Shown: positions 1 to 64,000 of the stretch, piece after piece
Layout: the number at the start of each line of letters is the position of its first letter
Position numbering within the stretch: position 1 is the stretch's first letter
From: Symbiodinium sp. CCMP2592
Lineage: Eukaryota; Sar; Dinophyceae; Suessiales; Symbiodiniaceae
DNA: 64,000 nt
Assembly: GCA_905221615.1 (NCBI GenBank)
Contig: CAJNDT010001247.1
Coordinates: forward strand, 246,501 to 310,500
Direction: 5' to 3'
Notes under the pieces: generated by a model
Told to the model about the DNA's origin: nothing
Databases searched by the model: none
Seen by the model: only the letters and a program-made list of their open reading frames with translations
Translations under genes and position numbers: made by a program

Positions 1-1100
1 GCACCGTAGGTCCATGTGAGCCCGACTGGCATTGTCGTGGATGTGCACACTGGGCGTTCAAGACCTGGATAAGCACATGGAAAAGAGCTTAGGTGCCTTT
101 CAAAGCCCCAGTAGATTAACGAAGGGACCTGCAAGGATCCGGGCGTGCCGTCGGGCATCCGACATGTCGGAAGGTACAAGCCTGATAGCCACAAATGTTG
201 CAGGCAGTGGCTGTGGGAGGGAGCAACAAAGGTTTGGGAGCAGGGAACCCACCGAGGTGGCTGCCCGAACCTAGGTGCAGAGGTCTGCAGCTCCAGGTGC
301 TCAGTAAATCGATCCCCGCCTGTGTCAGCTTGGTCTGGCGGAGCCACCAGTAGGCTAGGCCTGAGAAGAGCGAAGACAAGAAACATGGCAGGTCGATTTG
401 AAGGGGGCATGTGTTGCCACTTGCAAGACTGGCTAAGCCGATGCAGACGTGGACATGATGAACAGTAGGCTGGATCCTTGTATGCAGCACTGGATGAGGC
501 AGCTGAGTCCGTGTGAAGTCCAGCGGCTCTATTGGCCTGGAAGATTTCCTCCATCTTCCTGGCCATCCTTCTACGGACACGTTCTTGGAGCTTGGCGGCC
601 TTGATCGTCCCAGTGCCACGGCCTTTGGCTGCAGTTGAAGAGGTCGAAAGTGGTTGGTCAGCCGGATTGTCCGTGACATCAAACCAAATCGATCGTCTCG
701 GCTTGGGCCTTGTCTGCATCCTCCGTGGTTTCGGAGAGGAGGCGTCAGATCGAGCCCGTTTGGGTCCTCGTTGAGGTAAGTCTGACGGGAGGGCCGAGGT
801 AGCAGCCGAGACCGTGGTCGAAGCAGTGGGAGTCTCCGAGCTATTTGCCGTGGCCGACTTAAGCACCAGATTGCCCGACTGTATGGTGAGCTTCGCTTGT
901 GCTGGCGTCCGGTCCTTCTCCAGTTCAGAAGGGATGTGCGACAAGCGACCGCGTGCTTTAGGCGTCGGCTTGAGTCGGCCTTTGTCGTCGATCGCCGGGT
1001 CAGACCTCGAACTGGAGCTGGGCAAAGGCCTTGAAGAGGCAGACAGTGCCGTAAAATCCACAGTCTGTAACAGAGGTTGGCCTCGCGTGCTGGAGTCCAT
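1..1100 (-). CDS. C-terminal low-complexity continuation, runs off the window (copy 2: 20351-21450)
   Basis: In a third frame the WW/ART-like segment continues with Ser/Thr/Pro/Lys-rich sequence. It contains KPRRSIWFDVTDNPADQPLS, then a basic helix-like stretch (LQGRVRRRMARKMEEIFQAN) and CSSCPRL. The frame switch near 1079 sits in a short C run and could be a 1-base frameshift, a sequencing indel or a splice. Two in-frame versions differ in the first ~470 bp of the two copies, where divergence is high. No known domain recognised. Confidence 0.4.
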   Translation of the reverse strand, partial: MDSSTRGQPLLQTVDFTALSASSRPLPSSSSRSDPAIDDKGRLKPTPKARGRLSHIPSELEKDRTPAQAKLTIQSGNLVLKSATANSSETPTASTTVSAATSALPSDLPQRGPKRARSDASSPKPRRMQTRPKPRRSIWFDVTDNPADQPLSTSSTAAKGRGTGTIKAAKLQERVRRRMARKMEEIFQANRAAGLHTDSAASSSAAYKDPAYCSSCPRLHRLSQSCKWQHMPPSNRPAMFLVFALLRPSLLVAPPDQADTGGDRFTEHLELQTSAPRFGQPPRWVPCSQTFVAPSHSHCLQHLWLSGLYLPTCRMPDGTPGSLQVPSLIYWGFERHLSSFPCAYPGLERPVCTSTTMPVGLTWTYG

Positions 1101-2240
1101 TTGGCCTGCACAGCAGTTCCATCGGGCAGCATGTTCTCGGAGCGCACTGAGAGCCAGAGGGCCACCAGCTCCACCGATTCAGCACTTTGTATAACCTGAT
1201 CAGTGCGCTTGCCATGCTTATTGCTCCCCGAGGGAGCATACACCACCTCCCACTTGGCAGCCCAAAAGAGACCATCCCCACATAGTGGTATCCATCGCAT
1301 GTAGTTCTCCACCTTGTGTTGCAGGCTGTCTCGGTGCAAATACACCCCTGGACAGCCTGCCAGGAACCTGTCACCCTTCGACTCATCGGTGCTCGGGAGA
1401 AGCTGGCCATGGTAGATAATGGAGGAAAGTGCCTCCATCTTGCATCCGTGCCAGCCCCGTAGCCAACCATCCTGACACAGCAGCTCGCAGTGCGAAGGTT
1501 CCAGCGGTGTCCACGGGATTCGCCACCAACCATCAGGTTGCGGGACTGGGTCACCAAGTAAGGAGGCAAGGGATGTGCCATCTGGGCCTGGCCGTGTCCT
1601 GAAGAAGCTCTGCAGAAATCCTTCCACGTCCAGAGTACAGGCAGGAGCACTCGGCGGTTGTGGTAGCTGTGACCTGGCTTTGGCTCCCCAGATCAGTACC
1701 CGATCTGGAGTGGCAGGTAAAGCATGATCTGCCAGGTTCCACTCAGAAGGGCCACCAGAGGATTGAGGATCAAAGGCTGGAGCAGGCTTCCTCTCTGTAG
1801 TTGGTGCCCCTGTGGCTGCAGCAGAAGCTGACGGTTGGGCCTCAGAGCTCGTAGTTCTCTGCCGAGCATCAATTCTCACCCTCTTGGGAGGAGGTGGACT
1901 AGGAGTGCGAGGCTGTGGTATCGCAGTCCGGCCTCGCCTGGGCTTGGTGGGCCCACTCTCCTCTTCCTTCGGAAGGACCAGGGCAGGCCGTGGTTTGCGC
2001 CAAGTCACCTGCTTTGTCCCCGGGTGGTAGTAGAAGGACCGATCGCTAGCTGGGTCAACGTGTTTTTCCCAGGGTGCCTCAAGCGAAGCATCTTCCACCG
2101 GGGGATGGGGCCAGCTGGACTCCGTTTGGGTGCCGCCGGAGGCACCATGGTCTCCAGGGCCTGGTAGCCAAGAAGGTAACGTGCGCTGTAGATGGTTAAT
2201 GGTGGGGGAGCACATCTCCACCTCAAACTCGGCTCCATTC
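1080..2240 (-). CDS. WW domain plus ADP-ribosyltransferase-like domain protein segment (copy 2: 21430-22590)
   Basis: Residue numbers count from the ATG at 2221, which is probably not the true start. Residues 47-79 are a WW domain: W51-E-K, F63-Y-Y-H, W74 and P77, with the usual spacing between tryptophans. Residues 250-355 resemble the PARP/ART fold. W257-H258-G259 corresponds to the W-H-G-S/T motif, G292-V-Y294-L to G-I-Y-F, and N306-Y307 follows at the position of the family S-A-N-Y. D341-Q342-V-I then falls where PARPs have the catalytic Glu, so activity is doubtful. Coherent sequence leaves this frame near 1079. I see no reverse transcriptase, integrase or transposase. The region is probably repeat-associated, to judge from the diverged contig end. 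Confidence 0.6.
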
Positions 2241-3205
2241 CATCACACATGGAAGCTTGTGTGGCTTCCAACCCCAGTCGGGGAGCGAGGTGCTCCTTGT
2301 CGATCGTAAAAATACGACGTTGTTCATCGCGAGGGCCTTGTATCATCCGCACATTCCGTGTGGTGTTGCGATCACACTCCAAGGTAGGGAGCACAATCGC
2401 TCGGCGGCCGACAAGGTGACGTCTGTGACCGTCGATCACCTCTACTTCGGTCCCCACTGTAAGCGGGACGAGTGCTGCCTGCCAGTGTGGCTCCATGATC
2501 CCTCGAAGGGCACAGGTAGGGCACGCTAACACAGAGTAGTCCTTTGACTTAAGAAGTTGTGGAGTAGATACCTGCGAGTATTCTGCAAGAGGTCTCCCAG
2601 CCCTAAGGGATGCAAAGCGGGCAGGAGTTGTGGCAGGCTGCTGGGGTACCACATACTCATCCAGAGTCTGCAATGAGGCTTGGTTTGTGGAGAGCTGCAG
2701 GCACACGCGGTATCCACATGGTGAGGCTGCAAGATGCATACAAGAGCACGGCAGAGTCTCATGTTGGCTGATCACGGGTTGCAGCAGCAAGACTGAGATC
2801 CAAGCCCCGTGATGGGCAGGAAGGACACCGAAGTGGGCGTCTCGAGGGACCGGATACCTGTGACGAGCATCGTTAGGCATGGGTGCTCCAAGTGCAGATG
2901 GGGGGCGCCGCTGACCTGGAGCCTTCGCGAGGTCATCGAGGTCTGCCATGAGGACGGCCTGGGCATTACAGTCAGCATGGAGGATAGTCCAAGCTAGCAG
3001 TGACAGTTGGCTCCAAGGAGGTGTCAGTACTAGCACGCTGACAAAGACAGCACGTCTTTTGTGAGTCCAACTCGAGAGGCTGCTGGGCACAAAACGGCAA
3101 GTCTGCATACAGGAAGAGACGGCAGAGAACTGACAGCTGTCCTTTGCACCTGTGGTGCTATCTCTGCAGAAAGCTCGTGCCTGGCCACCATAAGACCTGG
3201 TGTCT
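2240..3205 (-). CDS. Middle part with SH3/KOW-like segment (copy 2: 22590-23555)
   Basis: A second frame, inside a longer open frame spanning 2005-4107, reads coherently from about 3205 to 2240. It includes AVLMADLDDLAKAPG and then, at 2278-2465, a segment of beta-strand pattern: VGTEVEVIDGHRRHLVGRRA ... NVRMIQG ... FTIDKEHLAPR. Spacing and hydrophobic pattern resemble SH3-like or KOW-type barrels such as those at the C-termini of integrases; this is inference. At about 2240 coherent sequence switches to the WW-domain frame. Confidence 0.45.
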
Positions 3206-3211
3206 TGTGGC

Positions 3212-3775
3212 TCAACTCGGTGGCCTAACCGTGAGCGTGAAAGTCCAGCCCGCCACTTTGGTCGTGATGGTGGCAGGCTGCTGCTGCACGTGTCCAGCTG
3301 GTGTACCCGAAACTCCCTCCGCTGCATTGACACTCGTTGCTGGGTGTGCAGTCGGAGGAGGCAGCAAGGTCGTAGTAGGCGATGGGAGCGTGGGAACAGC
3401 CCCCATTGCAAGAGTGATAGGCCCTGTGCTTGGTGGAGCACCTGCTGGTAAGCCCCCTGGAGCCATGGCAGCAAAGGCCTGCACCGGTGTTGTCGGAAGA
3501 GACGTGCAGGATGCCGGAGTCGGCGGGGGCGGCCCCGCGGGCTTACTTGTGGCACATCCAACGCTGCCTCTTGGCCTGTTGACCGGCACTGGGGGGGGTG
3601 GCCCTGCTGGAGCACTTGTGGTAGCAACTGGTGGAGCAGTGGCCTCCTCGCCTGAGCTCGGTGGGCTCGGTGGGCTATCAGATGAAGAGGACTCCGGAGC
3701 CACTGTTGCTTTGGCTTTTGGCCTTCCAGATCGCGACCTCGACGGGTTACCACGCCGTGCTTCCTTGGGTGACAT
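3212..3775 (-). CDS. Pro/Ser-rich N-terminal part of a multi-domain coding region (copy 2: 23575-24123)
   Basis: The 187-residue frame begins MSPKEARRGNPSRSRSGRPK and continues with Ser/Pro/Ala/Thr-rich, probably disordered sequence containing PPPPVPVN and PPPPTP stretches. It stops at 3212; coherent coding sequence resumes in another frame within ~10 bases, so a frameshift or splice is implied. In copy 2 a 2-bp deletion in a C/G run (near 23805) breaks this frame at about residue 108. Function unknown. It heads the collinear series of frames that continues to base 1. Confidence 0.5.
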   Translation of the reverse strand: MSPKEARRGNPSRSRSGRPKAKATVAPESSSSDSPPSPPSSGEEATAPPVATTSAPAGPPPPVPVNRPRGSVGCATSKPAGPPPPTPASCTSLPTTPVQAFAAMAPGGLPAGAPPSTGPITLAMGAVPTLPSPTTTLLPPPTAHPATSVNAAEGVSGTPAGHVQQQPATITTKVAGWTFTLTVRPPS

Positions 3776-4141
3776 CCTGGGCTGGTCGGGCTATGCAACA
3801 GCAAGGCTTGAGCACAGAAGGCGGCGCTCGGAAAAAGCTGCTCTGGAGTGCACCTAGCAACTGGCCACAAGGGTAAGAGGGACTGCGGATGCTGAGTGCT
3901 GGGCCAGGCACACGGGCTGGATGCTGTCCAATTAGGACACTGTGGCACAAAGTTTGAGCCCTGTTGCCATGGTGGGGCAGATGGAATCAAACAGGCAAGA
4001 AGCACAGCCATCATGCAGCCTACAGCCGTGTTGAGGTTGAGGCACTCAGACCTTCTAGTGCACCCATTACTGTTAAGGGTGGCAGGGTCCCGCTGTTTCG
4101 ACAACATCTCTCTTTCTCAACCTGGCGGAGCCAAGGGGCTT

Positions 4142-4185
4142 AGCAGTAGCAGTAGTAGTAGTAGCAGTAGCAGTAGCAGTAGCAC

Positions 4186-4257
<72 letters not shown>
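4142..4257 (+). repeat. (AGT)n/(AGC)n trinucleotide microsatellite (copy 2: 24490-24605)
   Basis: About 38 units of AGT with interspersed AGC, between BBS2 exon 20 and the start of the Pro/Ser-rich frame. Open frames of poly-Ser, poly-Thr or poly-Tyr through it are artefacts of the repeat. Confidence 0.97.
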
Positions 4258-4506
4258 GTTCCCCAACAAAAGGACTCTCTCTTGCTCTTTTTGCAGGGGC
4301 TAAAGGGCACTTTGCAGGACTCCCTTGAAGGGGTTTCTTCCGGGAGCCTTGCAAAACCTTTTTCGTGTGTACGTGTCTTCAAGAATGCCCTAAACCCCTG
4401 ATACCCTTAAACCCTCGAACTCTTAGACCCTGGAACCCTGAACCCGTAAACCCAAACACAAAACCCTCATAGCCCTAATCTGGCAGCCCTGGTGGAAAGA
4501 AAAGAC

Positions 4507-7500
4507 CTCCGCTCCTGGGTCAGTTTCGCCTTCTGTGCCGTCAGCTCCCGCCACACTTCATTCTCCTTTTTCGGGTTTAGGGCTTCAGGTTTATGGTCTA
4601 GTGTTTACAGAGGATCTAGCAAATAGAAGCCTGAATTTAGTAGCCACACTACGACAAACATTCCCTAAAAGAACTATACTTACTAGTCCCCCGATCGTCC
4701 TTATAATAAGAACCATTATAGACCCCGTTATCGAACCCCTCAAGGGTGCTAAGTCCCCCGACCCTCCAAGTAGACGAAGTCCCAAAGAAAGCCCCGAAAA
4801 TGAGGCGTCAAAGAGATCTTAGCGGCCGCTTTGAAGACTTTCAAAAGACGTGTAAACAGGGAACCGGGTTTTGGGTACTGCCCCCACTCAGTAACACTCG
4901 GACAATAGTCATAATATAGATATCTTAGGAACACTAGCCCTATGATAGACTGTTACTGTATGGGGGGCAGTACCCAAGGTTTAGGGTTTTAGGGTTCAGG
5001 GAAGTCTTCTTGAACTCAAGACATCGTCAAGAAATCTAACCGAGAGGGTGGAAGTACCAAAATAGCAGGACTTTCCTTCCCCCAAAACCCATAATTCATT
5101 TGAATGGTTTCTGGACCTTGCAGCCCTAGTATTTGAGCATTTGGACCCCTAAGGTTTGAACTCATAAACCCGAACCACCTTGAACCCCTACGAAGAACAT
5201 AAACCCTAAGGCCTTAAAGCCATATTAAGCTTTAATTACAAAGCCTTATTAAAACCATATTACAACTATTATTATGAACAAGTGTGCATCCTTTCTTCAA
5301 GCGCGTTTAAACCGCTCTAACGCCCCACCTTCGCTTCTGCCGCCGCTGGGCCGGATGCCAGTCCAGAGTGCTCTGCACCCGAGCTGGACCTCACGGTTAT
5401 GTTGCTTTAGGGTTTAGGCCTTAGAGCTTATAGGGCTTCTAGCAGTCCATCTATCTATCTGTCGACCTACGTACCTATCTACCTACCTATATGTCTCCTT
5501 TCTTGTCTAGGACTGAGGCCAGTGAGGGGCTAAGGGGGCAAACCCCGGTGTTCATGTTTTCTATCAAGGCCCTGTAATTAAGGGTTCTTTCATGCTCCTG
5601 TAAGCACGACCAGAAATTCCGAAACGAACCTGGGATGGAACCCTTGAAGAATGCCAAGCGTAAGGGAGAGGGTATACTACTATTTGCTTAAGAACCCCAA
5701 AAAAATAAAATATATATTCCTTATGGGGGTAATATAGGGATTATTATTTTTATTTTTTGGTGGTTTCTTAAGCAAATAGTAGTATATCAGGCCTAGTGGG
5801 AAGTTTCAAAAGGCGGAAGCATGGAGTACGGATGTTTGGGAGGACATTGCTGTCTTAGATTTCTGAGCGTTCTTTGAAGCCTCTCCAAACGCTGAGCCTC
5901 AAATACTCAACCCTACCTATAGTCTCCTTTGCAGTTTGTGTTTTTGGTTAACCAGTCTTATGGTTCGGATAATTTGGCTAGCCAAATGAGGACATACAAC
6001 GGAGACTATAAATAGGTAAATTCGAATCCACGCGGCGGCAACCATCCACGAACTTCCCCTTCTGAGGTGAGGCACCTTGCATGTTGGCTTAGGGTTTAAG
6101 CTTTAGGGCTTTACTAGATGGTAAACCCCTAAACCCCTAAACCCAACAAATCCTAAACCCTAAACCGCTAAACCCTAAACCCTTAAACCCTAAAACCCAT
6201 ACTTTAGAGTTTCGGGTCGCACTCAGTTCGACGAGGTTGGTGCTGCGAAGCATTCGAAACCTATGCACAAGCAAGATCCTCTGAAGCACAGAAGTCCACA
6301 AGGAAAAACCTACACCCAACCCCTAAACCGCAAACTCTTGAAACTTAAGCGCTTACGCCTTGTACCCTACACCCCTAACTTGAAGCCCCCCCTGAACCCT
6401 CAACATAAACTGTGCCAGCGGCATACGTGGCTAGCACTCAACTCTACAGGTGCTGGATACAAGATTTGGTTCAGGTCTTCGGGATTCGAAGGCTTTAAGC
6501 GTCGGGGCGACTACGCTTGAGGCTGAGGGCTTCAAGTGTGTCAGGGCTCTGAAACCCGCAACCCGTCCAAGCCCCAACCCTCAAACAAAACCTTAAACCC
6601 TCAAACCCCTATGCTTTCTAAAACCCGAAACCCCAAACCCCTAACCTTTCTAGGTTCCGGAGTAGCCCCTTTGACAAAAAGGGTACCCCTTTTTTGCTAA
6701 CATTCTACAAAGGGCAAAAGGGTACTACACTAAACCATAACCCTTAATCCCTAAACTGGGTTCTTGTTTCAGGAACATAAGTTAAGTTACGAAAATAGGA
6801 ATCTACAGTAAATCCTACGAATTCCTTATTATGGTAACCTAGATTGAATCCCTTAACAACCACGCAAACCCTAAACCCTAAACCCTAAACCCTTTGGGGC
6901 TTGAGGGCTTCCTTGGTTCAAGCCGGCCCGTTGCTTAGGCATTATTCGCCTCATGCTCTCCGCCTAGGAGTTTCCGAGAATAGGGGGGCCCTGTAAGGGT
7001 TCCTTTAAGGGATCTATGAGGGTTCCCTATAAGGGAGATATGGGAGTTTCCGAAAATAGGGGACCCTAATATAGTACTCTTTTAAATAGTAGGGTCCCTA
7101 TTCTAAGGACCCCAAAATCAGGTAACCCAAATTTTCTTCGGAAACTCCCACCTGGAGTTTAGCCTCTGGATATGAGGACTCGAATGGAGCTTTAATGATC
7201 ACTGTAAGCCCGCATTGGCTGAAAGCCTAAAAAAGAACTTGCAAACACCCCGCGGGTTTAAAGCCTTGAGCCGTGAAAGCCTAAAGCTCTAAACCTGAAT
7301 CTTGAAGGGACCCCCTATATGGGTGGTTGTCAAAATTAGGGTCCCTTTTTGGGTACCCTAAATTTTAGGTGCCGTACCATAATAGGGACCCAAAAAAGGG
7401 ACCACAATTTTGACAACCATCCATATCTCCCTCTAACGAGCCCAGGCGCATCAGCGTCTCGCGGCCGTCCAGTCGATAGTCTGCATGGACGAGAGCAGCG

Positions 7501-10500
7501 ACCTCGAATCGAAGGGTTTGTTGTTTTTTAGCAAAAAATGCTCTGTAAAGTTTGTTTTGTTTTATTTGGGTGTTCTACGGGCTCTATCACGGTTCGATGA
7601 GGTTTCTGTTGACCTTTGGAAGGTTTGAGGAATTACGGTTGAGGGTTTCTAACCCTGACCACCGAAGCATCTAAGCCCGACGGCCCACAAGCATCAAATC
7701 CCTCCAGCCTGCCACCCCCACTAGAACCCTGGATTAGTCGAGCATCCCCCGGCAAAATCCAGAGATATCCATTTCCCGCATCTAAGGGTAAAATCGGTAA
7801 ATCCCTTGTCCCATACTTTTATCATGGGACCCAGGTTCCCCTAGCGGCCCCGTAACAGAGTTTTAGTAAGGAGACCTCAAAACAGATGATTCTAAAGTAC
7901 TACTTGAGACTTAGTAAGTAGCTGTTTTATAGAGTCACAAGTACCCTAAAATAGAAAGACTGCAGTGGAGGTTTTGATACTGATAACTCCATAAGGTCCA
8001 TAGCAAAAGCTATGCTTATTAAGCCCCCCGACCCTCCAAGTACTGGGTGAGCTAGGGCCCCCCAAAAAAACCCAAGCCCTCTCAAACTCCCCGAATCCTT
8101 ACTTATAGGGGCCTTCATGGTATAGGTGTTTATGTAAATTTCCAATATTACTATTAAATTGTTATCATGTAGGGATCGAAACGGGGATGCAATTGCACAG
8201 TCTCCTGCCCCCCCCATAATGTTGGCGATGATACTGGAGTCTGAAAGTAGTCCTTGCACATGACCTCGCCAGTCTTCTCGTTGCGAACTTCGACCTTTCC
8301 TTGGCTTCTTCGGGATGCCAACTACCTCATAATTGGGTAGTTAGGCTTAGGATAGAGGTAATGTAGGATCGCCGTTGGCATAACAGATGCTTGCTACTCG
8401 GTAGGTACACCCGGAAGGACCTCGACAGCAGATACCTCAGATGGGTTCTTAGGAATTACGCCGTAGTAACACAAGCTCCCATTGCAATTACGGGTCCTAC
8501 TTTCTAGACCCCCTGGGGTTAAGGGTCCCTTAAGGGTCCAAAACCTTACTTCCAGACCCCGCCTCGGTTTAGGGCTTCAGTTTTAGGGTTCAGGGGACAC
8601 CCCAACGCCCTTAAACATCTTGCTGCAAGACACGAGCCCCAGACCGCCTTGAGGATATGGGTAGTTGTCAAAATTATGGCCCCTTTTTGGGGTACCCTAC
8701 ATATTGGGTGCCGTATTATAATAAGGACCCAACAAGGGACCCTAATTTTGACAACCACCCATATGAAACATGGACACCCCGCCGACTTCCACGGCATCCC
8801 TACGAAAGACTGGCCAAGGCATGCTACAAACTTTTACGGGCTGAGTACCCTAGCCCAAAAAAGGTTAACCTCAGCAATGGTAGGATTGTACAAGCCCCAA
8901 ACGGTTAAAGGTTACCTACTCAGCCCCTACGGCTCAGGATATTGGGATTCGCCTTTCCAGATCATCCCGGTCTGGGCTTATGACCGACCTACTAAGTCAA
9001 CTGTTTTGCGCGACCATCCCCAACAAGGATCCTCTACCCAGATTTCCGGGAGGATCCAAAAAGTAGATCCCTTAATGGTGGTTCCTATAAAGACCCTGTA
9101 GTAGCAAAGGGCCCCAAATTTGGGGATCTACTTTCTAGATCCTCCCGGGGGTCTGGGTAGTTAGGGACCCTATAGTACTAAGGGCACTTTAAAGGACCTC
9201 TTCTACCTTCTCTCATAGGGACCCTTAGGGGTGTAGGGGGGAGGGGTGTAGGGGACTATATTTCCTTAAATAGGCCTTATTCGTCCTTATTATGGGCATT
9301 AAGGCCCCCTACCCCCCCTCCCCCTACACCCCTAAGGGTCCCTATGATTCTCAATCCTTTGGAGGGTCGGGCTCCCTGAAAGCTGAACGTTTGGGCCTTT
9401 TGAAAGATCTACTTTGCTACTATTTGCTTAAGAACCCCCCAACAAATAAAACATATATTCCTTATGGGGGTAATATAGGGATTATTATTTTTATTTTTTG
9501 GGGGTTTCTTAAGCAAATAGTAGTTTGGGATTCGCCCAAGACCAACACAAATCCTACACCCTGGGAGGATCCAAAAGCAGCTCCCTCAAGGGAGTTCCTA
9601 TGAGGCAGCCTTGAAGAAGCTCAGTAGTATCCGTTTCCGAGTTAAGGGATCAAATTTGCAGATCCTCGCGAACTACCAGGAAATCTTGCCCTACACCCAA
9701 AACCCCAAATGATCCCCTAAACCCCAAACCCTAATCCCTAAACCCTAAGCCGATCCCACACGAGTCTCCGTTCTCCCATCCTGCGATGAGCTCCGGAACG
9801 CCGTCGTTGTCTAAGTCGAAGCAGTCGATACCTTCCGGGTGGAAGTTTAGGGGCTACATAAGTTTAAGCATATTCACGAAACTCTCCAACTTACATCCTT
9901 TGTGGGTGGACTATTATTCCACTATGTGCTGTGGCAGACTAGAGGTCATAAAGCGATGGTCAGGTCTCGGCAATCGATTTGAAGTTGCTCCAGCATTCAA
10001 CCGACTTTCACCTGGACGTCCCTAAACCCTAAACCCTAAACCTAAACCCTAAACCAAAACCCTAAACCCAAAAGGGCAGTAAAAAGGCCCTAACATGTAG
10101 AATCGGGTTTGGGGGTGCCTTTTCAATTTCAGTGTACACGATGACGAGTTAACACAATATTCAGGCCCCGAACATAACTACCTACCGGGAGCCCTGGATT
10201 ACTATACTATACTAATACTATGCTATATTGCATTGTACTATATACTATACGATATACCACTTCCTACCGGGAGCCCTGGATGGTAGTACTTGCCTACACT
10301 AAGCTGCTTCGCCGCGAATAGGGTCCGTGCTTTGGGGCTTCGGTTTTGCAGGTGCGGGGTCGAGTCCTGCACTGTCTTGGGGACCCCCCTCTCAAGAAGA
10401 AACAAGGTTTAGGTTTAGGGTTCTCTAGAGAACTCGTAAGGTTCATAGGAGTATGAACCGAACTCGCTCAGGCACCAAGAGCCTGTTATGTGGATCAGAG

Positions 10501-13500
10501 ACTGATGCGGGAGTTTGTGTTCCCGGGATGCTAGCAGAAACATCCTGCCATCTGTTTTGGGACTTTACCCTCAGGCTCGCATCACCTTAAACCTCAAAGC
10601 CTAAACCTACACTGCAAGACCCAAACCCAAACCCGAACATCGAAACCCTCTTCGGACACCAAAGCTCTGGAAGCTTGTTTGTGTCAGCTGAGATGCAGTT
10701 GACACGATGTTTGGACTTCACTCGCCACGCTCGGGAGAGCTTGTCCTCAAGCAAGGTTTTTGTCAACTCGTGGCATGTGGGCTTTGGTCTCGGATGAAGG
10801 TCCAGGATTTGTGGAGAAGGATCTCTAACAGCAGCAATTAGGTCGCTTCCGCAAAGGATAACCCGTCATGAATGAACATCGTAGACCCGAAGCTGTAGCT
10901 GCTGGGGCCCCTACGCAAACTCCAGATAGGGGCCTTAATCTTAGTTGTCCAAATTCTTAGGGAACTATGAGAACTTGAACTCGCGGGGCTATATTGGGTT
11001 CTGCAGCCCAAACCCACTTAGTAACCATTAGAACATGGTGTTGGGATGTGTCAGCGCATACTTAAAGCAGGACTAAACTGGTGACCAAATGTTAGTACTG
11101 AGCATTCCGATTGCTGGCTTGACTTGCTCCAGGAAACAGGATAGCCGGTTGACGACGGTGGGAATGTAAAGTAAACCCCGGAAAAGTTGAAGCGCTGCCC
11201 ACTCAGCTGCTCAGGCAATGCTTTCGGGTTCAAGTCCTGAAGCATTGCACCGCCCGACTAAACCCCAAAGCCCTACCTGGACCCTGAAAACCCCACGACA
11301 TGCTGAGGGAGCTGTGTAAGGAAATCATGATAAGGGGCCCTCAAAGGCTAGGTTATTTGAGGTCAAGGTAGACCGGAAACCACCAGGCCGAAACCCTAAC
11401 CCTAAGATGGGTTAAGAGTTTAGGATGTAGGGTTCAAGCCTCGCATTACCAGGAATGACACCGGTAGAACACACCACGGCCATTCAAGCCCGGTCCAAAA
11501 ATAGATTCTCAGGCCCTGAACTACAAAGCCTAAACCTGACACTAAACAATCCTTAGCTCCATACAAAAAACGAAAATAAACTCAAACCCTTAAAGCAAAA
11601 AGCCTAAACTCCGGCAGGATCTGATGTAGAATGTAGATCCCTAAAGGGGTTGTTTATATAAACTACCCAGACCCCCGGGAGGATCCAAAAAGTAGATCCC
11701 TTAATGGGGATTCCTATAAAGCACCCTTAGTAGTATCGGGTCCCAAATTAGGGGATCTACTTTCTAGATCCTCCCGCGGGTCTGGGTACTCTGAGCAGAC
11801 CAGTGGGTTTTGCTTTGTAGATCCTCCCCGAAATCTGGGTGTAAGCTGGCTCCCCCTAAACTAAAAACCCTGAACCCTACACCCTAAACAAAAAGACCCA
11901 ACCCTAAACCCCAACCCCAAACCCTAAGCCATCATCCCTGAACTAGAGCCCTAAAGAGTACCAGACATTTAGGTGCTCAGGTCCAAAGTCCCAAAGAGAT
12001 CAAGACTAGGATACCCAGTAACCTAAGAATAAAAAGGCCTCTCTTTTGGTATTGGGTTTCTTTATAAGGAACCTAGGACTACAAAAAGGGAATAAGGGTA
12101 CTACTGGGCATCCTAGAAGATCAGCCCAGCTGCATACACACCCACCGTGCCATGCATCAGCCTGGGTCTAAGGATGGTTGGATGCAGGGTTTTAGGGGGT
12201 TTTAGGGGATCCTAGGAGAGTTTTTTTTTTAAAGTGCAGTGGCTCTTTCTGTGCGATGCAGGAGAGTTTAGGGTTTAGGGAGCTTGGGGCTTAGGGAGTC
12301 TAGGGTGTAGGGAGTTTAAGGGTGTTAGGGAGTTTAAGGTATCGGCTGTTTAGGGGGTTTAGGGTTTTTAAGGTTTGGGGTTCAGGGTTATCCTGTACTT
12401 CTCGACACTACAAAGCCTCAGAGAACCCCTACATGACCCTTTGACCCTTTGATAGAACAGTTATCGAAAACCTAACGAACCCCGTATAGAACCCTTACAA
12501 ACCTACTGTACTCACTCTTCTCCCTCCAGGAGACGACAGGCAACACAAAATCGAAAGTTCGAACAACAAAACCTCTAATCTGCAATTTATACCATGAAAG
12601 CGGGTGTTACCTTTAAAGATTCGGGTAGCGTAAAGTAGAAGAACACTCCTCATTACCTTAAAACAAAGTAAGCATAGGGAATCTCAGCACCATTGATCCG
12701 AAATCCGTGTTCCAACTTCCAGGAGCCTTCGGTTCACTACAAACCTGAAGCGCCGAGCCACGCGTAAGCGAATCGCGCCTTGTGGAGTGGCTCAATGCGC
12801 AAGACTACCTTCGCAAACGATCCCAACGAGCACTAATGTGTGGGAATGAACAAACTGCAATAGGGTTTTGGGGTATAGTTAAATGGGGTTTTGGGGTATA
12901 GTTAAATGGGGTTTTGGGGTATTGTTAAATGGTATAGTTAAATGGGGTCCGATATGGACTACCATCATCAAACCACTGATTCCGATCCCTACAGCCTCAC
13001 AGGACCTGCAAGGCAGAACCTAGACGCAGTACCCAGAAAGCACAATGACAATACTCCCTAATTAAGGAGCATTCCTTAGAACATCAACCGTCTTATTTTC
13101 ACTGAAAGAAGGTTCCTCAAGGTATGCAGCACGTTTCTGCATGGCTTAAGCAATGAATGCCTTGACATATGCGCAAGCCTTCCTATTGAAATTTTAGACA
13201 TATTCTTGACTACAGAGTGCACGGCCCAATACTGCTAACACAGGGGCCTTACTGATTAGAACAGACTTCTGGGGCATATTAAACTATAAATACAATAAGA
13301 AAACCCCCCAGAACCCTGTTCTAATTATTAAGACCCCTGTATTGGCTTGTTGGGGCTCTTTTGGTGGAGGCGAAAGCTGATCTCAGTCAAGCCACATCAG
13401 TCTCGGTGATCTCCTTGAGAACTACCTCAGGTTCTCTTGAGCGAAGGGCGGCGCAACAGTAGGGTCTCGGCGTTCCAGGACCCCCCCTCAAGTGCTCTTG

Positions 13501-16500
13501 AATAGAGCCCTCATGGTCCTCAATAGTGGGTATTTCGGGTATAGTCGTGGGTAGTTTGGGGGGTCTAAGCTGCTGTACCAAGCATTATTGGAAGTCACAC
13601 GATGCTGCAGCAACCTGGTCGGCGCTGCAAGCTGCCAAAAGGGACTTGTATTAATTTGGGGCATTATGGCATGGGACTAGAGGGAACGTGATCACCACCA
13701 CTTCTTCGTGGCCTTTGAAAGAAGAGCAACCGAGCCTCAAGCCTCAAACCCCGACACCCCTGAACCCTGAATTCTGAACGCTTAGCCCCTAAACCCCGAA
13801 CCTGGGTTCGTGTTATATAAGGAACCTAACTTGTAAGCCACCATAATCGGGATTTATCGTAAATAATTAAGTATAGGTTTCCTGAATATGCTAACCCTTC
13901 ACAAGAACCCATCAATAAACCCTAAACTGCCCGAAACTCTGAATCCCCGAAACCTTAAACCCCAAATCCCCAAAACCCCTAAACTCTAAAACCCTGAGGT
14001 CCCCCCGAAGCCCTGAACTAGGGGTCGATTTCAACAAACCACGAAATTATTTAATGTAATTGTAGCTGTCTATCAAACAAGGGAAATGAACTACTGGTGA
14101 TGATCTAATCAAGGACCCCAAACCTCTGGGAATTATGGTATATTCCTTATTATGGGTAGTGCAGGATTTATATCACAACAACCCTACTATTTGCTTAAGA
14201 ACCCCCAAAAAATAAAAAAAAAAATCCTTATGGGGGTAATATAGGGATTATTATTTTTTATTTTTTGGGGGGTTTCTTAAGCAAATCGTAGTTTATATCA
14301 CAACAACCGTCTTGCCCCAAATGGATACCTAGCAAACTGCAGGCTCGAAGCTTCGTTCTTGAAGGCTCGAATTTCGAAGTCCTCCGTGGTTGAGGGTCAG
14401 GGGTTTAGGGTTTAGGGTTAGGGGTTTAGGGGTTTAGGGTTTAGGGTTTAGGGTTTAGGGTTGAGGGGTTTAGGGTTGAGGGGTTTAGGGTTTAGGGTTA
14501 GGGGTTTAGGGTTAGGGGTTTAGGGTTGAGGGGTTTAGGGTTTAGGGTTGAGGGGTTTAGGGTTGAGGGGTTTAGGGTTCAGGGTTTAGGGTTGAGGGGT
14601 TTAGGGTTGAGGGGTTTAGGGTTTAGGTCCTCCGTTCCGCAGATGAGCTCCGGCTGGCCATCGTCGTCGACGTCGCAGAAGGCGAGTGCGCTGACGTTGT
14701 CACCTTCAAAGCTTACCCAAAAGGTCCACTTCCTCTATCATACATGCTTATAGGTTAGAAGGGGCCCCCACCCTGTAATCGTGACCATAAGGATTATATA
14801 GGATTATATTAGGGCCCTATTATATTCCTATTATACTACTATTACAGGGTGGGGGCAGCTTCTAACTTACAGGTCTACAAGGGGCTGACGCATAGTAGCC
14901 TCAGAACCAAGCCATGATCTACAAAAATTGCGTGACCCTACAGGGAACTCCAGAAACTTGGAATATGGAATAATGGTAGGATCCCCTGTAATTTTGCCTT
15001 AAAGGGGTTACGATAATGATATTCCAACTTTCTGGCTTCTACTGTAGCTATACTGAACTTAGAACCCTAGCAAAAATACAATTTTAGCTGTTTCTTAGGG
15101 ATTATAATAACCCAAAATTAAAAAAATATTTCAAAGTACCCCTAAGACTATTTACTAAGTCCCCCGACCCTCCAAAAGTGTTAATATTTCTAAGTACCCC
15201 TAAGGTAGACCCTAAACCCTGAACCAACCGGCTAGAAGGACTCAGAGGCCCTCGAGGCCCTGAGTCGAATGCCATAAACCTTATACTAGACCCAAGAATA
15301 ATTGGAGGATCATGAGACTTAGTAAGGGGTTATAGGTACCTGATTTGGGGTTATAAGTAATTATAAGTATAGTTACCTGAATGATAACCCTAGTCTAGAC
15401 CCAAGAATAACCTACGAATAAAAAGGGTGCCCTTTTTGGTTTAAAGGGGCTTATAAGGGAACCTGAACCCTTAAAAAGGGAATAGGGGCCCACTCGAGGT
15501 CCTAGTATAGGAGCCCTAAACACCTATAATCTTTTTTTTACAGGCTGGCAAGCGAACTACTGTAAACAAATTATAGGAGCCCTAAACACCCAGAGACTCC
15601 AAAACCCCTTAACTAAGGAATCCACCTTAAATCTTATTACGGTTCCTATTGTAATTTAAGGTAATTATATTGCTTAATTATGGGTTTAGGGGAGTCCCTG
15701 GGCACCCAACCCTCAAAAGCCCCTCCCTATGAACCTAAACCCTATCGTACCCTTCACAGTATCCTTATAGGAACCCGAAGCCATAAACCCTCTAGGCAAC
15801 ACAAACTCGGATCCCTAACAACCGTGCCTGTGACGGTCCAGTAGAGCTCGCTGCCCTCTGCATCAAAGGCTTGGACGGAGCCTCGTTGAAGGGGTTTAGG
15901 ACTTAGGGCCCAGGGTTTCGGGTGAGGTGAAGGGTGGGGAAAGCGGCTATTCCACGGTTTAGGGTTCATGTGTGGGCCTTGATGGCTAGAATCAGCTTAT
16001 GGGGTTTAGTGTATATAACTGTAGTGTAGTTGTGTTACCCCAAGGGTCCAAGTACCTAAAAATTATATACTCTCCAAAATCATAATCTGCAGAACTATGA
16101 TTGTAACACCGAATTAATTATTGGGTCCGTTGGACCCTTGGGGCTAAGGAGCGCTAAGGAACAATAGACCTAACTCTCCAGGCCCTTGGCAGACACTCGC
16201 AAAAGCTGAAGCCCCCAACCTTGAACAGTCTGAACCCGGACCCCAAAAGGATTTAACAATAGATCCCTTAAAGGAGTTCCCATAACGAGCCCCTAAGTAG
16301 TACAGGGTTCGGGGACCTGAATCTACTTTTTAGATCCTTCTGGTGGTCTGGGAAACGCCAGGTGGCAATTGCCGCCGACCACGCAGACAGGCTGCTCTAT
16401 CGAAGCGAGGTGGCCGTAGGTGATGACGTTCACCTACCATAAGGATTTGGGGTTCAAGGACTGTCAACTATAACCCTAAGGGTCCAAAGGACCCAATAGT

Positions 16501-19476
16501 TAGGTACTTGGGTTTAGGATACTAGTTCTGTAGGCTACTATTTGGGAGAGTATATGATAATTAGGTACTTGGATCCTTAGGGTAAGCTGACAAGAAGAAC
16601 CGTGGCCCCCGCTCCCCAAAGGGTCGTAAGTAACTATATAGTAAAATCTAGGATCAGGATTTCTGGGCTAGGAATTCTTATTCTCATTTGGGGAAGTACC
16701 CCACCTGACAGTGCCACCCATTGGGCTACCCTAGCAGCTGGTGACGCTAGCATGCTCAGCAAGTAGTTTCTTGAAGAGTTATTTGATTGGACTCTGGACT
16801 CTCCTATGCGACCTATCTTCTTGATATGAGGATAGGATTCATCTTGGCACTCGAAAAAGTCGTATGTTCACATCTGGTGGTACGATCCTCCAACTTGCAG
16901 GTGCTTGTGCCCAATGGGTCCTGGGTAGTTACTTGAGCCACTTTGGGGTTATGGATCCGCCAAGGTGTCGACATCCTGGACATCAAGCGGTCATACCGGG
17001 CAGCGAGAGGCCAGCCAAAGCCCCGCTGCAGCTTTTGCTATGGGTTTCTCTTCCTGTAGATTCACGTGTGCCGTGTAAAATGAAACGGCCATAGATTTCG
17101 CTTCCAAGGTGAATGACGGTGATTACTTCCTCAACTCCACACCCGAAATGGGAGTTTCCGAAAATAGGGGACCCTGATGCCTAACATAGCACCCTAAATA
17201 GTAGGATCCTTATTGTAAGGACCCCAAAATAAGGTAGCCCGCCCTTATTTTCGGAAACTCCCTTAAATAGGACCTCGAATTACTCCGGTTCTGGGCAGGC
17301 TGCTCCATCGTGCACGTCCTTAAAGAAGAGATCCGCATTCTCCTGGCCCCCACCAAGCTTTCCCTAAGGCTCCATGTACCTATATAGTATATACTTAGGC
17401 CTTAAACTACCTATACTAGGATACCCAGTAACCTAAGAATAAAAAGGCCTCTCTTTTTGGTATTGGGTAACTTTATAAGGAACCTAGGACTACAAAAAGG
17501 GAATAAGGGTACTACTGGGCATCCTAGCCTATATAGGGACCCCTTTTAGGCTTAAGCATCTACTAGATCGGTACATGGAGCCTGTGGCTTCGGGCTTAGG
17601 GATTTGCTCCGGGGTATGTTGCACCACGCATGCGTACGCAGGATACTAGGTTGGCCCTATAGAGGTTCTGAAAGCCTTTCGTAGATCAAATCCTCTTAAG
17701 CCCAATGAAGGAAAATGTGGAATATCTCTCACGCCTACCTGGGATCCCTTTGGAATCGTCGTGGGCCCTCGCGACCAGGTCGGCTTTGAATGGGAATGAT
17801 ACACGCCCAGGCCCTCAGGGAGGAGCTAGACAGTAGAACCTCTGATTTGATGTCCTAAACTCGGTATAGGGTTTAGGTCTAGGGTTTACATCTGGTGGTT
17901 GATGGCACTGGGAGGACGCCCCTAAACATCAAGGATCTGAAAGGCCCTGCTGCAGTAAGCTTCTTTCGATTGCCTCCCTAACGTTCAGGAATCCTTATCC
18001 TAAACCCTAACATTCGGGACTCCCTCTCCAAAGTTGAACAGGGCCACGAATTCAAAGTTTTACGTTTAGAGGTTGAGGGGTTGCAGTCCTCCACGTTGTA
18101 GACCTTGAGGCGTAAGGGTCTTCATAAACAGAGCTTTGGGGGCATATTATACTATACTCACAATAGCATAGTATCGGCAATGATTTAGGCCCCTATATGC
18201 GGCTTTTCGAATCCTCCACATCGTAGACCATGAGGCTTAGGGGTCTTAATAAATAGAGTAGGCTTTACATGCAATAAGGAGCCCCCTACACCCTTATATG
18301 CGGCTTTTGGAATCCTCCACATCGTAGACCATGAGAGACGTCTGAGTGCCCACCATGAGCATGTCCCGCTGGATGGCCGGATTGAGCTCACCTCTGGGCA
18401 GCGGATAGCTACCCAGACCCCCAGAAGGATCTAGAAAGTAGATCCCCTAATATGAGGCCCTATACTACTAAGGGTACTTTATAGGAACCCCCATTAAGGG
18501 ATCTACTTTTTGGATCCTCTCGGGGGTCTCAGTAGGTTCCTGAGTAGCCCCTTTATAATCAGGGCACCCTTTTCCCTACTACTGTATTTGGTTTTTTGGT
18601 AAGGGAGCCCAAAAAGAAAGAGGGCACATGGGCAATACTGAGGAACCGAAGTATATAGGATTGCATGTTTCAGGTTTGAGTGTTTAGTCTGCTAGGGTTT
18701 TCTCTTGGGGGGAAGATGCTTTAACTAGGGCCCCACAAAAGCACATAAGCAAACATTAGGGTAGGGATATCCTTATAAATGCTTATGCTTATGGGTCCCT
18801 AATTAACGTTTTTTGGCCAGGGTCCTTGACGAATCCAGCGCTCGCGGTTTACATGCACATGGGCAAAGATAAGAAGGACACGATGTGAAGACTCATCGTC
18901 GTAGGTATTGCTACGGGTGTCACTTTCCCAAAGAATAATACGGTTGATGATATAAATCCTGCATTACCTTAATGACCCTAAACTATGGGAGTTATGTGAC
19001 ATTCCTTATTATGGGTAATGCAGGATTTATATCATCAACCGTACTGACGACGAAGATAGAAACCCTACAGTCAACTCTCTAGGTACTTAGGACCCGTCGG
19101 GATTCTAACCCGAGACATCAACCCCACATCCTAGGCCTGAGCCTAAGCCACAAAATCCGACATCGACATCCTGCGCGCCAGAAGCGCTACCACCCCTGCT
19201 TGACCTAAAAGGCTCATGGGACTTAGTAAGCGCAGTTACGAGTACCCTCACTGGGGTTATACGCATTTAGAATCATTTCCTTACTTATCACCCTAGTTGC
19301 CAGGTCCGACGAATCATGAACGCTTAAGTACTCATGATCGCTTAAGTACTCCTGCCACAATCCCTCAACCCTAAACCCCTAAAACCTTCATGGCTCGGTT
19401 TCGGGTTTTAGGTGGCATTCGGCCTGTGACCACGGATGTGATCTTTCGGTTGATGTTGAGGAACATGACCTTTGGT
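4507..19476 (-). CDS. BBS2: BBS2 exons 4-20, copy-1 duplicate
   Basis: Identical exons in the first copy of the block: 19424-19476, 18315-18391, 17304-17342, 16367-16433, 15828-15881, 14630-14703, 14352-14381, 13396-13425, 12752-12808, 10878-10898, 10697-10745, 9769-9831, 8235-8299, 7450-7502, 6034-6075, 5329-5389 and 4507-4565. Exons 1-3 are missing because this contig stops at 20226. No substitution separates these exons from those in copy 2, as expected if both are the same locus. If the duplication were real, this copy would be a 5'-truncated gene. Confidence 0.9.
5673..5786. mobile_element. Foldback MITE family A, element A1 (copy 2: 26021-26134)
   Basis: Near-perfect inverted repeat: CTACTATTTGCTTAAGAA ... 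TTCTTAAGCAAATAGTAG with an AT-rich centre (TTATGGGGGTAATATAGGG). It is flanked by TATA on both sides, a probable 4-bp target duplication. It lies in BBS2 intron 18. Confidence 0.85.
7042..7149. mobile_element. Foldback MITE family E, element E1 (copy 2: 27390-27497)
   Basis: GGGAGTTTCCGAAAATAGGG ... TTTTCTTCGGAAACTCCC. A one-armed relic of the same family lies just to the left, from about 6967. Confidence 0.85.
7317..7426. mobile_element. Foldback MITE family F, element F1 (copy 2: 27665-27774)
   Basis: ATGGGTGGTTGTCAAAATTA ... AATTTTGACAACCATCCAT. It ends 23 nt from the exon 17 donor. Confidence 0.85.
8655..8764. mobile_element. Foldback MITE family F, element F2 (copy 2: 29003-29112)
   Basis: ATATGGGTAGTTGTCAAAAT ... 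AATTTTGACAACCACCCATA. Short open frames on both strands through it are chance. Confidence 0.88.
9036..9158. mobile_element. Foldback MITE family D, element D1 (copy 2: 29384-29506)
   Basis: Termini ACCCAGA...GGGAGGATCC and GGATC-CTCCCGGGGGTCTGGGT, with internal AAAAAGTAGATCCC and GGGGATCTACTTTCTAGATC. BBS2 intron 15. Confidence 0.85.
9216..9346. mobile_element. Foldback element family Q (copy 2: 29564-29694)
   Basis: ATAGGGACCCTTAGGGGTGT ... ACACCCCTAAGGGTCCCTAT, with strongly purine/pyrimidine-biased arms. Confidence 0.75.
9413..9527. mobile_element. Foldback MITE family A, element A2 (copy 2: 29761-29875)
   Basis: Same termini and centre as A1, flanked by TTTG on both sides. BBS2 intron 15. 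Confidence 0.85.
10181..10281 (+). repeat. 19-bp direct repeat flanking a 63-bp AT-rich insert (copy 2: 30529-30629)
   Basis: CCTACCGGGAGCCCTGGAT at 10181-10199 and 10263-10281. The insert is almost pure TATACTA-type sequence. Confidence 0.85.
11665..11787. mobile_element. Foldback MITE family D, element D2 (copy 2: 32013-32135)
   Basis: Best-preserved family D copy in the block (ACCCAGACCCCCGGGAGG ... TCCTCCCGCGGGTCTGGGT), 123 bp. BBS2 intron 12. Confidence 0.88.
12006..12116. mobile_element. Foldback MITE family I, element I1 (copy 2: 32354-32464)
   Basis: CTAGGATACCCAGTAACCTA ... GGTACTACTGGGCATCCTAG, 111 bp, with AAAAAGGCCTCTC in the centre. Confidence 0.88.
12861..12948 (+). repeat. 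23-bp minisatellite (copy 2: 33209-33296)
   Basis: Three and a half units of GGGTTTTGGGGTATAGTTAA plus ATG, in BBS2 intron 11. Confidence 0.9.
14093..14310. mobile_element. Element A3 nested in a family B element (copy 2: 34441-34658)
   Basis: A3 (14184-14291) interrupts the right arm of a degraded family B foldback. The 17-bp host sequence TTTATATCACAACAACC stands on both sides (14167-14183 and 14292-14308), so it was duplicated on insertion. Confidence 0.8.
14394..14629 (-). repeat. BBS2 intron 9: telomere-like array acting as an intron (copy 2: 34742-34977)
   Basis: The whole intron between exons 9 and 10 consists of TTTAGGG, TTTAGGGG and TTGAGGGG units (CCCTAAA on the coding strand). 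Its flanks carry a 9-bp direct repeat, GTCCTCCGT on the plus strand, at 14379-14387 and 14627-14635. Splicing uses a GA donor and an AG acceptor that both lie within the repeated bases. The pattern is an insertion of telomere-like DNA into coding sequence, with target duplication, that is now removed as an intron. Confidence 0.85.
14753..14870. mobile_element. Foldback element family O (copy 2: 35101-35218)
   Basis: GTTAGAAGGGGCCCCCACCC ... GGGTGGGGGCAGCTTCTAAC, in BBS2 intron 8 near the exon 9 acceptor. Confidence 0.75.
16036..16146. mobile_element. Foldback family K, element K1 (copy 2: 36384-36494)
   Basis: CCCCAAGGGTCCAAGTACCT ... GGGTCCGTTGGACCCTTGGG. A second member, 16478-16586, lies on the other side of exon 7. 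Confidence 0.7.
16233..16352. mobile_element. Foldback family D, degraded element D3 (copy 2: 36581-36700)
   Basis: Diverged arms (AACCCGGACCCCAAAAGGAT ... GATCCTTCTGGTGGTCTGGG). It ends 14 nt from the exon 7 donor. Confidence 0.7.
16478..16586. mobile_element. Foldback family K, element K2 (copy 2: 36826-36934)
   Basis: CCCTAAGGGTCCAAAGGACC ... GGTACTTGGATCCTTAGGG, 45 nt upstream of the exon 7 acceptor. Confidence 0.7.
17150..17262. mobile_element. Foldback MITE family E, element E2 (copy 2: 37498-37610)
   Basis: GGGAGTTTCCGAAAATAGGG ... CCTTATTTTCGGAAACTCCC, 41 nt beyond the exon 6 donor in intron 6. Confidence 0.88.
17368..17582. mobile_element. Element I2 nested in an unrelated foldback (copy 2: 37716-37930)
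   Basis: Outer arms GGCTCCATGTACC ... GGTACATGGAGCC enclose a complete family I element at 17416-17527. The outer element must be the older insertion. Located in BBS2 intron 5, close to the exon 6 acceptor. Confidence 0.75.
18080..18336 (-). repeat. BBS2: Three tandem fragments of the exon-5 end inside intron 5 (copy 2: 18428+20000 region, 38428-38684)
   Basis: The block reading LMVYDVED plus the following ~17 intron bases is present at 18296-18336 (exon 5 itself and the start of the intron). It recurs at 18193-18233 with one change, and more diverged at about 18088-18122 (LKVYNVED). The period is about 103-105 bp. Only the first copy is preceded by the rest of exon 5. Local tandem duplication across a splice donor is the simplest cause; mutually exclusive 3' exon ends are a less likely alternative. 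Confidence 0.8.
18410..18531. mobile_element. Foldback MITE family D, element D4 (copy 2: 38758-38879)
   Basis: TACCCAGACCCCCAGAAGG ... GGATCCTCTCGGGGGTCTC. It lies 19 nt upstream of the exon 5 acceptor, so it forms the end of intron 4, directly next to a family J element. Confidence 0.8.
18535..18647. mobile_element. Foldback family J, element J2 (copy 2: 38883-38995)
   Basis: GGTTCCTGAGTAGCCCCTTT ... GGCAATACTGAGGAACC. A diverged relative lies at about 6652-6735. Confidence 0.7.
18940..19042. mobile_element. Foldback MITE family B, element B1 (copy 2: 39288-39390)
   Basis: 103 bp with termini ACGGTTGATGATATAAATCC ... GGATTTATATCATCAACCGT. The centre carries CTTATTATGGGTAATGCAGG. BBS2 intron 4. 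Confidence 0.9.
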
Positions 19477-19502
19477 CTGGGTTTGGTTTTAGGCCTAAGG
19501 CT

Positions 19503-19633
19503 TACCCAGAGAGCCCAATACCCCCTTAGTTCAGGAAGATAGCTCAAATCATAATATGAAGCAATGTGGCTTAATTTATATAGGGCTTCATAATATGACT
19601 TCTTTAATTAGGGGCTATTGGGCTCTCTGGGTA
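19503..19633. mobile_element. Foldback element family M (copy 2: 39851-39981)
   Basis: TACCCAGAGAGCCCAATACC ... GGGCTATTGGGCTCTCTGGG, 26 nt upstream of the exon 4 acceptor. Confidence 0.75.
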
Positions 19634-19723
19634 GATACTGGGGCGTAAGCTTTGGATTTAGAAGATGGGGATTGTGGCTCTGCCTAAGCACAAGCACCGA
19701 GTAAGGTCGATGGCTGAAAAGGC

Positions 19724-19832
19724 ATATTGGTAGTTGTCAAAATTAGGGCCCCTTTTGCGTTATTCTAAATATTAGTTGCCGTATTATAATAGGGACCCAA
19801 AAAGGGACCATAATTTTGACAACCACCCATAT
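19724..19832. mobile_element. Foldback MITE family F, element F3 (copy 2: 40072-40180)
   Basis: CATATTGGTAGTTGTCAAAA ... ATTTTGACAACCACCCATAT, BBS2 intron 3. Confidence 0.85.
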
Positions 19833-20226
19833 AGATCATGCAAGCTTCGGATCCTTCTAGGGCTCATACTCTCAACAGTTGTAACGAGAGTGTCGAGAAA
19901 GGTTGTGGCTTAGGCTTTGTTGGTTGTAAGGCTTGTTGGATTGGAACTTCTGTCAGTCGGAATATTTAAGTCCAATGCTATTCCTTCGGGTTCCTGTTTA
20001 TAAACATTGCACGTTGTTCCCCCTCAAACCCTGTTCTAATCATGAAGGCCCTTGTATTTCGGGCTCCTGATTTATAAACATTTTTCGTTGTTCTCCCTCT
20101 CAAACACTGTTCTTTCTCAAAGAGGCCCTTGTATTATGCACCTTGACCCCCTGATCTTTTGCATGAAGGCCCCTTTTTATGCACCTTGACCCAACACCAA
20201 CAAGGCCGAGCAGAGCACTTGAAGTC

Positions 20227-20326
20227 NNNNNNNNNNNNNNNNNNNNNNNNNNNNNNNNNNNNNNNNNNNNNNNNNNNNNNNNNNNNNNNNNNNNNNNNNN
20301 NNNNNNNNNNNNNNNNNNNNNNNNNN
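20227..20326. other. Assembly gap of 100 N
   Basis: Exactly one hundred N, the conventional placeholder for a gap of unknown size. The sequence to its left ends at the same base that continues normally at 40574/40575 in the second copy. The gap is therefore a join between two contigs, not a biological feature. Confidence 0.99.
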
Positions 20327-23300
20327 CGATAATCATCACGGTGTGGGGAGGCACCGTAGGTCCATGTGAGCCCGACCGGCATTGTGGTGGATGTGCACAC
20401 TGGGCGTTCAAGGCCTGGATAGGCACATGGGAAAGAGCTCAGGTGCCTTTCAAAGCCCCAGTAGGTTAACGAAGGGACCTGCAAGGATCCGGGCTTGCCG
20501 TCGAGCATCCGACATGTCGGCAGATACGAGCCTGATAGCCACAAATGTTGCAGGCAGTGGCTGGTGAAGGGAGCAACAAAGGTCTGTGAGCAGGGAACCC
20601 ACCTAGGTGGCTGCCCGAACCTAGGTGCAGAGGTCTGCAACTCCGAGCGCTCAGTAAGTCGATCCCCGCCTGTGTCATCTTGGTCTGGCGGAGCCGCCGG
20701 TGGGCTAGACCTTAGAAGAGCGAAGACAAAGAGCATGGCAGGTCGAAGTGAAGGGGGCATGTGTTGCCTCTTGCAAGACTGGCCAAGCTGATGCAGACGT
20801 GGACATGATGAACAGTAAGCTGGATCCTTGTATGCAGCACTGGATGAGGCAGCTGAGTCCGTGTGAAGTCCAGCGGCTCTATTGGCCTGGAAGATTTCCT
20901 CCATCTTCCTGGCCATCCTTCTACGGACACGTCCTTGGAGCTTGGCGGCCTTGATCGTCCCAGTGCCACGGCCTTTGGCTGCAGTTGAGGAGGTCGAAAG
21001 TGGTTGGTCAGCCGGATTGTCCGTGACATCAAACCAAATCGATCGTCTCGGCTTGGGCCTTGTCTGCATCTTCCGTGGTTTCGGAGAGGAGGCGTCAGAT
21101 CGAGCCCGTTTGGGTCCTCGTTGAGGTAAGTCTGACGGGAGGGCCGAGGTAGCAGCCGAGACCGTGGTCGAAGCAGTGGGAGTCTCCGAGCTATTTGCCG
21201 TGGCCGACTTAAGCACCAGATTGCCCGACTGTATGGTGAGCTTCGCTTGTGCTGGCGTCCGGTCCTTCTCCAGTTCAGAAGGGATGTGCGACAAGCGACC
21301 GCGTGCTTTAGGCGTCGGCTTGAGTCGGCCTTTGTCGTCGATCGCCGGGTCAGACCTCGAACTGGAGCTGGGCAAAGGCCTTGAAGAGGCAGACAGTGCC
21401 GTAAAATCCACAGTCTGTAACAGAGGTTGGCCTCGCGTGCTGGAGTCCATTTGGCCTGCACAGCAGTTCCATCGGGCAGCATGTTCTCGGAGCGCACTGA
21501 GAGCCAGAGGGCCACCAGCTCCACCGATTCAGCACTTTGTATAACCTGATCAGTGCGCTTGCCATGCTTATTGCTCCCCGAGGGAGCATACACCACCTCC
21601 CACTTGGCAGCCCAAAAGAGACCATCCCCACATAGTGGTATCCATCGCATGTAGTTCTCCACCTTGTGTTGCAGGCTGTCTCGGTGCAAATACACCCCTG
21701 GACAGCCTGCCAGGAACCTGTCACCCTTCGACTCATCGGTGCTCGGGAGAAGCTGGCCATGGTAGATAATGGAGGAAAGTGCCTCCATCTTGCATCCGTG
21801 CCAGCCCCGTAGCCAACCATCCTGACACAGCAGCTCGCAGTGCGAAGGTTCCAGCGGTGTCCACGGGATTCGCCACCAACCATCAGGTTGCGGGACTGGG
21901 TCACCAAGTAAGGAGGCAAGGGATGTGCCATCTGGGCCTGGCCGTGTCCTGAAGAAGCTCTGCAGAAATCCTTCCACGTCCAGAGTACAGGCAGGAGCAC
22001 TCGGCGGTTGTGGTAGCTGTGACCTGGCTTTGGCTCCCCAGATCAGTACCCGATCTGGAGTGGCAGGTAAAGCATGATCTGCCAGGTTCCACTCAGAAGG
22101 GCCACCAGAGGATTGAGGATCAAAGGCTGGAGCAGGCTTCCTCTCTGTAGTTGGTGCCCCTGTGGCTGCAGCAGAAGCTGACGGTTGGGCCTCAGAGCTC
22201 GTAGTTCTCTGCCGAGCATCAATTCTCACCCTCTTGGGAGGAGGTGGACTAGGAGTGCGAGGCTGTGGTATCGCAGTCCGGCCTCGCCTGGGCTTGGTGG
22301 GCCCACTCTCCTCTTCCTTCGGAAGGACCAGGGCAGGCCGTGGTTTGCGCCAAGTCACCTGCTTTGTCCCCGGGTGGTAGTAGAAGGACCGATCGCTAGC
22401 TGGGTCAACGTGTTTTTCCCAGGGTGCCTCAAGCGAAGCATCTTCCACCGGGGGATGGGGCCAGCTGGACTCCGTTTGGGTGCCGCCGGAGGCACCATGG
22501 TCTCCAGGGCCTGGTAGCCAAGAAGGTAACGTGCGCTGTAGATGGTTAATGGTGGGGGAGCACATCTCCACCTCAAACTCGGCTCCATTCCATCACACAT
22601 GGAAGCTTGTGTGGCTTCCAACCCCAGTCGGGGAGCGAGGTGCTCCTTGTCGATCGTAAAAATACGACGTTGTTCATCGCGAGGGCCTTGTATCATCCGC
22701 ACATTCCGTGTGGTGTTGCGATCACACTCCAAGGTAGGGAGCACAATCGCTCGGCGGCCGACAAGGTGACGTCTGTGACCGTCGATCACCTCTACTTCGG
22801 TCCCCACTGTAAGCGGGACGAGTGCTGCCTGCCAGTGTGGCTCCATGATCCCTCGAAGGGCACAGGTAGGGCACGCTAACACAGAGTAGTCCTTTGACTT
22901 AAGAAGTTGTGGAGTAGATACCTGCGAGTATTCTGCAAGAGGTCTCCCAGCCCTAAGGGATGCAAAGCGGGCAGGAGTTGTGGCAGGCTGCTGGGGTACC
23001 ACATACTCATCCAGAGTCTGCAATGAGGCTTGGTTTGTGGAGAGCTGCAGGCACACGCGGTATCCACATGGTGAGGCTGCAAGATGCATACAAGAGCACG
23101 GCAGAGTCTCATGTTGGCTGATCACGGGTTGCAGCAGCAAGACTGAGATCCAAGCCCCGTGATGGGCAGGAAGGACACCGAAGTGGGCGTCTCGAGGGAC
23201 CGGATACCTGTGACGAGCATCGTTAGGCATGGGTGCTCCAAGTGCAGATGGGGGGCGCCGCTGACCTGGAGCCTTCGCGAGGTCATCGAGGTCTGCCATG

Positions 23301-24533
23301 AGGACGGCCTGGGCATTACAGTCAGCATGGAGGATAGTCCAAGCTAGCAGTGACAGTTGGCTCCAAGGAGGTGTCAGTACTAGCACGCTGACAAAGACAG
23401 CACGTCTTTTGTGAGTCCAACTCGAGAGGCTGCTGGGCACAAAACGGCAAGTCTGCATACAGGAAGAGACGGCAGAGAACTGACAGCTGTCCTTTGCACC
23501 TGTGGTGCTATCTCTGCAGAAAGCTCGTGCCTGGCCACCATAAGACCTGGTGTCTTGTGGCTCAACTCGGTGGCCTAACCGTGAGCGTGAAAGTCCAGCC
23601 CGCCACTTTGGTCGTGATGGTGGCAGGCTGCTGCTGCACGTGTCCAGCTGGTGTACCCGAAACTCCCTCCGCTGCATTGACACTCGTTGCTGGGTGTGCA
23701 GTCGGAGGAGGCAGCAAGGTCGTAGTAGGCGATGGGAGCGTGGGAACAGCCCCCATTGCAAGAGTGATAGGCCCTGTGCTTGGTGGAGCACCTGCTGGTA
23801 AGCCCTGGAGCCATGGCAGCAAAGGCCTGCACCGGTGTTGTCGGAAGAGACGTGCAGGATGCCGGAGTCGGCGGGGGCGGCCCCGCGGGCTTACTTGTGG
23901 CACATCCAACGCTGCCTCTTGGCCTGTTGACCGGCACTGGGGGGGGTGGCCCTGCTGGAGCACTTGTGGTAGCAACTGGTGGAGCAGTGGCCTCCTCGCC
24001 TGAGCTCGGTGGGCTCGGTGGGCTATCAGATGAAGAGGACTCCGGAGCCACTGTTGCTTTGGCTTTTGGCCTTCCAGATCGCGACCTCGACGGGTTACCA
24101 CGCCGTGCTTCCTTGGGTGACATCCTGGGCTGGTCGGGCTATGCAACAGCAAGGCTTGAGCACAGAAGGCGGCGCTCGGAAAAAGCTGCTCTGGAGTGCA
24201 CCTAGCAACTGGCCACAAGGGTAAGAGGGACTGCGGATGCTGAGTGCTGGGCCAGGCACACGGGCTGGATGCTGTCCAATTAGGACACTGTGGCACAAAG
24301 TTTGAGCCCTGTTGCCATGGTGGGGCAGATGGAATCAAACAGGCAAGAAGCACAGCCATCATGCAGCCTACAGCCGTGTTGAGGTTGAGGCACTCAGACC
24401 TTCTAGTGCACCCATTACTGTTAAGGGTGGCAGGGTCCCGCTGTTTCGACAACATCTCTCTTTCTCAACCTGGCGGAGCCAAGGGGCTTAGCAGTAGCAG
24501 TAGTAGTAGTAGCAGTAGCAGTAGCAGTAGCAC

Positions 24534-24605
<72 letters not shown>

Positions 24606-24854
24606 GTTCCCCAACAAAAGGACTCTCTCTTGCTCTTTTTGCAGGGGCTAAAGGGCACTTTGCAGGACTCCCTTGAAGGGGTTTCTTCCGGGAGCCTTGC
24701 AAAACCTTTTTCGTGTGTACGTGTCTTCAAGAATGCCCTAAACCCCTGATACCCTTAAACCCTCGAACTCTTAGACCCTGGAACCCTGAACCCGTAAACC
24801 CAAACACAAAACCCTCATAGCCCTAATCTGGCAGCCCTGGTGGAAAGAAAAGAC

Positions 24855-24913
24855 CTCCGCTCCTGGGTCAGTTTCGCCTTCTGTGCCGTCAGCTCCCGCC
24901 ACACTTCATTCTC
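24855..24913 (-). CDS. BBS2: BBS2 exon 20 (copy 1: 4507-4565)
   Basis: Encodes ENEVWRELTAQKAKLTQER plus R's first two bases. It aligns with the helical segment after the propeller (R-E-L-S-Q-K-K-Q). The acceptor is AAAG|G and the donor is probably AG|GT. It is the last BBS2 exon seen in the window; downstream come a trinucleotide repeat and the WW/ART-like coding region. Confidence 0.8.
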
Positions 24914-27900
24914 CTTTTTCGGGTTTAGGGCTTCAGGTTTATGGTCTAGTGTTTACAGAGGATCTAGCAAATAGAAGCCTGAATTTAGTAGCCACACTAC
25001 GACAAACATTCCCTAAAAGAACTATACTTACTAGTCCCCCGATCGTCCTTATAATAAGAACCATTATAGACCCCGTTATCGAACCCCTCAAGGGTGCTAA
25101 GTCCCCCGACCCTCCAAGTAGACGAAGTCCCAAAGAAAGCCCCGAAAATGAGGCGTCAAAGAGATCTTAGCGGCCGCTTTGAAGACTTTCAAAAGACGTG
25201 TAAACAGGGAACCGGGTTTTGGGTACTGCCCCCACTCAGTAACACTCGGACAATAGTCATAATATAGATATCTTAGGAACACTAGCCCTATGATAGACTG
25301 TTACTGTATGGGGGGCAGTACCCAAGGTTTAGGGTTTTAGGGTTCAGGGAAGTCTTCTTGAACTCAAGACATCGTCAAGAAATCTAACCGAGAGGGTGGA
25401 AGTACCAAAATAGCAGGACTTTCCTTCCCCCAAAACCCATAATTCATTTGAATGGTTTCTGGACCTTGCAGCCCTAGTATTTGAGCATTTGGACCCCTAA
25501 GGTTTGAACTCATAAACCCGAACCACCTTGAACCCCTACGAAGAACATAAACCCTAAGGCCTTAAAGCCATATTAAGCTTTAATTACAAAGCCTTATTAA
25601 AACCATATTACAACTATTATTATGAACAAGTGTGCATCCTTTCTTCAAGCGCGTTTAAACCGCTCTAACGCCCCACCTTCGCTTCTGCCGCCGCTGGGCC
25701 GGATGCCAGTCCAGAGTGCTCTGCACCCGAGCTGGACCTCACGGTTATGTTGCTTTAGGGTTTAGGCCTTAGAGCTTATAGGGCTTCTAGCAGTCCATCT
25801 ATCTATCTGTCGACCTACGTACCTATCTACCTACCTATATGTCTCCTTTCTTGTCTAGGACTGAGGCCAGTGAGGGGCTAAGGGGGCAAACCCCGGTGTT
25901 CATGTTTTCTATCAAGGCCCTGTAATTAAGGGTTCTTTCATGCTCCTGTAAGCACGACCAGAAATTCCGAAACGAACCTGGGATGGAACCCTTGAAGAAT
26001 GCCAAGCGTAAGGGAGAGGGTATACTACTATTTGCTTAAGAACCCCAAAAAAATAAAATATATATTCCTTATGGGGGTAATATAGGGATTATTATTTTTA
26101 TTTTTTGGTGGTTTCTTAAGCAAATAGTAGTATATCAGGCCTAGTGGGAAGTTTCAAAAGGCGGAAGCATGGAGTACGGATGTTTGGGAGGACATTGCTG
26201 TCTTAGATTTCTGAGCGTTCTTTGAAGCCTCTCCAAACGCTGAGCCTCAAATACTCAACCCTACCTATAGTCTCCTTTGCAGTTTGTGTTTTTGGTTAAC
26301 CAGTCTTATGGTTCGGATAATTTGGCTAGCCAAATGAGGACATACAACGGAGACTATAAATAGGTAAATTCGAATCCACGCGGCGGCAACCATCCACGAA
26401 CTTCCCCTTCTGAGGTGAGGCACCTTGCATGTTGGCTTAGGGTTTAAGCTTTAGGGCTTTACTAGATGGTAAACCCCTAAACCCCTAAACCCAACAAATC
26501 CTAAACCCTAAACCGCTAAACCCTAAACCCTTAAACCCTAAAACCCATACTTTAGAGTTTCGGGTCGCACTCAGTTCGACGAGGTTGGTGCTGCGAAGCA
26601 TTCGAAACCTATGCACAAGCAAGATCCTCTGAAGCACAGAAGTCCACAAGGAAAAACCTACACCCAACCCCTAAACCGCAAACTCTTGAAACTTAAGCGC
26701 TTACGCCTTGTACCCTACACCCCTAACTTGAAGCCCCCCCTGAACCCTCAACATAAACTGTGCCAGCGGCATACGTGGCTAGCACTCAACTCTACAGGTG
26801 CTGGATACAAGATTTGGTTCAGGTCTTCGGGATTCGAAGGCTTTAAGCGTCGGGGCGACTACGCTTGAGGCTGAGGGCTTCAAGTGTGTCAGGGCTCTGA
26901 AACCCGCAACCCGTCCAAGCCCCAACCCTCAAACAAAACCTTAAACCCTCAAACCCCTATGCTTTCTAAAACCCGAAACCCCAAACCCCTAACCTTTCTA
27001 GGTTCCGGAGTAGCCCCTTTGACAAAAAGGGTACCCCTTTTTTGCTAACATTCTACAAAGGGCAAAAGGGTACTACACTAAACCATAACCCTTAATCCCT
27101 AAACTGGGTTCTTGTTTCAGGAACATAAGTTAAGTTACGAAAATAGGAATCTACAGTAAATCCTACGAATTCCTTATTATGGTAACCTAGATTGAATCCC
27201 TTAACAACCACGCAAACCCTAAACCCTAAACCCTAAACCCTTTGGGGCTTGAGGGCTTCCTTGGTTCAAGCCGGCCCGTTGCTTAGGCATTATTCGCCTC
27301 ATGCTCTCCGCCTAGGAGTTTCCGAGAATAGGGGGGCCCTGTAAGGGTTCCTTTAAGGGATCTATGAGGGTTCCCTATAAGGGAGATATGGGAGTTTCCG
27401 AAAATAGGGGACCCTAATATAGTACTCTTTTAAATAGTAGGGTCCCTATTCTAAGGACCCCAAAATCAGGTAACCCAAATTTTCTTCGGAAACTCCCACC
27501 TGGAGTTTAGCCTCTGGATATGAGGACTCGAATGGAGCTTTAATGATCACTGTAAGCCCGCATTGGCTGAAAGCCTAAAAAAGAACTTGCAAACACCCCG
27601 CGGGTTTAAAGCCTTGAGCCGTGAAAGCCTAAAGCTCTAAACCTGAATCTTGAAGGGACCCCCTATATGGGTGGTTGTCAAAATTAGGGTCCCTTTTTGG
27701 GTACCCTAAATTTTAGGTGCCGTACCATAATAGGGACCCAAAAAAGGGACCACAATTTTGACAACCATCCATATCTCCCTCTAACGAGCCCAGGCGCATC
27801 AGCGTCTCGCGGCCGTCCAGTCGATAGTCTGCATGGACGAGAGCAGCGACCTCGAATCGAAGGGTTTGTTGTTTTTTAGCAAAAAATGCTCTGTAAAGTT

Positions 27901-30900
27901 TGTTTTGTTTTATTTGGGTGTTCTACGGGCTCTATCACGGTTCGATGAGGTTTCTGTTGACCTTTGGAAGGTTTGAGGAATTACGGTTGAGGGTTTCTAA
28001 CCCTGACCACCGAAGCATCTAAGCCCGACGGCCCACAAGCATCAAATCCCTCCAGCCTGCCACCCCCACTAGAACCCTGGATTAGTCGAGCATCCCCCGG
28101 CAAAATCCAGAGATATCCATTTCCCGCATCTAAGGGTAAAATCGGTAAATCCCTTGTCCCATACTTTTATCATGGGACCCAGGTTCCCCTAGCGGCCCCG
28201 TAACAGAGTTTTAGTAAGGAGACCTCAAAACAGATGATTCTAAAGTACTACTTGAGACTTAGTAAGTAGCTGTTTTATAGAGTCACAAGTACCCTAAAAT
28301 AGAAAGACTGCAGTGGAGGTTTTGATACTGATAACTCCATAAGGTCCATAGCAAAAGCTATGCTTATTAAGCCCCCCGACCCTCCAAGTACTGGGTGAGC
28401 TAGGGCCCCCCAAAAAAACCCAAGCCCTCTCAAACTCCCCGAATCCTTACTTATAGGGGCCTTCATGGTATAGGTGTTTATGTAAATTTCCAATATTACT
28501 ATTAAATTGTTATCATGTAGGGATCGAAACGGGGATGCAATTGCACAGTCTCCTGCCCCCCCCATAATGTTGGCGATGATACTGGAGTCTGAAAGTAGTC
28601 CTTGCACATGACCTCGCCAGTCTTCTCGTTGCGAACTTCGACCTTTCCTTGGCTTCTTCGGGATGCCAACTACCTCATAATTGGGTAGTTAGGCTTAGGA
28701 TAGAGGTAATGTAGGATCGCCGTTGGCATAACAGATGCTTGCTACTCGGTAGGTACACCCGGAAGGACCTCGACAGCAGATACCTCAGATGGGTTCTTAG
28801 GAATTACGCCGTAGTAACACAAGCTCCCATTGCAATTACGGGTCCTACTTTCTAGACCCCCTGGGGTTAAGGGTCCCTTAAGGGTCCAAAACCTTACTTC
28901 CAGACCCCGCCTCGGTTTAGGGCTTCAGTTTTAGGGTTCAGGGGACACCCCAACGCCCTTAAACATCTTGCTGCAAGACACGAGCCCCAGACCGCCTTGA
29001 GGATATGGGTAGTTGTCAAAATTATGGCCCCTTTTTGGGGTACCCTACATATTGGGTGCCGTATTATAATAAGGACCCAACAAGGGACCCTAATTTTGAC
29101 AACCACCCATATGAAACATGGACACCCCGCCGACTTCCACGGCATCCCTACGAAAGACTGGCCAAGGCATGCTACAAACTTTTACGGGCTGAGTACCCTA
29201 GCCCAAAAAAGGTTAACCTCAGCAATGGTAGGATTGTACAAGCCCCAAACGGTTAAAGGTTACCTACTCAGCCCCTACGGCTCAGGATATTGGGATTCGC
29301 CTTTCCAGATCATCCCGGTCTGGGCTTATGACCGACCTACTAAGTCAACTGTTTTGCGCGACCATCCCCAACAAGGATCCTCTACCCAGATTTCCGGGAG
29401 GATCCAAAAAGTAGATCCCTTAATGGTGGTTCCTATAAAGACCCTGTAGTAGCAAAGGGCCCCAAATTTGGGGATCTACTTTCTAGATCCTCCCGGGGGT
29501 CTGGGTAGTTAGGGACCCTATAGTACTAAGGGCACTTTAAAGGACCTCTTCTACCTTCTCTCATAGGGACCCTTAGGGGTGTAGGGGGGAGGGGTGTAGG
29601 GGACTATATTTCCTTAAATAGGCCTTATTCGTCCTTATTATGGGCATTAAGGCCCCCTACCCCCCCTCCCCCTACACCCCTAAGGGTCCCTATGATTCTC
29701 AATCCTTTGGAGGGTCGGGCTCCCTGAAAGCTGAACGTTTGGGCCTTTTGAAAGATCTACTTTGCTACTATTTGCTTAAGAACCCCCCAACAAATAAAAC
29801 ATATATTCCTTATGGGGGTAATATAGGGATTATTATTTTTATTTTTTGGGGGTTTCTTAAGCAAATAGTAGTTTGGGATTCGCCCAAGACCAACACAAAT
29901 CCTACACCCTGGGAGGATCCAAAAGCAGCTCCCTCAAGGGAGTTCCTATGAGGCAGCCTTGAAGAAGCTCAGTAGTATCCGTTTCCGAGTTAAGGGATCA
30001 AATTTGCAGATCCTCGCGAACTACCAGGAAATCTTGCCCTACACCCAAAACCCCAAATGATCCCCTAAACCCCAAACCCTAATCCCTAAACCCTAAGCCG
30101 ATCCCACACGAGTCTCCGTTCTCCCATCCTGCGATGAGCTCCGGAACGCCGTCGTTGTCTAAGTCGAAGCAGTCGATACCTTCCGGGTGGAAGTTTAGGG
30201 GCTACATAAGTTTAAGCATATTCACGAAACTCTCCAACTTACATCCTTTGTGGGTGGACTATTATTCCACTATGTGCTGTGGCAGACTAGAGGTCATAAA
30301 GCGATGGTCAGGTCTCGGCAATCGATTTGAAGTTGCTCCAGCATTCAACCGACTTTCACCTGGACGTCCCTAAACCCTAAACCCTAAACCTAAACCCTAA
30401 ACCAAAACCCTAAACCCAAAAGGGCAGTAAAAAGGCCCTAACATGTAGAATCGGGTTTGGGGGTGCCTTTTCAATTTCAGTGTACACGATGACGAGTTAA
30501 CACAATATTCAGGCCCCGAACATAACTACCTACCGGGAGCCCTGGATTACTATACTATACTAATACTATGCTATATTGCATTGTACTATATACTATACGA
30601 TATACCACTTCCTACCGGGAGCCCTGGATGGTAGTACTTGCCTACACTAAGCTGCTTCGCCGCGAATAGGGTCCGTGCTTTGGGGCTTCGGTTTTGCAGG
30701 TGCGGGGTCGAGTCCTGCACTGTCTTGGGGACCCCCCTCTCAAGAAGAAACAAGGTTTAGGTTTAGGGTTCTCTAGAGAACTCGTAAGGTTCATAGGAGT
30801 ATGAACCGAACTCGCTCAGGCACCAAGAGCCTGTTATGTGGATCAGAGACTGATGCGGGAGTTTGTGTTCCCGGGATGCTAGCAGAAACATCCTGCCATC

Positions 30901-33900
30901 TGTTTTGGGACTTTACCCTCAGGCTCGCATCACCTTAAACCTCAAAGCCTAAACCTACACTGCAAGACCCAAACCCAAACCCGAACATCGAAACCCTCTT
31001 CGGACACCAAAGCTCTGGAAGCTTGTTTGTGTCAGCTGAGATGCAGTTGACACGATGTTTGGACTTCACTCGCCACGCTCGGGAGAGCTTGTCCTCAAGC
31101 AAGGTTTTTGTCAACTCGTGGCATGTGGGCTTTGGTCTCGGATGAAGGTCCAGGATTTGTGGAGAAGGATCTCTAACAGCAGCAATTAGGTCGCTTCCGC
31201 AAAGGATAACCCGTCATGAATGAACATCGTAGACCCGAAGCTGTAGCTGCTGGGGCCCCTACGCAAACTCCAGATAGGGGCCTTAATCTTAGTTGTCCAA
31301 ATTCTTAGGGAACTATGAGAACTTGAACTCGCGGGGCTATATTGGGTTCTGCAGCCCAAACCCACTTAGTAACCATTAGAACATGGTGTTGGGATGTGTC
31401 AGCGCATACTTAAAGCAGGACTAAACTGGTGACCAAATGTTAGTACTGAGCATTCCGATTGCTGGCTTGACTTGCTCCAGGAAACAGGATAGCCGGTTGA
31501 CGACGGTGGGAATGTAAAGTAAACCCCGGAAAAGTTGAAGCGCTGCCCACTCAGCTGCTCAGGCAATGCTTTCGGGTTCAAGTCCTGAAGCATTGCACCG
31601 CCCGACTAAACCCCAAAGCCCTACCTGGACCCTGAAAACCCCACGACATGCTGAGGGAGCTGTGTAAGGAAATCATGATAAGGGGCCCTCAAAGGCTAGG
31701 TTATTTGAGGTCAAGGTAGACCGGAAACCACCAGGCCGAAACCCTAACCCTAAGATGGGTTAAGAGTTTAGGATGTAGGGTTCAAGCCTCGCATTACCAG
31801 GAATGACACCGGTAGAACACACCACGGCCATTCAAGCCCGGTCCAAAAATAGATTCTCAGGCCCTGAACTACAAAGCCTAAACCTGACACTAAACAATCC
31901 TTAGCTCCATACAAAAAACGAAAATAAACTCAAACCCTTAAAGCAAAAAGCCTAAACTCCGGCAGGATCTGATGTAGAATGTAGATCCCTAAAGGGGTTG
32001 TTTATATAAACTACCCAGACCCCCGGGAGGATCCAAAAAGTAGATCCCTTAATGGGGATTCCTATAAAGCACCCTTAGTAGTATCGGGTCCCAAATTAGG
32101 GGATCTACTTTCTAGATCCTCCCGCGGGTCTGGGTACTCTGAGCAGACCAGTGGGTTTTGCTTTGTAGATCCTCCCCGAAATCTGGGTGTAAGCTGGCTC
32201 CCCCTAAACTAAAAACCCTGAACCCTACACCCTAAACAAAAAGACCCAACCCTAAACCCCAACCCCAAACCCTAAGCCATCATCCCTGAACTAGAGCCCT
32301 AAAGAGTACCAGACATTTAGGTGCTCAGGTCCAAAGTCCCAAAGAGATCAAGACTAGGATACCCAGTAACCTAAGAATAAAAAGGCCTCTCTTTTGGTAT
32401 TGGGTTTCTTTATAAGGAACCTAGGACTACAAAAAGGGAATAAGGGTACTACTGGGCATCCTAGAAGATCAGCCCAGCTGCATACACACCCACCGTGCCA
32501 TGCATCAGCCTGGGTCTAAGGATGGTTGGATGCAGGGTTTTAGGGGGTTTTAGGGGATCCTAGGAGAGTTTTTTTTTTAAAGTGCAGTGGCTCTTTCTGT
32601 GCGATGCAGGAGAGTTTAGGGTTTAGGGAGCTTGGGGCTTAGGGAGTCTAGGGTGTAGGGAGTTTAAGGGTGTTAGGGAGTTTAAGGTATCGGCTGTTTA
32701 GGGGGTTTAGGGTTTTTAAGGTTTGGGGTTCAGGGTTATCCTGTACTTCTCGACACTACAAAGCCTCAGAGAACCCCTACATGACCCTTTGACCCTTTGA
32801 TAGAACAGTTATCGAAAACCTAACGAACCCCGTATAGAACCCTTACAAACCTACTGTACTCACTCTTCTCCCTCCAGGAGACGACAGGCAACACAAAATC
32901 GAAAGTTCGAACAACAAAACCTCTAATCTGCAATTTATACCATGAAAGCGGGTGTTACCTTTAAAGATTCGGGTAGCGTAAAGTAGAAGAACACTCCTCA
33001 TTACCTTAAAACAAAGTAAGCATAGGGAATCTCAGCACCATTGATCCGAAATCCGTGTTCCAACTTCCAGGAGCCTTCGGTTCACTACAAACCTGAAGCG
33101 CCGAGCCACGCGTAAGCGAATCGCGCCTTGTGGAGTGGCTCAATGCGCAAGACTACCTTCGCAAACGATCCCAACGAGCACTAATGTGTGGGAATGAACA
33201 AACTGCAATAGGGTTTTGGGGTATAGTTAAATGGGGTTTTGGGGTATAGTTAAATGGGGTTTTGGGGTATTGTTAAATGGTATAGTTAAATGGGGTCCGA
33301 TATGGACTACCATCATCAAACCACTGATTCCGATCCCTACAGCCTCACAGGACCTGCAAGGCAGAACCTAGACGCAGTACCCAGAAAGCACAATGACAAT
33401 ACTCCCTAATTAAGGAGCATTCCTTAGAACATCAACCGTCTTATTTTCACTGAAAGAAGGTTCCTCAAGGTATGCAGCACGTTTCTGCATGGCTTAAGCA
33501 ATGAATGCCTTGACATATGCGCAAGCCTTCCTATTGAAATTTTAGACATATTCTTGACTACAGAGTGCACGGCCCAATACTGCTAACACAGGGGCCTTAC
33601 TGATTAGAACAGACTTCTGGGGCATATTAAACTATAAATACAATAAGAAAACCCCCCAGAACCCTGTTCTAATTATTAAGACCCCTGTATTGGCTTGTTG
33701 GGGCTCTTTTGGTGGAGGCGAAAGCTGATCTCAGTCAAGCCACATCAGTCTCGGTGATCTCCTTGAGAACTACCTCAGGTTCTCTTGAGCGAAGGGCGGC
33801 GCAACAGTAGGGTCTCGGCGTTCCAGGACCCCCCCTCAAGTGCTCTTGAATAGAGCCCTCATGGTCCTCAATAGTGGGTATTTCGGGTATAGTCGTGGGT

Positions 33901-36900
33901 AGTTTGGGGGGTCTAAGCTGCTGTACCAAGCATTATTGGAAGTCACACGATGCTGCAGCAACCTGGTCGGCGCTGCAAGCTGCCAAAAGGGACTTGTATT
34001 AATTTGGGGCATTATGGCATGGGACTAGAGGGAACGTGATCACCACCACTTCTTCGTGGCCTTTGAAAGAAGAGCAACCGAGCCTCAAGCCTCAAACCCC
34101 GACACCCCTGAACCCTGAATTCTGAACGCTTAGCCCCTAAACCCCGAACCTGGGTTCGTGTTATATAAGGAACCTAACTTGTAAGCCACCATAATCGGGA
34201 TTTATCGTAAATAATTAAGTATAGGTTTCCTGAATATGCTAACCCTTCACAAGAACCCATCAATAAACCCTAAACTGCCCGAAACTCTGAATCCCCGAAA
34301 CCTTAAACCCCAAATCCCCAAAACCCCTAAACTCTAAAACCCTGAGGTCCCCCCGAAGCCCTGAACTAGGGGTCGATTTCAACAAACCACGAAATTATTT
34401 AATGTAATTGTAGCTGTCTATCAAACAAGGGAAATGAACTACTGGTGATGATCTAATCAAGGACCCCAAACCTCTGGGAATTATGGTATATTCCTTATTA
34501 TGGGTAGTGCAGGATTTATATCACAACAACCCTACTATTTGCTTAAGAACCCCCAAAAAATAAAAAAAAAAATCCTTATGGGGGTAATATAGGGATTATT
34601 ATTTTTTATTTTTTGGGGGGTTTCTTAAGCAAATCGTAGTTTATATCACAACAACCGTCTTGCCCCAAATGGATACCTAGCAAACTGCAGGCTCGAAGCT
34701 TCGTTCTTGAAGGCTCGAATTTCGAAGTCCTCCGTGGTTGAGGGTCAGGGGTTTAGGGTTTAGGGTTAGGGGTTTAGGGGTTTAGGGTTTAGGGTTTAGG
34801 GTTTAGGGTTGAGGGGTTTAGGGTTGAGGGGTTTAGGGTTTAGGGTTAGGGGTTTAGGGTTAGGGGTTTAGGGTTGAGGGGTTTAGGGTTTAGGGTTGAG
34901 GGGTTTAGGGTTGAGGGGTTTAGGGTTCAGGGTTTAGGGTTGAGGGGTTTAGGGTTGAGGGGTTTAGGGTTTAGGTCCTCCGTTCCGCAGATGAGCTCCG
35001 GCTGGCCATCGTCGTCGACGTCGCAGAAGGCGAGTGCGCTGACGTTGTCACCTTCAAAGCTTACCCAAAAGGTCCACTTCCTCTATCATACATGCTTATA
35101 GGTTAGAAGGGGCCCCCACCCTGTAATCGTGACCATAAGGATTATATAGGATTATATTAGGGCCCTATTATATTCCTATTATACTACTATTACAGGGTGG
35201 GGGCAGCTTCTAACTTACAGGTCTACAAGGGGCTGACGCATAGTAGCCTCAGAACCAAGCCATGATCTACAAAAATTGCGTGACCCTACAGGGAACTCCA
35301 GAAACTTGGAATATGGAATAATGGTAGGATCCCCTGTAATTTTGCCTTAAAGGGGTTACGATAATGATATTCCAACTTTCTGGCTTCTACTGTAGCTATA
35401 CTGAACTTAGAACCCTAGCAAAAATACAATTTTAGCTGTTTCTTAGGGATTATAATAACCCAAAATTAAAAAAATATTTCAAAGTACCCCTAAGACTATT
35501 TACTAAGTCCCCCGACCCTCCAAAAGTGTTAATATTTCTAAGTACCCCTAAGGTAGACCCTAAACCCTGAACCAACCGGCTAGAAGGACTCAGAGGCCCT
35601 CGAGGCCCTGAGTCGAATGCCATAAACCTTATACTAGACCCAAGAATAATTGGAGGATCATGAGACTTAGTAAGGGGTTATAGGTACCTGATTTGGGGTT
35701 ATAAGTAATTATAAGTATAGTTACCTGAATGATAACCCTAGTCTAGACCCAAGAATAACCTACGAATAAAAAGGGTGCCCTTTTTGGTTTAAAGGGGCTT
35801 ATAAGGGAACCTGAACCCTTAAAAAGGGAATAGGGGCCCACTCGAGGTCCTAGTATAGGAGCCCTAAACACCTATAATCTTTTTTTTACAGGCTGGCAAG
35901 CGAACTACTGTAAACAAATTATAGGAGCCCTAAACACCCAGAGACTCCAAAACCCCTTAACTAAGGAATCCACCTTAAATCTTATTACGGTTCCTATTGT
36001 AATTTAAGGTAATTATATTGCTTAATTATGGGTTTAGGGGAGTCCCTGGGCACCCAACCCTCAAAAGCCCCTCCCTATGAACCTAAACCCTATCGTACCC
36101 TTCACAGTATCCTTATAGGAACCCGAAGCCATAAACCCTCTAGGCAACACAAACTCGGATCCCTAACAACCGTGCCTGTGACGGTCCAGTAGAGCTCGCT
36201 GCCCTCTGCATCAAAGGCTTGGACGGAGCCTCGTTGAAGGGGTTTAGGACTTAGGGCCCAGGGTTTCGGGTGAGGTGAAGGGTGGGGAAAGCGGCTATTC
36301 CACGGTTTAGGGTTCATGTGTGGGCCTTGATGGCTAGAATCAGCTTATGGGGTTTAGTGTATATAACTGTAGTGTAGTTGTGTTACCCCAAGGGTCCAAG
36401 TACCTAAAAATTATATACTCTCCAAAATCATAATCTGCAGAACTATGATTGTAACACCGAATTAATTATTGGGTCCGTTGGACCCTTGGGGCTAAGGAGC
36501 GCTAAGGAACAATAGACCTAACTCTCCAGGCCCTTGGCAGACACTCGCAAAAGCTGAAGCCCCCAACCTTGAACAGTCTGAACCCGGACCCCAAAAGGAT
36601 TTAACAATAGATCCCTTAAAGGAGTTCCCATAACGAGCCCCTAAGTAGTACAGGGTTCGGGGACCTGAATCTACTTTTTAGATCCTTCTGGTGGTCTGGG
36701 AAACGCCAGGTGGCAATTGCCGCCGACCACGCAGACAGGCTGCTCTATCGAAGCGAGGTGGCCGTAGGTGATGACGTTCACCTACCATAAGGATTTGGGG
36801 TTCAAGGACTGTCAACTATAACCCTAAGGGTCCAAAGGACCCAATAGTTAGGTACTTGGGTTTAGGATACTAGTTCTGTAGGCTACTATTTGGGAGAGTA

Positions 36901-39900
36901 TATGATAATTAGGTACTTGGATCCTTAGGGTAAGCTGACAAGAAGAACCGTGGCCCCCGCTCCCCAAAGGGTCGTAAGTAACTATATAGTAAAATCTAGG
37001 ATCAGGATTTCTGGGCTAGGAATTCTTATTCTCATTTGGGGAAGTACCCCACCTGACAGTGCCACCCATTGGGCTACCCTAGCAGCTGGTGACGCTAGCA
37101 TGCTCAGCAAGTAGTTTCTTGAAGAGTTATTTGATTGGACTCTGGACTCTCCTATGCGACCTATCTTCTTGATATGAGGATAGGATTCATCTTGGCACTC
37201 GAAAAAGTCGTATGTTCACATCTGGTGGTACGATCCTCCAACTTGCAGGTGCTTGTGCCCAATGGGTCCTGGGTAGTTACTTGAGCCACTTTGGGGTTAT
37301 GGATCCGCCAAGGTGTCGACATCCTGGACATCAAGCGGTCATACCGGGCAGCGAGAGGCCAGCCAAAGCCCCGCTGCAGCTTTTGCTATGGGTTTCTCTT
37401 CCTGTAGATTCACGTGTGCCGTGTAAAATGAAACGGCCATAGATTTCGCTTCCAAGGTGAATGACGGTGATTACTTCCTCAACTCCACACCCGAAATGGG
37501 AGTTTCCGAAAATAGGGGACCCTGATGCCTAACATAGCACCCTAAATAGTAGGATCCTTATTGTAAGGACCCCAAAATAAGGTAGCCCGCCCTTATTTTC
37601 GGAAACTCCCTTAAATAGGACCTCGAATTACTCCGGTTCTGGGCAGGCTGCTCCATCGTGCACGTCCTTAAAGAAGAGATCCGCATTCTCCTGGCCCCCA
37701 CCAAGCTTTCCCTAAGGCTCCATGTACCTATATAGTATATACTTAGGCCTTAAACTACCTATACTAGGATACCCAGTAACCTAAGAATAAAAAGGCCTCT
37801 CTTTTTGGTATTGGGTAACTTTATAAGGAACCTAGGACTACAAAAAGGGAATAAGGGTACTACTGGGCATCCTAGCCTATATAGGGACCCCTTTTAGGCT
37901 TAAGCATCTACTAGATCGGTACATGGAGCCTGTGGCTTCGGGCTTAGGGATTTGCTCCGGGGTATGTTGCACCACGCATGCGTACGCAGGATACTAGGTT
38001 GGCCCTATAGAGGTTCTGAAAGCCTTTCGTAGATCAAATCCTCTTAAGCCCAATGAAGGAAAATGTGGAATATCTCTCACGCCTACCTGGGATCCCTTTG
38101 GAATCGTCGTGGGCCCTCGCGACCAGGTCGGCTTTGAATGGGAATGATACACGCCCAGGCCCTCAGGGAGGAGCTAGACAGTAGAACCTCTGATTTGATG
38201 TCCTAAACTCGGTATAGGGTTTAGGTCTAGGGTTTACATCTGGTGGTTGATGGCACTGGGAGGACGCCCCTAAACATCAAGGATCTGAAAGGCCCTGCTG
38301 CAGTAAGCTTCTTTCGATTGCCTCCCTAACGTTCAGGAATCCTTATCCTAAACCCTAACATTCGGGACTCCCTCTCCAAAGTTGAACAGGGCCACGAATT
38401 CAAAGTTTTACGTTTAGAGGTTGAGGGGTTGCAGTCCTCCACGTTGTAGACCTTGAGGCGTAAGGGTCTTCATAAACAGAGCTTTGGGGGCATATTATAC
38501 TATACTCACAATAGCATAGTATCGGCAATGATTTAGGCCCCTATATGCGGCTTTTCGAATCCTCCACATCGTAGACCATGAGGCTTAGGGGTCTTAATAA
38601 ATAGAGTAGGCTTTACATGCAATAAGGAGCCCCCTACACCCTTATATGCGGCTTTTGGAATCCTCCACATCGTAGACCATGAGAGACGTCTGAGTGCCCA
38701 CCATGAGCATGTCCCGCTGGATGGCCGGATTGAGCTCACCTCTGGGCAGCGGATAGCTACCCAGACCCCCAGAAGGATCTAGAAAGTAGATCCCCTAATA
38801 TGAGGCCCTATACTACTAAGGGTACTTTATAGGAACCCCCATTAAGGGATCTACTTTTTGGATCCTCTCGGGGGTCTCAGTAGGTTCCTGAGTAGCCCCT
38901 TTATAATCAGGGCACCCTTTTCCCTACTACTGTATTTGGTTTTTTGGTAAGGGAGCCCAAAAAGAAAGAGGGCACATGGGCAATACTGAGGAACCGAAGT
39001 ATATAGGATTGCATGTTTCAGGTTTGAGTGTTTAGTCTGCTAGGGTTTTCTCTTGGGGGGAAGATGCTTTAACTAGGGCCCCACAAAAGCACATAAGCAA
39101 ACATTAGGGTAGGGATATCCTTATAAATGCTTATGCTTATGGGTCCCTAATTAACGTTTTTTGGCCAGGGTCCTTGACGAATCCAGCGCTCGCGGTTTAC
39201 ATGCACATGGGCAAAGATAAGAAGGACACGATGTGAAGACTCATCGTCGTAGGTATTGCTACGGGTGTCACTTTCCCAAAGAATAATACGGTTGATGATA
39301 TAAATCCTGCATTACCTTAATGACCCTAAACTATGGGAGTTATGTGACATTCCTTATTATGGGTAATGCAGGATTTATATCATCAACCGTACTGACGACG
39401 AAGATAGAAACCCTACAGTCAACTCTCTAGGTACTTAGGACCCGTCGGGATTCTAACCCGAGACATCAACCCCACATCCTAGGCCTGAGCCTAAGCCACA
39501 AAATCCGACATCGACATCCTGCGCGCCAGAAGCGCTACCACCCCTGCTTGACCTAAAAGGCTCATGGGACTTAGTAAGCGCAGTTACGAGTACCCTCACT
39601 GGGGTTATACGCATTTAGAATCATTTCCTTACTTATCACCCTAGTTGCCAGGTCCGACGAATCATGAACGCTTAAGTACTCATGATCGCTTAAGTACTCC
39701 TGCCACAATCCCTCAACCCTAAACCCCTAAAACCTTCATGGCTCGGTTTCGGGTTTTAGGTGGCATTCGGCCTGTGACCACGGATGTGATCTTTCGGTTG
39801 ATGTTGAGGAACATGACCTTTGGTCTGGGTTTGGTTTTAGGCCTAAGGCTTACCCAGAGAGCCCAATACCCCCTTAGTTCAGGAAGATAGCTCAAATCAT

Positions 39901-42900
39901 AATATGAAGCAATGTGGCTTAATTTATATAGGGCTTCATAATATGACTTCTTTAATTAGGGGCTATTGGGCTCTCTGGGTAGATACTGGGGCGTAAGCTT
40001 TGGATTTAGAAGATGGGGATTGTGGCTCTGCCTAAGCACAAGCACCGAGTAAGGTCGATGGCTGAAAAGGCATATTGGTAGTTGTCAAAATTAGGGCCCC
40101 TTTTGCGTTATTCTAAATATTAGTTGCCGTATTATAATAGGGACCCAAAAAGGGACCATAATTTTGACAACCACCCATATAGATCATGCAAGCTTCGGAT
40201 CCTTCTAGGGCTCATACTCTCAACAGTTGTAACGAGAGTGTCGAGAAAGGTTGTGGCTTAGGCTTTGTTGGTTGTAAGGCTTGTTGGATTGGAACTTCTG
40301 TCAGTCGGAATATTTAAGTCCAATGCTATTCCTTCGGGTTCCTGTTTATAAACATTGCACGTTGTTCCCCCTCAAACCCTGTTCTAATCATGAAGGCCCT
40401 TGTATTTCGGGCTCCTGATTTATAAACATTTTTCGTTGTTCTCCCTCTCAAACACTGTTCTTTCTCAAAGAGGCCCTTGTATTATGCACCTTGACCCCCT
40501 GATCTTTTGCATGAAGGCCCCTTTTTATGCACCTTGACCCAACACCAACAAGGCCGAGCAGAGCACTTGAAGTCACAGACAAGATGACTCGGCCTAACTT
40601 CTTGAAATATGAAGAACCCATGAACTTCAAAGGGGAAAAGGAGGGACCCTTAATGGGGACCCCTACCCTATAATGGGCTATATGATGGGTATATAACAGC
40701 TATATCAAGGGTATACCTAGGGGTCCTTATTAAGGGTCCCTCCTTTTACCCTTGAAGAACTAATCCCGGCCACACCGAAGCCCCTAGACCTTGAGAGCTT
40801 CAATCCTGCAACCCAGGTTTCGCACCCTCCACACGCGTGCCACAAAGTCCAAAACCAATGCTCAAGAAATGACGACTCGAACACACTAGGCCGCCCTGTA
40901 GATCTTGATCAAAGCTGACCCGCCTTTGTGGACTATTTTCGAGAACAGTACTCAATCATAGCTGGCCCCCAAAATCCCACGTGTGCATCGGAGAACTTCG
41001 TCAGGGGGGTTTGAGAGTGGTGCCTTGATACAGGAGTCTGAAGTCTTCGTGCTAGTATACCCCTAAAACCCAAACCATAAAACCCAAATGCATGTGCCCT
41101 ACACCAAGAATAGTCCGTCATCAGATAAGTGTAAGAGAATGTATCCGAGAAGCTCGCAGGGCCCTACTGTAGCTGCCTGAACAATTGCAACGGGTTTGTA
41201 GGGTTACACATACATAAGAATACATATATACATATATGTGTGCCCGTAACATGTATCTGTGGATAAATGTGTATAGGTGTAAACATGTATGTGTATATAT
41301 GTATATATACATATATCATCAGCTAAATGTAAACAACCAACTATATAAAAGCTAAATCTGGGGAAATGAACTAAGTACTATTTCTGCAGGCGCTCATATT
41401 ATTCTAGACAATTTGGGGCCCATATGTCTTGACACTTGCTGGCCTCATTCTGCGGATTCTCGACGCGGTTGTGCGGGCAGTGGATCAGCACCTACAACTT
41501 GGAGGATCACGGGACTTAGTAAGAAAGGCTATAAGTACCTTAGTTGGGGAAATATGTAATTATAAGTATAGTTACCTGTGTTAAATCCCTGGTTACTAAG
41601 TCTCCCGACCCTGTAAGTAGCCCTAAACCCCCCTTATAGAACCCTTATAGATCCCTTTAAAGGAGCCCCTATAGAACCCTTTTGGAACCTTTAGTTACCA
41701 AGTCCCATGACCCTTTAAGAAGCGCTCAAGGCTCGCCGGAACCCTCACAAAGTCCACCGTGCAAGGACATGGCACAGGGAAATCATAGGAACCCCCCAAA
41801 AACCACCTATTTCCAGGAAATGCACAAAGAAACCGTAGTAGGAACCCACCAAAACGTAGGTCTTGTCGGCGTAAGGTGGTTTCTAAGCCTTTTGGGCTAG
41901 GGTTGAAGGGGATCCTGGAATTAGTACCCCAACAAGGTTAATGGTTACCTACTCGCCTACGAGGGCTGCAAGACGCACACTCAGAACCCACGTCTTACTT
42001 GGAGGATCATGCGACTTAGTAGATAAGGTTATAAGCACGTTGATCGGGGTTACAAAGAACCATGACCCGTTAAGTACCCTAAACCCCCGCTTATAGAACC
42101 CTTATAGATCCCATTATAAATATAGTTGCCTGAATTATGACCCTGGTTACTAAGTCCCATGACCCTTTAAGTGCCTTCCCGGCGGTGGTCCCTGCAGACA
42201 GGCAGGGATGCTTGCCATCGTAGCGGCCCACGGCGACCAGGCCTTTGGGTATGGTTTTGTTTACAAAAAGGGACTTAGTGACTCCCACGAACCTCCAAGT
42301 AGGGTTCAGGCTTTAGGCAAAATCCCTGGTTTAGGGTTTCAGGTTTTAGGGCTCAGGGTCGAAAGTGTCAGGCTTTAGGGTTCAAGATTTAGGGTTTTAG
42401 AGTCGGGGCTTGAGGGTCTATTTTTACAGTGCCGGGTTTCGAGTTCTCAAGATTTGGGCACGACCCAAAGGGTCCTGAGTACCCATATGGTAGAACGTAG
42501 GGTTTCTAGCTTAGGAACTACTATGATGGTTTCGGGAAGTATCCCCCACAACAATATCCACATCCCTGGGGGAGAAGAGGTTCAAGGCTTTGGGGTTGAG
42601 GGCTGGAGTTGAGGACTTCAAAGTTAGGCTTTGGACGTTCGCGGTTGCGCGTCGGTTTAGAGTTGAAAAGGGGGTAGAGGGCAGAGGGTTTGGGGGCTTA
42701 GGGTTTAGAAGCCGCGAACGCTGGGTTCGCATGTTTGCCGGAACCGACGCTGGGTTTTCCTTTAGGGGCTCCTTGAAGCTTTCCTCAAATGCTTCTCTAG
42801 GGTTACAATGAGAGTTCAGAGTGCATGGTACAAGGGTCCATGTACCTATGCCTTGGCCCGGAAGTTACTACATAGGAACCCCATTTAAAGGTCAATGTAT

Positions 42901-44605
42901 ACACTACAAAGGAACTGTGCATGCACCCCTATACTCTAAACTCTTGACCCTGGCGGGGCCCTTTTGGAACACTATTTCCCTTAAAGGAACCCTCACAGGA
43001 CCCCTATGCTTGGAGGGTCGGGGGGCTTGGTAAGTAGTTACTTTACAGGCAATCCCAATCAAGATCCCTTTTAGGGTGCTTGCAAGTCTAGAACGCAACG
43101 ACTTACTAAGTCTCCCGAACCTCCACGTGTATGGAAGAACTGACCTACTGCAAACTGCAAACGGAAGCGCGCTTCGCGGAAACACGGCTAGCAACGCGGC
43201 ATAGTCAAAGTGCTAATGTAATTAATGCGACCATACCACCGCAACATCCACAAGAATCGAGATACCCGGGCCTTGAAGGCCCCACCCCTGTAGAATGACT
43301 ATATATAGTTCCAGCATCTGTATATACACATATACATAGACACATACACATACATGCATGCTTACACATACATACATACATACATACATACATACATACA
43401 CACACACACAGACAATACCACTACATGGGCACATGAACCCGGCCTGATTGAAATCTGAGAAATCCAATTGTTAGTTTTACGTATAGTTACCTTTTTTTTA
43501 TAACCCTAGTTGAACCTTTAAGTAACTATACTGAACTTAAAACCCTAGCAACAAATATAATTTTCGCTGTTTCTTAGGGATTATCATAACCAAAATTTAA
43601 AAGTTATTTCTAAGTACCCCTAAGGTAAGGCTCATGGCTCCTCTGGCCCGGGATCCGAGACACTTGCAAGCTCTCGGGGTCCCAACACCGGCAAGAAGAG
43701 CGCTTTTCGAGTTGTTTTTGATTTGGGAGTTTCTGAAAACAGGGGACCCTAATCTAGTACCCTAAGTAGTAGGATGCTTTGGATTTGTACCTAATTTTGG
43801 GGTTTAGGCTTGAGAGGGGTCTGGGATTTAGGGTTTAGGGTTGTCCGGGATTTATGGCTTAGGGCCTAAACCCCTACGCTAAGGGTCCAAGTACCCAAAT
43901 AGTAGGGTTTCAAAGTCCACTGACAATTCAGAGCGCAGTAGAAGCCAAAAAGTTGGAAACCCAGTAGCCTCAATCCTTAAGAGTAGTGTATGGGGAATCC
44001 CAGCACTATTTGGCCTTCATTCGGTTTCCAACTTTATGGGGATTACTGTAGGGACTTGGGGACCCAACATCTTACGATTTTGAACACTCGGACCCTCCAG
44101 GCTGAAAAAGAGCAAAATCCTGGCCCAAGACCTAAATGGGTAGTTGTCAAAATGATGGTCGCTTCTTGGGTACCCTAAATATTAGGTGGCCGTATTATCG
44201 TAAGGATCCAACAAGGGACCATCATTTTGACAACCACCCAAATAGAAAGAAATGATTCTACCTACTGTTGGGATCCATGTAAGGCTTAAGCTTTGAGCCT
44301 TGTCCTACTTGTCCAGTATCCCAGGGAACTAAAGATTAACCTTCGCGACCTTCTAGGGCATAGACATAGGGATCGTAAAACCCGAAAGAGGTCAACGGTT
44401 ACCTACTCTACTAGGGTGGTTGTCAAAATTAGCGTCCCTTTTTGGGTCACTATTACATTACGGCACCTAATATTTAGAGTACCCAAACAGGGACCCTAAT
44501 TTTGACAACCACCCACTAGTAGGTTGGCTTCTGGATCGGTTTAGGGTGACGGGTCGTGCCTTGAAGGACTTGGTGCCCCAGGGCAAATTGAAAGGCCGGA
44601 ATCAT
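24855..44605 (-). CDS. BBS2: BBS2-like BBSome subunit, N-terminal half in 20 micro-exons (partial)
   Basis: BBS2 is a core subunit of the BBSome, the coat that carries membrane cargo in cilia and flagella. Twenty short minus-strand exons join in frame to ~354 codons that follow human BBS2 residue by residue over roughly its first 350 residues. Diagnostic stretches are VAVGRYDGKHPCLSAG, VGTQTSLMVYDVE, GSELYWTVTGDNV, CDVDDDGQPELICGTE, CFDLDNDGVPELIAGWENG and KTGEVMCKDYF. Most junctions give no insertion or deletion against human BBS2. Acceptors are AG throughout, 17 of 19 followed by G. Donors are GC (after exons 1, 2, 4, 6, 7, 8, 10, 12, 14, 17, 18), GA (5, 9, 15) and GT (3, 11, 16, 19, 20); exon 13 is GT or GA. 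The start is the ATG at 44605, 15 nt after an AG that could serve as the spliced-leader acceptor. The C-terminal half is absent and should lie left of the window. I recalled the human sequence from memory. Confidence 0.93.
25677..25737 (-). CDS. BBS2: BBS2 exon 19 (copy 1: 5329-5389)
   Basis: Encodes the Ala/Ser/Gly-rich linker SSSGAEHSGLASGPAAAEAK. It is not conserved in sequence with the family. It fits by phase (2 in, 0 out), position, an AG|G acceptor, a GT donor and base composition. Confidence 0.65.
26382..26423 (-). CDS. BBS2: BBS2 exon 18 (copy 1: 6034-6075)
   Basis: Encodes (M)CLTSEGEVRGWLP(P), matching the family C-C-S-V-D-G-E-I-R-G-Y-L-P. The acceptor is CAAG|G. The donor is GC in phase 2; two GC sites 3 nt apart are equally possible. 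Confidence 0.88.
27798..27850 (-). CDS. BBS2: BBS2 exon 17 (copy 1: 7450-7502)
   Basis: Encodes VAALVHADYRLDGRETL plus two bases, matching the family A-G-V-V-E-G-D-Y-R-M-D-G. The acceptor is CGAG|G and the donor is CTGAT|GC. Confidence 0.93.
28583..28647 (-). CDS. BBS2: BBS2 exon 16 (copy 1: 8235-8299)
   Basis: Encodes (G)KVEVRNEKTGEVMCKDYFQ then TP, matching the family K-V-D-A-R...T-G-E-V-I-F-K-D. The acceptor is CCAAG|G and the donor is CCA|GT. Confidence 0.95.
30117..30179 (-). CDS. BBS2: BBS2 exon 15 (copy 1: 9769-9831)
   Basis: Encodes (C)IDCFDLDNDGVPELIAGWEN(G), a second FG-GAP-like D-x-D-x-D-G loop and the family hallmark E-L-I-x-G-W-x-N-G. The acceptor is GGAAG|G and the donor is GA (AACG|GAGACT). 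Confidence 0.96.
31045..31093 (-). CDS. BBS2: BBS2 exon 14 (copy 1: 10697-10745)
   Basis: Encodes DKLSRAWRVKSKHRVN plus one base, aligned with the family S-R-Y-W-R-I-K-S-K. The acceptor is TGAG|G and the donor is AACT|GC. Confidence 0.92.
31226..31246 (-). CDS. BBS2: BBS2 exon 13, micro-exon (copy 1: 10878-10898)
   Basis: Encodes LQLRVYD, the only nearby segment that fills the gap before D-K-x-S-R-x-W-R with a V-Y. The acceptor is GCAG|C. The donor is GAT|GT, or GA if the final D belongs to the next exon. This is the weakest exon of the model; the frame fits on both sides. Confidence 0.55.
33100..33156 (-). CDS. BBS2: BBS2 exon 12 (copy 1: 12752-12808)
   Basis: Encodes VVLRIEPLHKARFAYAWLG, aligned with the family S-R-F-G-Y-A-L-S-N at equal length. 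The acceptor is GAAG|G and the donor is GGC|GC. Confidence 0.85.
33744..33773 (-). CDS. BBS2: BBS2 exon 11 (copy 1: 13396-13425)
   Basis: Encodes VVLKEITETD, matching the family I-V-A-E-M-T-E-T-E. The acceptor is TGAG|G and the donor is GAT|GT. 30 nt. The longer open frame around it is chance. Confidence 0.85.
34700..34729 (-). CDS. BBS2: BBS2 exon 10 (copy 1: 14352-14381)
   Basis: Encodes DFEIRAFKNE, following GTE exactly as in family members (S-E-D-F-D-I-R-V-F). The acceptor is CGGAG|G and the donor is GAA|GC. 30 nt. Confidence 0.9.
34978..35051 (-). CDS. BBS2: BBS2 exon 9 (copy 1: 14630-14703)
   Basis: Encodes (G)DNVSALAFCDVDDDGQPEL then ICGTE, the FG-GAP-like calcium-loop motif of the BBS2 propeller (D-x-D-x-D-G). 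The acceptor is GAAG|G and the donor is GAG|GA, entering directly into CCTAAACCC repeats. Confidence 0.95.
36176..36229 (-). CDS. BBS2: BBS2 exon 8 (copy 1: 15828-15881)
   Basis: Encodes SVQAFDAEGSELYWTVT(G), almost identical to the family W-T-V-T-G-D-N region. The acceptor is CGAG|G and the donor is ACAG|GC. Confidence 0.94.
36715..36781 (-). CDS. BBS2: BBS2 exon 7 (copy 1: 16367-16433)
   Basis: Encodes VNVITYGHLASIEQPVCVV-GGN plus one base. With the next exon it restores the family N-C-x-x-Q-x-F without gaps. The acceptor is GTAG|G and the donor is AATT|GC. A foldback element ends 14 nt inside the following intron. Confidence 0.92.
37652..37690 (-). CDS. BBS2: BBS2 exon 6 (copy 1: 17304-17342)
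   Basis: Encodes ENADLFFKDVHDG, aligned with the family N-N-S-D-L-F-Y-R-E-V-A-D-G. 39 nt, phase 0 at both ends. The acceptor is CCAG|G and the donor is GGA|GC. Confidence 0.9.
38663..38739 (-). CDS. BBS2: BBS2 exon 5 (copy 1: 18315-18391)
   Basis: Encodes (G)ELNPAIQRDMLMVGTQTS then LMVYDVE. The acceptor is CAGAG|G. No GT or GC donor keeps the frame; the fitting donor is GA (GTGGAG|GATTCC). The last ~25 coding bases and the following intron start occur again in the intron; see the separate repeat entry. Confidence 0.92.
39772..39824 (-). CDS. BBS2: BBS2 exon 4 (copy 1: 19424-19476)
   Basis: Encodes (K)PKVMFLNINRKITSVVT(G), aligned with the family segment D-V-S-L-L-S-I-N. The acceptor is CCCAG|A and the donor is ACAG|GC. 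Confidence 0.9.
40628..40760. mobile_element. Foldback element family R
   Basis: CTTCAAAGGGGAAAAGGAGG ... TCCCTCCTTTTACCCTTGAA, in BBS2 intron 3 just past the end of the duplicated block. Confidence 0.75.
41204..41320 (+). repeat. TA/TG-rich simple sequence
   Basis: Imperfect TATACATATATGTG-type tract near the exon 3 donor of BBS2. A similar tract is at 59229-59275. Confidence 0.8.
41436..41491 (-). CDS. BBS2: BBS2 exon 3
   Basis: Encodes VLIHCPHNRVENPQNEAS plus two bases, aligned with the family segment K-V-F-I-H-N-P-H. The acceptor is GTAG|G and the donor is GT. The adjacent intron ends with a foldback terminus 7 nt from the acceptor. Confidence 0.9.
41498..42173. mobile_element. BBS2 intron 2: two family H foldback elements ending at the splice sites
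   Basis: One element at 41498-41620 (CTTGGAGGATCACGGGACTT ... ACTAAGTCTCCCGACCCTG) and one at about 41998-42173 (ACTTGGAGGATCATGCGACT ... AAGTCCCATGACCCTTTAAG). The outer terminus of the second starts 1-3 nt inside the GC donor of exon 2. That of the first stops 7 nt before the AG acceptor of exon 3. Confidence 0.75.
42175..42242 (-). CDS. BBS2: BBS2 exon 2
   Basis: Encodes (G)LVAVGRYDGKHPCLSAG-TTAGK, the most conserved BBS2 N-terminal motif. The acceptor is AAAG|GC and the donor is AAG|GC. A foldback element terminus starts 1-3 nt after the donor. Confidence 0.95.
43008..43134. mobile_element. Foldback family G, element G1
   Basis: GCTTGGAGGGTCGGGGGGCT ... CTAAGTCTCCCGAACCTCCA, in BBS2 intron 1. 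Confidence 0.7.
43368..43420 (+). repeat. (CATA)n(CA)n microsatellite
   Basis: About ten CATA units followed by CA dinucleotides, in BBS2 intron 1. Confidence 0.95.
44136..44241. mobile_element. Foldback MITE family F, element F4
   Basis: AATGGGTAGTTGTCAAAATG ... CATTTTGACAACCACCCAAA, BBS2 intron 1. Confidence 0.85.
44410..44520. mobile_element. Foldback MITE family F, element F5
   Basis: CTACTAGGGTGGTTGTCAAA ... TTTGACAACCACCCACTAGT, 39 nt after the exon 1 donor. Confidence 0.85.
44560..44605 (-). CDS. BBS2: BBS2 exon 1 (start codon)
   Basis: Encodes MIPAFQFALGHQVLQ plus one base, matching the family N-terminus (M-x-x-P-x-F...L). The donor is GC, phase 1. Upstream, ...AACAG|CACTCACCAGCC-ATG offers an AG that could accept a trans-spliced leader; the leader itself is not encoded here. 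Confidence 0.85.
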
Positions 44606-44913
44606 GGCTGGTGAGTGCTGTTTTTCTGTGTGTGTGTGTATTTGTGGTTGCTTTTGTGCTCTTCTTGCGTCTGTCTGTGCAGCTTAAGGTGTTTATGAGG
44701 TGTAAGGGTTCGGTTAGGGGGTTTAAGGTTTGCAACAAGATTTAGGTGCACGTTGTAGCGGTGGGTTCCTTTATGTCGGGTCTTAAAAGCAAGCGTGCTT
44801 GATCTAGGGGTCTCAGATAAGTATAGAAGTATGAGTAGGGTTTTAGGGTACGTTGTACAATGATTGTAACAAAGAGCCCCAGAGTAGTATTGGTAACAGT
44901 TTAGGCCCCTATA

Positions 44914-45219
44914 TCAGGGACTCGTGTCTGCGGGCATCGTTATTTGAGTTATGGAGGTGCAGTGCTGCACACTCCTAACGTTGAGATCGCACTTTGATTG
45001 CATGACCATCAGTGTGCCATTGCAGAGCTGCCCAACTACCCTGGCGGCTTGAGGGATTGGCGATGTAACGGGAAATATGGCTACAGTTCTCGGAATCTGG
45101 ACCAAGCCTTCCTTAAGGATCACACGTCGCATGACAGGCGTCCATATCTTACGCGCTAAATCGTATATGGTACGAACCATGTTCACAAACTGTTTTAGAG
45201 TCCATTTGGTCCTTAGCAA
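44914..45219 (-). CDS. Hypothetical 101-codon ORF upstream of BBS2
   Basis: Begins MLRTKWTLKQFVNMVRTIYD and contains VQIPRTVAIFPVTSPIPQAA. Composition is protein-like and it is free of MITEs, unlike its surroundings. A plus-strand frame (IAELPNYPGGLRDW...) is open over part of it. It could be a terminal exon of the upstream gene, a BBS2 leader or chance. No function assigned. Confidence 0.25.
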   Translation of the reverse strand: MLRTKWTLKQFVNMVRTIYDLARKIWTPVMRRVILKEGLVQIPRTVAIFPVTSPIPQAARVVGQLCNGTLMVMQSKCDLNVRSVQHCTSITQITMPADTSP

Positions 45220-45333
45220 GCCACCCCTTCATCTCAGTGCCTAAAGCGCTCAACCTAAATACACCCTTCAAGCTTCATCCCAGCAAAGGGCAAGCCCCAC
45301 TAGGGCTCGCTACTACCCTCCCTACATGGAGGA

Positions 45334-45444
45334 TCATGGGACTTAATAAGTAAGGTTCTACGTGCCTTAATTGGCGCAAGATGTAATTCTAAGTATAGTT
45401 ACCTTAATGATAACCCTAGCTACCAAGTCCCATGACCGTTTGAG
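45334..45444. mobile_element. Foldback family H element
   Basis: GGAGGATCATGGGACTTAAT ... ACCAAGTCCCATGACCGTTT, in the BBS2 upstream spacer. Other family H members lie at 15301-15400, 19207-19295, 47396-47585 and 55430-55545. Confidence 0.7.
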
Positions 45445-45521
45445 TATCTTACCGTACATTACGTGGGAAGCTACGGGTAGGGCCTTGCTCAAGGCTTCTG
45501 ATTTTTAGACTCTTTCGAGGC

Positions 45522-45630
45522 ACATGGGTAGTTCTGCAAAGTGGTGTCTCTTTTTAGGTCCCCGACAAACAGTACGGCACCCTTATAAACAGCAGCCTAA
45601 CTAAACCCTAATTTGGAGAACTACCCACAT
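45522..45630. mobile_element. Degraded family F element
   Basis: ACATGGGTAGTTCTGCAAAG ... TTTGGAGAACTACCCACAT, arms diverged but in register. Confidence 0.6.
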
Positions 45631-45862
45631 GGACCCTTACGGTGGCCGTAGTTCATACCCCAGAGCTTCGGCTGATTATGAAAGCCTCTGTATTGCAGCC
45701 TTCTAGTAACCCGTCTAGAAACCCGTATAGAACCCCTTAAAGGTCTGGGTACTGGGTTTTGCTTTGAAGCAAACCGTTGAGCGTGCCCTCGTTTGGGTCT
45801 GTTGTTTACGGCTTAGGGACGGGACTATAGTTTGGTGCTTCTGGTATAGGGGTTAACATTGT

Positions 45863-45901
45863 ACCCACGTACCTGCTCTGGGCCCACGTACCTGCTCTGG
45901 G
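45863..45901 (+). repeat. 19-bp tandem duplication
   Basis: CCCACGTACCTGCTCTGGG twice in a row, in the spacer between the LRR candidates and BBS2. Confidence 0.85.
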
Positions 45902-45990
45902 CTGGGAAAACTGCAGAAGCATGAGGACTTGAACAGGTGCAGCTGTGGTCGCTTAGCTTCACATCAGCCAGCCAGGCCCCCGTAGATTAT

Positions 45991-46133
45991 AGGATCCTTA
46001 AGGGGGGTGGTTCAAGGGGGGAGGGTACTAGGGAGCTTTGGGGAACCTTAGGGAAGCTTAGGGAGTATTGGGGAATAATGGGGATTACTAGGTTACCAAC
46101 CCCCCTTGGACCACCCCCCCTTAAGGACATCCT
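45991..46133. mobile_element. Foldback family C, element C1
   Basis: Inverted termini AGGATCCTTAAGGGGGGTGG ... CCACCCCCCCTTAAGGACAT with a GGGA-rich interior. The 105-codon frame through it is chance. Confidence 0.75.
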
Positions 46134-46882
46134 GAGTAGAGAATCTACGCACGACAACCTCGAAAACCATTCTACGCCCGATCTATGGCTCAGGATTCAA
46201 GGCTTGAGGTTCAGGAGTTTTAGGGCTTCGGGTTTAGGGTTTGAGGTTTAGGGATTTAGGGCCTGAGGGTGTAGGGTATACGGGCTTGGGGTCTTAGGGG
46301 TTAGGTGATTAAAGGCGTAGTACAAACGTACATGAGGGCTAGGCTCGGGCTTGGGCCACTTAGGGAGTTGCTAGCGCCCGATTTTTCAGGGGCCCAGAGC
46401 CCTAAACCCAAAGCCCTAAGCATTAAACCCCGATCCCGAAACCTCCAACCCGAAACCCTAAACTTTTACAGGCAGTAAAACTCTAGACCCAGTGCTCCTG
46501 GTGTGGCTCCTCGTCCAGGAGCTCAGGGCCTAGGGCTACAGAAACCCTAAACCCTAAAGGGGTTCCTGTATCAGCCACTTGGTCCGGAAACTTAAAAACG
46601 CCGCATGACCTACCCAACACGAACCCAAACATCAGTGTCTGACTATTCATTGAATCGTTTCACAACTGGAGACGACAAACCCTACACAGTCTACTATAGG
46701 AGCCTTAGAAATTAAATAATATGGAACCCCCCAAAAAATCACCCAAAATAGTATTGGTAATGATATAGGCCCCTATATATCAAACCCTGAGATAATAAAG
46801 CCCTCTAAACCCCATATTCCCTTATATACCCTCTGGATTCTTTGAAGGAGCCCGTTTGGGATCCAAGGGCGCCTAAGACTTC

Positions 46883-46941
46883 CTCAGGGGCTCGGGCGCA
46901 TCGGTGAGCTGGTTTCCACCGGCATCCAGCTTCTGCAGCTC
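46883..46941 (-). CDS. Leucine-rich-repeat exon candidate
   Basis: Minus strand, CGGAG|GAG acceptor and a GA donor, reading ELQKLDAGGNQLTDAPEPL. This is one LRR unit with L-x-x-L-x-x-x-x-N-x-L spacing. Element E3 lies 21 nt upstream. It is the downstream-most of the candidates and uses the splice signals found in BBS2. Membership in one gene with the exons below is inferred from strand and motif. Confidence 0.6.
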
Positions 46942-46962
46942 CTCCGGCGCAATCCACAACAT

Positions 46963-47158
46963 GGGAGTTTCCGAAAATTAGGGGTACCTAAGGGTTCCTT
47001 TTAAAGGGTTACTCTAACGGTACTATAAGGGTTCCTTTAAAGGGCTCTTTAAGGGTGTAGAGTTGTCGGAATTAGGCGTAGCTTATTTTGGGGTCCTTAT
47101 AATAAGGATCCTACTATTTACGGTGCTATATTAGGGTCCCCTGTTTTCGGAAACTCCC
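46963..47158. mobile_element. Family E element E3, enlarged
   Basis: Arms of the E type with ~85 extra bases (GGGTTCCTTTTAAAGGG type repeats) in the left half. Its left end is 21 nt from a leucine-rich-repeat exon candidate. Confidence 0.75.
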
Positions 47159-47657
47159 ACGTGAAAAGGACTGACGGCACGTAGGGAAGAGGGTCTTAGG
47201 GCGAGCTCAGCTAGGCCCCAACTACGATCGGGGCCTTTATAATGGGAATAGGGTTTTGGGACCAATTATATATGCTTCCAAGATAACTTCAAAGTTAAAT
47301 TTTTAAACTTTAGCCTCCTTATCATGGTTCATATAGAAACCCGAAAAGTTGAAGTCCTAAGAGCCAACCAGACGAACGCCGAGAAATGATACCTAAAAGG
47401 TCATGGGACTTAGTAACTAGGGTTATATCTCAGGTAGCTATACTTATAACTACTTATAACCCCAACTAACTGTACTTATAACCTTACTTACTAAGTCCCC
47501 ACCCCTATGGATCCGTTATAGAGCCCTTTAAGGAATCCCTTAAGGAACCCGTGAAGTTACTAAGTCCCATGATCCTCCGAGTAGGGCTTGGGAGGTCGGA
47601 GGGTTTCGGGCTCGGAGTTCACCTTCCCGGGGTCTTACTTGGAAGCTTAGGGGACTT

Positions 47658-47760
47658 ACGGCGGATGATATAAATCCTGCATTTCTTTAAGGACCCTAAA
47701 CTATGGGAATTATGGCATATTCCTTATTATGGGTCATGCAGGGTTTATATCATCTACCGT
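47658..47760. mobile_element. Foldback MITE family B, element B2
   Basis: Family B termini with several substitutions (GGCGGATGATATAAATCC ... TTTATATCATCTACCGT), 103 bp as in B1. Confidence 0.88.
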
Positions 47761-48318
47761 AGTAGGTACGGTTGCTTGAAAGGGTTCCTTCAAGGGCTCT
47801 TCGAAAGAGAATCTATAGGGGGTTCCATGGATGGGAGGGGTTTGAGAGTTGCTTCGGGGCCCAGAGGATTTGGTAAGTAGGTGATAGGTAGGGATATAAG
47901 TAGGCTTTAGAAATGGAGTCTCCCCAATTATAACCCTACTTATAACCTACTTATTAAGTCCTCTAGGCCTCTGAGTAATCCCTCAAAAGCATGGCCAACC
48001 AGAAACGCGACAAAGAGTAAACATTACACCCCTAAACCTGGAATCTCCGAAGAAGCAAAGTGAAGAAAACGAAAACCTGGTGACCTGTGAAACGCTCCGG
48101 AACCCTGAATCCCTACACTTCAAAAGCCAAACCTCCAACTTGAGCTTCCTAATTTAGGCCCTGCCCGAAACGCGAAACCCTGAACCTTTGACCCTTCTTG
48201 GAGGTGCGGGGCACATGTAACTCATCAGCTGTACATATTGCCTGAGCAAACGGCTTCTGTAAATCGAAACTGTTACTGAGTTGTAGTCACAGTCGTGACT
48301 AGGGTTTACGCATCCACA

Positions 48319-48436
48319 ACTTAGACCCCCGCGAGGATCTAGAAAGTAGATCTCCTAATGTGGGGCCCCTTTTTTACTGAGGGTACTTTTTAGGAACCCC
48401 CATTAAGGAATCTACTTTTTGGATCCTCCCGGTGGG
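48319..48436. mobile_element. Foldback family D, element D5
   Basis: TTAGACCCCCGCGAGGATCT ... TTTGGATCCTCCCGGTGGG, moderately diverged. Confidence 0.75.
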
Positions 48437-48901
48437 AAGCAAGTAAGACTCCTGCAGAGACCCCTTAAACTTGACCCCGAAGATCAACCGCCCTGAGAAA
48501 AAAAAGGCGTCGAACCAAGATCCCAGTCCCGTTCCCTCAACCCGAAACCCTCAAACCCAAAGCCCAAAAGCCCTAAACCCTGTAAAACCCTCAACCCCTA
48601 AAGCCCTAAAACCCTAAAGCCTTAAACACCTAAACATCCCTAAAACCTCAAACCCTCAAGCCCTGAAGCCCTAAAATTCCCTAAAGCCTCAAACCCGAGA
48701 TCCTATACTCCCTTAAACCCTAAAACCCTACATCTAAAGCCCTGAAGCCCTAAAGCCTCAACGCCTGAAGCCCTAAAATCCCCTGAAACCTCAAATCCTC
48801 AACCCCTGCAGCCCTAAAAACACGCGAGATCCTCCCCTAAACCCTAAAACCCGACATCTAAGGCCCTGAACCCTAAAAACCTCAAACCCGAAACCCCCGT
48901 C

Positions 48902-48958
48902 CTGGCAGCGGGACACGCCTTGAAGTGACAGCAGGCCGCAACGCTCGATCGAGAGCTC
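48902..48958 (-). CDS. Leucine-rich-repeat exon candidate
   Basis: ELSIERCGLLSLQGVSRCQ, 57 nt, phase 0 at both ends, CTAG|G acceptor and GA donor (CAG|GACGGG). The pattern L-S-I-x-x-C-x-L-x-x-L-x-x-V-x-x-C is an LRR unit. Telomere-like arrays lie on both sides. Confidence 0.6.
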
Positions 48959-48965
48959 CTAGGAG

Positions 48966-49092
48966 GGGGTGTCTATTTTTGGGTTTAGGGGTTTAGGGGT
49001 TTAGGGTTTAGGGGTTTAGGGGTTTAGGGTTTAGGGGTTTAGGGTTTAGGGGTTTAGGGGTTTAGGGTTTAGGGGTTTAGGGGTTTAGGGTT
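48966..49092 (+). repeat. Interstitial telomere-like array TTTAGGG(G)
   Basis: Alternating TTTAGGG and TTTAGGGG units directly upstream of the exon candidate at 48902-48958. To the left (about 48540-48900) are degenerate CCCTAAA words, so orientation inverts across that exon. Confidence 0.95.
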
Positions 49093-49371
49093 CGAGGTTT
49101 CTAAGTAGCCCATTTGTAATTTTAGGGTTCCTTGACTAGGAGGTTTAGGGTTTCTCTAAGGGTTTAGGGTTGATGGTTTAGGGTTCCTTTACGGTTTTAA
49201 GGTTTTGCTCGTTTAGGGTTGATGGTTCCGATAAAGGGTTTAGGGTTTCTCTAAGGGTTTAGGGTTGATGCTTGAGGGTTCCTTTACGGGCTTACGGTTT
49301 TGCTAGTTTAGGGTTGATGGTTCCGTTAAAGGGTTTAGGGTTTAGGGTTCCTTTACGGGTCCAGGACTTAC

Positions 49372-49489
49372 CCAGGTTCCTGAGTAGCCCCTTAGTTTTA
49401 ACGGGTACCCATCTTTTCCTACTATTTGGTTTTAGTAAGGGAACCCGAAAAGGAAAAACAAGTGCAACCGGATACTACCAGGGAACCTA
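49372..49489. mobile_element. Foldback family J, element J3
   Basis: GGTTCCTGAGTAGCCCCTTA ... GGATACTACCAGGGAACCTA. Confidence 0.75.
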
Positions 49490-49708
49490 GGTTTTGAGAA
49501 CCAAGACAAATCCTCGCTCCTTTCCTTCGAAAAGGTCGGCTTAATGCGGGGTTGCCTTGTAGCATCCTCAATATAAATATGGTTACACCAAAATACGGAA
49601 CTACTATGGAGACTATAGGTAGTGTTTAGCTGTCAGCGGTTCGAGGTTGGGGCCCGTGCGAGGCCTTCTACTGTCTCAGGGCTTGGTATTCTTGGCATGA
49701 GTCTGGAA

Positions 49709-49840
49709 CGTGGAGGGTCGGGGGGCTCAGTAAGTAGTTATTTTAGAGACTTAAAAGTACCATAACCCCAATTAGGGTCCCCTTTAAGGGACGAATAAAT
49801 CTACTTATAACCTACTTACTAAGTCCCCCGACCCTCCAAG
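49709..49840. mobile_element. Foldback family G, element G2
   Basis: GTGGAGGGTCGGGGGGCTCA ... AAGTCCCCCGACCCTCCAAG. Confidence 0.8.
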
Positions 49841-50823
49841 AAACGACCTCCTGCTTGGTACCTTTGAATTTCGCCTACACGTTTGGGACATGTGGCTCGC
49901 CGTGGAAGTAAGCTGTGCCGGCAAACCCTTAACAGGAACCCTTAGAAAAGCCTTACTCCGCCTTGATTAAGGTCCCTCTATGAAACCCTACTAGTAGCCC
50001 TTCCCTTAAACCAGCCCTTAAGGGAGCCCCGAAGGTACGGCAAGTGAGTGAATGAAGGAAAGTTCGAAAAGGAGTGCGCGGTGGGTAGGTTAGGGCCCTC
50101 CCAGGCCAGCACAGGCTACTGGTTACTTGCCCCGCGAGCGCTGGTCCACTCGGGGTACCAGCTCCGCTACCAATTTGAAATTGGGGGGCTTTTTCACCTT
50201 GAGCAATTCAGGTGATTCTGCGGGTCCATGTGTACACTGATCAGGTACTAAAGCTGCAGGCAGTACACTTGACTTGCACGTAGCAAGAAAGTTCTTTGCC
50301 GCCAGCCTTCCCATAGCAACGCACAAGATATACTCTCACTAATGTGCAAGGAGGCTTGAACACCTCGCCAGAATGCCGAATGAACCCCTATAAAATTCGG
50401 AATGCAGCCCTATATACTTCTTGCATTTATGCAGCTCCCTATAGTAACTTACGTGCTGCGAACCTACTAAACCCGAAACTCTACATCCTAAGCCCCAAAG
50501 CCAGAACTTCAAAAAACTGCACACCCCCACACCACTAAACTTCACTAAACCCCAAACCCCTAAACCTCTAGACCCTCCCAAACCCCTAAACCCCCCAAAC
50601 CCCAAACCTCTGAACCTCTGAACCCTCAAACCCACACCCCTAAACCCCTGAACTCCAAAAACCCCAAGTATCGATCTGAAACCCTGAAATCCCCTAAACC
50701 GTAAACTAAACCCTAAGTCACCAAACCACTACACTTCACTATCGATCCAAACCCTACGAACCCCAAAGCTTCACTCAAGCCCCCAAACCCCCAAGCCCCT
50801 AAACCCCTGAACCCCCAAGCCCT

Positions 50824-50926
50824 ACTGTTGATGATATAAATCCTGCATTACCCATAATAAGGAATATACCGTTATTCCCATAGTTTAGGGTCCTTAAGGT
50901 AATGCAGGATTTATATCATCAACCGT
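50824..50926. mobile_element. Foldback MITE family B, element B3
   Basis: 103-bp family B element in the opposite orientation to B1 (centre reads CCCATAATAAGGAATATACC). It is 258 bp left of B4, with a leucine-rich-repeat exon candidate between them. Confidence 0.9.
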
Positions 50927-51089
50927 AGTGATTCGCTTCTGCGTTGTCCCAAGACTGCCTGCATAAAGCCTCAACCCCAAATCCCCACACCTCTGAACCC
51001 TCAACTTTCTACCCAAAACCCACCCAAAAACTCCCCACCCCCCAACAAAAAAAAAACAAAACAAACATAAAAAAAACAACAAACAAAAC

Positions 51090-51148
51090 AGAGGCGTCGA
51101 TTACCGCAACCCCAATCTCCGGCCTCGAGCTCTTGAAGTGGCGGCAGC
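51090..51148 (-). CDS. Leucine-rich-repeat exon candidate
   Basis: In the LRR frame it reads LPPLQELEAGDWGCGNRRL, with CTCAG|G acceptor and GT donor. A second open frame through the same bases also reads smoothly, so the frame rests on the LRR pattern. It lies between family B elements B3 and B4. Confidence 0.5.
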
Positions 51149-51183
51149 CTGAGGACTAGGAATCCTTGCCCTCAGGGAATCCT

Positions 51184-51286
51184 TCGGTTGATGATATAAA
51201 TCCTGCATTACCCATAACAAGAAGCATACCAGAATTCCCACAGTTTAGGGCCCTTAAGGTAATGCAGGATTTATATCATCAACCGT
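51184..51286. mobile_element. Foldback MITE family B, element B4
   Basis: 103 bp, same orientation as B3. Its left end is 36 bp from the leucine-rich-repeat exon candidate at 51090-51148. Confidence 0.9.
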
Positions 51287-51477
51287 TTTGGAGGATCTAC
51301 AGTTCTCCTTTCAGGTTTCCTTCGAGGGTCCAAATGCTCCTTAGAATAGCAATAACATTAATATGGATAGTAATAACAATAAACAACAATGTAAATAATT
51401 GATAATTCAGTAAATCAATCAAGCACAAAGACACAAATACATAATGAATAACCAAATAAAATAAATGAACATGATAT

Positions 51478-51484
51478 ATATATT

Positions 51485-51535
<51 letters not shown>
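51478..51535 (+). repeat. (AT)n microsatellite
   Basis: Long AT tract interrupted once by TG, between element B4 and unique sequence. Confidence 0.95.
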
Positions 51536-51539
<4 letters not shown>

Positions 51540-52008
51540 CACACACATAGACTTCGGCCCCAAAATACCTTCTTAGGGACTACTTCGAGGCCAAGGTACA
51601 CATCATATGGGCCCATGGACCCTTAGGGTTCTGACAGCTCGTTGCTGTAACAAGGCTTTAGATTCGAGTTTAAGTTTAGGGTCAAGGGCTCCGTGTTTTC
51701 GGGTTCAGAGTTTTAGCATTCAGGGTTGGGGCATGGATCTTGGTTTTCAGGGTTCTGGTTTCTTGGAGGGCGACATTTTAAGTAGCTATTTCATATTGCA
51801 GACCTATAAGTTAGCTGAAAGGTATCACAACCCGTTTGGGGCCCCTTTTAGGGTACCTACAAAACTACATATGGCCTACTTACTGAGTCCAAGATAAGGC
51901 ACCCCAGAAACCACCCTTAGTCCTGAACCCTAAGCCTTAATCCCTGAATCCACAACAAACGAAGCTGTTGTTCGGCCCCCAAATACCTGAGTCAACAACC
52001 ATTAATTA

Positions 52009-52120
52009 CTAGGATACCCAGTAACCTAAGAATAAAAAGGCCTCTCTTCTTAGTATTGGGTAACTTTATCAGGAACCTAGGACTACAAAAAGGGAATAAG
52101 GCTACTACTGGGCATCCTAG
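52009..52120. mobile_element. Foldback MITE family I, element I3
   Basis: CTAGGATACCCAGTAACCTA ... GCTACTACTGGGCATCCTAG, 112 bp, very close in sequence to I1 and I2. Confidence 0.88.
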
Positions 52121-52324
52121 CTTTTGAAACCCTAAACCCTAAACCCAGAACCTTAAACCCTAAACCCTAAACCCAGAAACCTCAACCCTAAACCCAGCAC
52201 CCAGAACCTTCTGGGCATGCTAGCCAAACACCTGGGTCAACAACACGTACACCCCGGAAGTCGAAGCCCTCAACCCATGGGCCTCGATCTCAGTGACTAG
52301 GCGACATGCAAACCACCAAAACTC

Positions 52325-52409
52325 CACGGTTCAGGGTTTAGGGTTTAAGGTTTAGGGTTTAGGGTTTAAGGTTTAGGGTTTAGGGTTTAAGGTTTAGGGT
52401 TTAGGGTCA
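52325..52409 (+). repeat. Telomere-like array with 21-bp higher-order period
   Basis: TTTAGGG, TTTAGGG, TTTAAGG repeated three times, so every third unit carries the same G-to-A change. Local tandem expansion of a triplet of units. Confidence 0.85.
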
Positions 52410-52796
52410 ATCGAAGTACTCCGGACTCCGAGGCCCATAGATTGAGGCTGGCCTGAATCGTGGCTGCGTCTGAGATCACCGGTGTGGCGTGCACTGACCC
52501 CAGTTGGGTTGCAACAATCAAACATATCAGTGTGAAACCCCCCAACCCTACAGATTCGTTGAATTCCTTCGTCTGTATGTGCTCTGTGAGTCCGAGTGAA
52601 ATACAAAGCATAACATCACAATGCCCAACCAGCTTGAAGGACTTTCGTTTTGATAGCTTTAGGGTGTCAGGAACGGGTTGCGGCTAGTTAGTGCCTTCAA
52701 GGTTTTGGAAACGATAGAAGACTTGCATTATTAGATACTCAGGGCTGTGTAGTTCTTTTCTAAAACAGATTGTCATGAACCTTCCGATGAGGTCGC

Positions 52797-52846
52797 GGCC
52801 AGTCGAGGGTTCCCACTTCATTGTCGTCCAGGCACAGCGTCTGCAC
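52797..52846 (-). CDS. Leucine-rich-repeat exon candidate
   Basis: VQTLCLDDNEVGTLDWPRP on the minus strand, an LRR unit (L-x-L-x-x-N-x-x-x-x-L). Acceptor probably GTGCAG|A; the donor end is uncertain (GA about 52800). The longer 64-codon frame containing it includes non-coding telomere-like DNA. Confidence 0.55.
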
Positions 52847-53510
52847 ACGCGAAGGATATTGCACGACAAAGACCCAAATATGATTTAGGGTTCGGGGGTT
52901 TAATGGCTGCTTGGTATTCAGGGTTCTTGAAGGACTGAGTCTGCAGTAACTCATTTTGTTGTAACCAGTGTGCTGCTTCCAAACGTACCTCGCAACAAGG
53001 CTGGTGGTGGCCTCTTGCTCGGCCGGGCTTTCGAACGGATGAAGTCTCTCACCTAGTAATCAGTTAGCATTCGCGTTGTCGTGCGTTACGCGGATTTCTT
53101 TCGGTCATCGTGCAACACCAAAACTGGCCCTGAACCCTATGCCCTGAATCCAGGAATCAGAAACCTTACATCTGGCAAGACATCATAATCCGAACCCGAA
53201 AACCATAAATGCCAGACGCTTGTCGAAGCATCTAGCTATTGGCTGCCCGAGACTCGAAACCATACTTCTGGCCCTATTTCTCGAAATCCCATGCCCTATA
53301 CAGGGTTTAGGGTTTAGGTTTTAGGTTTAGGGTCTCTAAGTGGTGCAAACCCTAAACCTGCCGTACGAGTTCAACAGTTTTAGTCACCCACTCACATTTC
53401 TAAAACTGGACTTCCTTGTCCTCCCCTACAGGTACCTTAAGGGGTCCAAACACCTACTGATCATGCGTAAACACCTGCCCAAAAAATACAAAGCTACATA
53501 CGCACTGCTT

Positions 53511-53835
53511 TCCTAAACCCACTAAACCCCTAAACCCCTCAACCCTAAACCCCTAAACCCTAAACCCACTAGACCCCTAAACCCTGAACCCCTAAACCCT
53601 AACCCTTTAAGGAAGACCTTAAGGATCCGCCAAGTACGGTCCGTGGAAGCCTGGCAAGTGCTGAGGCCGGCGAGGCCCCCTGAGGTCGGTCGTTAGGGGA
53701 TCTAGGGATCCTTAAGTTCTTCCTTAAAGGGTAAGGTGTTAGGGGGTCTGAAGGGGCTCCTTTAAGGGAAGGGGTTTAGGGTTTAGGGTTTAGGGTTTAG
53801 GGGTTTAGGGGTTTAGGGGTTTAGGGGTTTGGGGG
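53511..53835. repeat. Head-to-head telomere-like arrays around a GC-rich core
   Basis: CCCTAAA array (53511-53606) and TTTAGGG array (53769-53835) face each other. Inside them are inverted copies of CCTTTAAGGAAG...CTTAAGGATCC. The 53635-53695 core is GC-rich and could hold a micro-exon (AG|G acceptors and GC donors are present on the minus strand), but I cannot fix a frame. Confidence 0.7.
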
Positions 53836-54570
53836 TCTGAGGGGGCTCCTTTAAGGGATCCCTAAAATTTTCTTTAAGGCTTTGATAAGGGGTTCCGTTA
53901 AGGGCTCCTGTAGTGGGTCGTTAAGTTGAAGGGGTCTGAGGGATCCTTAAGTTGGTCCTTAAAGGGTGGGGTTTAGGGTTTAGGTGTTTGAGGGTTTTGG
54001 GTTTAAGGGTTTGGGGGTTTAGGGTTTAAGGGTGTAGGGTTTAGGGGTTCAGGGATCCTTAAGATTTCCCTGAGTGAATCTATATGGGGCTCAGGGGGTT
54101 GAGGGGGTTCAGGGGTTCAAGGTTAGAAAGGGGGTTTAGGGGTTTGGGGTTTATGGTTTGGGGTTTAGGGGTCTCGGGTTTGAGGCTTTGGCACCTGGCA
54201 GAACTTGGAGCCGTATTTTGGGGATAAACAAGCGGTACGCCTGCAACCGCTTGTGGCCTTTGTTGGCCTTAGCTATCCCGTAAACCACCTATAAAACAAG
54301 AACCCTCAGCAAAAGGACCAAAGAATGGAAGAGTACCCCTATTGCCGCTTCCAGGGCCCACCCCGACATGAAGGATCTATACGGTTGTAGGTGGTGTTTC
54401 ACATAAACAGCGATATTGAATTCAGTTTGAAGGTAGTGACGGCTTGTTTCTACAAGGCGGTAGGTTCAGGCTAACCAGTGTTCAGAACATAAGTTTTCAG
54501 GGTGCATATCTGTTTCTCTTGTGGCCTGGATAAACGGATCCTTACCCATAATTCTGCCAGAAGTCTACAA

Positions 54571-54694
54571 CCCAGACCCCCGGGAGGATCCAAAAAGTAG
54601 ATCCCTTAATGGGGGTTCTTGTAAAGTACCCTTAGTAGTAGTATCGGGCCCCAAATTAGGGGATCTACTTTCTAGATCCTCCCGGGGGTCTGGG
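54571..54694. mobile_element. Foldback MITE family D, element D6
   Basis: Near-perfect arms: CCCAGACCCCCGGGAGGATC ... GATCCTCCCGGGGGTCTGGG. Confidence 0.9.
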
Positions 54695-54954
54695 AAGGGA
54701 GGGATTGGGGCTTAGGGTTTAACACTATGTTCCTAAACAGGATGGAAGGCCAACTTCAGGCAAATCCTCTGAAACCTAAGCCCTGAACCCTATAATTAAA
54801 CCCTAAACACTGAAGGTTTAGAGGGTGATTCACCGGAGCATTGCAGCCCTATATCGTAGGTTTAGTCTACCTAAAGTCTGTGGTCTGTACTCGTGGCCCT
54901 CGCAGATTGGCAGGTCCTGGATCTTCGTAAAGAACGTTTGGTCACTCGGGCCCT

Positions 54955-55091
54955 TACTTGGAGGGTCGGGGGACTTAGTAACTAGTTATTTTAGCGACTT
55001 ATAAGCACCATAACCCCTATGTAGGGTCCCTTTTAGGGTACTTATAAGTCTACTTACTACCTACTTACTAAGTCCCCCGACCCTCCAAGTA
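54955..55091. mobile_element. Foldback family G, element G3
   Basis: ACTTGGAGGGTCGGGGGACT ... AGTCCCCCGACCCTCCAAGT. It differs from G4 by one base that I can see. Confidence 0.9.
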
Positions 55092-55093
55092 AG

Positions 55094-55163
55094 TTCATGC
55101 TAGATCTGGGAAGCCAAGGGCGCGGCGCAGGTCAGAGAGTCCCAACCTGCGGAGGGACTCCAT
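55094..55163 (-). CDS. Exon candidate, Leu/Arg-rich
   Basis: LEYMESLRRLGLSDLRRALG then FPDLA, followed by TGA, so either the end of a coding region or spliced at the GC just before the stop. Hydrophobic spacing is compatible with an LRR or a helical segment. Element G3 begins directly beside it. Confidence 0.45.
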
Positions 55164-55692
55164 GTACTCTAAGACTCTAAGGGCCCAAACTCAGAAGTTT
55201 AGGGTTTAGGGTTTAGGGTTTAGGGGTTTAGGGTTTAGGGTTTCCCAAAACCACCCAGATCTTCCAAATTCGGCTGATCGAGGAACGCAATTACCTCAAA
55301 TTACATCGTGATCCTACTATTGTTTACAGGACACTTCTTACCTTACCTAAGGGATTTTGGAAGATCTGGGTGGATCGTTTCAATGGGTTCCTGGGTGCTC
55401 TTGTCATATCTTTTAAAGGGTACTTAGAGGATCACGGGACGTAGTAAGTGGGGTTATAGGTGCCTTAATTGAGGGTATAAGTAATTATAAGTATAGTTGC
55501 CTTAATTATAACCCCAGTTACTAAGTCCCATGACCCTTTAAGTAGCCCTAACCCTGCCTTATAGAACCCTTACAGATCCCTTTAAAGGAGCCCTTATAGA
55601 ACCCTTATAGATCTTTTTAAAGGAACCCTTAGTTCCTACGTCCCATGACCCTTCAAGTAAGCATGACCTAGATCTTCTAGGGGTTTAGTTAT

Positions 55693-55830
55693 ATTATCCT
55701 TAAGGGAGGCGGCTCCAAGGGGGGTATTATATAGCCTAGTGATCCCTAACTCTCCCCGGTACTCCCTAAGGTTCCCCTAAGGATTCCTTGTACCCTTCCC
55801 CCTTGAACCACCCCCCCTTAAGGATCCTAT
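55693..55830. mobile_element. Foldback family C, element C2
   Basis: ATCCTTAAGGGAGGCGGCTC ... ACCACCCCCCCTTAAGGATC, a second copy of the C1 type. Its right end lies next to element A4. Confidence 0.75.
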
Positions 55831-55832
55831 AA

Positions 55833-55951
55833 TTTACTACTATTTGCTTCAGAAACCACCAAAAAATAAAAAATAATAATCCCTATATTACCCCCATAAG
55901 GAATATATTGTTTTTTATTTTTTGGGGGGTTCTTAAGCAAATAATAATTTA
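55833..55951. mobile_element. Foldback MITE family A, element A4
   Basis: Same family in inverted orientation, flanked by TTTA on both sides. It abuts a family C element (55693-55830). Confidence 0.8.
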
Positions 55952-55999
55952 GGGGTGGTGTATGGGCTCGAAAGAGGCGCCTTACAGGCCTGGTGTTCT

Positions 56000-56136
56000 T
56001 ACTTGGAGGGTCGGGGGACTTAGTAACTAGTTATTTTAGCGACTTATAAGCACCATAACCCCTATGTAGGGTCCCTTTTAGGGTACTTATAAGTCTACTT
56101 ACTACCTACTTACTAAGGCCCCCGACCCTCCAAGTA
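56000..56136. mobile_element. Foldback family G, element G4
   Basis: Essentially identical to G3, about 1 kb away and in the same orientation. The only difference seen is AAGGCC instead of AAGTCC in the right arm. Confidence 0.9.
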
Positions 56137-56189
56137 GGTAACGTAGGAACCTGACTAAGGAACCTTGGGCCTCCATAAGGGTTCCTTAT

Positions 56190-56277
56190 AGGTTTAGGGT
56201 TTAGGGTTTAGGGTTTAGGGTTTAGGGTTTAGGGTTTAGGGTTTAGGGTTTAGGGTTTAGGGTTTAGGGTTTAGGGT
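56190..56277 (+). repeat. Perfect TTTAGGG array, ~12 units
   Basis: The most regular telomere-like array in the window; runs directly into the arm of element E4. Confidence 0.95.
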
Positions 56278-56366
56278 TTTCCGAAAATAGGGGGTACCTT
56301 ATTTTTGGGGAGCATATACTAAGGATCCTACTATTTAGAGTACTATATTAGGGTCCCCTATTTTTC
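56276..56366. mobile_element. Family E element E4, left end fused to a telomere-like array
   Basis: The left arm begins abruptly as TTTTCCGAAAATAGG directly after a long TTTAGGG array (56190-56277). The right arm is complete (TTTTTCGGAAACTCCC). Confidence 0.75.
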
Positions 56367-56527
56367 GGAAACTCCCATATGAGCCCTACTATTTTGGGGT
56401 TATATGCCCAGGGTTTCTTCATCAAGTTCCTACATTACCGTGTTAGATCGAGAACTGATTAGGGCAAGGCGGCCAGGGTTTGGGAAGAGCATAGGATTTT
56501 TGCACCGTTTGGGTATGGGGTTGTAAG

Positions 56528-56738
56528 CCTGGACCCCCGGGAGGATCCAACAAGTAGATCCCTTGCTGGGGGTTCCTATAAAGTACCCTTAGTAGTATCG
56601 GGCCCCAAATTAGGGGATCTACTTTCCCTTTTAGATCCCTAAACCCTAAACCCTAAACCCTAAAGGATGCCTTTAAGGAACCCTACTAAGCCCCAAATTA
56701 GGGGGGGATCTACTTTCTAGATCCTACCGGAGGTCTCG
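56528..56738. mobile_element. Family D element D7 with internal telomere-like insertion
   Basis: The right arm sequence (AAATTAGGG...GATCTACTTTC) occurs twice. Between the two occurrences sit four CCCTAAA units (56639-56664) and additional bases. Insertion of telomere-like DNA with duplication of the arm fits. Confidence 0.7.
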
Positions 56739-57214
56739 GAGGCTGTGGGGTTCGAGAGCACGGGCTTTCGGGCACCAGGCTTTTGAAGCTTGAGTTTAAG
56801 CGATTGTGTCTTCGTATTTAGGGTTTGGGGTGTAGGGGTTTGGGTTTAGGGCTTAGGGTTTTAGGGTTTAGGGCTTTAGGGATTTCTCTAAAACCTCTCG
56901 ACTTAAACCCTAAAGCCCTAAAACCGCCGACTTCCCGCAGATAAAACGCCGGACGCTAGCCGCCTTAGCACTCAAGCCCGTCAAATTCTAGATCCCACAC
57001 TGTACAACCTTGGTAGTAGGCCTTATGGTATATAACTCTCGAGGAACCTTCTTAAACAAGTCGCACCAGTAGTACCCTTTGCAATTTTTTTGCGATGGCA
57101 GTGGAATGTCGAGTTTGCTGTTTGTCTAGTCTGCCAGCCCTGTCCTGAGTCCAAGTCTCTACTGAGCATATACTCCCTCCAATGCTAATTTACCTGCATT
57201 TTTCTACCCGATAC

Positions 57215-57313
57215 CGAGATACTCCATTCGTTGGTAATTATAGAGGTCATTGAAAAGCGACCCATTGAAGGAATGACTCGGCGGCCCAACCCATGAAGAT
57301 CCACCGCTGCGAC
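57215..57313 (-). CDS. Leucine-rich-repeat exon candidate, plant-type unit
   Basis: GTCAG|GT acceptor and GT donor (CTCG|GTATCG). In one frame: SHSFNGSLFNDLYNYQRMEY then L, the N-x-F-x-G-x-L...L-x-x-L-x-Y-L pattern of plant-type LRRs. A second frame is also open (VAAVDLHGLGRRVIPSMG), so the choice rests on the motif. Confidence 0.45.
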
Positions 57314-57686
57314 CTGACAAAAGCGTCGTAGAAGGATTTCGGGGTTGAAGACTTTAAAGTTCAGCACCCTTCGGCTTTTTGCAGGTATTGCTGTGTAAGG
57401 GTACTTTTGAGGGCTTCATAAGGGTTTTACAGTTTATGGTTAGAGCTTTGGAAGAGGCTTAGGGTTCTTGCGGGTACTACGGCGAACCCGACAGAGTTGG
57501 AGCATGTATTACATGGAGCTTCGAAAACCTCCCGGCTTAGGGTTGCGCCCTATGATGAATCTATGAACTGCTGTCTTGTAGCGTTTGAGGTCGCAGGTAA
57601 ACATAGCTGCCGAATCTGTGACATAAGCCGGGGGTCTGGGTTCCTAGAAGCACAACATCCAAGTTAAATGAAGGTTTAGGGCATAC

Positions 57687-57951
57687 TTGGAGGGTCGGGG
57701 GACTAGGTAACAAGCAGCTTTATAAGCACCCTGGAGGGGATCCTAACTGGGTTATTATGATATTCACAAGTCTGTGACACAACTACCTACTTAGTCCCCC
57801 GACCCTCCAAGCGTCGGGGGACTTCGTCGGGGGACTTATTAAGTAGTTATCTCATAGACTTATAAGTATGATAGCCCCGACTAGGGTCCTCTTTACTGTA
57901 CTTATACGTCTATTTAGTATCTACTTACTAAGTCTCCCGACCCTCCAAGTA
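57687..57951. mobile_element. Two adjacent family G elements (G5, G6)
   Basis: 57687-57812 and 57813-57951, head to tail, with a short repeated GTCGGGGGACTT at the junction. The right end is 24 nt from the exon candidate at 57975-58031. Confidence 0.75.
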
Positions 57952-57974
57952 GGATCCGGTGAGGGTCGACCCAC

Positions 57975-58031
57975 GCTCTCGAACCCGAAAAACTGGCCTG
58001 ACTCTTCCAGTTCGAACTCGAAATCGCCTGC
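57975..58031 (-). CDS. Exon candidate, acidic
   Basis: AGDFEFELEESGQFFGFES, 57 nt, phase 0 at both ends, GCAG|G acceptor and GT donor. No family recognised. It is upstream of the LRR candidates on the same strand, so it may encode the N-terminal part of the same protein. Plus-strand frames across it are longer but read as low-complexity. Confidence 0.45.
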
Positions 58032-59244
58032 CTGCTTTGTCGGTCATGGGCTTAGGAACTTATGCGGTTTTTGCAGGTTTTATGGCCTTGTACACACTGC
58101 TTCTGGAGTTCAGCACAAATGTGTTCGGATTTAGTCGGGAGAATTTATCGGTTCAGGGCTGCGCTATGCCGGGGCTTCAGGTCTTCAGGTGGAGTGGGGG
58201 AGGTCTTGGGGTCAAGCGTAGAGGAGTTGGGGGTTCGGGTTTGGCGCTTGGGGTTTCGGGTCTCCCAGGGGCCTTGTCCCTCTATGTAGCCTTAACCCAG
58301 ACCGCGGGAGTATCCAAAAAGTAGATCCCTTCATGGGGGTTATAAAGTACCCGTAGTAGTATAGGGCCCCAAATTAGGGGATCTACTTTCTAGATCGACC
58401 TGGGAGGTTCCGTTTAAAACTACCGTGTACCGAAAAGGGGAGCCCGTCTGATTCCTAGGTCGACGGCGAGCACAGGTCATGTCGGTCTATAGCAGCTTCA
58501 CGAGACGGGCAGGGACTGTGTGATTGGAGTCCCAAACCAATGCCCCAATGCAGTAAGCAAGGGAATAGTAAAAAAACCGTGTGTTGAAGTTGCCCTCAGA
58601 AGAATGACGTCATCGGTGTGTGCACAGGAATGCAGTGTGTGAGCAAAGGATGACCACCACTTTTCCCTCTCGGGGTGTACAGCAGACACGCAAGCAATGA
58701 ACACAAACTTAATCCCCGGACAAGAATGACCATCAAGTAGTGAGGGTATCTGACGGCCATTCCCCTTTGAAGGTCAGCCAAACACAATAAGACTTTAGGC
58801 TTTCAGGTTTAAGGTTTAGGGTTTCGGGTTCCTTACCCAGAAACTCCAAAACCGTTCAGCCAGCTATGGAATATACCTGAAACCGTAACAGGAATACCCC
58901 CCCGGCCTTAGTTTAACGTATATTCCTTGATTCCTGGGTTTTGGACTCTCTGGGGAAACCATGGGCCAAAAGCAAGTCAACCCCTAAAGCCTAATCCCTA
59001 AACCATAAACCGCAGCGAATGCCTGGCCCCATGGGCAGAGTGGCTCCTTGGAGAACACCGAAGTCGTTTGAGGCTCAAAGCTTGGAGAGGTTCAGGGCTT
59101 TGGGTCCAGGGTCGCCGTAAGGTCTTCGGGCTAGTGTCTTAAGGCTGTCCATGAATACTGCTATGATGGAACTAGGTTCCCAAAACCATAGCAGGTCTGG
59201 TCTTTGGGGACCTGATTCCATAGTGGCAATGTGTATGTGTGTGT

Positions 59245-59275
<31 letters not shown>

Positions 59276-59356
59276 TGCGCTCGCCCCCCCCCAAGATCTA
59301 CGTCTGCAGGTTTTGGGAGTCTGGATTTCATGATTTCCGGCTTTCAGCAGTACGTA
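58032..59356. other. Spacer or intron without recognised gene
   Basis: Contains D8 (58295-58404), a foldback at 58845-58962 (CCCAGAAACTCCAAAACC ... GGGTTTTGGACTCTCTGGGG) and the 59229-59275 TA tract. Short open frames on both strands show no recognisable domain. Confidence 0.5.
58295..58404. mobile_element. Foldback family D, element D8
   Basis: ACCCAGACCGCGGGAGTATC ... TCTACTTTCTAGATCGACCT, shortened in the centre. Confidence 0.75.
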
Positions 59357-59607
59357 AGTTTCCAGATTCCAGATTTGCATGCACTATGTTTCCAGAGATT
59401 CCAGATTCCAGATTTCCAGATTTGCTCACCCTAAGGTTTCCAGATTTCCAGAAATCTGGAATCTGGAAACCCTAATGTTTCCAGAAATCTGGAATCTGGA
59501 AACTTAGAGCTGCAAATCTGGAATCTGGAATCGGGAAACTTAGAGCCTGCAAATCTGGAAATCTGGAATCTGGAAACTTATCCTGCAAATCTGGAATCTG
59601 GAAACTC
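59357..59607. repeat. Cluster of AATCTGGAAAC / GTTTCCAGATT words
   Basis: More than fifteen copies of an 8-11-bp word in both orientations, joined by AAACTTAGAGCTGCA-type spacers. The first third is mostly in one orientation and the rest mostly in the other, so the tract can fold in many ways. Confidence 0.85.
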
Positions 59608-59722
59608 TACGACGTGTAGAAACATGAGCATCAGCCGTGGCCTCATGAACATCAGTCGGCTTCGGGGCTGGTCCTAAAACCAAAACCGCCTGGTCCGAAA
59701 GCGTCTTTGAGATTGATCATGG

Positions 59723-60157
59723 TCAAAAAGAAGTGAATTTGCTTAATGCACCACTCAACAACGAGGTCATGGGGTAGCGGGTCCAGTTATTGCACTGCCA
59801 TGCAGCACCGCTGATGCTCATAATGCGCGTGTCTTGTCCGTCCCCAAACCTGCTGATGCTGGTCCTAAAACCAAAACCGCCTGGTCCGTCTCGTTCTCCC
59901 ACAGCCGAAGTCTTGAGCCAGTGAGTGTTTATGAGAGGGTCTAGTGAAGAGGGACATGCGATATGTGCTGGGTGCGCAGCTGACTCCAAGCCTATTGAAA
60001 TCTTGCAGCACACGAAGCCATGGAAATCCACCCGGACGAGGTGCGGTTCAACCGCACAAAACACTGTAATGCTCAAACAAATCAACTTTTTCAACCTTTG
60101 AAACGCACGAAACACTGCTATGCTCAACAAATTCCAAACTTTTAAGGAATCTGCCAC
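59723..60157 (-). CDS. Hypothetical 144-codon ORF in AT-richer island
   Basis: Contains HGFVCCKISIGLESAAHP and ISGAAWQCNNWTRYPMTSLL, which read as protein. The N-terminal ~40 codons lie in an inverted repeat (60055-60276), so the true start, if any, is probably downstream of it. A 31-bp direct repeat (59667-59697 and 59858-59888) overlaps. Function unknown. Confidence 0.3.
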   Translation of the reverse strand: MADSLKVWNLLSIAVFRAFQRLKKLICLSITVFCAVEPHLVRVDFHGFVCCKISIGLESAAHPAHIACPSSLDPLINTHWLKTSAVGERDGPGGFGFRTSISRFGDGQDTRIMSISGAAWQCNNWTRYPMTSLLSGALSKFTSF

Positions 60158-60276
60158 CGGCCCCTGGCCATAGATGCCACAATTTTAAAATTTTTGGAAT
60201 TTTTTGAGCATTACAGTGTTTCATGACTTTCAAGGTTGGAAATTTTGGGTTTTTTGAGCATTACAGTGTTTTCTGA
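60055..60276. repeat. Inverted repeat built from tandem ACACTGTAATGCTCAA units
   Basis: Left arm ~60055-60145 and right arm ~60183-60276 are imperfect inverted copies of ~92 bp around a ~37-bp loop. Each arm holds two direct units (AAACACTGTAATGCTCAA, one with CTGCTATGCTC). It differs from all telomere-flavoured MITE families in the window. Confidence 0.8.
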
Positions 60277-60420
60277 TGTCCAGGACAGGATATATTGCAT
60301 CACAAGATAATTGTGTGCTTTCAACCGTTGTCAAGGACTGGAAGTAATGTTTTATGTGTCTTCTGGAACAACAATGGTTTTCATTATTCTTGTTTGATAA
60401 GTATGAAAAAGGCCTAGTCG

Positions 60421-60804
60421 TTGCATAGTTTATTTCATGTATGTTTTCGGAGGTTGGTAGATCTATGGCACCAGCAGCACTGGCTCCAGTACCTGAGCTT
60501 TCTCGAAAATGGTTTTGACCCTTCTTCGGCAAGCTGCACCGCGTACAGATCCAACACTGGAGCAGCACAAGCCTATCTAGAGCTTAATTCATTTCATATT
60601 GAAGACTGTGGGAAACTGTTTGCATTTTGCTATCATCAGAAACAATGGAGACTTCCTATTCGGCTTCCTATGAGACACCCTCATACCTATCAAGCAAGAG
60701 ACATGAAGATTCCTTCCTATCCAGAAGAAAATTCTACGATGTCACCTGTAGTCTTTGAAGACAGCTCCTTTTCATGTTGTGATACGAACTATGACAGCGT
60801 CTAA
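60421..60804 (+). CDS. Hypothetical 127-codon ORF in AT-richer island
   Basis: Ends with YLELNSFHIEDCGKLFAFCY ... PSYPEENSTMSPVVFEDSSF, then a TAA about 100 bp before TTTAATAAAAAAATAAC, a poly(A)-signal-like stretch. No domain recognised. The minus strand is also open over its 5' half, so the coding strand is uncertain. Confidence 0.35.
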   Translation: MHSLFHVCFRRLVDLWHQQHWLQYLSFLENGFDPSSASCTAYRSNTGAAQAYLELNSFHIEDCGKLFAFCYHQKQWRLPIRLPMRHPHTYQARDMKIPSYPEENSTMSPVVFEDSSFSCCDTNYDSV

Positions 60805-61913
60805 ACCACAGTCACAGACAGAAGGACCGGTATCGCTTTGTCAGGATGTGAGGGAGGTGTAGAAACCGATACAGGTCTTACGCCTCTTGCCCGTTTAATA
60901 AAAAAATAACCAGTAAGCAAGCTTTTCTTTGTTTGCTGATCACATCTGGGGAGTGTCGCTTGGAGACTGAAGAGAGCTACTTTTTCCGCTACTTTCTATG
61001 ACACAAATTAGAGAAGGTATCTTCTCCGGGGTATAGGACAGCATCAATAAGAGTTAACCGAATGAAAACTCATGGCCCAAATGAGTATGCTCAAAAATAG
61101 ATAGCGATTGCTATGCACATGGCTGCCTTTAACATCGATTCACAATATAAAGAGGAGTTTTCTTCCATGAAGTGCCATCTTGCTTTGTTTTACAAGGTTA
61201 AAGAGCCCCTGCCTTGTGATTGATACGTATCAATGCAGCCAGTCGCAATTAGTCCTGCTTCATGTTTGGAAGGTCGCAAGAGCTCTCTTATTTCTTGCAG
61301 ACGAGCCTTCTTGTGCGCCCGCATATGCACATGAACTTTCCAACTCCAGCGGAGCTTTCCCATTTTTTATGGGGCAAAGAACAACTATTGGAGTATTGCT
61401 TCAAAAATAAACGCGCCCGTATATTCGACTTCCTTCATGTATAACGGACAGGGCATGAAAGGAGCTCTTTGTGTTTCGTAACTCATAAATCAAATGCTAG
61501 GGCTATTAGGCCGCATCAGAATCGGACGCTTCACGAGCAGCGGGAAAGAGATGGCCCACGCACACAGACGTCTTCGTAAGATGGACAAAAGTATTTTTAT
61601 TATTAGAGGAATGTCGTTAAATTACACACCATAAATCGCAAAAAAAACACGAGGTTTTTTAGTACTGCCCGAACAAAAATAGCACGCCCTCCAGCATTTC
61701 AGCTTCTCCAACATATAAACTACCATAAATCTGCTGCCGAGATTCGGCGCCAGATTTTTACACATATCAAACCCGCGACTTGTAGCAGCACGAGCACGAT
61801 TGTATCGGAATTTACGCTGTTTTCGGCATATATGAGTAGTCGACCAATGTAGGGCAGCAACCTGTGGAATTGTGTGGAAGAGGCGGATGTAGATCTTGGG
61901 GGGGGTGGGTGAC

Positions 61914-61914
61914 C

Positions 61915-61949
<35 letters not shown>

Positions 61950-61950
61950 C
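61914..61950 (+). repeat. (TA)n(GA)n microsatellite
   Basis: About seven TA followed by about ten GA dinucleotides. Confidence 0.95.
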
Positions 61951-63186
61951 CCTCTGTAGCTTGACTAAGGGTTTAGTTAGGGTTTTGGTTGAAAATTTGA
62001 AGGTCGGGTTTCGAACGACGCTAGGGTTTATGGGTTAGGAGTTTCGCCTGCCAAGCCACGGGCTTTAGGTGCCCAGCCACACACCCAAAACCTTAACCAC
62101 ATGCTCCAGTAGGTGTTGCAACGATCACCGAAAATCAGGTGTAGTCAGGGTTCAGCCTGGATTACCCTAAACACCCTCGAAAGTGAACGATAGCGCAATA
62201 GATCCCAGGACTCTCACACGTACTACCAGCAGCCTGAACCTTTAAAGCCCTTCAACCCTAAGCAAAAATACCTATGTGCTAGCTGCTGCGGTTCCTGGCA
62301 GAGACAAAGTTAGCTTGCTTATGCCTACACCGTCAACCCTAAACCTAAAGCTGCTAAGACACAGCCTCAAACAACACAGCCCCCAAACGCTGAACGCCCT
62401 TACCTCTAAACCCCAATCTTCAAACCCTCAACCGCATGAAACATTTCAGGTAAAGCTTAGGGTTTAGGGTGTAGGGAATTTGTCAACTTCCACTGCGGCC
62501 CAAACAAAACCCAATACTGTAGGGCCTATAGGGCCCTGAACAGTTACCAATACTATCTCGGGGGTTCCTTGTATAATTCTAGTATAATGGGCCCCAAAAC
62601 CCCATTCTTGTGCACAGTCCAAGTCTCCCGGAGAGCCTTACTTGGAGGGTCGGGAGACTTAGTAGAACCCTAAAGGGGATCTATAGGGGTAACAGGCTTC
62701 TATAAGCGGTTCCTTTAAGATCTATAAGGGGTTGGAGGGTCGGGGGACTCAGTAGACTTATAAGTACCCTACAAAGGACCCTAATTGGGGTTATGATACT
62801 TATAAGTCTCTAGGCAATAAGTAGACTTTTTTGTAGCCTAAAGGGACCCTAGTTGGGGTTATCATGCTTATAAGTCTCTAAAGTATCTACTTACTAAGTC
62901 CAGCCGACCCTCCAAGTTATGAGCTCACTAAGACCCGCTTGACAGGATCCTAAGTACCTGTATGCGGGGGTTACTTACAGGAGTCAAAATCGGATTTCAG
63001 ACGCTTACTTTCTACTATGATCTCCTGTGGAGGTATGTGGCATCTTTGGGCTGCTAGAAAAACCTCTCATGTAGGCACCTATAAACATGGGGGACTTGGC
63101 GTTTGTCGTCCACAATAGGATATCGAGTCTATACTGTGAGGAATACTGTTACACTACTTGCTCAAGCTATGTTGCATTGTCTGAGC
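61951..63186. other. Spacer or intron without recognised gene
   Basis: CCCTAAA/TTTAGGG words reappear at once after the microsatellite. The compound family G elements occupy 62640-62918. I see no coding sequence up to the exon candidate at 63187. Confidence 0.5.
62640..62918. mobile_element. Compound family G elements
   Basis: Three or more partial copies of TTGGAGGGTCGGGGGACTTA and the internal GACTTATAAGTACC motif. They end in CCGACCCTCCAAG. Confidence 0.65.
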
Positions 63187-63233
63187 CTTGGACAATAGAA
63201 GCTTGGACACGCGGTCGTTCTCGGGGTCGTAGC
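63187..63233 (-). CDS. Exon candidate YDPENDRVSKLLLSK
   Basis: GAG|GC acceptor and AAG|GC donor, 47 nt, reading (x)YDPENDRVSKLLLSK on the minus strand. It uses the BBS2 splice grammar. The family is not recognised, and it could belong to the LRR gene or to a further gene upstream. Confidence 0.4.
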
Positions 63234-63761
63234 CTCAGCTGGCTGCTGTCCGAGTCCCTACTTGGAATCAGGGCTTGGGGCTTGGAGGTTCTGTTCTTAT
63301 GGGTTCATGGGGTGCTGTAGGAATTTGTACGCTGCCTGTACTGGGGTCTTAGGTATTTGGGCAACCTGGAATGTAGTTCCTTTTTTTGGTCAACCCAAAA
63401 ACTCTATTATAGGATCCTGACCATAAAACTGGTTTACCAAAAAAGGAACTACAATGGAGACTATAGGTAGTGTCTGAGTTAGGGAGAAGGTCGGTCACGG
63501 CGATGCCTTGGACTGTCTGGGTCTAGACTGTTCCTGCTCACAGGGAGGTCGTTTCAAGACCTGGTTGGCACTACCAAGCTTTTTGAGCAGACCTCCTGAA
63601 AATTTTAGACTTGGGCTTCTGTCAACGCTCTACATACTTTATAGCAACTTTTAAGGGGTCTTCTTGTTGGATCCTCCCTGGGTACTGGGTAGTTGAAGCT
63701 GGCCATGTTGGATACGGCTCCGACATCTCCAGCCTCCCAAATCCATGTCCTGAAGCCCCAT

Positions 63762-63864
63762 ACCGTTGATGATAGAAATCCTGCATTACCTTAAGCACCC
63801 TGAACTATGGGAATTATGGGATATTTCTTATTATGGGTAATGCAGGGTTTGTATCATCAACCGT
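63762..63864. mobile_element. Foldback MITE family B, element B5
   Basis: Family B element, TACCGTTGATGATAGAAATC ... TTGTATCATCAACCGTA, 103 bp. Confidence 0.88.
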
Positions 63865-64000
63865 ATGTCTGAATCTTCAGTTGTAGACCCATATCATCCC
63901 CCAAAGCAATGTACTATGCCATAAAATAAATAAACTCACTTAGACTAGCTGCAATCAGTCTAGGACGAGATTTGCTGCTTGCGCTTTGGGCAGGTTCAAA

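Follow-up and report, generated by a model that had tools for sequence, protein, structure and literature searches.

The origin of new introns is an open question: introners are credited with many gains, and others offer no clue to where they came from. A clear example with an identifiable filler other than a transposon, and with both splice sites taken from duplicated bases, would show a permissive spliceosome making the repair of exonic breaks nearly harmless. An intron of BBS2, a gene for cilia, in the single-celled dinoflagellate alga Symbiodinium sp. CCMP2592 raises the question of whether telomere-like DNA can provide such a case. We studied it within a window of 64,000 nucleotides, the whole stretch of DNA analyzed here (G000:C1247:246501-310500), and against the full assembly of 1.098 Gb in 5383 contigs.

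A BBS2 intron filled with telomere-like repeat

BBS2 lies on the minus strand of the window, a strand that the initial annotation had left unstated. The intron of interest is a predicted spliceosomal intron of 248 bp (14382-14629, minus strand), of the GA-AG type and in phase 0, that separates a Glu from an Asp codon on the evidence of both the sequence and a spliced alignment. The upstream exon (14630-14703, minus strand; ending in ..DNVSALAFCDVDDDGQPELICGTE) was read by hand and recovered by the spliced alignment. The downstream exon (DFEIRAFKNE) occupies 14352-14381 on the same strand by hand reading, and the spliced alignment puts its 3' end at 14359, not 14352. Inside the intron lies a telomere-like array of 239 bp and 33 units (14388-14626), G-rich on the plus strand and C-rich (CCCTAAA) in the sense of the gene. 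Bordering the array are two copies of a 9-bp direct repeat that reads ACGGAGGAC in the direction of the gene (GTCCTCCGT on the plus strand), at 14627-14635 and 14379-14387, both on the minus strand; the copies are identical and match over exactly 9 bp. The core between them parses wholly into repeat units (TTTAGGG, 18 of 33; TTGAGGGG, 7; TTAGGGG, 3; and five single variants), with no non-repeat base left over. An intron made nearly entirely of telomere-like units and edged on both sides by a 9-bp direct duplication, as first annotated, is what we found, and all 33 units of its core are of this kind.

The repeated word offers a sole workable splice register, ACGGAG|GAC, in which both the AG acceptor and a donor of the form G(A/C/T) fall within the duplicated bases (GAG|GACC...GGAG|GAC) and the BBS2 frame is restored. 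The first copy supplies the end of the exon (..ACGGAG) and the donor GAC, and the second supplies the acceptor (..GGAG), after which the exon resumes with GAC TTC. A purpose-written spliced alignment to human BBS2, with all G(T/C/A)-AG options allowed, arrived at the same junction, 14382-14629. The hand-joined protein carrying the GAG|GAC junction matched bovine BBS2 with an E value of 2.6e-77 over 218 residues and the Pfam domain BBS2_Mid with 3.6e-34. The earlier placement of both splice sites inside the duplication, with an exact frame, is borne out by these results. Were the insert retained, translation in the upstream frame would continue into ..EDLNPKPLNPKPLNPKP and then a stop. The 5' part of BBS2 aligns unreliably, which makes the number 9 given to this intron in the initial annotation tentative.

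Insertion at a break or overrun of an older intron

We propose that a staggered break in a BBS2 exon took up telomere-like DNA and that the duplicated bases allowed this insert to be spliced immediately, a reading to which we assign a probability of roughly 0.6 from the sequence. A staggered double-strand break would have opened in the exon and been closed with telomere-like (TTTAGGG-type) DNA, either captured or synthesized, and fill-in of the overhangs would have left the 9-bp direct repeats. The upstream copy would then give the donor and the downstream copy the acceptor, and the insert would be spliced out exactly in vivo, leaving the BBS2 protein unchanged. We infer this order of events, from break to splicing, from the final structure. 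Such an insert would be spliceable at once because AG|GA is contained in the duplicated word, and GA, GC, and GT all serve as donors in this host, paired with AG|G acceptors. Being C-rich in gene sense, the array would offer a pyrimidine tract; it also has CTAAC words and, shortly before the acceptor, a CTGAC, which resemble the branch-site consensus and may act as branch sites.

In the strongest competing explanation, the BBS2 intron is old and telomere-like repeats spread over it afterwards; the 9-bp identity of its junctions would then be a coincidence added to the AG|G consensus. Telomere-like DNA is plentiful, which also favors insertion: three exact TTTAGGG units in a row (21-mer) occur 148,652 times in the genome, versus once for the reversed control. 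Among 20 sampled 10-kb stretches, seven (L010, L016, L017, L018, L020, L023, and L024) hold 4-21 telomere-like units per kb and the other 13 hold 0.6-2.3; the unique part of the window has a scatter of such units with a density of 14 per kb. They also occur in other introns, for example nine of them in a 438-bp dynein intron (L040). Given this abundance, an array in an intron is unremarkable by itself; what is remarkable is an intron of nothing but array, edged by a perfect 9-bp duplication. Within the sampled stretches (L010-L029), unit density differs sharply between contigs, and L025 and L029, with GC contents of 0.30 and 0.28, may be foreign.

Control introns came from dynein genes: the domain PF12774 has 96 matches in the genome, and in 18 stretches taken from these we called 149 introns with a caller that allowed only GT, GC, and GA donors; some of these calls are doubtful, and 14 lack a G after the AG. 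Their donors are GC in 76, GT in 44, and GA in 29, and their acceptor is AG|G in 135 of the 149. The telomere-like BBS2 intron fits this dinoflagellate pattern of a GT/GC/GA donor with an AG|G acceptor, and its donor, GA and not GT, is ordinary in this genome because 29 of 149 dynein introns share it. A 21-nt spliced leader, which we take to be that of dinoflagellates, has 429 exact matches in the genome, versus none for its reversed control.

These controls set the chance levels for the two unusual features. First, the longest junction repeat among the 149 dynein introns is 8 bp, and none reaches 9. When splice junctions of 134 AG|G introns were shuffled into new pairs with the splice register fixed, 0.07% of pairs had a junction repeat of at least 9 bp. 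The short direct repeats at both BBS2 junctions (9 bp, P = 0.0007) thus extend beyond the splice consensus. Second, telomere-like units cover 0.91 of the BBS2 intron versus, by the same measure, a maximum of 0.21 among the dynein introns, and 0 of the 149 is telomere-made. The other introns of the gene are also different: five that were read by hand measure 485-1124 bp, are 2-4% telomere-like, and have junction repeats of 1-4 bp. The spliced alignment called 21 BBS2 introns, and the 20 others have junction repeats of 0-3 bp, in a set whose earliest members (before residue 80) are poorly supported and where some junctions differ from the hand reading.

An overrun of an older intron draws some support from the frequency of short repeats, since junction repeats of 3-5 bp are common. 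In addition, a looser local control (a repeat within 6 bp of both edges, with equal spacing, in nearby sequence) reached 9 bp in about 0.9% of draws because the DNA here is repetitive. The BBS2 case therefore rests on repeat, register, and content jointly, not on repeat length alone. Against an overrun, no base of an older intron is left between the repeats, the five hand-read introns of the same gene have taken up few such units, and nine matching bases in the splice register have the low chance probability given above. We consider this explanation unlikely. The observation itself is real and well outside the background. Insertion with target duplication is the best fit because the core is pure up to both repeats, there is a single workable splice register, and none of the 149 controls shows the pattern. 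As read from the sequence of one locus, it is the most likely history, although no second telomere-made intron turned up among the 149 dynein introns. The claim that telomere-like DNA inserted in an exon had become an intron instantly is partly supported by the same three points, with telomerase, captured DNA, or an old intron overrun by repeats as possible mechanisms.

If telomere-like DNA were a recurrent source of introns here, without any transposon, through break-repair duplication and a permissive spliceosome, exonic telomeric insertions would become introns at once in a genome flooded with TTTAGGG. Inserted the other way round, the G-rich repeat would even bring a GT and an AG of its own. 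We regard this broader proposal as doubtful.

Other dynein introns are of interest in their own right. Junction repeats of at least 5 bp are mildly enriched among them (19.4% versus 10.6%), as expected if part of these introns arose from insertions with short target duplications. Two introns of ordinary content, at L042:789-928 and L045:3442-3612 (0-based, locus strand), have junction repeats of 8 bp (AGGTGCAG) and 7 bp (CAGGACC), respectively, and are candidates for insertion-derived introns. Beside the intron-dense dynein genes, dynein domains are also found in long open frames (G000:C7:88264-89244, C4623:150310-151302, and C1446:239402-240547), two of the three being uninterrupted across the whole domain; these are either retrogenes or contaminant contigs.

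Source of the array and the introner alternative

The intron might also be an introner: a transposable element, its body telomere-like or a retroelement tail, that entered with a 9-bp target duplication, as introners of dinoflagellates do. Passages of PMC9860276 describe introners with 3-9-bp target duplications and GA or GC donors, and in the BBS2 intron, too, the target duplication overlaps a splice site. The array is not unique in its make-up: a 37-mer with the TTGAGGGG variant (TTTAGGGTTGAGGGG) recurs at 148 places with at most one mismatch, the BBS2 locus and its copy included. However, terminal inverted repeats, which are present in part of the introner families, were not seen by eye, and the transcript strand folds no better than shuffled sequences (z = 0.10), which argues against a hairpin of the introner type. 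The 45-bp left edge of the insert, searched at 0-2 mismatches, is found only at the BBS2 locus and its duplicate, and two other places match it at 3 mismatches, the maximum permitted in the search. Eleven other variant arrays, each with an exact match to the 37-mer, were compared by eye and have neither flanks nor ends nor duplications in common. No intron of this kind is present among the 149 dynein introns, so the many copies that characterize an introner were not found there. An introner is a less probable origin than an overrun intron.

Returning to insertion at a break, the same searches bear on where the inserted DNA came from. The seven TTGAGGGG units favor an existing variant array, or later expansion, over a fresh and pure telomerase product. 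A class of variant arrays does exist in the genome, yet none is a visible donor for the BBS2 insert, whether sought with the 37-mer pattern, with the 45-mer pattern, or among the 11 variant arrays.

The BBS2 feature is present twice in the window. Positions 1-20226 and 20351-40574 are near-identical 20-kb copies with 43 differences, 41 of them confined to the first 721 bases, and a run of 100 N at 20227-20326 adjoins the duplicate. The second copy contains the whole feature in identical form (34727-34983, minus strand). The two copies are probably a haplotig or scaffold duplicate, or else a very recent tandem duplication. Because it sits inside this duplicate, the feature at 34727-34983 is no second event and no independent evidence, and we counted both copies once. 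An assembly or repeat-collapse artefact, which the duplicated setting beside the 100 N might suggest, is highly improbable given that the feature is identical in both copies and the reading frame carries on exactly from one exon to the next. A DNA query of the joined exons matched only the two window copies, and no intronless BBS2 copy was found in the genome; like the missing donor array, this counts against the proposed insertion. A Pfam BBS2_Mid search of the genome missed short BBS2 exons.

Known systems and other telomere-like arrays

The proposed history has its closest relative in intron gain at repaired breaks, marked by short direct repeats, which is reviewed in PMC3443670. There, unrelated DNA between short direct repeats is read as the fill-in of a staggered break and is spliced, as we propose for BBS2. 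The BBS2 case differs in its telomere-like filler and GA donor, and the main text of PMC3443670 does not contain the string 'telomer'. The same review cautions that direct repeats of at least 5 bp flank a quarter of conserved Drosophila introns. The likeness to introners of dinoflagellates and other algae, as far as the relevant passages describe them, lies in a target duplication that overlaps the splice sites and in GA/GC donors. PMC9860276 describes introners with GA and GC donors in which a target duplication provides one splice site or both; dinoflagellate introners (including those of Roy et al. 2023) are summarized in the review PMC11453091; and Amoebophrya introners with direct repeats of 3-5 nt and inverted repeats are described in PMC7789003. 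Unlike these, the BBS2 intron has no visible inverted ends or copy family, and its body is a tandem telomere-like array.

Mammalian interstitial telomeric sequences at breaks are likewise short internal arrays of telomere type. According to PMC2246262, the flank is duplicated at 6 of 130 such insertions in rodents and at 4 of 25 in primates, so that a minority resemble the BBS2 array (33 units, 239 bp) in this respect as well. The BBS2 array differs in that it lies in a protist coding exon and is presumably removed by splicing. Yeast protointrons that lie within telomeric Y' elements are described in PMC6726248. No intron made of telomeric repeat came up in the titles and abstract openings of the literature searched, which lies mostly outside subscription papers. 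The initial annotation called the route undescribed. Its combination of features was indeed absent from that literature, but each part is published, as the passages of PMC3443670, PMC9860276, and PMC2246262 attest. What looks new is the use of telomere-like DNA as the filler of an intron; the pieces of the route are known.

We also surveyed flanking repeats around other arrays. Two earlier scans took the array edges too narrowly to be a test of duplications, and the BBS2 9-bp repeat is absent from both outputs. In the first, the BBS2 array was given only a 6-bp telomeric word, and repeats of at least 9 bp surrounded 7 of 55 arrays versus about 4% of the control draws (n = 1100); at five of those seven arrays the repeated word was telomere-like. 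In the second, repeats of at least 7 bp surrounded 4 of 48 arrays versus 0.6 expected, three of them with telomere-like letters. A rescan with looser edges, from which mainly telomere-like repeats were left out, covered 125 arrays and recovered the BBS2 repeat. With BBS2 set aside and random nearby pairs of equal spacing as the expectation, edge repeats of at least 6 bp were seen at 14 of 124 arrays (5.0 expected), of at least 7 bp at 6 (2.4 expected), and of 8 bp at 3 (1.6 expected); at 9 bp the excess was gone (1 versus 1.3 expected). Swapping flanks between arrays gave a larger excess than the local control, with 7 of 125 (BBS2 included) versus 1.0 expected at 7 bp. The excess is modest, and several of the edge words have some telomere-like sequence or recur nearby. 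We take the counts as a hint that a minority of the arrays arose by insertion and gained short duplications in the process. Joined-flank queries for the empty sites of other arrays were run in the sampled sequence, and telomere-like matches dominate among those listed.

Individual arrays show further features. At L001:1487-1553, six pure TTTAGGG units with short filler have GGCTTAAGC on both sides, at a site without a long open frame. The 309-kb sample contains this 9-bp word 12 times; the locus may be a second case of telomeric repeat inserted with a duplication of 9 bp. Within the window, a short telomere-like array (53775-53835) lies between two 17-bp words, GGGGCTCCTTTAAGGGA, at 53753 and 53842 (overall span 53753-53858); the 309-kb sample has one further occurrence of the word, and about 1% of local control draws give repeats of at least 17 bp. 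The triplet before clean arrays (n = 110) is CGG in 13, TGG in 3, AGG in 14, and GGG in 47. The CGG bias is seen in pure arrays of L001, L008, L010, L016, L020, L057, L059, L062, L065, and L066, and the excess of CGG over TGG possibly reflects a priming or target preference. A retroelement tail was rejected as the origin of the CGG-preceded arrays, whose upstream flanks looked unrelated by eye.

Other repeats punctuate the window. A piece of a BBS2 exon, GGTCTACGATGTGGAGGATTC (18310-18330, minus strand), recurs inside the following intron as one exact and one degenerate repeat (18209-18229 and 18083-18104, minus strand). The window also has dispersed repeats, about 110-135 bp long and 88-97% alike, both within and between genes. 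One family, present in both orientations, occupies 9034-9167, 11660-11788, 18410-18538, and 54567-54704, and a second occupies 12005-12116, 17414-17528, and 52007-52121; these dispersed repeats are likely small transposable elements.
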